A stretch of DNA of 39,183 bases from Lachnospiraceae bacterium (GTDB lineage: Bacteria > Bacillota > Clostridia > Lachnospirales > Lachnospiraceae), in contig JAFQMS010000019.1 of NCBI GenBank assembly GCA_017396145.1, positions 1-39,183 of the forward strand, in the 5' to 3' direction. Positions within the stretch are counted from its first letter, which is position 1. Every line of letters starts with the position of its first letter. Positions 1-39,183 of the stretch are shown here, one piece after another. A program made the position numbers and the translations under genes. A model generated the notes under the pieces. The model made no database searches. It was not told where the DNA came from and saw only the letters and a program-made list of their open reading frames with translations.

Positions 1-140
1 AACTAACCCCTTCAAGGGGTGGCGAAAGCGGCAAAGGCGATACGGCTTGAACGAAGTGAAAGCCAGCGTCTTTAGGCGCTGGCCGGTAACAAAGGCTTAT
101 AGCCGCAGAGCAAACCACCCGTTAGACGGGTGGTGCTGAT
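1..140 (+). ncRNA. Structured RNA-like element, possible IS200/IS605 right end (TnpB omega-RNA remnant)
   Basis: This non-coding stretch folds into several clean hairpins: ACCCC/GGGGT at 6-20, GCCAGCG/CGCTGGC at 62-83, GGCT/AGCC at 94-104, and CCACCCGT/ACGGGTGG at 115-133 with a TAG loop. A terminal hairpin built on a CCCGTTAGACGGG core is, from memory, typical of the right end of IS605/IS1341-type elements, where the 3' end of tnpB overlaps the guide (omega) RNA. No tnpB reading frame is visible, but the window starts at base 1, so a gene could lie to the left. The plus-strand reading and the family are inference. It could also be a different structured RNA or a bare repeat. It is GC-richer than its surroundings. 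Confidence 0.4.
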
Positions 141-344
141 TTAAGGGCATATTTCTGAAGGGAGTTCTAACGGTTCAAGCAGGTTGCATCTGACATTTCT
201 GAGAAATCTATGCTTAGTATTCAAAGTTTTAATATTGTTTATAGTGGAGAATTTCTTGGTGTGAAAGGTGGAACTATAGTGGAAAGACTGCATATTTGAG
301 GTGCTTTTTATCAAGGATTTCTCTGCATGTATGAAAGGAGAGAG
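141..344. other. Intergenic stretch without a recognised gene
   Basis: These about 200 bases follow the structured element and lead to the Rpn-like gene. I see no open reading frame with a ribosome binding site apart from the one at the very end. If the upstream element is an omega-RNA, the first 15-20 bases here would be its guide or the empty target. No convincing promoter was found. Confidence 0.3.
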
Positions 345-1253
345 ATGGGTAAAAAAGATACCGTTGACAAAAGAATTGAGAAGAATAATGATGTATTCGC
401 AGATATTTTTAATACATTATTATTTAAGAAGGAGATTATCCAACCGAGTAAACTAAAACCAGGAGTAACTAATGTGCTGGTAGAATCTAAGGATGGAATA
501 AGAGAACGCAATAGAGATGAATGTAAAATATATGAAGATTCGTCGTTAATAGTTGTGTCTTTGGGGATAGAAAACCAAACGGAGAGGGATAATCTGATGC
601 CTGTAAGGGTTATGGGATATGATTATGGAGAGTATTTAGAGCAGATAACCAATGCAGAAAGTTTTAAACTGCCTTATCTGAATTCATCTATAACCATCGT
701 GCTGAATTTTTCTGATACGAGGTGGGGAAAGCCTAAATCCCTTAAGGAATGCATTTCATATAACGAAGAACTATGGCCCTATGTTAATGATTATAAGATA
801 CATGTGATAGATATGAATTTTTTGACAGATGAAGAGATAGGACGTTTCAAAAGTGACTTAAAAGGGATATTCACTTTGCTAAAGGATATGAGAGAAGGGA
901 AGTTTGAGCCTTGGAAGTATGATTTTCGATTCAAACACCCTGAAGATTCCTATAGGTTCATATCAGCATATTTGCACGATGAAAGGCTGGAAGAAGTAAT
1001 GGATAGCGTGGCTTCAGAAAAAAGGGAGGAAAAAACTATGTGTGAAGCATTTGAAAAATGGATAAATGATAGAATGGAAATAGGGATGGAGCGAGGAATA
1101 GAGCAAGGAATAGAGCGTGGGGAGACTGCAATATTAATATCTTTAATAATTGATGAAAGTATTACAATAGAAAAAGCGTTGACTAAAACTAGTTTGACTA
1201 AAGAAGCATTTATGAACGAGTTGTATGCAGCAGGATATACTAAACTCGAATAG
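345..1253 (+). CDS. Rpn family / PD-(D/E)XK nuclease transposase-like protein
   Basis: A 302-residue protein of the Rpn/PDDEXK_2 type (recombination-promoting nuclease, transposase-like). The diagnostic core is RDECKIY followed by the strand VVSLGIENQT, which carries the E-x-Q form of the nuclease motif, then MPVRVMGYDYGEYLEQ. The C-terminus has the charged repeat GMERGIEQGIERGE, usual in this family. In E. coli, Rpn proteins are DNA endonucleases that raise RecA-independent recombination; cellular roles elsewhere are unclear. I chose ATG 345 because AAAGGAG sits just before it; an in-frame ATG at 327 lacks such a site. These genes are often multicopy and mobile in Lachnospiraceae. The family call is fairly secure; activity is not shown. 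Confidence 0.8.
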   Translation: MGKKDTVDKRIEKNNDVFADIFNTLLFKKEIIQPSKLKPGVTNVLVESKDGIRERNRDECKIYEDSSLIVVSLGIENQTERDNLMPVRVMGYDYGEYLEQITNAESFKLPYLNSSITIVLNFSDTRWGKPKSLKECISYNEELWPYVNDYKIHVIDMNFLTDEEIGRFKSDLKGIFTLLKDMREGKFEPWKYDFRFKHPEDSYRFISAYLHDERLEEVMDSVASEKREEKTMCEAFEKWINDRMEIGMERGIEQGIERGETAILISLIIDESITIEKALTKTSLTKEAFMNELYAAGYTKLE

Positions 1254-1292
1254 ATGATTGATGTAAAATATAACCTTCGAGATATGCATAAG

Positions 1293-1437
1293 TTAAGCAA
1301 AGAGCCTAACCTCGACAACGCAAAGCGTTGCCTCGGTCATGGCATTCGCCATAAATCAAAAAATACATATACCCTTCATTATGAGTAAACTCATATTCAG
1401 GGTATATGTATTTTTTGATTTTCGGCTCTTTGCTTAA
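1293..1437. repeat. 145-bp nested inverted-repeat element
   Basis: The outer arms TTAAGCAAAGAGCC (1293-1306) and GGCTCTTTGCTTAA (1424-1437) are perfect 14-bp inverted repeats. Inside them, 1353-1374 and 1400-1421 form a perfect 22-bp inverted pair, and TATGAGT/ACTCATA closes its tip. Two smaller hairpins, CAACGC/GCGTTG near 1315-1329 and ATGGC/GCCAT near 1339-1352, occupy the left side. The whole block is non-coding and lies between the Rpn-like gene and the tRNA terminator. It could be a MITE-like element or a structured RNA. No clear target-site duplication was found. Confidence 0.6.
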
Positions 1438-1439
1438 TG

Positions 1440-1478
1440 AAAAAAGCCGAAAACCTGCTTTAATGCTAAGCCTTCGAC
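1440..1478 (-). terminator. Intrinsic terminator of tRNA-Lys
   Basis: On the minus strand a hairpin pairs GTCGAA with TTCGGC (1446-1478) and is followed at once by six T (plus-strand A run, 1440-1445). It lies seven bases beyond the tRNA 3' end, so it is the natural terminator of the tRNA transcript. Confidence 0.65.
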
Positions 1479-1484
1479 CTTTAG

Positions 1485-1557
1485 TGCGCGACCAGGGGTT
1501 CGAACCCTGGACACCCTGATTAAGAGTCAGGTGCTCTACCAACTGAGCTAGTCGCGC
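1485..1557 (-). tRNA. tRNA-Lys (anticodon CUU)
   Basis: The minus strand gives a full cloverleaf: acceptor GCGCGAC (1557-1551) pairing with GTCGCGC (1492-1486), D arm with AGCTCAGTTGGTAGAGC, anticodon arm CCTGA-CTCTTAA-TCAGG with anticodon CTT reading AAG, and T arm with GGTTCGAACCC. The discriminator base is A at 1485. CCA is not encoded; the next bases are CTA, so it must be added by nucleotidyltransferase. It stands alone with its own promoter and terminator. Confidence 0.97.
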
Positions 1558-1595
1558 ATTTATTAAATTGGCGTCTGTTTTTCAACGCAAGGATT

Positions 1596-1624
1596 ATTAT
1601 ATAGCAGAGTTATATAAAATGCAA
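1596..1624 (-). promoter_or_regulatory. Sigma-A promoter of tRNA-Lys
   Basis: On the minus strand TTGCAT (1619-1624) and TATAAT (1596-1601) are separated by exactly 17 bases. The expected start lies about 30 bases upstream of the mature tRNA 5' end. The perfect -10 suits a strong stable-RNA promoter. Confidence 0.7.
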
Positions 1625-1701
1625 GTACTTTTTTTAAAAAAATTATTTTTTTATCATAAACTATGAATTTTGGGATGCGTTTTGGCAATAGAATAAGTAA
1701 T

Positions 1702-1749
1702 CCCCTGATAAATATAGGATTTTAACCTAGTTTATCAGGGGCATTTTTT
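1702..1749 (+). terminator. Rho-independent terminator-like hairpin after the LtaS-like gene
   Basis: CCCCTGATAAA (1702-1712) pairs with TTTATCAGGGG (1731-1741); an inner TAGG/CCTA extends the stem. The T run (1744-1749) is on the plus strand, so it works best rightward. For the minus-strand gene ending at 1748 it comes immediately after the stop and may still act, with a weaker T tract. Confidence 0.6.
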
Positions 1750-3724
1750 AATCTGTGTCCACTTCCACGAAATACTTCCAGTTGATACAAGCTTGTTCAT
1801 TATTATCTTTTGCAAGTTCTCCGGTGAGAGTGGCTGGGTTATGGAGATTGCCTTGTGCATCTTTAGCCACTAAAGGATTGCCTGCCACAATGTGGTTTGA
1901 AGTTTTGCTATTGTCTATTCTTGTGCTTAGCCATCTAAAGTAAGGCGACACTTTCAAATCACATCTACTGAATACATATGGCATTATCATATTTGGACCT
2001 AATGTGTCTATGTTATCTTCTCCTAAATCAAAGTTACCTAGAACCAAACACTGAGTATTGTACTTGCGATAAGTATTCAAAAGTTCGTCGTCAGTATTAA
2101 AATAACTCATTAAAGGATAAGCATCTGAGCCATCTTCTTGGTTGATGTATGGCAAATGATCTCCATAAAAGATAATTATGGTTGGCTCATCTAGGGTTTG
2201 AATATATTCATAAAGCCTTGCAAGTTCTTTGTCAGCATCATACACACCTTGCGCATAACATCTTAAAGAGTCCGTAACATATTCAGGAAGGTTATTGCTA
2301 TTCGTTACTTTTATGTCATATTCTTCTTCGGTGTATCTGTCTTTTGGATATGGCATATGAGTTTGAGCTGTAAGTGCCATAAGGAAGACTTTTTCATCAG
2401 ACTTTTTGTTTTCCATTTGAGAGATAAGAGTGTCGACCACTTCTTTTTCTGAGATTCGTCCTCCCTTTTTGTCTGGGTTTTCAAAGTCTGTGTTGTATAG
2501 AGTTTCATTTACCTTAAAATATTCGTAAGCATTCTTACATTTGAATAGTTTGTCTGACCATGTAGATATAATTTTCGTATTATATCCGTTATTGTTTAGT
2601 TCCGTAGGTACATTTGGCATATTAGCATATTTATCGCTGGTCATTAACTGCATATATGGAATGTAACCGGTTCCGTAGTATCGAAGAGAACTTCCCGTTA
2701 ATACTTCAAATTCAACATTGGCGGAAATTCCTCCAAAGGATGGAGATATCATTTCAAAATATATGCCTTCTTCTTTTAGGGCATTAAAGTTAGAAGTGAC
2801 TTCTTTGTCAAATGTTATATCATCCATTTTGGAAATGTCCCAGAATGCTTCTGAAAATACCATTATTATATTCGGGTTACCCCAGTTTTTAGCTGGGTTA
2901 TTAGTGTGGGAAGGATTGTTTTCTTCAAGTTCTTTAAGTTCTTTTTCCAAAGTGGCAATGGTCTTTTCGTAGTCTTTTGGTTTCTCTAACTGATTGGTAA
3001 GATAAAGACCATATATTCCTGATATTACTCCGTGCTTATTATAGTAAGCAATGTTGGTAGTTGTATGGTTGTCTTTTTCAGCGGTAACTTCGAAGAAAGT
3101 CTTCTTCATTATTGCAGATACAGGTGTTCTTGGAATGAACAAAGCTACAATAAAGATTATGGACAAGACAAGACATGGAATTCGTCTCCATGGGGTGTAA
3201 AAATGTCTGTCAGTTTTAAATGCTAATCTACAGATTATAATAAATAATGCAAGCATTATAAGTATAGCAGGCAGCAAAGAAAACAAAGTATCAAAAAAAG
3301 TATTTCCCACAATCTCCATTAAGGAGCCAGTGTCATTTAAGAATAAAAAGTCGGATATCATTATAGGGTCGAAGGTGTAGTATATCTTAAACTGACTTCC
3401 TACAAGATAGATGAAACTGCAACTGCACATAATAATGGTTGCCCTTCTCGTATGTCTGGTAATTGCTGCAAACAATAAAAAGAAAGCCTCAAATATAATA
3501 AACCCTAGAATATAACTTGGGATATATGCTTTTTTTGCGTAACCGCTATTGCAGTAAGAGTAAAAGGCTTGCCCTATGCTGCAAATTAAAAATGGTATTA
3601 CTATGTAAGCGATAAATCTTTTTAATCTTGTAAATATAGAGAAAACACCCAGAGGGCGTAATGCGTAACGAGTAAAAAATGAGAGAATTTTCATAGGTTG
3701 TATTGTCTTTAAGTGAATTGACAT
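1748..3724 (-). CDS. LTA synthase family membrane phosphoglycerol transferase (sulfatase fold)
   Basis: A 658-residue protein. The N-terminal about 200 residues hold roughly five hydrophobic membrane segments, followed by an extracellular alkaline-phosphatase/sulfatase-type domain. Recognisable motifs are NIIMVFSEAFWD at the start of the catalytic domain, GGISANVEFEVLTG around the nucleophile, and FYGDHLPY near the metal site. LtaS-type enzymes polymerise glycerol phosphate from phosphatidylglycerol on the outer face of the membrane. The nucleophile position, usually Thr, is Ser334 here. Start ATG 3724 follows AAAGGA. It lies 63 bp downstream of the phoR-like kinase in the same direction, so it may be co-transcribed, although a TATAAT-like -10 in the gap could give it its own promoter. 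Whether it makes LTA or modifies another polymer cannot be told. Confidence 0.85.
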   Translation of the reverse strand: MSIHLKTIQPMKILSFFTRYALRPLGVFSIFTRLKRFIAYIVIPFLICSIGQAFYSYCNSGYAKKAYIPSYILGFIIFEAFFLLFAAITRHTRRATIIMCSCSFIYLVGSQFKIYYTFDPIMISDFLFLNDTGSLMEIVGNTFFDTLFSLLPAILIMLALFIIICRLAFKTDRHFYTPWRRIPCLVLSIIFIVALFIPRTPVSAIMKKTFFEVTAEKDNHTTTNIAYYNKHGVISGIYGLYLTNQLEKPKDYEKTIATLEKELKELEENNPSHTNNPAKNWGNPNIIMVFSEAFWDISKMDDITFDKEVTSNFNALKEEGIYFEMISPSFGGISANVEFEVLTGSSLRYYGTGYIPYMQLMTSDKYANMPNVPTELNNNGYNTKIISTWSDKLFKCKNAYEYFKVNETLYNTDFENPDKKGGRISEKEVVDTLISQMENKKSDEKVFLMALTAQTHMPYPKDRYTEEEYDIKVTNSNNLPEYVTDSLRCYAQGVYDADKELARLYEYIQTLDEPTIIIFYGDHLPYINQEDGSDAYPLMSYFNTDDELLNTYRKYNTQCLVLGNFDLGEDNIDTLGPNMIMPYVFSRCDLKVSPYFRWLSTRIDNSKTSNHIVAGNPLVAKDAQGNLHNPATLTGELAKDNNEQACINWKYFVEVDTD

Positions 3725-3787
3725 TATCCTTTCTATGTATTGTTCTTGAAAACTAATTATATAAACGGGGAATAAGATGTATAATTC

Positions 3788-4855
3788 TTATTCTATATAA
3801 TCAGGAAAATGAACCTCGATTTCCGTGCCAAAACCCGGTTCTGAGTCTAGGTCTATGAATGCCTTATGTATTGTGGCAATGTGTTTTACTATGGAAAGAC
3901 CAAGACCTGTTCCGCCGGTAGCCTTAGAGTGACTTTTATCTGCTCTGTAAAACCTTTCAAATATATGTGGCTGGTGCTCCGGTTCAATTCCGATGCCTGA
4001 ATCCCTAACAGATAGTACCACAAATGCATTCTCAACGCAATCATTAAGAATTTTGGCAACACCAGTATATTCTCTGCTGATAGTAAGAGTGATGGTTCCG
4101 CCCTCGTTATTATAGCGAATTGCATTGTCACACAGGTTGTAAACAAGTTCTGTAAGCAGACCTTTATCCCCTTTTACTATGTAGTTTTCTTTTGGATTAG
4201 AAATAATAGAAAATGTGACTTGTTTATTTTGCGCTATATCAGATAATGAGTTTACTACATCTTCAGATACCGATAAAAGGTTGACTGGTTTAAAATCTCT
4301 TTCCAAAAGCATATTAAGACTTGTTTCGTCTAATTGACTAAGTTTGATTATGTCATTTATAAGACATAAAAGGCGCTGAGATTCTGACATAATTTTGTCG
4401 GAAAAGTTTTTTATATCTTCAGGTTTTACCATGCCTGCGGACATAAGTTGGGCATAACCAGAAATTGAGGTTAGGGGGGTTTTTAGTTCGTGTGACACAT
4501 TTGCCGTAAACTCTTGACGCATAGCATCATGTGACTTTATCTTTCTTGCAAATGGTAAGAGTTCCTCATATGCAATATGATTTTCAATTGCTTCCATGTG
4601 TTCGGCCATTTCGATTACTGGATTTACAATGCTATTTGTCAGTTTGCGAGTGACAAATAGGGACATTAGAAAAATCAAACCAATTAATAGTAATATTGCT
4701 GGAAGAGAGTATATAACTATGGTTAAAAAATCTGAGTTGTCAACGCCCTTATCTATGCAATAGAAAATATAACTTACTATGATAATGGTAAGCAAAGAAG
4801 TAAACACACATATTAGGGTTAGTCTTTTATTAATTGTGGTGTGTAGTCTTTTCAT
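3788..4855 (-). CDS. phoR: Sensor histidine kinase, PhoR-like
   Basis: A 355-residue membrane kinase. Two membrane segments (about 11-32 and 44-67) flank a very short outside loop. The H box NVSHELKTPLTSISGY puts the phosphorylated His at about residue 122. The N box (LCDNAIRYN), G1 (DSGIGIEP), F box (ERFYRADKSH) and G2 (GTGLGLSIVK) are all intact. The short loop suggests sensing through the membrane or a partner, as in E. coli PhoR with the Pst transporter. ATG 4855 is preferred because GGAG precedes it by six bases; a TTG four codons upstream is the alternative. It starts 14 bp after the response regulator stop, so the two are co-transcribed. The PhoR name rests on the neighbouring Na/Pi transporter and Pho-box-like site. 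Confidence 0.88.
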   Translation of the reverse strand: MKRLHTTINKRLTLICVFTSLLTIIIVSYIFYCIDKGVDNSDFLTIVIYSLPAILLLIGLIFLMSLFVTRKLTNSIVNPVIEMAEHMEAIENHIAYEELLPFARKIKSHDAMRQEFTANVSHELKTPLTSISGYAQLMSAGMVKPEDIKNFSDKIMSESQRLLCLINDIIKLSQLDETSLNMLLERDFKPVNLLSVSEDVVNSLSDIAQNKQVTFSIISNPKENYIVKGDKGLLTELVYNLCDNAIRYNNEGGTITLTISREYTGVAKILNDCVENAFVVLSVRDSGIGIEPEHQPHIFERFYRADKSHSKATGGTGLGLSIVKHIATIHKAFIDLDSEPGFGTEIEVHFPDYIE

Positions 4856-4869
4856 AGGTTTCTCCAATT

Positions 4870-5544
4870 CTATTCAATTATATAGCCAACATTTCGCACA
4901 GTTTTAATTAAGTGGTCTGCAGGTGATAGTTTTTGTCTTAGGGTTTTAATATGCATATCCACAGTTCGGCTTTCCCCTGGATAGTCAAATCCCCATACTT
5001 TTTCAATTAGTTGGTTTCTAGACAAAACAATTCCTTTGTTTCTGATTAGGTATTTTAATAGTTCATATTCTTTGTATGTGAGTTTGCACTCTTTTCCGTC
5101 AACTAATACTTTATGCTTTCCCTCATCAATAACAATAGGTCCATAGGTTATTATGTTTTCTGCTGAAACTGTGGCTAAGACACTCCTTCTTAATAGTGCA
5201 CGAATTCTAGAAATCAATTCCATTATGCCAAAAGGTTTTGTTATATAGTCATCTGCTCCGTTGTCTAAACCTTTTACCGTATCAATTTCCGATGATTTTG
5301 CTGTAACCATAATGATGGGTAGATTTTTGGTTGTCGCGTTGGCTCTAAGTTTTTTTAGAATACTTATGCCATCCTCCCCAGGAAGCATAATGTCTAAAAG
5401 TAATAGGTCAGGAGTAGAAGCAATACAATCAGAAACTATATTCTCGCCATCGGAGTATGTCTTAACCTCAAAGCCACTACTTGTCAGTGCATACTCTTCT
5501 AATTCTCTGATATTAGTATCATCTTCAACAATATATATCATCAT
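4870..5544 (-). CDS. phoP: Response regulator, OmpR/PhoB family, PhoP-like
   Basis: A 224-residue two-domain regulator. The receiver domain has the acidic pair EDD near the N-terminus, the phospho-acceptor Asp51 in LLLLDIMLPGEDG, and the conserved Lys in DDYITKPFG. The C-terminal winged helix shows LTYKEYELLKYLIRNKG and the recognition region SRTVDMHIKTLRQKL. ATG 5544 has AAAGG six bases upstream. It is transcribed away from the Na/Pi cotransporter gene, whose promoter holds two TTTACA repeats. This arrangement argues for phosphate control, but the regulator could serve other envelope genes too. Confidence 0.9.
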   Translation of the reverse strand: MMIYIVEDDTNIRELEEYALTSSGFEVKTYSDGENIVSDCIASTPDLLLLDIMLPGEDGISILKKLRANATTKNLPIIMVTAKSSEIDTVKGLDNGADDYITKPFGIMELISRIRALLRRSVLATVSAENIITYGPIVIDEGKHKVLVDGKECKLTYKEYELLKYLIRNKGIVLSRNQLIEKVWGFDYPGESRTVDMHIKTLRQKLSPADHLIKTVRNVGYIIE

Positions 5545-5710
5545 AATAATCCTTTCATCTAGTCATGGTTAAAATTTGTATCACCATGCCAGCAAGTGTA
5601 TAAAAATCACTTAATAACATAAAACTAAAAATATCTTTTATATTCTGTACCATTCTAATTAAAATGTAAATGGTTTTTTGTGGATTTATGGCAAAATAGT
5701 GGTTTGGAAT

Positions 5711-5749
5711 TTTACATAAAATTTACATAGACTGAATACAAACTTTATT
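5711..5749 (+). promoter_or_regulatory. Pho-box-like promoter of the Na/Pi cotransporter
   Basis: Two exact TTTACA hexamers lie at 5711-5716 and 5722-5727, 11 bp apart, one helical turn. Tandem TTWACA-like repeats at 11-bp spacing are the known binding pattern of Gram-positive PhoP. The second copy can serve as the -35 element, with TTTATT (5744-5749) as -10 after 16 bases. A single inverted copy (TGTAAA) lies at 5665-5670. Phosphate control is inferred. Confidence 0.6.
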
Positions 5750-5816
5750 TTAAAGGTTTTTAATAAAAGTGATTTATGAAGTTGAAAAGAAAAAAAGAAA
5801 TGGAAGAGGACAGATT

Positions 5817-7505
5817 ATGAAAATAGAAATTGTAGAGGCGATATTTGGGTTTATTGGCGGACTTGGAATGTTTATCTATGGTATGAATACTATGGCAGAT
5901 GGACTTAACAAGGCGGCTGGTGAAAAGACAAAGAAACTATTTAAATGGCTTACTAATAACAAGTTTTTGGCTATAGTGGTAGGTGCTCTCATCACTGCCA
6001 TTATCCAGAGTTCTTCAGCTACAACTGTTTTGGTAGTTGGTTTTGTTAATGCAGGAATTATGGATTTAACTCAGGCTGTTGGAGTTATTATGGGTGCTAA
6101 CATTGGTACTACAGTAACCGCATGGCTGGTATCTATGAGTGAACTTGGGGGCCTTTTAAAACCAGAATTTTATGCACCTTTATTCGTTGGTTTCGGAGCA
6201 TTCTTGCTTATGTTTGCCAAGAAAGAAGGCAAGAAGGATGTTGCAGAGATAATTATAGGTTTTGGGTTTTTATTCATAGGTCTTAGTCTAATGTCTGGTG
6301 CTATAACACCTTATAAGGATGCCCCTATATTTTCTAAAGCATTTTCAGTGCTTGGACAAAACCCTATTCTTGGTATTCTTACAGGTGCTGTTGTTACGGC
6401 CATTATTCAAAGTTCATCAGCATCTGTGGGTATTTTACAGACCCTTGCAATTAATGGAGTGGTTAATTGGAATAGTGCTATATTTATAACGCTAGGTCAG
6501 AATATTGGTACATGTATCACTGCAATGCTTTCTAGTATAGGAGCAAACAAAACTGCAAAAAGGGCAGCAGTGATTCATCTATTATTTAATACTATAGGTG
6601 CTGTAATATTTGGTACAATAATGTTTGTTATTTTTAAACTCAACAGTGAGTGGGCAACGTCTACGATTAGTAGTGTACAGATATCTATTTTCCACACTAT
6701 ATTCAATGTGACTAATACCATTTTGCTTTTACCATTTGCTAATAAATTAGTTAAACTTTCGGGATTATTTATCAGGGATGTAAAAGTGGATAAGGAAAAT
6801 GAAGAAATAGATAAGGATGCAAAGAGACATCATACACCAGAAGAGATAGGTGCAGCTTTAGATAGTCGTCTTCTTGGAAGTACATCTTTTGCCATTCAAA
6901 ATGCAGTAAATCAAGTTCAACGCATGGCAGAGTTTACTCTTGATAATGTGAGAAGATGTATGAAGGCCCTAGAAGAAAATGACATGGCGTTAGTTGAAGA
7001 GGTATATGAGTGCGAGAAGATTATCAATGAACGAGAAAAAGAACTGATGGATTATTTCGTTAAAATAGATAATAAAAGTCTTACCCAGTTTCAGCACGAA
7101 CGCATAAAGAATATGCTTTATGCGGTAAGTGATATTGAAAGAATCGGTGACCATTGTGAAAATATCGCAGATTTGGCAAAGCAAAAGATAGACGAAGACA
7201 ATTGCTTTTCTAAAGAAGGAATGGATGATTTAAAGATTATTACTGAATGTATGTACTTGTCTTTGGAAAATGCCATAGAAGCATGGAAGAATGATAATGT
7301 GGAAGCGGCTAAGGCTACCAGATTCTTTGAAAACAGGGTGGATGAACTTGAAGAAAAACTTAGAGAAAAACACATAGACAGACTATCAAAGCAAGTGTGC
7401 AATACTCAAAGTGGCGTAATTTTCCTTGATGTTATTAACAATATGGAAAGAATCTCGGATCACGCGGTTAATATAGCGGAATATATTCCTCAGATGATGG
7501 GATAA
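5817..7505 (+). CDS. Na/Pi cotransporter family protein with C-terminal PhoU domain
   Basis: A 562-residue protein of the NptA/YjbB type. The membrane half contains the two inverted-repeat signature motifs IIQSSSATTVLVVG and IIQSSSASVGILQT, each in a re-entrant region, followed by about 200 soluble residues with PhoU-like helices (EFTLDNVRRCMKALEE, SDIERIGDHCENIADLA, NNMERISDHAVNIAEY). The family moves inorganic phosphate with sodium, and the PhoU part is thought to limit transport. I chose ATG 5817, which has AGAGGA six bases upstream; an in-frame GTG at 5769 has no such site. It is divergent from phoP-phoR and preceded by the Pho-box-like repeats. Direction of phosphate flow (uptake or export) cannot be read from the sequence. 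Confidence 0.9.
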   Translation: MKIEIVEAIFGFIGGLGMFIYGMNTMADGLNKAAGEKTKKLFKWLTNNKFLAIVVGALITAIIQSSSATTVLVVGFVNAGIMDLTQAVGVIMGANIGTTVTAWLVSMSELGGLLKPEFYAPLFVGFGAFLLMFAKKEGKKDVAEIIIGFGFLFIGLSLMSGAITPYKDAPIFSKAFSVLGQNPILGILTGAVVTAIIQSSSASVGILQTLAINGVVNWNSAIFITLGQNIGTCITAMLSSIGANKTAKRAAVIHLLFNTIGAVIFGTIMFVIFKLNSEWATSTISSVQISIFHTIFNVTNTILLLPFANKLVKLSGLFIRDVKVDKENEEIDKDAKRHHTPEEIGAALDSRLLGSTSFAIQNAVNQVQRMAEFTLDNVRRCMKALEENDMALVEEVYECEKIINEREKELMDYFVKIDNKSLTQFQHERIKNMLYAVSDIERIGDHCENIADLAKQKIDEDNCFSKEGMDDLKIITECMYLSLENAIEAWKNDNVEAAKATRFFENRVDELEEKLREKHIDRLSKQVCNTQSGVIFLDVINNMERISDHAVNIAEYIPQMMG

Positions 7506-7550
7506 TGAAATGTGGTGAACAAACAATAAAATGGTTAAGATATAATATGT

Positions 7551-7585
7551 AACACCCTCTGTTAGATGGACAGAGGGTGTTTTAA
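7551..7585 (+). terminator. Terminator after the Na/Pi cotransporter
   Basis: AACACCCTCTGT (7551-7562) pairs perfectly with ACAGAGGGTGTT (7570-7581) around a seven-base loop, then TTTAAT. It separates the transporter from the moxR run. Confidence 0.75.
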
Positions 7586-7653
7586 TATATAAATTCAAAA
7601 TCTCATAATAAGCAGTAACTCTTGTACCTAACACTTTATTGTGCTAAAATATA

Positions 7654-7682
7654 TTGATACGGATTATTATAGATAGTAAACT
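7654..7682 (+). promoter_or_regulatory. Candidate promoter for the moxR operon
   Basis: TTGATA (7654-7659) and TAAACT (7677-7682) are spaced by 17 bases, giving a start just upstream of the GGAG that serves ATG 7714. The -10 is weak (4 of 6), so this is a candidate only. Confidence 0.4.
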
Positions 7683-7713
7683 ATAAAAGATGTTATTCGA
7701 AATGGAGAGTTTT

Positions 7714-8652
7714 ATGAGTGCAAATTACGAAAAAGCCTATAAGGTAATGAATGAAGTATGTAAAGTAGTTATTGGTAAAAATAGAGTTATTAAGCAGATT
7801 ATGGCGTCTATTATTGCAGGTGGTCATGTACTTTTAGAGGACATGCCAGGTGTTGGTAAAACAACAATGGCAATGGCATTTTCAAGAGCCATGGAGTGTA
7901 CACAGAGAAGAATGCAGTTTACACCTGACGTTATGCCATCAGATGTGGTGGGTTTTAATATTCTTAATAATGAGAAAGAATTTGAATACAAGCCAGGTGC
8001 GATTTTCTGTAATCTATTCCTTGCGGACGAGATTAACAGAACTTCTCCTAAAACGCAATCAGCGCTTTTGGAAGTTATGGAAGAAGGTAGGGTTACTGTA
8101 GACGGTGTTACAAGACCGCTTCCAGAGCCTTTCTTCGTACTTGCAACTCAGAACCCTTCAGGTTCAGCGGGTACACAGTTACTACCTGAGTCTCAGCTTG
8201 ACAGATTTATGATTAAGGTTTCTATGGGATATCCGGATTTGGATAGTGAGTTTACCATGTTGAAAAGTAAGGTAAATAAAGTAACAGTAGACACTATTGG
8301 AAAAATTATCAGCAAAGAAGAACTTGTGGAGATTAAGAAAGAAGTAGAAGATGTTTTTGTAGCTGATGAGATATTAAAATACATTGCAAGTATTTGTGCG
8401 GCAACAAGAAAGCATCCACACATAAGACTTGGAGTAAGCCCAAGAGGAAGTATTGCGCTTCTTAATATGTCAAAGGCTATGGCGTTCTTGAATGGAAGAA
8501 ATTATGTTATTCCTGAAGATGTAATGGAAGTTGCAACTTCTGTTATGGGTCACAGAATAATTCCTAATACAAAGGCGAGAGTTAATAATGTAACGGTATA
8601 CGCTATAATAGATGAGATATTCAAGAGTGTACAGTCCCCTAGAATTAAGTAG
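7714..8652 (+). CDS. MoxR family AAA+ ATPase
   Basis: A 312-residue AAA+ protein. Walker A is LEDMPGVGKTTMA, Walker B LFLADEINRTSP followed by QSALLEVMEEG, and sensor 1 is VLATQNPSGSAGT. The length is normal for MoxR proteins, which act as chaperone-like ATPases for the proteins encoded next to them. Start ATG 7714 has GGAGAG upstream; in-frame ATGs at 7690 and 7702 lack one. It is followed 52 bp later by a DUF58 gene and then a membrane transglutaminase, the usual MoxR-DUF58-TgpA order. Its client is probably one of these, but no substrate is known. Confidence 0.92.
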   Translation: MSANYEKAYKVMNEVCKVVIGKNRVIKQIMASIIAGGHVLLEDMPGVGKTTMAMAFSRAMECTQRRMQFTPDVMPSDVVGFNILNNEKEFEYKPGAIFCNLFLADEINRTSPKTQSALLEVMEEGRVTVDGVTRPLPEPFFVLATQNPSGSAGTQLLPESQLDRFMIKVSMGYPDLDSEFTMLKSKVNKVTVDTIGKIISKEELVEIKKEVEDVFVADEILKYIASICAATRKHPHIRLGVSPRGSIALLNMSKAMAFLNGRNYVIPEDVMEVATSVMGHRIIPNTKARVNNVTVYAIIDEIFKSVQSPRIK

Positions 8653-8704
8653 TTTCGCAGATGAATGGAGCGAGGTGTGAAAAACACTTTGGAACGGAGA
8701 AGAT

Positions 8705-9910
8705 ATGACTAGGAAACTTTTAGGACATCTGCTAATTGTATTAGCGGTGGGAATTTGGTCAGTTTTATATGAGAATTACGGATTGCTCTTATTGTTCGTT
8801 ATGTTGCTTGCTTTGCCAATAAGTTTTTTTGTTTACAACGTGTACGCAAGAAAGAAAATAGAACTAGACTTAGAGATGGTAAAGAGCAGGATTATCAAGA
8901 ATGATTTGCAAGAAATCGTAATTAAAATAAACAACAAAACTTTACTTCCAGTACTTGTTATGGATTTGGACATTGAAGTGGAAAATATGATGCAGGGAGT
9001 TAAGGATGTTGTAAGAAAAAAAGTGTATACCATCAATAGGGGATGGCAGACAAAGACTATTGTTTTTCGCGCATCCTGCTGTGGAAATATTAAAGTGAAG
9101 ATAGGTAGGGCATATATATATGATATATTTAGGCTTACAAGACTAAAGATAGATGTGTATGCCGAAAGCGTATTTCCGGTAATACCACAGATGGGAATAA
9201 TAGATAGTGATGAAATGCCAACAAATACCGCAGTTGTGGTAGAAAGTGATGTGTTTTCCAAGGTTAAAAAAGGAGAAGATGTGTCAGAAGTTTTTGATAT
9301 TCGTCCATATGTTCAGGGCGACCGTCTTAATACGGTTAACTGGAAAATAAGCGGAAAAACAGATGAACTGATAGTTAAGGAACTTAGTCTTCCTGTAGGA
9401 AACGGAATTGTGATAATGGTGGAACTTTTTGATGATGGAAGATCGCCATATTCTCAAGATTATATTGATACTCAGATAGAAACGGCACTTACACTTTCAT
9501 TAAAACTAATTAAGGAATTAGACCTTGTTCATTATATTGCTTGGTATGACAAGGAAAATAAATGCTGTGACAGACTTAAGGTTACAAAAGAAACTAGCCT
9601 TACTCAGATTGCAGCGGCTTTGTTATCTGTTAGAATATATAGTGACGGATATAATCTGGCAATGAATTATTATAACGAGTTTTACGCAGAGACAGATGCA
9701 CATATATACTACATAACCACAGGGTTTACAGCGACAAGTTTAGATGCGATTAGTTATAGTCAGCGTAATGCAATTAAGAAACTTCTTTTGGTGGCAGGAA
9801 GCGAAAAGTCCGTTTCAAATGAAGCAAAGACTTTAATTGCGGCAAATGATATGTATCTGCATATTGTTGAGATGGTTAATAAACAATCCTTGGCTGGTTT
9901 TGAGTTGTAG
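8705..9910 (+). CDS. DUF58 domain-containing membrane protein
   Basis: A 401-residue protein with two hydrophobic segments at the N-terminus (about residues 5-45) and the DUF58 signature FDIRPYVQGDRLNTVNWK followed by the K-T-D-E-L run. The part after it looks like a vWA-type fold (GIVIMVELFDDGRSP), as in many DUF58 proteins. DUF58 proteins go with MoxR ATPases and transglutaminase-like membrane proteins, but their biochemical role is not settled. Start ATG 8705 follows GGAGA. It is 55 bp upstream of the TgpA-like gene with no terminator between, so the three form one operon. Confidence 0.9.
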   Translation: MTRKLLGHLLIVLAVGIWSVLYENYGLLLLFVMLLALPISFFVYNVYARKKIELDLEMVKSRIIKNDLQEIVIKINNKTLLPVLVMDLDIEVENMMQGVKDVVRKKVYTINRGWQTKTIVFRASCCGNIKVKIGRAYIYDIFRLTRLKIDVYAESVFPVIPQMGIIDSDEMPTNTAVVVESDVFSKVKKGEDVSEVFDIRPYVQGDRLNTVNWKISGKTDELIVKELSLPVGNGIVIMVELFDDGRSPYSQDYIDTQIETALTLSLKLIKELDLVHYIAWYDKENKCCDRLKVTKETSLTQIAAALLSVRIYSDGYNLAMNYYNEFYAETDAHIYYITTGFTATSLDAISYSQRNAIKKLLLVAGSEKSVSNEAKTLIAANDMYLHIVEMVNKQSLAGFEL

Positions 9911-9965
9911 AATATAGTTAAAAGTATAGAGAATTTTGTGAAAATTACTGGGAAATGAGATTAAT

Positions 9966-12881
9966 ATGGCAAGTAAAAGGAAACAGGAAAAACTGAATAA
10001 ACAAAGACAAAAACTTGTTAGAGACAGAGATAAGATTCTTGCAAAAGCTGCCAAGAAAGGTAAGTATAATAAGTTTGAAAAGCGTCTTTTGGCCGCTAAA
10101 AAGATAGGATTATTTATTCCTGTTGAGGGAAGATATGATGCCAGAGTATCAAAAAAAGCGGGAGTAGTCTATACATTTGCAATGGCTATCCTTTTGTCTG
10201 TAGGTTTATTTGCAGCTTATATGGGTTTGATAGATTCCATGGGGATGAATGTAAGCCCTTTTAATGTTTTTGTACCAATTGCAACTATTATGGTGGGGCT
10301 TTCATTTGCAAGAACATACTTGTCCAAAAAATTAATCTGGACTATATATAGTGTTATTATTCTGATTTATGGAATAGGTATTCGCCTTAATATAAAGAAA
10401 CTTATAAAGTGTGTGGGTACTTTTTTTGATATTATCCATATGAGAATGCAAGAGTATGAAGGACGAGAGGTAATTGCCACGTCATCATCAAGTAGGGATA
10501 TTACATTATTATTTGTGGTGATGGGGGTTTTTAGTGCTATTGTTATAGTTGCTACAGTAAAGACATTAGGCGGAACAACATTATTTGCAGTATTTACCAT
10601 GCCTTGTGTTGGAGCATGCATGATAGTAGGTATAATGCCAAATTTTATTTGGTTTATAGTATATGAACTAATACTTGTGGGTGTTACCTGTGCAGATGGT
10701 ATAGTGGGGTATAAAGAATACGGGAAACAGTCAGAATTCATAAAAAAAGAAATGAAAATATACAAAAAACAGTATCAGGTAAGTGCCACGGAACAGATGA
10801 CTACCGGCGCATATGTGAAGATAATGCTAATCTCCATGGTTGCTGCTTTGATGGTTGTTCTTGTTACATCATTAGTATTTCCTAAAGATGATTACGAGAA
10901 GAAAAAAGCGAGTGATATGAGAGATGGTTTAGAAAACGAACTTGTTAGCCTTGAGAAAAAGTTAAACAATTCCTTCAATCTTGGACTAGATTTTGCGGAT
11001 AAGATAAATGGTATAAATGAAATAGATGTGGGTGAGGGGAAAGGTAAACTACCACAACTTCCGTTTGACGTGGATGTTGACAAGATTCTAAAGAGAGTCA
11101 AAAATGGTGGAGGAATGGCTTTTGGAGTAATTCCTGAGGGGGAGATATCCTTAGATGGTACAAAGGAAAAAATGACAGTTACAGTAGGTAAACTGACAGA
11201 CAAACTTTATATAAAAGGATATATTGCAGATACCTATGAAGATGGAAGATGGGGGTGGAATAAAAAGTCTTATGTAGAGCCTAGGTATGCGGCAAATTAT
11301 TTGAGAGAATTAGAAGGTAGATTATATGTAATTCCATACAATACGATAATAATAGATAGCACAAAAGAAGGATCAGGAACTAACTTTATTCCTTACTTCA
11401 CTAGAGATGTTGCGTACGGACATTCCTATAATGAGGATGGAAGTATTTTGAATTCCTACGAGGGTCAGTCATACTTTTTTAAATATGATGTCAGCCTTGA
11501 TAATATAACTGACAGTGGATTTGAGATTGTAGGAAGCCACTGGGAGGAGTTATGTAATGATAATGGAAAATATGTGACTGATGATGACTTGTATGAGTTT
11601 AATAATCAATATTTAGCAGATAATTTTTCGGACGCATACAGAAGGGAACTGGTTAATAGTTGGATAGATTTAGGATATGTAAGGGATATTAAAAATGATG
11701 TACTAATCTCAAACTCCATGTATGGAGTAGATGAAGATTATCTGACGAATTATCCGGATTTGTTAGACAAAAAGGTAGAGATTAACGACCAGATAATTAA
11801 TAACGTTAAGTTTGTTCAAAGTTATCTTTCGTCAAATATGACATATACATTAAGTCCGCCTAAAAACCATACAGATTTAGATAGCGCATCCTTTTTCCTA
11901 AAGGAAAGTCGAAGAGGATATTGTATGCACTTTGCTACATCAGGAGCGCTTCTGTTGGCAGAAATGGGAGTTCCGGTAAGATATGTAGAAGGTTATGTAC
12001 TTACTAAGGAGAACTATTCAAAAGCTAGAGAAACGGATACTGAAGGGGTTTGTGTAGAAGTTGAAGGAGATTACGGAGTATATGGAGAAACTAATTATCA
12101 GATGTATGAGGTGCCTGTATATGGTGCAAATGCTCATGCATGGGTTGAAGTTTATCTAATGGGAATAGGCTGGGTTCCGGTAGAAATGACTAAGGTTAGT
12201 TCTTTAGGATATGGCTTTGAAAGCGTAATAGAAGAGGCGCTGCAGGGTAACAGACCAACAAATGAACCAATTAAAACAAAAGAACCTGAGCCAACAAAAG
12301 AACCAGTCAAAACAAAAGAACCAAAGCCAACAAATGAGCCAAAACCTTCAGTGCAACCTGAAAAAACAAGTGAACCTAAGGCTACCATAAAGCCGGAAGC
12401 ATTAAATGATGACGACAAAGACAAGAATGAAGACACAGGAAAAATAAGTCCACTGTCCTTGGGAATTATCATAGGGTTCACATGCTTGTTGGCACTGATA
12501 ACAAGTTATATAATATTTAGAAAAACAAAGAATTATAGAATTAGTCAAAGGCTTATTACGAGAAGAGGTACATTGAAGTATATATTTACTGTTTTTGAAA
12601 GAATTAACAAAAGAACAGGAATAGTATATGAAAATGACACAAGATATGATGACTATGCAAGGCTTCTGTCTGAAACCTACGAGTTTTTAAGTGAGAAAGA
12701 TGCCCTTTCATATATGGAGAGTATACATAAAGAATTGTTTAGTAAGGAAGGAATTACAGAAGAAGAATTTGAAAATGTGAAGAGAATATATGCAGAGTTT
12801 GTGGATAAGATTTTTGAAGATAAGAATAAATTCTATGTATTTTATCTAAAACATTTTGTAATGGTTAGGAGAAATGTGTAA
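9966..12881 (+). CDS. TgpA-like membrane transglutaminase-like cysteine protease
   Basis: A 971-residue protein. A basic N-terminus (first about 60 residues, rich in Lys and Arg) leads into about six membrane segments up to residue 310. A large outside region holds the transglutaminase-like core: Cys653 in RRGYCMHFATSGALLLAEMG, His724 in NAHAWVEVYLMG, and Glu740 in GWVPVEMT, where many relatives have Asp. A Pro/Thr/Lys/Glu-rich linker (about 770-810; KEP and NEP units) precedes a last membrane helix and a cytoplasmic tail of about 110 residues. The family is thought to act on peptides or wall components outside the cell. It closes the MoxR-DUF58-TgpA set and is 32 bp upstream of a response regulator. 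Confidence 0.85.
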   Translation: MASKRKQEKLNKQRQKLVRDRDKILAKAAKKGKYNKFEKRLLAAKKIGLFIPVEGRYDARVSKKAGVVYTFAMAILLSVGLFAAYMGLIDSMGMNVSPFNVFVPIATIMVGLSFARTYLSKKLIWTIYSVIILIYGIGIRLNIKKLIKCVGTFFDIIHMRMQEYEGREVIATSSSSRDITLLFVVMGVFSAIVIVATVKTLGGTTLFAVFTMPCVGACMIVGIMPNFIWFIVYELILVGVTCADGIVGYKEYGKQSEFIKKEMKIYKKQYQVSATEQMTTGAYVKIMLISMVAALMVVLVTSLVFPKDDYEKKKASDMRDGLENELVSLEKKLNNSFNLGLDFADKINGINEIDVGEGKGKLPQLPFDVDVDKILKRVKNGGGMAFGVIPEGEISLDGTKEKMTVTVGKLTDKLYIKGYIADTYEDGRWGWNKKSYVEPRYAANYLRELEGRLYVIPYNTIIIDSTKEGSGTNFIPYFTRDVAYGHSYNEDGSILNSYEGQSYFFKYDVSLDNITDSGFEIVGSHWEELCNDNGKYVTDDDLYEFNNQYLADNFSDAYRRELVNSWIDLGYVRDIKNDVLISNSMYGVDEDYLTNYPDLLDKKVEINDQIINNVKFVQSYLSSNMTYTLSPPKNHTDLDSASFFLKESRRGYCMHFATSGALLLAEMGVPVRYVEGYVLTKENYSKARETDTEGVCVEVEGDYGVYGETNYQMYEVPVYGANAHAWVEVYLMGIGWVPVEMTKVSSLGYGFESVIEEALQGNRPTNEPIKTKEPEPTKEPVKTKEPKPTNEPKPSVQPEKTSEPKATIKPEALNDDDKDKNEDTGKISPLSLGIIIGFTCLLALITSYIIFRKTKNYRISQRLITRRGTLKYIFTVFERINKRTGIVYENDTRYDDYARLLSETYEFLSEKDALSYMESIHKELFSKEGITEEEFENVKRIYAEFVDKIFEDKNKFYVFYLKHFVMVRRNV

Positions 12882-12913
12882 GGTTACAGTATTAGGAAAG
12901 AGAGAGTGAAGGA

Positions 12914-13600
12914 ATGGCTAGAATACTTATAGTTGAGGATGAGATTAAGATTGCAAGATTTGTTGAATTGGAGTTAAAGCATGAGGGTTACGAAGTAAAG
13001 GCTGTTCATGATGGCACTCAGGGTAGCGAAGAGATTATTAAAGAGGATTACGATTTGGCAGTATTGGATGTAATGCTTCCCGGGATGTCTGGTTTTGAGA
13101 TTTGTGCTAAAGCGAGAGAAGCAGGGGTGAAGATACCCATAATTATGCTTACTGCTAAAGATGATGTTACAGACAAACTGTCTGGATTTGACAAGGGCGC
13201 AGATGACTATATGACAAAACCTTTTGCCATTGAAGAACTGCTTGCAAGAATTAAAGTTCACCTAAGTCGTGCTAAAGCTGGTGAGGAAAAGAAAGTAAAG
13301 ACTTTAGAGTATGGAAAACTTAAATTAAATATTACCAGTCACACAGCCTATTATGGTGATGATGAACTTACACTTACTAAAAAAGAATACGAACTTTTAG
13401 AATATCTTCTCAAGAATAAGGATACTGCTCTTTCAAGAGATAACATTTTAAATGTCGTATGGGGATATGAGTATTTTGGAGATACCAATGTTGTTGATGT
13501 GTATGTCAGGTATTTAAGACAAAAAATAGACGATAAATATGGAGTTAAAATAATTGGAACTGTTAGAGGTATTGGATACATTATCAGAAGCGAGGAATAA
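12914..13600 (+). CDS. Response regulator, OmpR family
   Basis: A 228-residue receiver plus winged-helix regulator. The acidic pair is in IVEDEIKIARFVE, the phospho-acceptor is Asp52 in LAVLDVMLPGMSG, and the Lys lies in DDYMTKPFAIEELL. The DNA-binding domain shows LTLTKKEYELLEYLLKNKD and NVVDVYVRYLRQKID. It resembles the ArlR/CssR-like group by eye, but no exact orthologue is claimed. It starts 32 bp after the transglutaminase-like gene and ends 3 bp before the kinase start, so it is probably read from the moxR operon and coupled to the kinase. Confidence 0.92.
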   Translation: MARILIVEDEIKIARFVELELKHEGYEVKAVHDGTQGSEEIIKEDYDLAVLDVMLPGMSGFEICAKAREAGVKIPIIMLTAKDDVTDKLSGFDKGADDYMTKPFAIEELLARIKVHLSRAKAGEEKKVKTLEYGKLKLNITSHTAYYGDDELTLTKKEYELLEYLLKNKDTALSRDNILNVVWGYEYFGDTNVVDVYVRYLRQKIDDKYGVKIIGTVRGIGYIIRSEE

Positions 13601-13603
13601 GAT

Positions 13604-15037
13604 TTGGCTGACAGAACAATTGAGAGAATAAGAAAGATTTTAATAAAAACTGTTTTGCCACTACGAAAGAAAAAGGAAGAGTTCTTTAGCAAACTTAGGT
13701 TTTCTATTCAATTTAGGATTGCTTTAAATTATATGAAACTTTTCATTATTAACTCGGTGATAATTGTGTTATTATTTATCCTGACATTTATTACTGTATG
13801 CAGTGTTAATCATGAAAAAGAGATTGATGAAATTGTAGCGGGAATGGAGAAGGGTGAAATAACAAAAGAAGAATATCACAGAGTATATGAGAATACAGAC
13901 ATAAAAATGCGAGTAGAGGATACGGCGGGGAATGTTATCTATGATGATATAGACTACAAAGCATATAATAGTGTAAATATTCTTGGAAAGGCATATTGTG
14001 AAAGAACAGATGGTAAAGTAAGATTTATTATGTTTGAAGACAGACAGATAAATGCCAAGAAGGAATACTTTATACATTTTCAAATGGATTATTCTAAGGA
14101 AATAGATGTGTTTGTAGAAGTGTTGGGAATTATGATGATTATTATACTATTCCTTACAGTGTACATGGTGTACTGTGGACGAACCCAGACAAAGAGAATC
14201 CTAAAGCCTATTGATGATATGTCTATGGCGGCGCAAAGGCTTACAGCGAATAATCTAAGCAGTCAAAGACTTAATGTGGAAGGTACCAAAAACGAACTTA
14301 AGGATTTGGCGGGTACAATTAACACAATGTTGGACAGACTAGAACTTTCCTATGAAAGCCAAAAGCAGTTTGTATCGGATGCGTCCCACGAACTTAGGAC
14401 CCCTATAGCGGTTATTCAAGGTTATATAAATATGTTAGACCGTTGGGGAAAAGAAGATAAAGAGGTTATGGAAGAGTCAGTAGAGGCCATAAAGAATGAA
14501 TCTCAGGCTATGAAGGAACTTGTTGAAAAGTTATTGTTTTTGTCTAGACATGATAAGAAAACATTAAAACTTAACAAGGAGAAGTTTGATGTGGCAGAAA
14601 TGATAACCGATACGTTGAAAGAAACTCAAATGGTTGCAAAGGACAGAAATGTTGACACATACGGAATTGACAGTTGTTATATATATGGAGACAAACAATC
14701 AATTAAACAGGCGGTTAGAGTGTTTGTGGACAATGCTGTTAAGTATTCTAAAGAGGGAGATAGCATAATAATCAGTTGTGAGTCTAAGAATGGAAAATGC
14801 TACATATCCATAAAGGATACGGGTATAGGCATGAAGAGAAAAGACATTGATAATATTTTTAAAAGGTTTTACAGAGCAGATGATGTTAGAAAGAAAAACA
14901 TATCAGGACATGGACTTGGACTTTCTATAGCAAAACTTATAATATTAAAGCATACTGGAAGTATTACAATAAATTCTCAATATGGAACAGGAACAACATT
15001 TACCATAATGTTGCCTGTTTTGCAATATAAAAAATAG
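13604..15037 (+). CDS. Sensor histidine kinase with HAMP domain
   Basis: A 477-residue kinase with two membrane segments (about 44-66 and 170-191) flanking a sensor domain of about 100 residues, then a HAMP linker, H box VSDASHELRTPIAVIQGY (His262), N box (VDNAVKYSK), G1 (DTGIGMKR), F box (KRFYRADDV) and G2 (GHGLGLSIAK). All catalytic motifs are intact. The start is TTG at 13604, with GAGG eight bases upstream and only 3 bp after the regulator stop; the next in-frame ATG (13733) would remove the charged leader. This is the partner of the preceding regulator. Its position after MoxR/DUF58/TgpA suggests envelope sensing, which is inference. Confidence 0.92.
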   Translation: MADRTIERIRKILIKTVLPLRKKKEEFFSKLRFSIQFRIALNYMKLFIINSVIIVLLFILTFITVCSVNHEKEIDEIVAGMEKGEITKEEYHRVYENTDIKMRVEDTAGNVIYDDIDYKAYNSVNILGKAYCERTDGKVRFIMFEDRQINAKKEYFIHFQMDYSKEIDVFVEVLGIMMIIILFLTVYMVYCGRTQTKRILKPIDDMSMAAQRLTANNLSSQRLNVEGTKNELKDLAGTINTMLDRLELSYESQKQFVSDASHELRTPIAVIQGYINMLDRWGKEDKEVMEESVEAIKNESQAMKELVEKLLFLSRHDKKTLKLNKEKFDVAEMITDTLKETQMVAKDRNVDTYGIDSCYIYGDKQSIKQAVRVFVDNAVKYSKEGDSIIISCESKNGKCYISIKDTGIGMKRKDIDNIFKRFYRADDVRKKNISGHGLGLSIAKLIILKHTGSITINSQYGTGTTFTIMLPVLQYKK

Positions 15038-15136
15038 TTTGCTAAAAACTGTGATTTATTGTAAAACATATATGGTAGAAAAAGTTGCGTTGAATAAGAA
15101 ACGAAACGATGAAACTGAACAGGAATGGAGAATATT

Positions 15137-16006
15137 ATGAAGATTATTGACAAATTTCAAAATGATAAAACGGTGTTTTCTTTTGAGATATTTCCGCCAA
15201 AGAGAACTAGTCCTATAGAGACAATTTATGAAACTTTAGAGCAATTAAGTGATTTGAAACCAGACTTTATAAGTGTAACTTATGGTACAGGCAGCAGAGA
15301 AGATAAGTATACCACTTGTGAGATTGCAACTATAATTAAAGAAAAATATAATGTGGACCCGGTGGCACACCTTACTTGTATTTCTTCCACTAAAGAGGAT
15401 GTGGTCGAAGTGCTTGGAGAATTAAGAAAGTCGGGAATAGAGAATATACTGGCTCTTCGAGGGGATATAAATCCTAATATCCCTATTAAAGAGGACTTCA
15501 AACACGCCAGTGATTTAGTGGAGTTTATTAAGAAAGATTATGATTTTCATGTGTCAGGGGCATGTTATCCTGAGACTCATGGAGAGGCAACCTCCATGGT
15601 GGAAGATATTATTAATCTTAAGAAAAAGGTGGATGCAGGAGCAACACATCTTATGTCACAACTTTTCTTTGATAATAATGCCTTTTATAGTTTTTTAGAA
15701 AAGGCGAGAATAGCGGGAATAAATGTGCCTATTGAAGCTGGAATTATGCCGGTTATTAATAAGAATCAGATAGAGAGAATGGTTACTATGTGTGGAGCCA
15801 GCCTTCCTAATAAGTTTGTGAAGATGATGCAAAAATATGATGGACACCCTCAGGCGTTAAGGGATGCGGGAATTGCCTATGCCATAGACCAAATCGTTGA
15901 TTTGATAAGTAATGGAGTGGACGGAATTCATCTGTATACAATGAATAATCCTTATGTGGCAAGAAGAATTACTGAGAGCATCGGTAGTTTGATAAATGTG
16001 GATTAA
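15137..16006 (+). CDS. metF: Methylenetetrahydrofolate reductase
   Basis: A 289-residue TIM-barrel flavoprotein that reduces 5,10-methylene-THF to 5-methyl-THF for methionine synthesis. Recognised by FSFEIFPPKR near the N-terminus (with the catalytic Glu), ISVTYGTGSR, VAHLTCISS, and ILALRGD. The length is that of the bacterial catalytic-domain-only form. ATG 15137 is chosen because GGAG lies six bases before it; an ATG at 15125 overlaps that site. No metH or SAM riboswitch is seen; the 99-bp leader is too short for an S-box. proC follows 28 bp later. Confidence 0.93.
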   Translation: MKIIDKFQNDKTVFSFEIFPPKRTSPIETIYETLEQLSDLKPDFISVTYGTGSREDKYTTCEIATIIKEKYNVDPVAHLTCISSTKEDVVEVLGELRKSGIENILALRGDINPNIPIKEDFKHASDLVEFIKKDYDFHVSGACYPETHGEATSMVEDIINLKKKVDAGATHLMSQLFFDNNAFYSFLEKARIAGINVPIEAGIMPVINKNQIERMVTMCGASLPNKFVKMMQKYDGHPQALRDAGIAYAIDQIVDLISNGVDGIHLYTMNNPYVARRITESIGSLINVD

Positions 16007-16034
16007 TAGCACAAGAGAAAGAGAGAAAAGAATT

Positions 16035-16832
16035 ATGAATAAAGAAATTGGATTTATTGGATGTGGAAATATGGCTAGTGCCATGATTGGTGGAATAATC
16101 AAAAGTAAGATATTTAAGGCAAATGAGATTATTGCATCAGATGCTAATGAGATGGCAGTGCGTAATGCAGCAAATAATCTTCTAATTGAAACAACAAATG
16201 ATAATAAACTAGTTGCAAGACAGTCTAAGATACTAGTGTTGGCAGTTAAACCAATGTATTATAGCGCAGTGATTCAAGAGATTGCATCGGTTGTTAATGA
16301 AGAGCAGATAGTCATTACTATTGCTCCAGGGCAAACTATAGCGTCTGTTGAAGAGAGATTTGGCAAAAAGGTTAAGGTAGTAAGAACTATGCCAAATACG
16401 CCTGCATTGGTTTGCGAAGGAATAACAGGAGTATGTGCTAATGATAATGTGACACAAAATGAACTTGATCTTGTATGCAAAATCCTATCAGGGTTTGGTA
16501 AGGCTGAGGTTGTGGGAGAAAACCTTATGGATGTAGTTGTTTCTGTAAGTGGAAGTTCTCCAGCTTATGTGTTTATGTTCATTGAGGCAATGGCTGATGC
16601 TGCGGTTGCTGATGGAATGCCAAGGGATAAAGCGTATAAGTTTGCTGCACAGGCAGTTATGGGAAGTGCTAAGATGGTTTTAGAGACAGGAAAGCATCCA
16701 GGAGAATTAAAGGATATGGTTTGCTCTCCTGGCGGAACAACAATAGAGGCTGTTCGAGTTCTTGAAGAGAAGGGATTTAGAAGTAGTGTGATTGAGGCTA
16801 TGAAGGCTTGTACTCAGAAAGCGAGGAAGTAA
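16035..16832 (+). CDS. proC: Pyrroline-5-carboxylate reductase
   Basis: A 265-residue NAD(P)H-dependent enzyme making proline from pyrroline-5-carboxylate. The N-terminal Rossmann fold shows IGFIGCGNMASAMIGG; the C-terminal dimerisation domain holds the family signature starting at GELKDMVCSPGGTT and the substrate-site stretch VSVSGSSPAYVFMFIEA. The length fits the family. ATG 16035 is preferred over an in-frame ATG at 15996 that would overlap metF; a purine-rich GAGAGAAAAG leader precedes it. It is the second gene of a metF-proC-DUF975 run; the pairing has no obvious pathway logic. Confidence 0.94.
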   Translation: MNKEIGFIGCGNMASAMIGGIIKSKIFKANEIIASDANEMAVRNAANNLLIETTNDNKLVARQSKILVLAVKPMYYSAVIQEIASVVNEEQIVITIAPGQTIASVEERFGKKVKVVRTMPNTPALVCEGITGVCANDNVTQNELDLVCKILSGFGKAEVVGENLMDVVVSVSGSSPAYVFMFIEAMADAAVADGMPRDKAYKFAAQAVMGSAKMVLETGKHPGELKDMVCSPGGTTIEAVRVLEEKGFRSSVIEAMKACTQKARK

Positions 16833-16834
16833 TT

Positions 16835-17548
16835 ATGAATAATGATTTTATTTGGGGAAGAATAAAAGAGGATGCAAAAATTGCCTTTCATAATCAGTGG
16901 GGAGTTGCAGTACTTATTACGTTGTTTATAGGCTTTTTTACCTTAGTAAACGAGGCATTATCTGCAGTAGAAAACATTGCTATAAACACCAGTTTATATA
17001 AGGAATTGCTTGATAGTGAGGTAATTGACGCTATAATAAAGTTTTACATGAAATATGACATCTTATTTCTTGTAGTGCCATTGGCTATAAGCCTATTCCT
17101 CATAATAGCTAAATATGGAGAGTGTAAATTGTATCTGGATATAGTAGAGTCTAGGGATGCAAGGTTTTCTACGATATTTGAAGGATTTCTATATGTGTTT
17201 AAAGCAGTAGGAGCAAGTTTATATACAACAATTCTTATAGTGTTGTGGTCGTTTTTGTTCTTTATTCCAGGATTGATTGCAGGAATAAAATATTCTATGA
17301 CAACCTATATAATTGCGGAGAATCCTAGCATTCCAATCACAGATGCTGTGGACATGAGTAAGAATATGATGGATGGACATAAGATGGATTATTTTATGCT
17401 CAAACTATCATTTATTCCATGGGTAATTCTTATAACATTAACATGCGGACTTGCCAGTATATATGTAACACCATACATGAACTCAGCCACTGCTCAGTTC
17501 TATGTACAGGTTAAGAGCGAGTATGAAGTGGAGAATGGGGAAGAGTAG
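16835..17548 (+). CDS. DUF975 family integral membrane protein
   Basis: A 237-residue protein with about five hydrophobic segments (near residues 20-45, 70-95, 125-155, 185-215). The motif FFIPGLIAGIKYSMTTYII and the downstream ITDAVDMSKNMMDGHKMDYF match the DUF975 pattern known from Firmicutes. Function is unknown. It starts two bases after the proC stop, so translation is likely coupled, and GCGAGG inside proC serves as its binding site. The terminator at 17579 closes the operon. Confidence 0.8.
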   Translation: MNNDFIWGRIKEDAKIAFHNQWGVAVLITLFIGFFTLVNEALSAVENIAINTSLYKELLDSEVIDAIIKFYMKYDILFLVVPLAISLFLIIAKYGECKLYLDIVESRDARFSTIFEGFLYVFKAVGASLYTTILIVLWSFLFFIPGLIAGIKYSMTTYIIAENPSIPITDAVDMSKNMMDGHKMDYFMLKLSFIPWVILITLTCGLASIYVTPYMNSATAQFYVQVKSEYEVENGEE

Positions 17549-17578
17549 AAGAGAGGAAAGGTAATATGGAATAAATAA

Positions 17579-17615
17579 CAAGTGCCACGCTTTTTGAAGT
17601 GTGGCACTTGCTTTA
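17579..17615. terminator. Bidirectional terminator between convergent operons
   Basis: CAAGTGCCAC (17579-17588) pairs with GTGGCACTTG (17601-17610). It lies between the rightward proC/DUF975 run and the leftward sigma-factor gene that ends at 17618. T-rich bases follow on both strands, though neither run is long. Confidence 0.7.
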
Positions 17616-17617
17616 TA

Positions 17618-19666
17618 TTAATCGAAGTTCTCTTTTACGAATTCTTTAAGTTCGTCCTTCATCATAAAATATGTTGTTTTGCAATGTTGTATGGTTGGCA
17701 CATCTATTACTCTGGCTCCTAGAATACAGCAATAGTTATCACCTTCAAACATTGTGATGCCTTCGGGCCAAACGCCTGTGACAGCAACAGGTATACCATA
17801 CTGTTTCATAACATACTCGCGACTTGCAGCGTATGATACATATCCAGGAAAGCATACCTGTGGCCAAACATTTGCAGTGTCCAGACATAGGTTATGGACT
17901 AGATAAGTATTTACACCATAAATCATACAGTCGCCTAAGCTTGTTGGTGTGTCAGCATCATTATATAGTATGTAGTTGACTTGTATCAAACCTGTTTGAT
18001 GCCCATTGTCTTCGCGAGTCTGAGGATAGGTATAGATGCAGGAAATAACTAATATTTCTTTTGGGTCTAACATGATTTTTGAATCATTTATGTTGAAATA
18101 TTCAATTTCACCTGAGTTGGAATATGTGTCTGCTCCGGGATATTTTTCTATCATAGTACCATTTGTTATGGACAAAGATTCACCCAGATTAATCTCGCCC
18201 AGATTAATTTGGGCAAGGTAAGAGGCTTTGCAAGGAAGCTTCAATGTGTGTCCATTGATTAGCACTTCTCCTAAATCAATATTAGCTTCTGGGGTTAGGT
18301 ATTCCTTGTTAGCAATAACATCTGACGCAGTATCTTTTTTTACAACATATACAGGACCTGTGAGATCTTGGTAAAGGTTTTCGTTGTATTCATAGTGGAG
18401 TTCACTAGGTTCTGTGTATTCAATAATGTTAGTGTAATCTGTGCTTTGCGCAATAAAATCTGGCGTTTCATAGTAATTATACTTGTCATTTAACGGTATG
18501 ATATAATAGTCACCGTTTACATCGGAAGAGGTGGCTCCATATCTGTCATATAGAAGATGGGAATCGTTATGGGAGCCTAAAAAAGTATGGCTTAAATCAA
18601 TTTTATTATCAATAATAACTTTTCCCCAAGACTTGTCTGCATCAGTGTTAACATTAGTATCATCCAAATTGTCGTTATCGTCTTTGTCAGGTGTGCTATC
18701 TGATGAAACTTGGCTATTATTCTCTTTGTTCTGATTGTCACCCTTAGGAAGAACAGCAACAACTATTGTAGCAGTAACGACTGCTATAGTTACAATAGCG
18801 GCAATAACTGCCTTCATGCTAAGGCCAAATAATACTGCGGATTTTGTAGCACCTGCAACAGCAGCAGCGGTAGTAGCGGTTGCAGCAGTACCAGACGAAG
18901 CGACGGTGGCAGCAGTTGAAGCAGTTGAAGCAGTGGCAGTAGTGGTTGAGGCAGCGCCAGAAGAAGTAGTAGCAGTGTTTGTAGCTTCAGCTGAGGAATT
19001 CATTTCTGCATTTGCTACGTCGGCGTCTATACTTACTGTAGCTGAAAGTGTTGAATATGCTGGCACTGCAACCTGTGCGAAGCTCTCCTCCGCCTGAAAT
19101 ATAAGATATAAAAATGGTAAAAGTGCAATAGAGCGAAGTTGTACACCTTTATCCTCTAACTTGTCTACTTCTTTTTTAATATTCTTTCTAGCATAACCTA
19201 GTCTGTTACGAGTAGTCTGCTCTGAACAACCAAAAATCTGAGATATCTCTTTAACAGTCATATCCTGATAATAATACAAATGAACTGCGATTCGCTGGTC
19301 TTGAGGAAGACCATTGATAATGTCTAAAAGTATGTCTCGTACATCATCATCAATGACAACCTCCTCTGGATTCTTTTGGCTTTCATCTTCAATATGTTCA
19401 AAGCTTTCGCCTTCGCTACTTGTAGCAGTAAGCTCCTCGAGTTTTATGCGATTAGTTTTCTTTAACTCATTAATACATTCATTGGCGGCAATACGATTAA
19501 TCCAGCCTTTAAAGCTACTGGTATCTTTAAGCGTGTCAATCTTATCAAAAGCTTTAATGAATACATTTTGCGCCATATCTTTGGCGTCTTCTTCGTTTTG
19601 AAGATATTTGTAACATGTGTAGTATACAGATTTATAGTGTTCGGTATAAAGTTGTTCCAGATTCAT
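17618..19666 (-). CDS. ECF-type sigma factor fused to membrane anchor and large extracellular domain
   Basis: A 682-residue chimera. Residues 1-70 are sigma region 2 (YKYLQNEEDAKDMAQNVFIKAF, WINRIAANECINELKK); 118-170 are region 4 (LPQDQRIAVHLYYYQDMTVK, then helix-turn-helix ISQIFGCSEQTTRNRLGYAR). A hydrophobic patch GVQLRSIALLPFLYLIF follows at 174-190. Residues 205-275 are almost only Ser, Thr and Ala. One strong membrane helix lies at 284-306, and about 375 residues, acidic at first, would be outside. Typical ECF factors are about 180 residues and held by a separate anti-sigma factor; here the restraint may be built in. It begins 18 bp after a lipoprotein gene, with AAAGGAG before ATG 19666, and is surely co-transcribed with it. 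The outer domain is not recognised. Confidence 0.85.
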   Translation of the reverse strand: MNLEQLYTEHYKSVYYTCYKYLQNEEDAKDMAQNVFIKAFDKIDTLKDTSSFKGWINRIAANECINELKKTNRIKLEELTATSSEGESFEHIEDESQKNPEEVVIDDDVRDILLDIINGLPQDQRIAVHLYYYQDMTVKEISQIFGCSEQTTRNRLGYARKNIKKEVDKLEDKGVQLRSIALLPFLYLIFQAEESFAQVAVPAYSTLSATVSIDADVANAEMNSSAEATNTATTSSGAASTTTATASTASTAATVASSGTAATATTAAAVAGATKSAVLFGLSMKAVIAAIVTIAVVTATIVVAVLPKGDNQNKENNSQVSSDSTPDKDDNDNLDDTNVNTDADKSWGKVIIDNKIDLSHTFLGSHNDSHLLYDRYGATSSDVNGDYYIIPLNDKYNYYETPDFIAQSTDYTNIIEYTEPSELHYEYNENLYQDLTGPVYVVKKDTASDVIANKEYLTPEANIDLGEVLINGHTLKLPCKASYLAQINLGEINLGESLSITNGTMIEKYPGADTYSNSGEIEYFNINDSKIMLDPKEILVISCIYTYPQTREDNGHQTGLIQVNYILYNDADTPTSLGDCMIYGVNTYLVHNLCLDTANVWPQVCFPGYVSYAASREYVMKQYGIPVAVTGVWPEGITMFEGDNYCCILGARVIDVPTIQHCKTTYFMMKDELKEFVKENFD
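18842..18994 (-). repeat. Ser/Thr/Ala low-complexity coding tract
   Basis: This part of the sigma-factor fusion encodes about 50 residues made almost only of Thr, Ala and Ser. The DNA is a GC-rich imperfect array of GCA/GTA/GTT-type triplets, clearly unlike its AT-rich neighbours. It lies just before the membrane helix. Such tracts vary in length by slippage and may act as a flexible linker. Confidence 0.75.
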
Positions 19667-19684
19667 TGTTATTCTCCTTTAAGT

Positions 19685-21415
19685 TTATTTGTAGGTATAT
19701 ATCTGGTATTGGTTTGTATCTGTATCAGATACCCAATGTGTCGAGATTATCATATCATTAGAAGCATACATACGATAATCGTCTAATGTCACTAATTCGG
19801 TTATTTCATTAGTTTCTATATTTAATTGTTTTAAGGTTGTTTTGTTGTCATTGGTTGCTTTATCGGTTACATAGTATAACAGGTATTTATCTTTAACAAT
19901 AGTTAGAGCTACACCGGATAATTCTTCGGATTTTTCTATGCGTGTCTCTTTTTTTGCTTCTCTATCATATATAATCATAAAGGTTTTAGAGTTTAATACA
20001 ACTTTTTTAGAGTCTACACTTGTGCAAAAACTTGGTCCGTATTCTTCTGTTTCAGTTGTAAACAGTAGATTGCCATTGTGGTCAAACACTTTTGTTACAG
20101 TATCAGTTTCTTCGGCAAAAAAAACTGGGTCTGATTGTTTTGAATAAGTCTCTGTAATTTGATAAATATCTGAACCATGTACAATGTCGTCAGTTGGCTC
20201 GATTTCTATTTTGACACCATTTGCCATATTGAGAATATAACGCTTGCCAGCGGTGTCTGTAAATACTATGTACCAATCAGAATATGAAACAGGTTCAATG
20301 CGAGTGAATTCTATTGCTTCCGTGTCAGTAACAATATATCCATAGGTTTGGTAACGGTTAGTATATATGCTGATTTTTGATTCACAGGCTTCATCCAAAT
20401 ATATGCTGTCCTCATCGAAAATCTCTAGGGTATCGGCATCATCTGGCAATGTTACAATATTAGTAAGGTCTGTTTTGCAGATTGCAGTGTATGGAGTAGG
20501 GGCATATGAAAAACGGCAAAGCACACTGTTGTTCCAGCCGATTTCTTCAATAACAGGAATTTCTTCAGGGTTGGTAGTGCTAAAGGTTAACTTACCATTT
20601 TCATCAAAAACAGAGTGCTTGATGAAGTCCAAACCAGTCTCATCCTTTTCCTGAAGGACGATGTTGTTACCAACAATATAAAGGTGACCGGTATATCTTG
20701 TTATATGCTTAGATACCTCTAATTCTTTGATAGTAGTCTCAAGAACTAATTCTCCATTTGAAATATTATACACCTGTTTTACTCCGTTTTCACGGTCAAT
20801 AGTTATAAAATAGTCAGTAAAGTCATCATTACTTACCCATGTTATAGAATCGATTTTGTAAATCTCTTCACCGGTAAGAGGATTGACACATTTAATTGTG
20901 TTGTTGTTATCCTGATATACAAGATTGTTGTCCTTATTAACTATATATGGATTAGGATATGATCCTTTTCCAAGGCTGTCTTTATAAGAAACCGTACCTT
21001 CTGGTGTTATTGCATAGATATAAAAATCATCCTCACCTTTTTCGCCAGTAGTGTTAATACTTATTTCAAGGAGGATAAAGGAGCCATATCGGTCCACGCT
21101 TTCAATTGCAACACCACCGGATTCTATTATTTGATTATTGTAATTTTCATATATGTCGATTACCTTTAAGCCTTTTTCGTCACATATGATAAGATTATTG
21201 AGGAAATGGCTTACATTAATATCTAATGTATCCTCTTTTTCAAAAGAGTGCTGTAATTTGACAGAACTAATTGTGTCTACAGGAAGTATAACTTCTTTGT
21301 TATCATTGTTTTTGGTGCTGTCGCTATTGTTGCCAGTGTCGGTTTTATCGTTACCGCATCCTGTTAACGCAAGTGCTCCCATCATAATTCCTAATACTAA
21401 ATACTTTCTTAACAT
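19685..21415 (-). CDS. Large lipoprotein, probable beta-propeller, partner of the sigma-factor fusion
   Basis: A 576-residue secreted lipoprotein. The signal peptide ends in the lipobox ALTGC with Cys20 as the lipidated residue, followed by an Asp/Asn/Lys-rich linker to about residue 45. The remainder shows repeated beta-strand blocks (KGLKVIDIYENYNNQ, NTIKCVNPLTGEEIYKID, KVFDHNGNLLFTTETEE) of the sort found in PQQ/WD40-like propellers. ATG 21415 has AAAGGAG upstream. It is the first gene of a two-gene operon with the membrane-tethered sigma factor, so it may supply the sensory or ligand-binding partner on the outside. No specific family is claimed. Confidence 0.75.
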   Translation of the reverse strand: MLRKYLVLGIMMGALALTGCGNDKTDTGNNSDSTKNNDNKEVILPVDTISSVKLQHSFEKEDTLDINVSHFLNNLIICDEKGLKVIDIYENYNNQIIESGGVAIESVDRYGSFILLEISINTTGEKGEDDFYIYAITPEGTVSYKDSLGKGSYPNPYIVNKDNNLVYQDNNNTIKCVNPLTGEEIYKIDSITWVSNDDFTDYFITIDRENGVKQVYNISNGELVLETTIKELEVSKHITRYTGHLYIVGNNIVLQEKDETGLDFIKHSVFDENGKLTFSTTNPEEIPVIEEIGWNNSVLCRFSYAPTPYTAICKTDLTNIVTLPDDADTLEIFDEDSIYLDEACESKISIYTNRYQTYGYIVTDTEAIEFTRIEPVSYSDWYIVFTDTAGKRYILNMANGVKIEIEPTDDIVHGSDIYQITETYSKQSDPVFFAEETDTVTKVFDHNGNLLFTTETEEYGPSFCTSVDSKKVVLNSKTFMIIYDREAKKETRIEKSEELSGVALTIVKDKYLLYYVTDKATNDNKTTLKQLNIETNEITELVTLDDYRMYASNDMIISTHWVSDTDTNQYQIYTYK

Positions 21416-21567
21416 ATTAAAATCTCCTTTTTATTGCTTGTTCTTTGTATTTTTGTTCATAATATGGTGTAAGAGGTTATTATCTGTTAAACTCCACTAT
21501 TCTCTTTGTTGCTTCCACCAATATTGGACATATTAATTATACAATAATTATTTAGGAGGAGCAAGTT

Positions 21568-21855
21568 ATGAATTTTGGCGAGAAATTAAGGAGCCTTAGG
21601 AAAGGTTCCAATCTTACACAACAACAACTTGGAGAATTGCTAGGTGTTGCAAAATCGGTTGTTTCATATTATGAGCAGGGGGACCGCTGTCCTTCCCAGG
21701 ATGTATTAATAAGAATAGCTTCTGTATTTCATACATCCACAGATTATTTACTGGGTTTAGAGAAGAAGCGGACCCTAGATGTCTCCGACCTTGACGATGA
21801 AGATGTTAAGGTACTGGAGAATATGGCAAATGCATTGCGTTCTAAGAAAGGTTAA
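21568..21855 (+). CDS. XRE family transcriptional regulator
   Basis: A 95-residue protein with one N-terminal Cro/C1-type helix-turn-helix: LRSLRKGSNLTQQQLGELLG and AKSVVSYYEQGDRCPS, then the typical TDYLLGLE end of such domains. The last 25 residues are acidic and helical, perhaps for dimerisation. AGGAGG lies eight bases before ATG 21568. It is divergent from the lipoprotein/sigma operon with a 152-bp shared gap, so it could regulate that operon or itself. Nothing shows which. Confidence 0.9.
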   Translation: MNFGEKLRSLRKGSNLTQQQLGELLGVAKSVVSYYEQGDRCPSQDVLIRIASVFHTSTDYLLGLEKKRTLDVSDLDDEDVKVLENMANALRSKKG

Positions 21856-21920
21856 ATTGGCGTTTAAGGATTTCTTAGGAACACATTTTTACCTGCTCAC
21901 ATATATTAAGACAATGAAAT

Positions 21921-21954
21921 ATAAAAAAACAACTTGCGAAAATTGTTTTTTTAT
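21921..21954. terminator. AT-rich hairpin after the XRE gene
   Basis: Twelve bases at 21921-21932 (with seven A) pair perfectly with 21943-21954 (with seven T) around a ten-base loop. The low GC stem makes it weak, but its place after the regulator gene suits a bidirectional terminator. Confidence 0.45.
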
Positions 21955-22032
21955 AAGATTTTATAAAATTTTTCTAATTAGATATTTTCGGCTGCAAAAA
22001 ATGGGTGTAATTGAAAATTAAGCAAATTTTAA

Positions 22033-22061
22033 TGTACATTTTCAAAAGAGTATGATAAAAT
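22033..22061 (+). promoter_or_regulatory. Candidate promoter for the Asp-rich lipoprotein
   Basis: TGTACA (22033-22038) and TAAAAT (22056-22061) are spaced by 17 bases, about 80 bp upstream of ATG 22141, with no other gene between. The rest of the 285-bp gap after the XRE gene holds only the AT-rich hairpin. Confidence 0.4.
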
Positions 22062-22140
22062 AAGGTCGTTTCTGATAGATATATGCTGTGATAATGGCAT
22101 ATATTATAAATTAAACATTATAAAGACGGAGGAATTTAAA

Positions 22141-23283
22141 ATGAAAAAGTCAAAACTTTTATTAATGACACTTTTAGTTTTCGTTCTTTCAATCGCTTTA
22201 GTTGCTTGCGGCAAAGATGATAAGAAAGATGACGATGACGACAAGGAGACAAAAGCTCCTAAGGCAACAGTTGAAGCTGAGAATAAGAACGACGCAGATA
22301 CAGACAAAGAAGATGTAGATGCTGACAAGGAAGATGCAGATGCTGACACAGATGCGGACAAAGAAGATGCAGACGCTGATGCAGATGCTGACACAGATGC
22401 AGATGCTGACACAGATGCAGACAAAGAAGATGCAGACGCTGACACAGATGCAGACGCAAATGCAGGAGATGTTACTGTTGTAACATTAGCAAAGAACTGG
22501 ATTGGTTCAATTATTGATGCTAAGAAGGTTGACAGTATGTCAATGGGCGGAAGCGCAGTACTTGATATGACTAATCAGGGTTCAAAACTTAAACTTGATG
22601 CATTAGTTGATGTCGAAATCACAAAAGATCCACTTGTTATGAAGATGGTATTTGATGTGAATGGTGATATGGCTGGAACTCCAATGACTATGAAGATGGA
22701 TGCTTATGTTGTATTAGAAGATGGAAAAGCATACATGATTATGAATGATCCAACAGGTGCAAATGCAGGTTACTTCAAGTTTGCTGCAGAAGATCTTGAT
22801 GCAGATGATATGGTAGAGTCAATGACTGAGATGGCAGAAGCATTTGAAGAAATGGATTTCTCTGCAATAGATAAAGATGAGGTTCTTAAGGAATTAGATG
22901 AAGCTCTTGCACCATATGCAGATGTTCTTAATACATTCAAGGTAGTTGAAGAAGGCGGAAAATATGTTATTGCTGGAACAATCACTGAAGAGCAGATTAA
23001 TACTGCAATTGAATCAGTTAAGAGTTTAGCAGGAGATGCTGCTTCTCAGGTTGATTCATATCTTGCAATGATTCCAGAAGGATACGGCGGAATTGACTAT
23101 AAGTTCACATTTGACAAGGCTTCAGGTGCATTTGAAAGTGCAAAAGTTGATTTCTCTAAATTAGCTAAGGCTTTAGTTGGTGAAGCTGGTGAAAACTCAA
23201 TTTCTATTAACTTAGGATTTAACGATGTTTCAACAATCACAGTACCAGAGGCTGAGTTAACAGATCCATCAACATTACAGTAA
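22141..23283 (+). CDS. Lipoprotein with acidic Asp-Ala repeat stalk
   Basis: A 380-residue lipoprotein. The signal peptide ends at VACG, with Cys23 the lipidated residue. Residues about 25-110 are an extreme acidic stalk, DDDDDK and then repeats of DAD, DTDAD and DKED. From about residue 112 a folded domain begins, with alternating strand patterns (GSAVLDMTNQGSKLKLDALV, ITKDPLVMKMVFDVNGDM, KVDFSKLAKALVG) that recall LppX/LolA-like or DUF-type substrate-binding lipoproteins of Clostridia; I do not assign a family. GGAGG precedes ATG 22141. The stalk may span the wall and could bind cations. It is monocistronic with a terminator at 23321. Confidence 0.8.
   Translation: MKKSKLLLMTLLVFVLSIALVACGKDDKKDDDDDKETKAPKATVEAENKNDADTDKEDVDADKEDADADTDADKEDADADADADTDADADTDADKEDADADTDADANAGDVTVVTLAKNWIGSIIDAKKVDSMSMGGSAVLDMTNQGSKLKLDALVDVEITKDPLVMKMVFDVNGDMAGTPMTMKMDAYVVLEDGKAYMIMNDPTGANAGYFKFAAEDLDADDMVESMTEMAEAFEEMDFSAIDKDEVLKELDEALAPYADVLNTFKVVEEGGKYVIAGTITEEQINTAIESVKSLAGDAASQVDSYLAMIPEGYGGIDYKFTFDKASGAFESAKVDFSKLAKALVGEAGENSISINLGFNDVSTITVPEAELTDPSTLQ
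22341..22442 (+). repeat. Tandem 63-bp repeat in the acidic stalk
   Basis: The 39-base segment starting at 22341 recurs at 22404 with one mismatch, an offset of 63 bp or 21 codons. Between and around them are shorter six-base GATGCA/GACGCT units. Length variation by slippage is to be expected. Confidence 0.75.
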
Positions 23284-23320
23284 TATGCAGATGATATAGA
23301 ATACATATAGTATTAGAAAG

Positions 23321-23347
23321 GCTCTTGCTTAAGCGAGAGTCTTTTTG
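23321..23347 (+). terminator. Terminator after the acidic lipoprotein gene
   Basis: CTCTTGCTT pairs with AAGCGAGAG (one T-G wobble), directly followed by TCTTTTTG. It is 40 bp downstream of the stop codon. Confidence 0.65.
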
Positions 23348-23479
23348 TATGAAATTTCAAAGGGGATGATGATAATGTATATTGAAATAAAGGCGTCAAA
23401 AGAGTAAAATATAGTCGTAGGTAATATTTAATATATAAGTAGATTTACTAAGAATGGTTGAGTGAACAAGGAGAATAGA

Positions 23480-24226
23480 ATGTACAAGAATTATATTTTT
23501 GACCTTTACGGTACCTTAGTTGATATTAATACTAATGAGTGGAAGATGTATCTATGGGAGAAGATGAGAATCCTTTATGGATACTATGGAGCGGTTTATA
23601 CTGCCAGAGAACTTAAGAATTCTTATGAGCAATTAATTTCCTTTAAAGAAAAAGAGTTGGTAGATAAAGGTGTTGACATGAGTCCTTATTATTCTCACGA
23701 GTCTTATCCAGAGATTGAGATAGAATATGTATTTCTTGACTTGTTTAGAGGCAAGGGAGTGGATGCGCCTATGGAACTTGCAGTTCATGCAGGTCAGTTT
23801 TTTAGGGCATTGTCTACCAAATATGTAAAACTTTATGATGGGGCAAAGGAGATGCTAGAGGGTCTTAAAGCGAAAGGTAAAGGCGTGTACCTTCTTTCTA
23901 ATGCCCAGAGAATATTTACAGAATATGAACTTAAGATGCTTGGAATATATGATTGCTTTGATGGAATATTAATATCTTCAAGTGAAGGTGTTAAGAAACC
24001 TGATGTAAGATTTTTTGAAAAGATTATAGACAGATACAACCTTAATCCGAAGGAATGTATTATGATAGGTAATGATTGGAATAGTGATATTAATGGTGCT
24101 CATGCTGCCGGAATGGATTCTTTCTATATCCATTCCAACATCTCGCCAGAGATTGGTGGCGAATTAAAAGCAACCTATAGCCTTATGGAGATGGATTTAC
24201 ATAAGGTCATGGAGATGATTGGATAA
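23480..24226 (+). CDS. HAD family hydrolase (YjjG-like phosphatase)
   Basis: A 248-residue haloacid dehalogenase-type phosphatase. Motif I is FDLYGTLVDI (the nucleophile and acid Asp pair, with Tyr in the usual Phe/Tyr place), motif II is LLSNAQ, motif III Lys is in EGVKKPD, and motif IV is GNDWNSDINGA. A helical cap sits between motifs I and II. Similar proteins dephosphorylate nucleoside monophosphates or sugar phosphates. ATG 23480 has AAGGAG six bases upstream; an in-frame GTG at 23462 overlaps that site. Its 3' end overlaps the convergent rsmA gene by 30 bp. Confidence 0.88.
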   Translation: MYKNYIFDLYGTLVDINTNEWKMYLWEKMRILYGYYGAVYTARELKNSYEQLISFKEKELVDKGVDMSPYYSHESYPEIEIEYVFLDLFRGKGVDAPMELAVHAGQFFRALSTKYVKLYDGAKEMLEGLKAKGKGVYLLSNAQRIFTEYELKMLGIYDCFDGILISSSEGVKKPDVRFFEKIIDRYNLNPKECIMIGNDWNSDINGAHAAGMDSFYIHSNISPEIGGELKATYSLMEMDLHKVMEMIG

Positions 24227-25069
24227 TACACAAAACTGTTCTAAGGATAGGGCTTCCCCGCGAATTGTGGCAGGAAGTCCTTGTTTTTTTAGGACATTTT
24301 CAATATCTTCCTTAGTAAAGGAAAGGTTGGCTGCGTTATTAAGAGCGTTGACTAAAGTCTTTCTCCTTTGGTTGAAGGCTGCTCTGGTAACTTTGAATAA
24401 TAATTCTTCGTCTTTAACTCCATAAGATTTTGCAGACCTAGGGGTTAAGGTCACAACTGCGGAGCCCACATTAGGGCGTGGCATAAAGCAGTTAGGAGGT
24501 ACATTGGCTATGTACTCAACATCAGCGTAGTATTGAACTGCCAATGAAAGCGCACCATAGTCCTTGGTATTATGTGCTGCCTGCATTCTTAAGGCAACTT
24601 CCTTTTGAACCATAACGGTTATGTTGTCAATAGGAAGGCCAGACTCCAGTAAATTCATAATTATTGGAGTAGTAATATAGTAAGGAAGGTTGGCGACTAC
24701 TTTGATTCGTCCTTTTGGTGCATGGGTGATTATTAACTGCGCTAAATCAACCTTTAAGATATCCTCGTTAATAATGGTAAGATTATCATATGCACTTAAA
24801 GTATCTTGAAGAATAGGGATTAGGGCTTTGTCTATCTCAACAGCCACTACATTACCTGCGTTTTCGCATAGATACTGAGTGAGAGAACCTATTCCGGGAC
24901 CAATTTCAAGGACAGTATCATCCTTAGTAATCTGTCCTGCTCTGATGATTTTTTCTAAAACAAAATTATCAATAAGAAAGTTCTGACCAAATCTTTTTTG
25001 AAAAACAAAACTGTATTTCTTTAATACTTCGATTGTATTGGCTGGTGAAGCTATGTATTTTGATTCCAT
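24197..25069 (-). CDS. rsmA: 16S rRNA dimethyladenosine transferase
   Basis: A 290-residue SAM-dependent enzyme that dimethylates two adjacent adenines in the 3' loop of 16S rRNA (KsgA). The motifs are RFGQNFLID, VLEIGPGIGSLTQYL (SAM binding), and VANLPYYITTPIIMNLL (the NLPY catalytic motif), with the MQKEVALRM segment after it. The C-terminal helical domain is complete, so this is the housekeeping enzyme and not an Erm resistance methylase. AAGGAC precedes ATG 25069. The gene is alone on its strand and shares its last 30 bp with the opposing HAD gene. Confidence 0.94.
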   Translation of the reverse strand: MESKYIASPANTIEVLKKYSFVFQKRFGQNFLIDNFVLEKIIRAGQITKDDTVLEIGPGIGSLTQYLCENAGNVVAVEIDKALIPILQDTLSAYDNLTIINEDILKVDLAQLIITHAPKGRIKVVANLPYYITTPIIMNLLESGLPIDNITVMVQKEVALRMQAAHNTKDYGALSLAVQYYADVEYIANVPPNCFMPRPNVGSAVVTLTPRSAKSYGVKDEELLFKVTRAAFNQRRKTLVNALNNAANLSFTKEDIENVLKKQGLPATIRGEALSLEQFCVLSNHLHDLM

Positions 25070-25088
25070 TTTATGTGTCCTTATTTGT

Positions 25089-25117
25089 GTTTTAATAATA
25101 CTAAATTACTGTGTCAA
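25089..25117 (-). promoter_or_regulatory. Candidate rsmA promoter
   Basis: On the minus strand a perfect TTGACA (25112-25117) is followed after 17 bases by TAAAAC (25089-25094). The start would fall a few bases upstream of the ribosome binding site. Confidence 0.5.
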
Positions 25118-25178
25118 ATTATAAAGGTTTTTTAAAGGTTTGTCTAGGGCAAATGGTTAATTGAATGAAGTAAATGCC

Positions 25179-25207
25179 TTGTAAATGCTAATGATTAAGA
25201 CTATAAT
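25179..25207 (+). promoter_or_regulatory. Promoter of the diguanylate cyclase gene
   Basis: TTGTAA (25179-25184) and TATAAT (25202-25207) are spaced by exactly 17 bases. This puts the transcript start near 25214 and supports ATG 25254 over the earlier in-frame ATG at 25185, which lies inside the promoter. Confidence 0.7.
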
Positions 25208-25253
25208 TAAAATGTATAAACCTATAAACAAACTATGTGTAGAGGATAGATTT

Positions 25254-27455
25254 ATGAAATGCATTAAGATTAGTTGTAAGATTACATTCTTTTTAATATA
25301 TATGTTGTCTGTCATTCTTGTTACAGATGTAACAATTAGAGCAGAATTTATTCCAAGCATTGTGGAAAATGATTTGGATGGGTGTAGTTTTTGTGAGGTT
25401 GCAAGTAAGATAAAAGAAGATGCTAAAATTCGCGTTGCAGTGTATGAACTTCCTGGTTTTTTAGATAAAAACGAAGGAGAATACTTGGGATATAATATAG
25501 AGTATCTTTCTGAAATATCTAAGTATACCGGCTGGAATTATGAATATGTAGAGTGCAAGGATATAAATCAGGCCCTTGATTTTGTAAGAGAAGGCAAGGC
25601 GGATATTACAGGAGGAATCCAGACAGGTGGATATAATGAGGAAGGTCTGAATTTTTGTGAGTACACATCAGGAACAATGTATGACTGTATGGTTACTATG
25701 TTTGTAAATGAATTTATCTATGGTGATTATGCAGTGTTCAATGATATTACAATTGGGTGTACTCAAGGGTATATTCATCAGAAAGAATTTGTTGAGTATG
25801 CTAACGGAGCAGGTTATACACCAAGACTTACATACTATAATTCCTTAGAGGATATGAGAAAAGCTTTATATGATGGTGAATTAGATGCGATGCTGGTAAA
25901 CTCTATGGAAAGACTTCCTGATAATGAAAGAATAATAGATAAATTCTTCTCAAAGCCGTTTTATTATGTAACCAATGAAAATAATACAGAGTTGGAAGAA
26001 AAGTTAAAGAATGCTATTGCAAGTATCAAGGTTAACAAACCGGATTTAGAGAATACTCTTAGTAAAAAATATTTTGATGATACAGGGGCATTTCCTTATA
26101 CGAAGAGTGAACTTGAATATCTGGTGAAAGCTCCGGTAATTAAAGTTGGTATTAACAAAGACAGAATGCCTATCTCATACAAGAATGCGGATGGCAGGGA
26201 CGTGGGAATCAGTGTCGATATATTTAATCTGATTTCGGGTTATAGCGGCTTAGAATTCGAATTAGTGGATATAGGAGACCAATTAGTGTCGGATGTGCTA
26301 AAGGAAGGTGAAGTAGATTTAGTTGCAGGTATTTCAGACGAGAATTGTCCTCAGATAAATGCCAGTGAACTAGACTGGTCTAATGCATATCTTAATTCTG
26401 TGGCTGCCATGGTAGGCAAAAAGGGATTTGAGTTTAAGCGTGACGGAAATTACAAAATAGGAATTGTGGATAATAATGAATTGTTTGTGGCTTATATAAA
26501 AGAAAATTACCCTGAATGTGAGATAATTGGATATAAGGACGTTGAAGAGGGACTGAATGGTGTGGTTAAAGGAGAAATTCAAGGAGTTATTGATAATACT
26601 TATGTTATTAATGCTATGCTTTTACGACCTTATTATAGCGAACTGTGTGTTGTGCCAACAGTAAATATTGCAGAGAATTTAAGGTTTGTCAGTTTAAGAA
26701 ATAATACGCCAATTATTTCAATAATAGATAAAACCATAGCATCTATATCAGAAGATGAAATCAATACTTGTGTTTTGCATTATACTGTAACTACATATGA
26801 TTATACTTTTAAAGATTTTGTATATAAGTACAGAGTTCAGATTATTATAGCATTTCCTTTGTTAATCATATTGATTTGCTTAGTAGTGTATATAAAGGGA
26901 CTTAAGAAAAAGGCAGAGTATGATTTATTAAAAGAGCGTTCTCAAAGAGATGTGTTAACCAAACTTTATAATAAGGGCGCCTTTAGGAATTTAGTGGAAA
27001 CATTTATTAATGATGAAGGAAATAAAGATAGAAAATGTGCCCTAATATTTATAGATATTGATAATTTTAAAAGTGTTAATGATAAATTGGGACATATGGT
27101 AGGAGATGAGACATTAGTTAAAATTGCAAATCATTTAGGTGAATGTACTAGGGATAAAGATATAGTTGCAAGATTTGGTGGAGACGAGTTCTGTCTTTTT
27201 GCGGTGGATATGCCACAAAGTGCTGTTAAAAGTTTTGCCCAAAGAGCAACAAATGTTTTAAGTTTCGGATGCACCAGCAAGGAAGAAGAAAAGAAAGATA
27301 TTGTGATAAATGTGTCTGCAAGTATTGGAATTGCCTTGTATCCAGAAAATGGACGTACTTACGATGAACTTGTAGAATGCGCAGACAAGGCGGTATACGA
27401 AGTTAAGGAATCCGGAAAGAATGGGTACAAGATATATGGCAAAGTTGATGAGTAA
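25254..27455 (+). CDS. Diguanylate cyclase with two solute-binding-protein-type sensor domains
   Basis: A 733-residue membrane signalling protein. A signal peptide or anchor (about 8-28) leads to two tandem bacterial extracellular solute-binding (SBP_bac_3-like) domains: about 40-270 (RVAVYELPGFL, GYNIEYLSEISKYTGW, KADITGGIQ) and 285-500 (IKVGINKDRMPISYKN, VGISVDIFNLISGYSG, VDLVAGISDE). A membrane helix at about 525-548 links to a GGDEF domain with the intact motif RFGGDEF (GGDEF at 642-646). The inhibitory site R-x-x-D (633-636) is present five residues before it. It should make cyclic di-GMP in response to an amino-acid-like ligand; the ligand is unknown. AGAGGA precedes ATG 25254. No phosphodiesterase is nearby, but a flagellar operon lies 5.6 kb away. 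Confidence 0.9.
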   Translation: MKCIKISCKITFFLIYMLSVILVTDVTIRAEFIPSIVENDLDGCSFCEVASKIKEDAKIRVAVYELPGFLDKNEGEYLGYNIEYLSEISKYTGWNYEYVECKDINQALDFVREGKADITGGIQTGGYNEEGLNFCEYTSGTMYDCMVTMFVNEFIYGDYAVFNDITIGCTQGYIHQKEFVEYANGAGYTPRLTYYNSLEDMRKALYDGELDAMLVNSMERLPDNERIIDKFFSKPFYYVTNENNTELEEKLKNAIASIKVNKPDLENTLSKKYFDDTGAFPYTKSELEYLVKAPVIKVGINKDRMPISYKNADGRDVGISVDIFNLISGYSGLEFELVDIGDQLVSDVLKEGEVDLVAGISDENCPQINASELDWSNAYLNSVAAMVGKKGFEFKRDGNYKIGIVDNNELFVAYIKENYPECEIIGYKDVEEGLNGVVKGEIQGVIDNTYVINAMLLRPYYSELCVVPTVNIAENLRFVSLRNNTPIISIIDKTIASISEDEINTCVLHYTVTTYDYTFKDFVYKYRVQIIIAFPLLIILICLVVYIKGLKKKAEYDLLKERSQRDVLTKLYNKGAFRNLVETFINDEGNKDRKCALIFIDIDNFKSVNDKLGHMVGDETLVKIANHLGECTRDKDIVARFGGDEFCLFAVDMPQSAVKSFAQRATNVLSFGCTSKEEEKKDIVINVSASIGIALYPENGRTYDELVECADKAVYEVKESGKNGYKIYGKVDE

Positions 27456-27509
27456 ATATATGATTTTTAAGGGAAAGAGAAAAGTTTAATAGATTACAGG
27501 ATTACAAAA

Positions 27510-27553
27510 AAGAACCGGATAGTTACAAACTTAATTGTATCTGTCCGGTTCTT
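27510..27553 (-). terminator. Terminator of the zinc-ribbon gene
   Basis: AAGAACCGGA (27510-27519) pairs with TCCGGTTCTT (27544-27553), and the minus strand continues directly into a T run. It also sits 55 bp after the cyclase gene and may stop that transcript, with a weaker tail on the plus strand. Confidence 0.75.
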
Positions 27554-27585
27554 GTAATTTGCTGTAAATTAAAATCAATTATGGA

Positions 27586-28065
27586 TTATAACTTAGTTCC
27601 GCACTTTCCACAGAAAGGAGTTCCTTCTGCTGCTGGAGCACCACATTTAGGGCAAGTGATTGAATCTGATGCTAATTCATCTAATGCTTTAACATTTACA
27701 TTCTTTCCTAAGATTGCCATAGCCGCTAAACCAACGAATACAACAGAGATTACAAGGCCATAGATTGAATTAATCTTGCCAAGAAGTTTGTAGAAAGTTC
27801 CTAAAACATCAACTTCGAATACCTGAAGGAAAAGGGTCATAACAATATCAATAATCTTGCCAACTGCCCATGCTGCTGCAGCAATAAAACCAGCTTGCTT
27901 AAATGAAGCCTTAACTTTAGCATCGAAATCAAATGCAAAAGCAACACCAGCGATTGCTAAAAAATAAAACCAAGTGCTAGCGCCTAAATATGCTCCATAA
28001 CCAAGAATAAAAGCTGCTGCACATAATGTGTTAACAGGTAATCCAAAATTCTTTTTAACTGTCAT
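27586..28065 (-). CDS. Membrane protein with C-terminal zinc ribbon
   Basis: A 159-residue protein with about four hydrophobic segments (near 12-30, 32-47, 58-78, 97-117) and a C-terminal zinc ribbon, CPKCGAPAAEGTPFCGKCG, with two CxxC pairs. Such zinc-ribbon tails occur on many small membrane proteins of Firmicutes without known function. ATG 28065 is preceded by AAAGGAG on the minus strand. It is monocistronic, convergent with the cyclase gene and divergent from glgB. Confidence 0.82.
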   Translation of the reverse strand: MTVKKNFGLPVNTLCAAAFILGYGAYLGASTWFYFLAIAGVAFAFDFDAKVKASFKQAGFIAAAAWAVGKIIDIVMTLFLQVFEVDVLGTFYKLLGKINSIYGLVISVVFVGLAAMAILGKNVNVKALDELASDSITCPKCGAPAAEGTPFCGKCGTKL

Positions 28066-28161
28066 TATAATATCTCCTTTAAAATGTAAAATTAATGTAT
28101 GTATTTTTTAATACAGACATATTTTAGCATACTGAAATAGAAAAAACAACTTAATATTAAA

Positions 28162-28190
28162 TTGACTTATTCTATAGTGGTTGGTATACT
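28162..28190 (+). promoter_or_regulatory. glgB promoter
   Basis: TTGACT (28162-28167), a 17-base spacer, and TATACT (28185-28190) form a near-consensus sigma-A promoter. The transcript would carry a leader of about 135 bases before glgB. Confidence 0.75.
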
Positions 28191-28331
28191 TTAAGTAGAT
28201 GTGTGTAAATAGAAAATATGGGGGATAATGCTGGTAATACAAGGGGAAAAATAATGCAAAAATCAGCAGTAGTTTTAGGAATACAATATTATATATTAAA
28301 ATATTACTAAAAGAAAAACGGAGGATTTTTT

Positions 28332-30587
28332 ATGGATGAAAGAATTTCACGATTTACTAACTGGGATATTTATCATGAGTTAGTGAATGAGGAATGCAAC
28401 TGTCCGCATGCGATTTTGGGACTTCATGATGTATATGATGACCAGATTGCCAGAGTATACAGACCGGGAGCTACTTCGGTATGGATTGTTGATGCCAATG
28501 ACTATTCAAGAAAAGATGAGTTATGGCAGGATGCACCAGGACTTTTTGCGAGATATTTCGAAGGAAAGCAGTATGGTAAGTATGTGTTGGAGTTCCACTA
28601 TCCTGATGGAAGTTGTGTAACAACTTCTGACCCATATTCATTTGGACCGGTTATTGCAGATTTTGATTTACACTTGTTTGCAGAAAGTAATCATTATGAC
28701 ATATATGAAAAATTAGGTGCACACCCAATGGTAATTGATGGTGTGTATGGTACATTGTTTGCAGTATGGGCACCACACGCAAGAAGAGTAAGCGTTGTAG
28801 GTGATTTCAACTGCTGGGACGGAAGACTTCACTCAATGAGAGTTTTAGGTTCAAGTGGTGTTCATGAACTTTTCATTCCAGGAGTGGGTGAAGGAACTGT
28901 ATATAAGTTCCAGATTAAAACAAGAGATGGACAGTTTATTTACAAAACAGACCCTTATGGTAACTGTGCCCAGATGCGTCCTGACAACGCTTCTGTGGTT
29001 GTTGACCTCAATAAGTACCAGTGGCAGGACAAGGCTTGGATGGATAAGAGAGCCAAGACTGACAGAATGGATTGTAGAAAAGAAGCAATGTCTATCTATG
29101 AAGTTCATCTTGGTTCTTGGAAGAAACCATATGGTGATGATTACGGATTCTTAAATTATAGACAATTGGCTGACGAATTAGGTGAATACTTAACATATAT
29201 GGGATATACTCATGTTGAACTTGTGGGTATCGCAGAACATCCATTTGATGGTTCATGGGGTTATCAGGTAACAGGTTATTATGCGCCAACTAGAAGATAT
29301 GGTATGCCGGATGATTTTATGTACTTTATTGACCATATGCATGGCCTTGGAATTGCAGTTATCTTAGACTGGGTACCAGCTCATTTCCCTAAGGATGCTA
29401 ACGGTCTTGGAAGATTTGACGGTGAGCCATTATATGAACATCCTGATACAAGAAAGGGTGAGCACCCACACTGGGGTACTTATGTATTTGATTATGGCAA
29501 GACAGAGGTTGCTAACTTCTTAGTTGCCAATGCACTTTACTGGATAGAAAAGTTCCATATTGATGGACTTAGAGTTGATGCAGTAGCATCTATGTTATAC
29601 CTTGATTATGGTCGTGATGATGGACAGTGGGTTCCTAACATCTATGGTGGTAAAGAGAACCTTGAAGTTATTGCCCTTTTACAGCATATTAATCAAGTTG
29701 TTGGAGAGAGAAATCCAAGTGCGCTTATGATTGCAGAGGAGTCTACGGCTTGGGCAGGTGTTACTTCACCAGTTGACCTTGGTGGACTTGGTTTCCTATT
29801 TAAGTGGAATATGGGTTGGATGAATGACTTCCTTGAGTACATGAAGTTAGACCCTTACTTTAGACAGTATAATCATAACAAGATTACATTTAGTATGATG
29901 TATGCATATAGCGAGAACTTTATTCAGGTACTTTCTCATGATGAGGTTGTTCATGGTAAATGTTCTATGTTTAACAAAATGCCAGGTTATGATGATGATA
30001 AGTTTGCTAATCTTAAGGCAGCTTACGGATTCATGTATGGACATCCTGGTAAGAAACTTCTATTCATGGGCCAGGAATTTGCTCAGGCTCAGGAGTGGTC
30101 AGAGGCAAGAGGTCTTGACTGGTATTTATGCGACGTACCAAAGAACAGAGGTGTTATGGAATTCGTAAGAGCATTAAACCACTTATATAAGGAAAATGGT
30201 GCAATGCATGTTCACGATTATGACCCAATGGGATTTGAATGGATGGACTGTGACAATGCCCAGGATAGTATTGTAAGTTTTGTAAGAAGAGGAGAGACTA
30301 AGAAAAAACAACTTCTCTTTATATGTAACTTTACTCCTATGTGGAGAGATGAATATCGTATTCCTGTACCATGCAAAGGCAAGTTTAAGGAAGTTCTTAA
30401 CTCAGATGATATAAGATTTGCAGGAAATGGTGCTACTAATCCAGAACCAATTAAGGCTGAAGAAGTGCCATATAAGGGTAAAGATTATTCTATTACCGTT
30501 AAGGTTCCACCACTAAGTGTTATGGTGTTTGAATATGATTATGTTGAACCAAAGAAAAAGGCTGAAACAAAATCAGATGAAAAGTAA
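28332..30587 (+). CDS. glgB: 1,4-alpha-glucan branching enzyme
   Basis: A 751-residue GH13 enzyme that makes alpha-1,6 branches in glycogen. An N-terminal carbohydrate-binding region (GAHPMVIDGVYGTLFAVWAP, RVSVVGDFNCWDGR) precedes the barrel. The catalytic residues are Asp416 in IDGLRVDAVASMLY, the Glu pair 469-470 in MIAEESTAW, and Asp537 in QVLSHDEVVHG. The C-terminal beta domain is complete, with a Lys-rich tail. AACGGAGG lies before ATG 28332. No other glg gene is in the window; a LacI-type regulator follows after 54 bp with no terminator between, suggesting one operon. Confidence 0.96.
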   Translation: MDERISRFTNWDIYHELVNEECNCPHAILGLHDVYDDQIARVYRPGATSVWIVDANDYSRKDELWQDAPGLFARYFEGKQYGKYVLEFHYPDGSCVTTSDPYSFGPVIADFDLHLFAESNHYDIYEKLGAHPMVIDGVYGTLFAVWAPHARRVSVVGDFNCWDGRLHSMRVLGSSGVHELFIPGVGEGTVYKFQIKTRDGQFIYKTDPYGNCAQMRPDNASVVVDLNKYQWQDKAWMDKRAKTDRMDCRKEAMSIYEVHLGSWKKPYGDDYGFLNYRQLADELGEYLTYMGYTHVELVGIAEHPFDGSWGYQVTGYYAPTRRYGMPDDFMYFIDHMHGLGIAVILDWVPAHFPKDANGLGRFDGEPLYEHPDTRKGEHPHWGTYVFDYGKTEVANFLVANALYWIEKFHIDGLRVDAVASMLYLDYGRDDGQWVPNIYGGKENLEVIALLQHINQVVGERNPSALMIAEESTAWAGVTSPVDLGGLGFLFKWNMGWMNDFLEYMKLDPYFRQYNHNKITFSMMYAYSENFIQVLSHDEVVHGKCSMFNKMPGYDDDKFANLKAAYGFMYGHPGKKLLFMGQEFAQAQEWSEARGLDWYLCDVPKNRGVMEFVRALNHLYKENGAMHVHDYDPMGFEWMDCDNAQDSIVSFVRRGETKKKQLLFICNFTPMWRDEYRIPVPCKGKFKEVLNSDDIRFAGNGATNPEPIKAEEVPYKGKDYSITVKVPPLSVMVFEYDYVEPKKKAETKSDEK

Positions 30588-30641
30588 TCCTAAAAAGCAG
30601 TCTAAGTTTGATTGTATAAAAAGGGTTTTTGGAGGTATTTT

Positions 30642-31667
30642 GTGGTTAGAATTAAGGATATTGCAGACGAACTTGGGGTAAGTGCAACTACCGTTTCTAA
30701 CGTAATTCATGGCAGAACTAACAGAGTTTCCAAAGAAACCATAAAAAAGGTGAACGAAGCACTCAGCAAAGGAAATTATGTTCCTAATATGGGCGGAGTG
30801 CTTCTGTCACAGAATAACTCAAAGATAATAGGTGTAGTACTTAATAACGATATGAGATACGAGAACAAGATACTGCAAAATCCGTTTATCGTTGAGATTA
30901 TTTCTGCCCTTGAAGAGAATATTAGAAATGCAGGTTTTTTCACAATGCTTTACAATGCTAACAGTATTGTAGATGTTGCTAAGATTGCCACCATGTGGAA
31001 TGTATCAGGACTTATTGTGTTTGGGTTTATGGAAGAAGATTATGTGAATTTAAGGGATATGATTAAGACTCCGTTTGTTTCAATTGATGGTACATATAGT
31101 AAGGATATAAATGGAATCATTAATGTGGGAATTGATGATTTTGAAGGTGCTTATAATATGGGAAAGTATCTTATTAGAAAAGGTCACAAGGACATTTTAT
31201 TTTTGTCTGATAACGATGATGGATGCGATAATAAGAGAAAACTCGGACTTAAAAAAGCCATGAAGGAAGAAGGTCTTAAATTCACAGAGAACAACCACAG
31301 ATTGATTCCTGCAATGGAAATAAGTAGAAGGGCTTATTATCCGGAACTTTTATCAGAACTTAGGAAGAGTAATAAATATACTGCATTGTTTTTTGCATCA
31401 GATGCATACGCCATAGAAGCCATGAATTATTTTATGGATAATGGAGTTAATGTACCTAATGATATTTCTATAGTAGGTTTTGATGACATCAAACATGCAA
31501 CTATTGTAAGACCGCGTCTTACTACAGTAAGACAGAATATGCCGCTAAAAGCAGCGATGGCGGTTAATGCTCTTCTTAATATAATTCACAAGTACAAAAT
31601 AAGTACAAGAAATATAGTTCTTCCTGTTGAGATTGTAGAAAGAGACTCTGTGGCGAGTTTAGAATAG
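30642..31667 (+). CDS. LacI family transcriptional regulator
   Basis: A 341-residue regulator. The helix-turn-helix is RIKDIADELGVSATTVSNVI and continues HGRTNRVSKETIKKVNEAL; the periplasmic-binding-protein-like effector domain follows (KIIGVVLNND, GLIVFGFMEEDYVN, SIVGFDDIKHATIVRPRLTT). The start is GTG 30642, six bases after GGAGG; an in-frame upstream start would add ten residues that are not part of the fold. It sits between glgB and a cation/proton antiporter in the same direction, so it may control carbohydrate storage genes. The sugar effector is not known. Confidence 0.92.
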   Translation: MVRIKDIADELGVSATTVSNVIHGRTNRVSKETIKKVNEALSKGNYVPNMGGVLLSQNNSKIIGVVLNNDMRYENKILQNPFIVEIISALEENIRNAGFFTMLYNANSIVDVAKIATMWNVSGLIVFGFMEEDYVNLRDMIKTPFVSIDGTYSKDINGIINVGIDDFEGAYNMGKYLIRKGHKDILFLSDNDDGCDNKRKLGLKKAMKEEGLKFTENNHRLIPAMEISRRAYYPELLSELRKSNKYTALFFASDAYAIEAMNYFMDNGVNVPNDISIVGFDDIKHATIVRPRLTTVRQNMPLKAAMAVNALLNIIHKYKISTRNIVLPVEIVERDSVASLE

Positions 31668-31683
31668 GAAAGCTGGAATAAAA

Positions 31684-32862
31684 ATGGAACCATATGCTAT
31701 ATTTTTAGATTTAGCAATTATTATTGTGGCTGCCAAGGGATTTGGCTTGGTGGCAAGAAAACTAAAAGCCCCACAAGTTGTTGGAGAGATTGTTGCAGGG
31801 CTTATTATAGGACCCAGTGTTCTTGGAATGGTTAATCAAACCGATTTCCTCATTCAGATGGCGGAAATCGGTGTAATTTTGCTTATGTTTATGGCAGGTC
31901 TTGAGACTGATTTCAGAGACTTGATAAAAACTGGACCTAAGGCACTTATGATTGCGGTAGCAGGTGTATTTGTACCCTTGGTGGGAGGTTTCCTTTTATA
32001 TGGGGCATCCTTTGGATTTGATGCCGTAGGTAGTGAAGGGTTTTTCAAAGCAGTATTCATAGGTACTATTATGACAGCAACTTCTGTTAGCATTACCGTG
32101 GAAACTCTTCGTGAATTAGGACATCTTAAAGGGACAATAGGAACAACAATTCTAAGTGCAGCAATTATTGATGACGTTATTGGTATTATTGTGCTTACAT
32201 TTGTTATAGGGTTTAAGAATCCTGAAGTTAAGCCAAGTGACGTAATTGTATCCACAGTTCTTTTCTTTGTATTTGCTATAGGTGTAGGGTTCGTGGCATA
32301 CAAAGTATTTAAATGGGCGGATAAAAGGTGGCCGCACAAAAGAAGAATTCCGGTGCTTGGACTTGCGCTATGTCTTATTCTTGCATACCTTGCAGAAGAA
32401 TTTTTTGGAATAGCAGATATCACAGGGGCATATGTTGCCGGTCTTATTCTTTGTAACGTGAGAGATTCTGAATATATTGCAGAGAAGATGGATATTAGTT
32501 CTTATATGTTATTTGGACCAATTTTCTTTGCCAGTATAGGGCTTAAAACCAAGATAGATAGTTTCTCTATAACAATGCTGGTTTTTACAGTAGGATTTGT
32601 GTGTGTGGCATTGTTGTGTAAGGTCATTGGTTGCGGTATTGTATCTAAGATATGTGGATTTAAAGGTGCCGACTGTATAAAAATCGGCGTAGGAATGATG
32701 ACTAGAGGAGAGGTGGCATTAATCGTTGCTCAAAAAGGTCTTGCTGTAGGACTTTTAGAGGCCAATTATTTCACTCCGGTAATCATTTTGATTATCGTAT
32801 CATCTATTGCAACTCCTATTATTTTAAAAATATTATATAACAAATATCCTGACAAGGTGTAA
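31684..32862 (+). CDS. Cation/H+ antiporter, CPA2 (Kef/NapA-type) family
   Basis: A 392-residue membrane protein with about 12 helices and no C-terminal RCK/TrkA-N domain. Family features are the first helices with APQVVGEIVAGLIIGPSVLG, the EIGVILLMFMAGLETD segment, the double Asp at the transport site in AAIIDDVIGI, and MTRGEVALIVAQKGLA near the end. The ion (Na+ or K+) cannot be assigned. It starts 16 bp after the LacI-type gene, so it is in the same transcript. The stop lies within a CAAGGTG-TAA-CACCTTG hairpin. Confidence 0.9.
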   Translation: MEPYAIFLDLAIIIVAAKGFGLVARKLKAPQVVGEIVAGLIIGPSVLGMVNQTDFLIQMAEIGVILLMFMAGLETDFRDLIKTGPKALMIAVAGVFVPLVGGFLLYGASFGFDAVGSEGFFKAVFIGTIMTATSVSITVETLRELGHLKGTIGTTILSAAIIDDVIGIIVLTFVIGFKNPEVKPSDVIVSTVLFFVFAIGVGFVAYKVFKWADKRWPHKRRIPVLGLALCLILAYLAEEFFGIADITGAYVAGLILCNVRDSEYIAEKMDISSYMLFGPIFFASIGLKTKIDSFSITMLVFTVGFVCVALLCKVIGCGIVSKICGFKGADCIKIGVGMMTRGEVALIVAQKGLAVGLLEANYFTPVIILIIVSSIATPIILKILYNKYPDKV

Positions 32863-32920
32863 CACCTTGTTGGAAGATTATAGCCTTGTGGGAAATGATC
32901 CTGCAAGGCATTTTATTTTT
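32853..32920 (+). terminator. Tandem hairpins ending the glgB-lacI-antiporter transcript
   Basis: CAAGGTG/CACCTTG (32853-32869) spans the stop codon. A second hairpin, GCCTTG/CAAGGC (32883-32909), is followed by ATTTTATTTTTT, a good T tract. The second is the more likely terminator. Confidence 0.7.
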
Positions 32921-32930
32921 TATGATATAT

Positions 32931-32957
32931 TAAGCAAATGAACTAATCTGCCGAAAT
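32931..32957 (+). promoter_or_regulatory. Candidate sigma-28 (SigD/FliA) promoter of the flagellar operon
   Basis: TAAG (32931-32934) and GCCGAAAT (32950-32957) are 15 bases apart, similar to the TAAA-N15-GCCGATAA pattern of flagellar sigma factors. The start would lie about 75 bp upstream of ATG 33040. One or two positions differ from consensus in each element. Confidence 0.4.
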
Positions 32958-33039
32958 ATTTGATGTAAACTTAAAGAGTAAAAACTTAATTAATATACTT
33001 GATTAATTAGGTAAAAACAGGTAGAAATGGAGAATACAG

Positions 33040-36000
33040 ATGAGAATTGCCCAGGTTAATGCTAACGATAATTTAATAAACAGCATAGCTAAAGAAGCCA
33101 AGGATGGTGACACTGGGATAAAGGATATATCAACAGCTAATACTAAGCCTGAAAAAGTATGTATGTACAGTCAGGGGGATACTCTGAAGACAGATACTTT
33201 CGGGCTTATTTTGTCGGAAGAAGACATAAAAGGTACATCTACAGATTCTAATAAGGATGTGAATGAAGAAGACAAGGATAATGAGATAAAGGAGGAAGTA
33301 AGGGAAGAAGAGGCAAAGAGGGAAGGCGCCAAATTAGAAGAAAAAGTATCGCTTTTAGATGAAGAGATGGTTAAGTCGGTCTTGGAATCAGAAGTGTCTT
33401 TAGATGAATATACTCAGCAAGCACTTGATAGAGCTATTGCAAGAATTACAACACAAAGAGCAAAAGGCGATGAAATTATAGAATCACAGGTTGGAAAAAT
33501 AAAAACTGAGAAGGAAGAGTTTAAGGAGGCTATAGTAAGCCGTCTTGAAGAAAAAATAGAGGCAGAACTTAGAAAGTATGGAAGCGGTGCCTCAAAGAAT
33601 ATGCTCTCCCAGATTCAGTCAGCACTTATGATGTCACAGGTTGTTGGTAATGTGGATATTGCTACTACTAATTCTCTTATAAGGCAGAATCTTACACCTA
33701 CTATTTCTAATGTATATATGAGTGGATATAATCATAGGGGGATAGGAAAGATATATAGTGTTCCGGCCGAACTTGAGACTCAGATAGAGGGAATTATTGA
33801 GGCAAATGGATTTGCAGAAAAGGAATATCTTATGCAGGCAGCAGGTGCCATGCTTGAAGAGAGGATACCAATAACAAAAGAAAACCTAAGTATTCATATG
33901 GATATGAAGATGGCAAGGGATGGATACAGTGAAGAAAGCATGCTTTCTAAGGTAGCGTTGAATGTTGCCGCTGGTGGTAATCCTATGGACACTCTTGTCA
34001 CAGAAGATGAACAGATTCAAAAGTTAGGATATATAGAAAAACTATGTCAAAATACAGATGGAATTAGTGGAGTGAAATCGTTCCTTGCTACGAGAACACT
34101 TAACGAGGTTCGCCTTGCTATGACAACAGATGCCAGTATTAAGATGGCAGTTAAAAATATAGATGTTAATGTAGAAGACATAACAACAACTTTAGATGCT
34201 TTAAAAGAGATTGAAGAGAGACTATACTTAAAACTTTTTAAGGGAGAGAATATAAGTATTCAGGATGCAAAAACGGCTTCCTTTAATATGTGTAATGTAG
34301 AAAGAAGTATTTCCATAGTATCATATAACAGGGAAGTTTTAGTTGGTGAAACATTTTCTCATAGGCAGACAACTACCATAGGAAGCTTTGAAAGCGCTGT
34401 TGCCAGATACGAGGAATCAGCTACCGAGATAAGAAAGGACTTAGGAGATAGTGTAAGGAAAGCATTTGACAGTATTCCTTCACTTTTAGAAGAGTTGTCA
34501 TTACCATCCACCGAGAGAAATACTAGAGCCATAAGAGAACTTGCATATGCTTCTATGGAAATCACCGTAGATAATATAGAACAGATGAAGGCATACGATA
34601 TGAGTTTTGATACCATGGTTAATAATCTGACACCGTCGGTAACTAAAAAACTTATTGAAAGCGGCATTAACCCTCTAGATATGACTGTTGAAGAACTTAA
34701 TGAAAAAGCATTGCAATTTAAGGGAGAACTTCCTAAGGAAGATATGGAAAACTATGCACAGTTTCTATACAGAATGGATAAGTCAGGGGATATGTCTAAA
34801 GAAATGAGAGAGGCATATGTTGGTATCTACCGTCTTATAAAGAATATACAAAACTCAGATGGTGTGGCTGTAAGTACAGCTTACAAAGCGGGGATGGAGA
34901 TGACTCTATCCAATCTTCTTACTTGTCTTAGAACTTCCAAATCAAAGGGAGTGGACAGTGTTGTTAGTGATAAAGAGGGTTTTGTAAGTATAAAAGAAAC
35001 AAAAGGGTCAGATGGAACTGACTTATCAATAGATGCGCAGATTAACAAGATTGCTTACTATAATAGGGTTGTTGATAGCCTATCCAAAGGAGTTAGTCCT
35101 CAGTTGATAACAGAATATGAAAAGATAAGTAATAAGGAGTTTATGGAAGAAAACATAGAAGTATTGGAAGATATGATGACAAATGCTTCTGTCAATGAAA
35201 GTGAGGGATATAAAGAGGGGGAAAAACAGTATTTACATACTCTTTTAGAGAATACTAAAGAAGGGCTAATAAACGCAAAGGATAATGCACTAATTCTTCA
35301 CGAATTAGGCATAGAGATTAATGTGGGAAACCTTGTTCAAATGAACGCGTTTGGTAATACTTTGGTAAAGAGGGTAAAGAATCAAAGGGAAAATGACGAT
35401 AATAATGATGCAAACAACATCCCGGATAGTGAAGATTTAGATAACATATTTGAAGATGAGAATGCTCTGATGGACGCAGTGAATCAACTGTATGATGAGT
35501 TTGCGGCAGACTTAGAAAAGTTTGCAAGTGACACTCTCGAACCTGAAAAGGTAATGCAGGCAGGAATGCTTATGAAGAGCGTTGCATTTTCAAGAAAAAT
35601 GATGGATAAGGGATGTTTCGAAATTCCATTAAGCACGGATGCCGGAATTACTAATATAAGACTTCAGTTTGCAAAAAATGAAGAAAAATCAGGTCAGGTA
35701 AATATATTCATGGAAGATGCAAGTATGGGTGAAGTGAATGTATCTATCAAACTAAAAGGTGAGACACAGATAAAAGGATTTATAGCGTGTGAAACCAGAG
35801 CAGGATATGAGTTTTTTGCAAAAGAGAATGTAGGCTTACAAAACCAGTTTAGAGGTCAGGGAATAGATGTAATATCTATGGACTATGCACTGGGAAGGAA
35901 AACTAGAAACTACTATAGCGAAAGCGCATTTGCATATGGCGAGGCTAATGAGTCGGCTAGTAGTAAAGTTTTGCTTGAAGCGGCGAAGATTACAGTTAGA

Positions 36001-36045
36001 CATATAATGAAAGGCATAGGTGAGATTAATGAGAATCAATCATAA
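33040..36045 (+). CDS. Large flagellar-locus protein with FliK-like C-terminus
   Basis: A 1001-residue protein without signal peptide or membrane helices. Residues 65-110 are strongly charged (EEDKDNEIKEEVREEEAKRE); the middle about 650 residues are mostly helical with coiled-coil-like runs. The C-terminal part, about 843-975, has the strand pattern of a FliK hook-length-control domain: FEIPLSTDAGITNIRLQF, GQVNIFMEDASMGEVNVSI, KGETQIKGFIACETRAG, then a Gly-rich turn GQGIDVISMDY. GGAG precedes ATG 33040. Its last codons overlap the flagellin start, so it is the first gene of a flagellar operon. It may belong to a Clostridial DUF (possibly DUF6240), which I cannot verify. A ruler, chaperone or assembly role is inference. 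Confidence 0.65.
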   Translation: MRIAQVNANDNLINSIAKEAKDGDTGIKDISTANTKPEKVCMYSQGDTLKTDTFGLILSEEDIKGTSTDSNKDVNEEDKDNEIKEEVREEEAKREGAKLEEKVSLLDEEMVKSVLESEVSLDEYTQQALDRAIARITTQRAKGDEIIESQVGKIKTEKEEFKEAIVSRLEEKIEAELRKYGSGASKNMLSQIQSALMMSQVVGNVDIATTNSLIRQNLTPTISNVYMSGYNHRGIGKIYSVPAELETQIEGIIEANGFAEKEYLMQAAGAMLEERIPITKENLSIHMDMKMARDGYSEESMLSKVALNVAAGGNPMDTLVTEDEQIQKLGYIEKLCQNTDGISGVKSFLATRTLNEVRLAMTTDASIKMAVKNIDVNVEDITTTLDALKEIEERLYLKLFKGENISIQDAKTASFNMCNVERSISIVSYNREVLVGETFSHRQTTTIGSFESAVARYEESATEIRKDLGDSVRKAFDSIPSLLEELSLPSTERNTRAIRELAYASMEITVDNIEQMKAYDMSFDTMVNNLTPSVTKKLIESGINPLDMTVEELNEKALQFKGELPKEDMENYAQFLYRMDKSGDMSKEMREAYVGIYRLIKNIQNSDGVAVSTAYKAGMEMTLSNLLTCLRTSKSKGVDSVVSDKEGFVSIKETKGSDGTDLSIDAQINKIAYYNRVVDSLSKGVSPQLITEYEKISNKEFMEENIEVLEDMMTNASVNESEGYKEGEKQYLHTLLENTKEGLINAKDNALILHELGIEINVGNLVQMNAFGNTLVKRVKNQRENDDNNDANNIPDSEDLDNIFEDENALMDAVNQLYDEFAADLEKFASDTLEPEKVMQAGMLMKSVAFSRKMMDKGCFEIPLSTDAGITNIRLQFAKNEEKSGQVNIFMEDASMGEVNVSIKLKGETQIKGFIACETRAGYEFFAKENVGLQNQFRGQGIDVISMDYALGRKTRNYYSESAFAYGEANESASSKVLLEAAKITVRHIMKGIGEINENQS

Positions 36046-37579
36046 TATTTCTGCATTAAAAGCAAATTCCCAATTAACTAGAAATGACAATGCTCTATCA
36101 AAGAGCCTTGAAAAATTAACATCAGGTTTAAAGATTAACCGAGCAGCAGATGATGCTGCAGGTATGGCAATATCTCAGAAGATGAAAACACAGATTGCGG
36201 CTCTTAACCGTGCATCTGCAAATGGCTCTGATGGAATAAGTGTAATACAGACAGCAGAGGGTGCCCTTACAGAGGTTGAAAACATGGCCCAGAGAATGAG
36301 ACAACTTGCAGTTCAGGCGGCTAATGGAACAAATACTGTTGATGATAAGAAGGCTATTCAGAATGAAATAGATGCATTAAATGATGAAATACTTAGAATA
36401 TCGGAAACCACAGAATTTAATACTAAAGCACTTTTAAATGGTGACATTGACAGGAAGACATATTCTAATAATCCAAAGGTTCAGGTTGTAAAGGTTTCTG
36501 ATGAGGTTGAAACTTCAGACTATAAACTTAAGGTTACAAAGGATGCTCGTCAGGCAGTAGTATTTACAAGACCTATGGGAGGAAACTCTTCAGGAAAGAT
36601 AAATAAGAACCAGGCAGGAAAGATTAATATTAATGGTGTTGAGGTAAATATTGAAGAAAATATGACCTATGACGAGGCTATGAATGCAATAAGAAGTACT
36701 TGTACAGATTGTGGTATTACCTGTTATGCTGTAGCAAGGGGAGCATGTCCGCAATATGATGTTGAACTTGCGGGAAGTGCCGGATACGAGACTGTGCAGG
36801 CAGATTATTCTTCAGGACAGAGTTTGGTGTTTGTATCTAACGGATATGGTGAGAGTGAAGAAATCAATATGTTCTGTGAAAATAAGGACCTTGCAACACT
36901 ATTTGGTTTGGGAACAGATAAAATAACAGCAAAAGGTATTGATGCCCAGGCAGAGATAGAGGTATCTGCTTCAGGATTTAAGAGTACAGCAACTGTATCG
37001 GCGAACGGTAATCAGATTACGGTATCGGACCTTAGTGGATTTGAGATGACTATAGAATTAGAGCCGTTTATGGTTGGAACAGATATTAGAGATGAGAGAG
37101 TTGCTGGAACAGTTGGTGGCTGGGCTAATGGTGTTAAAGCAACGGAAGAAGAACTTAAGGCAACACTTACAGTACTTAGTGCAGGTCCACTTTCTCTTCA
37201 TATTGGTGCTAACGAGTACCAGACTATGAGTGTCAGAATTCCAAAGGTAACACCTAAGACACTAGGAATAGATACTATAAATGTAGCAACGGGAGATGGA
37301 GCACAAAAGGCGATAAGCAAACTTGATGATGCAATAACTGAGATTTCATCAATTCGTGCAAAACTTGGTGCATACCAGAACAGACTTGAGCATGCCATAA
37401 CAAGTCTTGATATAACAGGGGAAAACATGACAGAGGCATTATCTAGAATCGAAGATACTGATATGGCGGCTGAGATGGCTTCATATACTCAGTACAGTGT
37501 TCTTACCCAGGCAGGTACTTCAATGCTAGCACAGGCTAATCAAAGACCACAAAACATATTATCTTTGTTACAGTCTTAA
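36029..37579 (+). CDS. fliC: Flagellin
   Basis: A 516-residue flagellin. The N-terminal D0/D1 region is classical (MRINHNISALKANSQL, KLTSGLKINRAADDAAGMAI, GSDGISVIQTAEGALTEVEN), as is the C-terminal one (ISSIRAKLGAYQNRLEHAI, TQAGTSMLAQANQRPQNIL). The middle (about 165-400) carries a flagellin-IN-like block (GKININGVEVNIEENM). It contains cysteines at 225, 228, 232, 240 and 283, unusual for flagellin. ATG 36029 is chosen because it gives the standard MRINHN start and follows AGGTGAG; the preceding gene ends at 36045, so the overlap is 17 bp and translation is probably coupled. fliS follows. Confidence 0.95.
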   Translation: MRINHNISALKANSQLTRNDNALSKSLEKLTSGLKINRAADDAAGMAISQKMKTQIAALNRASANGSDGISVIQTAEGALTEVENMAQRMRQLAVQAANGTNTVDDKKAIQNEIDALNDEILRISETTEFNTKALLNGDIDRKTYSNNPKVQVVKVSDEVETSDYKLKVTKDARQAVVFTRPMGGNSSGKINKNQAGKININGVEVNIEENMTYDEAMNAIRSTCTDCGITCYAVARGACPQYDVELAGSAGYETVQADYSSGQSLVFVSNGYGESEEINMFCENKDLATLFGLGTDKITAKGIDAQAEIEVSASGFKSTATVSANGNQITVSDLSGFEMTIELEPFMVGTDIRDERVAGTVGGWANGVKATEEELKATLTVLSAGPLSLHIGANEYQTMSVRIPKVTPKTLGIDTINVATGDGAQKAISKLDDAITEISSIRAKLGAYQNRLEHAITSLDITGENMTEALSRIEDTDMAAEMASYTQYSVLTQAGTSMLAQANQRPQNILSLLQS

Positions 37580-37692
37580 GGCTGATAATAATACGCTTTG
37601 ATAAATTAATTATATGATTATAATAGGGATTGAAATAATAAGAAAGTATCTATGAAGTTATAATGTTTGTGCAAACGGAGGTTACATTAAAT

Positions 37693-38172
37693 ATGGAGAC
37701 AACAAGATTATCAGAATATACAGCAAGAATAACTCAGGCAAATAGAAGTCAGTTAGTAGTAGTTATGTATGATGTTATTTTAGATAGTATGAGAGAGGGA
37801 CTAGAGTTATTTGATAATGGAGATAAGGAAGGCTTTACAGAAAAAATTAGGTATGGTCAGAAATTTTTATTAGAACTTATGAATACACTTGATTTTAAAT
37901 ATGATATATCTAAAGAATTACTCCGACTTTACATATTCGTAAATAAGCAGATGATTAATTCTTGTATTAGATTAGATGCTACATTAATTGATGGGGCAAT
38001 TGATGTTATGGAGAAGTTGAAGAAAGGCTTCGAAGGAGTTGCCGCAGAAGATAACAGCGAACCGGTAATGCAAAACGTTCAGCCTATATATGCAGGACTT
38101 ACCTATGGTAAGGGCACACTTAATGAAATATCATATGGAACAGATGTATCTTCTAGAGGATTTAAGGCGTAA
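37693..38172 (+). CDS. fliS: FliS-like flagellar export chaperone
   Basis: A 159-residue helical protein with the FliS pattern: NRSQLVVVMYDVILDSMREGL near the N-terminus and LRLYIFVNKQMINSC in the third helix. FliS binds the flagellin C-terminus in the cytosol, prevents polymerisation and hands it to the FlhA export gate. A tail of about 40 residues beyond the usual fold ends in SSRGFKA. ATG 37693 has GGAGG 11 bases upstream; an in-frame ATG at 37663 has none. It lies 113 bp after flagellin in the same operon. Confidence 0.88.
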   Translation: METTRLSEYTARITQANRSQLVVVMYDVILDSMREGLELFDNGDKEGFTEKIRYGQKFLLELMNTLDFKYDISKELLRLYIFVNKQMINSCIRLDATLIDGAIDVMEKLKKGFEGVAAEDNSEPVMQNVQPIYAGLTYGKGTLNEISYGTDVSSRGFKA

Positions 38173-38176
38173 AAGA

Positions 38177-38338
38177 CGAACCCACATACCATTTTCTCAC
38201 TTAGTTGAACCCGCAAATGCAAGCGAACCAAGTATATCCTTTCTTCATTTAATTGCACCCGCAAATGCAAGCGAACCCACATACCATTTTCTCACTTAGT
38301 TGCACCCGCAAATGCGTTCGAAAATGGTATGTGGGTTC
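38177..38338 (+). repeat. 48-bp tandem repeats ending in a long inverted repeat
   Basis: The block ACCCGCAAATGC occurs at 38209, 38257 and 38304, spaced 48 and 47 bp. The 31-base segment at 38177-38207 recurs exactly at 38272-38302; the middle unit is diverged between. The last part, 38320-38338, is a perfect 19-base reverse complement of 38273-38291 and also of 38178-38196, so two alternative hairpins are possible. TTTTG follows. It lies 5 bp after the fliS stop, so it should also end that transcript. Confidence 0.8.
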
Positions 38339-38343
38339 TTTTG
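38273..38343 (+). terminator. Terminator hairpin of the flagellar operon
   Basis: The 19-bp perfect stem 38273-38291/38320-38338 with a 28-base loop is followed by CTTTTG. The T run is short but the stem is very stable. It is the only terminator candidate after fliS. Confidence 0.55.
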
Positions 38344-38484
38344 AGGTCTAGGAATGTAATGTTGTGATTTGATATGAAAAGACAATATAATGCAAAATCA
38401 CATACATATATTAACTGCCATTTACAAATTAAAAGAATTGGAAGGGAAATAATGTTTGCGTAAACATTATGGTCGCTTATATCG
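38339..38484. other. Gap between flagellar operon and flavin reductase gene
   Basis: About 146 bases of AT-rich DNA with no reading frame of note. ATAATGTTT (38449-38457) and AAACATTAT (38462-38470) form a 9-bp hairpin with a four-base loop just downstream of the minus-strand flavin reductase stop, followed on that strand by TTTCCC; it may be its terminator. Confidence 0.45.
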
Positions 38485-39003
38485 TTATCTACTTAGTACA
38501 TTGGTAATCTTTGCTACATAAAGTGTGTGGTAATCTCCGCCTTCATACCATTTATTAAGAATAGAAGAATCTAGAAATCCTTCTTTATTCATAGGTGCAC
38601 AATACAATTTTTCGCATCTAAGAACTAATTTTGCCTCTTCAAAATAAGGTGTGTCATTTACGGTGGCAACTGTTAAGCCGCTTTCTTTAATCTTGTCTTC
38701 ATCTCTTCCGGATACTTTCCCAAGATAGCCCAACTTTGCTCTATAAGATTCATCAAAAAATGTTAATGAAAAACTATCGCTATTATCTACAAATTCTTTA
38801 GTGTATCTGCTTTCTCTTATCACTACAAAAGCTACTGGAGTGCCCCACATTATTCCTGTGCCGCCCCATGAAGCGGTCATTGTATTTACTTTTTCGTTGC
38901 CAGCTTTGTCCTTGCCGTTAGCGGTTATTAGCATCCAGTCGTTACCGATTAATTTAAAACTATTTTCTGTAATATCTGTAGGGGTTATGTTTACAAATTT
39001 CAT
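38485..39003 (-). CDS. Flavin reductase family protein (FMN-binding)
   Basis: A 172-residue single-domain protein of the flavin reductase-like FMN-binding family. It shows WMLITANGKDKAGNEKVNTM followed by TASWGGTGIMWGTPVAFVVI, the split-barrel core with its Ser/Thr-Ala-x-W-Gly segment, and later LGYLGKVSGRDEDKI. Such proteins bind FMN and use NAD(P)H, either passing electrons to partners or acting as small redox enzymes. AAAGGA precedes ATG 39003. It is a single gene with a clear operator-like site around its promoter, which points to control by a dedicated repressor, perhaps redox-responsive. Confidence 0.88.
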   Translation of the reverse strand: MKFVNITPTDITENSFKLIGNDWMLITANGKDKAGNEKVNTMTASWGGTGIMWGTPVAFVVIRESRYTKEFVDNSDSFSLTFFDESYRAKLGYLGKVSGRDEDKIKESGLTVATVNDTPYFEEAKLVLRCEKLYCAPMNKEGFLDSSILNKWYEGGDYHTLYVAKITNVLSR

Positions 39004-39026
39004 ATATTTGTCCTTTCATAAATATT

Positions 39027-39069
39027 GTACCGTACATATCATTATATGAAAATGTACGGTACTTAGTAA
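39027..39069 (-). promoter_or_regulatory. Flavin reductase promoter with paired operator-like palindromes
   Basis: On the minus strand TTACTA (39064-39069) and TATAAT (39041-39046) are 17 bases apart. Two palindromes of the form GTACNGTAC flank the -10: 39054-39062 in the spacer and 39027-39035 just after it. Extended by one base they are perfect 10-bp inverted repeats of each other (39027-39036 and 39053-39062). The position would let a repressor block RNA polymerase. Confidence 0.65.
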
Positions 39070-39098
39070 CTTATTCTTTAGTTTGCTGTTAAATTAGA

Positions 39099-39136
39099 TA
39101 AGTAAATCTTTATTGATTGCACTAAGGATTTACTTA
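39099..39136 (-). terminator. Hairpin at the end of the partial minus-strand gene
   Basis: TAAGTAAATC (39099-39108) pairs with GATTTACTTA (39127-39136), overlapping the stop codon of the gene that enters from the right. The stem is AT-rich and the following T tract is poor. Confidence 0.35.
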
Positions 39137-39183
39137 GTCCTCGTCATCATCGTCATCCTCATCGTCGTCATCGTCATCTTCAT
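39134..39183 (-). CDS. 3' end of a gene with an acidic Asp/Glu tail (partial)
   Basis: Read on the minus strand, the last 50 bases encode only Asp and Glu (about 14 residues) and then TAA at 39134-39136. The gene runs off the right edge. Acidic tails of this kind occur in the RNA polymerase delta subunit and in several unrelated proteins, so no product is assigned. The frame is chosen because the other two are interrupted or give improbable Met/Thr/Arg strings. Confidence 0.55.
   Translation of the reverse strand, partial: EDDDDDDEDDDDDED

Follow-up and report, generated by a model that had tools for sequence, protein, structure and literature searches.

A membrane-anchored ECF sigma factor of a Lachnospiraceae bacterium and its single-chain relatives in Clostridia

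RESULTS

The sigma factor gene and its neighbors

The window, meaning the whole 39,183-nucleotide stretch of Lachnospiraceae DNA analyzed here, from a Clostridia genome of gut type, carries on its minus strand a lipoprotein gene followed by the gene for a long, membrane-anchored sigma factor. The features of this locus are as follows.

17579..17610, minus strand: terminator-like hairpin of 14 pairs, 3' of the sigma gene (scan and T-rich tail)
17618..19666, minus strand: 682-aa membrane-anchored ECF sigma factor (ORF, ATG start)
17621..18751, minus strand: outside domain, aa 306-682, no recognized family (no Pfam, NCBIfam or PDB match)
18752..18808, minus strand: single transmembrane helix, aa 287-305 (hydropathy peak 2.86)
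18809..19087, minus strand: A/S/T/G-rich linker, aa 194-286, predicted cytoplasmic (composition)
19094..19159, minus strand: family-specific motif after sigma4, aa 170-191, LEDKGVQLRSIALLPFLYLIFQ (conservation over 66 members)
19172..19336, minus strand: sigma region 4, aa 111-165 (PF08281, aa 111-162, E 2.2e-12; PF04545, aa 117-165, E 2.3e-10)
19448..19651, minus strand: sigma region 2, aa 6-73 (Pfam PF04542, E 2.5e-15)
19674..19680, minus strand: ribosome-binding site AAAGGAG of the sigma gene, within the 18-bp gap (by eye)
19685..21415, minus strand: 576-aa lipoprotein, PQQ-like beta-propeller by sequence (lipobox, phmmer)
21424..21430, minus strand: ribosome-binding site AAAGGAG of the lipoprotein gene (by eye)

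By its domains, the protein is an ECF (group 4) sigma factor in which Pfam detects regions 2 and 4 but not region 3, and the NCBIfam model TIGR02937 also matched it (E 1.2e-32). A sequence-only reading of this DNA had described sigma regions 2 and 4 at the N terminus, a Ser/Thr/Ala linker, a helix at residues 284-306, and about 375 further residues, with the gene starting 18 bp behind that of a lipoprotein. All of this was borne out. The Pfam matches cover residues 6-73 and 111-165, the linker is 93 residues long with 70% A/S/T/G (compared to 28% over all member proteins of the family described below), the hydropathy peak at 287-305 agrees with the helix, 377 residues lie C-terminal of it, and the gap between the two genes is 18 bp. 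The chain has no cysteine from sigma4 through the end of the helix and eight in the 377-residue tail. For the window protein alone, the charges flanking the helix are +2/0 versus +2/-2. For the hairpin 3' of the sigma gene, the scan lists it on the plus strand only, as one of 3 found versus 2.7 expected, and the T-rich tail on the minus strand was seen by eye.

The claim that no anti-sigma gene lies beside the sigma gene also held: the downstream gene (16808-17548) is convergent, and the upstream neighbor is a divergent HTH gene (21568-21855). The lipoprotein has an LTGC lipobox at residues 17-20 (by eye) and no Pfam or NCBIfam match. Using phmmer, it matched designed propellers (6tji) over six stretches with an E value of 1.1e-14 and the PQQ-type 3hxj with an E value of 2.9e-4.

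A Clostridia family with a constant inside part

The same plan, running from sigma2-sigma4 through a 22-residue motif and a linker of small residues to a single Leu-poor helix and then an outside domain, was found in 66 nonredundant Clostridia proteins, including the window protein and two paralogs from the same draft genome. The family model was built from 29 sequences, the window's among them. The window protein matched it at positions 1-201, with motif, small-residue linker, and single helix all present, and in all 66 members a helix follows the motif and linker. Counting every profile match as a member was rejected, since most matches ending near model position 165 belong to soluble ECFs about 200 residues long. 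Four of the 50 rows of the match table (G151, G133, G213, and G153) were dropped as nonmembers. Duplicates (L095, L100, and L101) and three L077 proteins stand outside the 69 and 66 counts, and verrucomicrobial matches with 19-20% identity (L059 and L060) were not counted.

In a tree of the sigma core, a split (support, 0.917) placed all 66 members on the same side, along with 3 other sequences, and left 21 outside. Identity among the members' sigma parts is low (median 31%), and their outside domains form 42 clusters. This is a large and apparently little-described Clostridia family in which the inside part is constant and the outside sensor is swapped. A search of openly licensed papers, the 2021 ECF classification not among them, turned up none whose title concerns a Lachnospiraceae family of this kind.

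Since the two same-genome paralogs and the 66 nonredundant proteins, window included, share the layout, it is not a chance arrangement. We rejected a frameshift or assembly artifact because members occur in single-contig genomes (G036, G233, G266, and G363) and in named records that carry no metagenome label, from Coprococcus comes MSK.16.63 (L058) and Anaeromassilibacillus An172 (L054). Nor is the fusion unique to the window, with 66 members sharing it. The first proposal that one chain combines sigma activity with a tether and an outside domain agrees with the single 682-aa ORF and with the same plan in 66/66 proteins.

A search of 298 other family genomes with the window's own outside domain gave a single weak match (E 1.6e-4), and no homolog of it or of the lipoprotein was present among the neighbors and tails at other member loci. 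By sequence, the outside domain appears to have no convincing relative. No tail of the window protein or of 10 other members, both paralogs included, reached a curated Pfam cutoff, and the window protein had no Pfam match to a FecR/CSS-type outside anti-sigma domain up to an E value of 1.

A conserved motif after sigma4 and an unusual helix

The motif, with the consensus LEKKGxKLYSxAPxPFLLxLF over 22 residues, begins where solved ECF folds end. Where solved ECF chains include region 4, they end at model position 162-167, short of the motif; the closest to the family profile is SigW (5wuq, E 4.6e-34). Over the 66 members, the motif carries 1.97 bits per column, compared to 2.15 for sigma4 and 1.78 for sigma2. 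An amphipathic helix was considered and dropped, as the helical moment is low (mean of 0.18, n = 64). Its hydropathy exceeds 1.6 in 6/66 members, so that in most of them the motif falls short of a second membrane helix. It could act as an inhibitor or, alternatively, as a membrane-dipping segment or a contact to RNA polymerase.

Between motif and helix, members have 21 to 145 residues (median 57) of low-complexity A/S/T/G sequence. The helix itself is poor in Leu (8% versus 17-20% in three comparison sets) and rich in A/G/S/T (49% versus 28-36%). Mean flanking charges over the family are +2.7/-0.2 on the N side and +1.9/-2.5 on the C side, an N-in/C-out bias.

A zinc anti-sigma-like pattern, which detects the zinc type only, occurred in the chain or a close neighbor of 0/66 members versus 13/15 soluble relatives. 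Site-2 protease (PF02163) was found in 7/7 searched member-carrying genomes and in one genome of the same genus; it was not found in the window's draft genome, which is 58.5% complete.

Surface-protein genes, promoters, and microproteins

The lipoprotein had been proposed as the outer partner of the sigma factor and as one half of a two-gene system. The first idea gained support as an association of surface-protein genes with these sigma genes. Close same-strand neighbors of the sigma genes were lipoprotein-like in 10/54 cases (the window's own counted) versus 19/250 background ORFs (p 0.018), and a lipoprotein-like gene followed by the sigma gene behind an ECF-type promoter recurs in L054 and G036. 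As a fixed half of the system, the lipoprotein fared poorly: the 298 other family genomes gave a single weak match (E 5.2e-5, residues 3-55 only), and it adjoins neither same-genome paralog.

Upstream of relatives, we identified a predicted ECF-type promoter element:

TAAAACCT-N15-CGTCTA: predicted ECF-type promoter element of relatives

The pattern was derived from some of these loci before counting, and its strict form lies upstream of 14/66 members versus 1/66 on the antisense strand and 2/66 inside genes (shuffles, mean of 0.52 and maximum of 3). Spacing between the halves is exactly 16 nt in 14/15 looser sites, with 15-17 allowed. A tighter form had 11 sites in seven genomes, nine of them at these sigma loci. 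A backwards-read control pattern was commoner genome-wide (28 sites versus 11), and so only the location of the promoter sites counts. The strict form is missing within 400 bp in 52/66 members, and genome G000 has no site of the pattern. At the window, a promoter of the family type was looked for and not found, as the intergenic region scored no better than shuffles (p 0.385); a sigma-70-type scan of the region found 19 sites versus 19.0 expected.

Two clades have a conserved microprotein of 35-60 aa between promoter and sigma gene: mpA in 8/10 loci of one clade and mpB in four loci of another plus one partial copy. At one locus, the order is promoter, microprotein, lipoprotein, and membrane sigma. 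Profiles of mpA and mpB found none within 500 nt upstream of other members' sigma genes, a range that would miss a copy separated from the sigma gene by another gene, as in L054, and none around the window locus and the two paralogs. Rfam gave one match on six loci, far from the sigma gene in L054, which we disregarded.

DISCUSSION

Comparison with known systems

The single-chain idea is less new than first implied because IutY and ECF48/52/53 are precedents. IutY of Pseudomonas putida (ECF243) is a single-chain sigma/anti-sigma protein activated by Prc and RseP (PMC5411451, PMC8999054). It shares with our family a cytosolic ECF sigma part, a membrane segment, and an outside domain in one chain, a plan seen here in 66/66 members. 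However, IutY belongs to Gram-negative siderophore signaling, which involves a receptor in the outer membrane, and its anti-sigma domain is periplasmic and of the cell-surface-signaling (CSS) family. Neither a motif after sigma4 nor a long A/S/T/G linker nor any swapping of ectodomains is mentioned in the IutY passages of the two papers. ECF52 (SCO4117 of Streptomyces coelicolor) likewise joins an ECF sigma, a membrane region, and an outside domain, and its authors proposed autoregulation and proteolytic release (PMC5826349). As described there, ECF52 is confined to Actinobacteria, shows C-terminal to sigma a zinc-finger domain, the pattern of which occurs in 0/66 members here, and carries a carbohydrate-binding outside domain, in contrast to 42 outside clusters. 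Table 2 of PMC8999054 lists Clostridia representatives of ECF262 and ECF288 (Ruminococcus albus SFB89493.1 and Blautia producta WP_018594055.1). These groups have regulatory extensions of unstudied mechanism, and either might overlap our family. ECF288 is described with a cysteine-rich extension (PMC8999054); the window tail, with 8 Cys in 377 residues, would be consistent with membership or its absence. By sigma sequence, the nearest relatives are of the SigW/RsiW type. The anti-sigma of soluble relatives runs from cytoplasm through one helix near residue 95 to further residues, but this type needs two genes and includes an anti-sigma domain with zinc, whereas here there is one gene and no such domain.

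Proposed mechanism and alternatives

What the computations show is the architecture, the family, how conserved the motif is, the topology signal, the lack of the zinc anti-sigma pattern, and a promoter-like element at relatives' loci. With these data, we lean toward a self-regulated, one-component transmembrane ECF sigma factor that the membrane holds back until proteolysis frees it. The sigma2-sigma4 part, on a flexible linker, would be cytoplasmic and inactive while the chain is membrane bound, probably silenced by the conserved hydrophobic motif after sigma4, which would stand in for an anti-sigma domain. An envelope or nutrient cue would be sensed by the variable outside domain, at the window together with the surface lipoprotein encoded in what looks like the same operon. 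Outside trimming would then be followed by a site-2 protease cut in the Leu-poor, small-residue-rich helix. The freed sigma part would transcribe its own operon from the ECF-type promoter and, in some relatives, a neighboring surface-protein gene as well. We infer that the window gene follows its relatives in this, as we do motif inhibition, proteolysis, and the signal.

Transmembrane regulators of the ToxR/CadC type offer a likeness for sigma action in place, and small-residue-rich helices may favor helix packing, as would suit such a protein. Here, the sigma part would transcribe while membrane bound, its long flexible linker reaching polymerase and DNA close to the membrane, and the signal would alter oligomerization or free the motif without cleavage. 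Linkers of 21-145 residues (median 57) do seem longer than pure release needs. Yet a tethered sigma must release polymerase after initiation, and IutY, named in the review passages as the sole such ECF with characterized activation, is proteolytically released; we consider action in place rather unlikely. More doubtful still is that a same-operon microprotein or another soluble protein is the real anti-sigma, with the tail only localizing the protein or positioning it near the envelope. The position of mpA (8/10 loci) and mpB (four loci and one partial) between promoter and sigma gene would fit, but the profiles found none in the 500 nt upstream of other members' sigma genes or around the window locus and the paralogs. 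That the sigma part is a degenerate relic of what is now only a surface protein might be read from the divergence of the sigma sequences (median identity of 31% among members), but sigma2 and sigma4 are still conserved at 1.78 and 2.15 bits per column, and the promoter element lies with near-constant spacing upstream of a good number of members, making this highly improbable.

Returning to the self-regulated, proteolytically released sigma factor, the family may also form a separate Clostridia-specific class, a proposal that we hold tentatively and do not yet favor. In it, the 22-residue motif would replace the anti-sigma domain, and the sensor would be exchanged without restriction, occurring also in surface lipoproteins and in membrane proteins with a zinc ribbon near other members. 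Each copy would drive only a very narrow self-operon through an ECF-type promoter of its own, and in two clades the 35-60 aa microprotein, made from that operon, would be a further regulator.

Significance

This Clostridia family, gut and rumen species included, carries dozens of different outside domains. Since self-promoters are predicted for a good part of the family, the inputs of these sensors could be read with one simple reporter. The family also makes testable how a sigma factor can be silenced without a recognizable anti-sigma domain.

The window locus and its relatives

The sequence-only reading had described a membrane-tethered ECF sigma factor encoded just downstream of a lipoprotein gene, and this arrangement was confirmed.

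17618-19666, minus strand: ECF sigma ORF, 682 aa, with sigma regions 2 and 4 N-terminal
19685-21415, minus strand: lipoprotein gene, 576 aa, 18 bp ahead of the sigma gene

The sigma protein has a single membrane helix (aa 287-305) followed by 377 residues more. An AAAGGAG site precedes each of the two genes, and the sigma gene is followed by a terminator-like hairpin. The lipoprotein shows likeness to PQQ-type beta-propellers (6tji, E 1.1e-14; 3hxj, E 2.9e-4). Elsewhere in the window, a 380-aa lipoprotein-like ORF (22141-23283) carries a long Asp/Ala/Lys/Glu/Thr low-complexity stretch (DADADTDADKEDAD...) behind its signal sequence.

The fusion might have been unique to this sequence, and it is not. 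The window sigma belongs to a family with other members in its own and other genomes. The host draft genome (58.5% complete) encodes two further proteins of the same plan, a 761-aa one on contig C49 (counted from the ATG at L009:4258) and a 676-aa one on C33, and both cluster with the window protein in the sigma-core tree. No member was found at E 1e-20 in the only other genome of the host genus (90% complete). A pairwise search, which scored three candidates per genome, found relatives in at least 27 of 299 Lachnospiraceae genomes, the host counted, with all listed rows in open frames of 447 codons or more. A profile that spans the sigma part and some 40 additional residues gave at least 50 rows in at least 39 of the 299, and at least 46 of these rows (in at least 35 genomes) extended to model position 186 or beyond, in frames of 447-1003 codons. 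Among matches listed, members occurred in at least 14 of 292 genomes of the class sample, from six families; among those listed for the phylum sample (249 genomes), they occurred only in the host and G262, both of the host's family, leaving aside a 280-codon frame in G638. Because at most 10-12 candidates were scored per genome, these genome counts are lower bounds. Two of the carriers are Coprococcus comes MSK.16.63 (L058) and Anaeromassilibacillus An172 (L054).

A conserved motif, linker and helix follow the sigma domains

From the fetched loci we gathered 69 members, 66 of them less than 80% identical over the model, with a median pairwise identity of 31%. Conservation was 1.78 bits per column in sigma2, 2.15 in sigma4, 1.97 in a 22-residue motif after sigma4 and 1.10 beyond it. 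This motif (model positions 166-187) has the consensus LEKKGtKLYSxAPlPFLllLfr. Its presence is partly due to selection, since the model used to pick members contains it, but its degree of conservation is not so affected. Solved ECF chains covering region 4 end at model positions 162-167. The motif thus extends the known fold beyond its end.

Downstream of the motif and a linker, all 66 members have a membrane helix (hydropathy threshold >1.3; weakest member L081, 1.56). The linker spans 21-145 aa (median 57) and is rich in A/S/T/G (median 51% versus 28% background). Mean charges flanking the helix were 2.7 positive and 0.2 negative on the N side and 1.9 positive and 2.5 negative on the C side, which fits a cytoplasmic sigma part. 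The helices contain 8% Leu and 49% A/G/S/T, versus 17-20% and 28-36% in comparison helices (13 anti-sigma, 40 other single and 242 from polytopic proteins). A Leu-poor, A/G/S/T-rich composition may favor site-2 protease cleavage. A zinc-ribbon pattern lies at the N terminus of 14 members.

In a tree of the sigma core (first 164 model columns, motif left out; 66 members and 24 other sequences), one split with support of 0.917 placed 66/66 members on the same side, together with 3 of the 24 others. One of these, L135, is a soluble, long-branched ECF accompanied by a membrane anti-sigma-like gene of its own; the other two come from L077 and possess a helix, with neither motif nor linker. These two long membrane-sigma genes are adjacent (L077:852-3626 and 4372-6228), with the helix straight after sigma4, and a third sigma gene there is truncated by the stretch end. 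A zinc anti-sigma-like gene adjoins 13 of 15 soluble relatives, which were taken from the best-scoring nonmember rows. The zinc anti-sigma pattern, whose reach does not include other anti-sigma types, was found in the chain or a close neighbor of 0/66 members. Another ECF fusion class (L136, L137, L138, L139, and L140) carries roughly 400-870 residues after sigma2-sigma4, with no membrane helix at the threshold used.

Outside domains and neighboring genes

The outside parts (109-711 aa) fell into 42 BLAST clusters, that of the window protein being a singleton. Close neighbors (same strand, <150 bp; 54 in all, the window lipoprotein counted) were compared in three tests, with mechanical ORFs of at least 75 aa set against background ORFs of >120 aa. 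They were more often exported or membrane proteins (39/54 versus 112/250; P = 2e-4), lipoprotein-like (10/54 versus 19/250; P = 0.018) and zinc-ribbon membrane proteins (7/54 versus 6/250; P = 0.003).

The L087 tail matches the zinc-ribbon membrane protein adjoining L086 (49% over 137 aa; E 2e-37), the L022 tail matches the lipoprotein beside L054, and the lipoprotein beside L110 is matched by the L083, L084, and L087 tails. Among the sigma tails compared, none matched a neighbor within its own locus. Because counterparts of some tails turn up in surface proteins encoded close to other members, the tail appears to be a surface module that can be exchanged. Three short members from G456 (L091, L092, and L094; 395-412 aa) adjoin a very large same-strand exported-looking protein (819-1009 aa). 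Three related loci (L110, L112, and L063) encode a conserved small protein, not of the microprotein types below, 18-39 bp 5' of the sigma gene (75-109 aa as called; common stretch like DYIFIRPGQ).

Promoter element and microproteins

The sense-strand pattern AAC[CT]-N15-17-[CT]GTCT occurred within 400 bp upstream of 14/66 members (4 of the 66 stretches being shorter), compared with 1/66 antisense, 2/66 inside genes, 1/66 when read backwards upstream and an average of 0.52 across 100 shuffles (maximum 3). This count is not blind, because loci of the zinc-ribbon clade supplied the first version of the pattern, which was later broadened using the same set of loci. Dropping the final T gave 15 sites, and in 14 of them the two halves are separated by exactly 16 nt.

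A tighter form, TAAAACYT-N15-YGTCTW, had 11 sites in seven genomes, six of which were chosen since their members had the element or were of the same clade. Seven sites lie directly upstream of family sigma genes. One in G036 lies ~60 bp 5' of a 117-aa gene (lipoprotein-like by eye; classed by script as N-terminal helix), itself 229 bp ahead of the sigma gene; one in G139 lies between the sigma gene and the next lipoprotein gene; and two, both in G363, are at no family locus. Read backwards, this form was more common (28 sites, 1-7 per genome), so site number means nothing and location is what counts: backward sites were upstream of 0/66 members, while 9/11 forward sites were at member loci. 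This location suggests a narrow self-regulon. The host genome had no tighter-form site, and the region upstream of the window gene did not outscore shuffled sequence (P = 0.385; the corresponding values were 0.105 for C49 and 0.545 for C33). Self-regulation of the window gene is thus inferred only by kinship.

In two clades, proteins of 35-60 aa are encoded between the promoter and the sigma gene.

mpA: L104:3142-3324; L054, about 5456-5626; 5' of the sigma gene in L050, L051, L052, L053, L055, and L022
mpB: L102, L103, L061, and L096; partial in L078

mpA (DEExFxxLFxxFVEExxLDxxxAERLLQRIxxIL-like) is conserved and occurs at 8/10 zinc-ribbon-clade loci, between the sigma gene and the ECF-type element where one was found; the N-terminal zinc pattern is likewise present in 8/10. 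Profiles not built from them matched L050 (E 7e-11), L053 (2e-11), and L054 (5e-11), as well as L096 and L078, with E values referring to the few hundred upstream segments searched. The antisense control gave no match at E 1 the first time and later none below 0.3. At L054 a promoter, a microprotein gene, a lipoprotein gene and the sigma gene follow one another in that order, and the lipoprotein-sigma order matches that of the window. The mpA and mpB profiles found no microprotein at the window, C49 or C33 locus. We consider both to be candidate micro-regulators of the sigma factor.

Proposed mechanism

The most parsimonious model is a one-component switch, in which the sigma factor would be held at the membrane and then freed by regulated proteolysis. 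Such release has been shown for IutY (PMC5411451) and was proposed for SCO4117 (PMC5826349). Of the member-carrying genomes searched, 7/7 encode a site-2 protease, as does the single other genome of the host genus; a search of the incomplete host draft found none. Action in place, with the sigma active at the membrane without release, is a real rival because the linker is long and flexible. The strongest candidate for the silencer of the sigma factor is the conserved motif, since the chain retains no zinc anti-sigma domain.

ECF factors built as a single membrane-spanning chain are already known (PMC8999054), and in Table 2 of that source the Ruminococcus albus group ECF262 appears with others whose extensions are unstudied; ECF262 may overlap with the present family. 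Members differ from the known single-chain membrane factors in the motif after sigma4, the absent zinc anti-sigma domain, the outside domains that seem to be exchangeable and, for two clades, the presence of microproteins.
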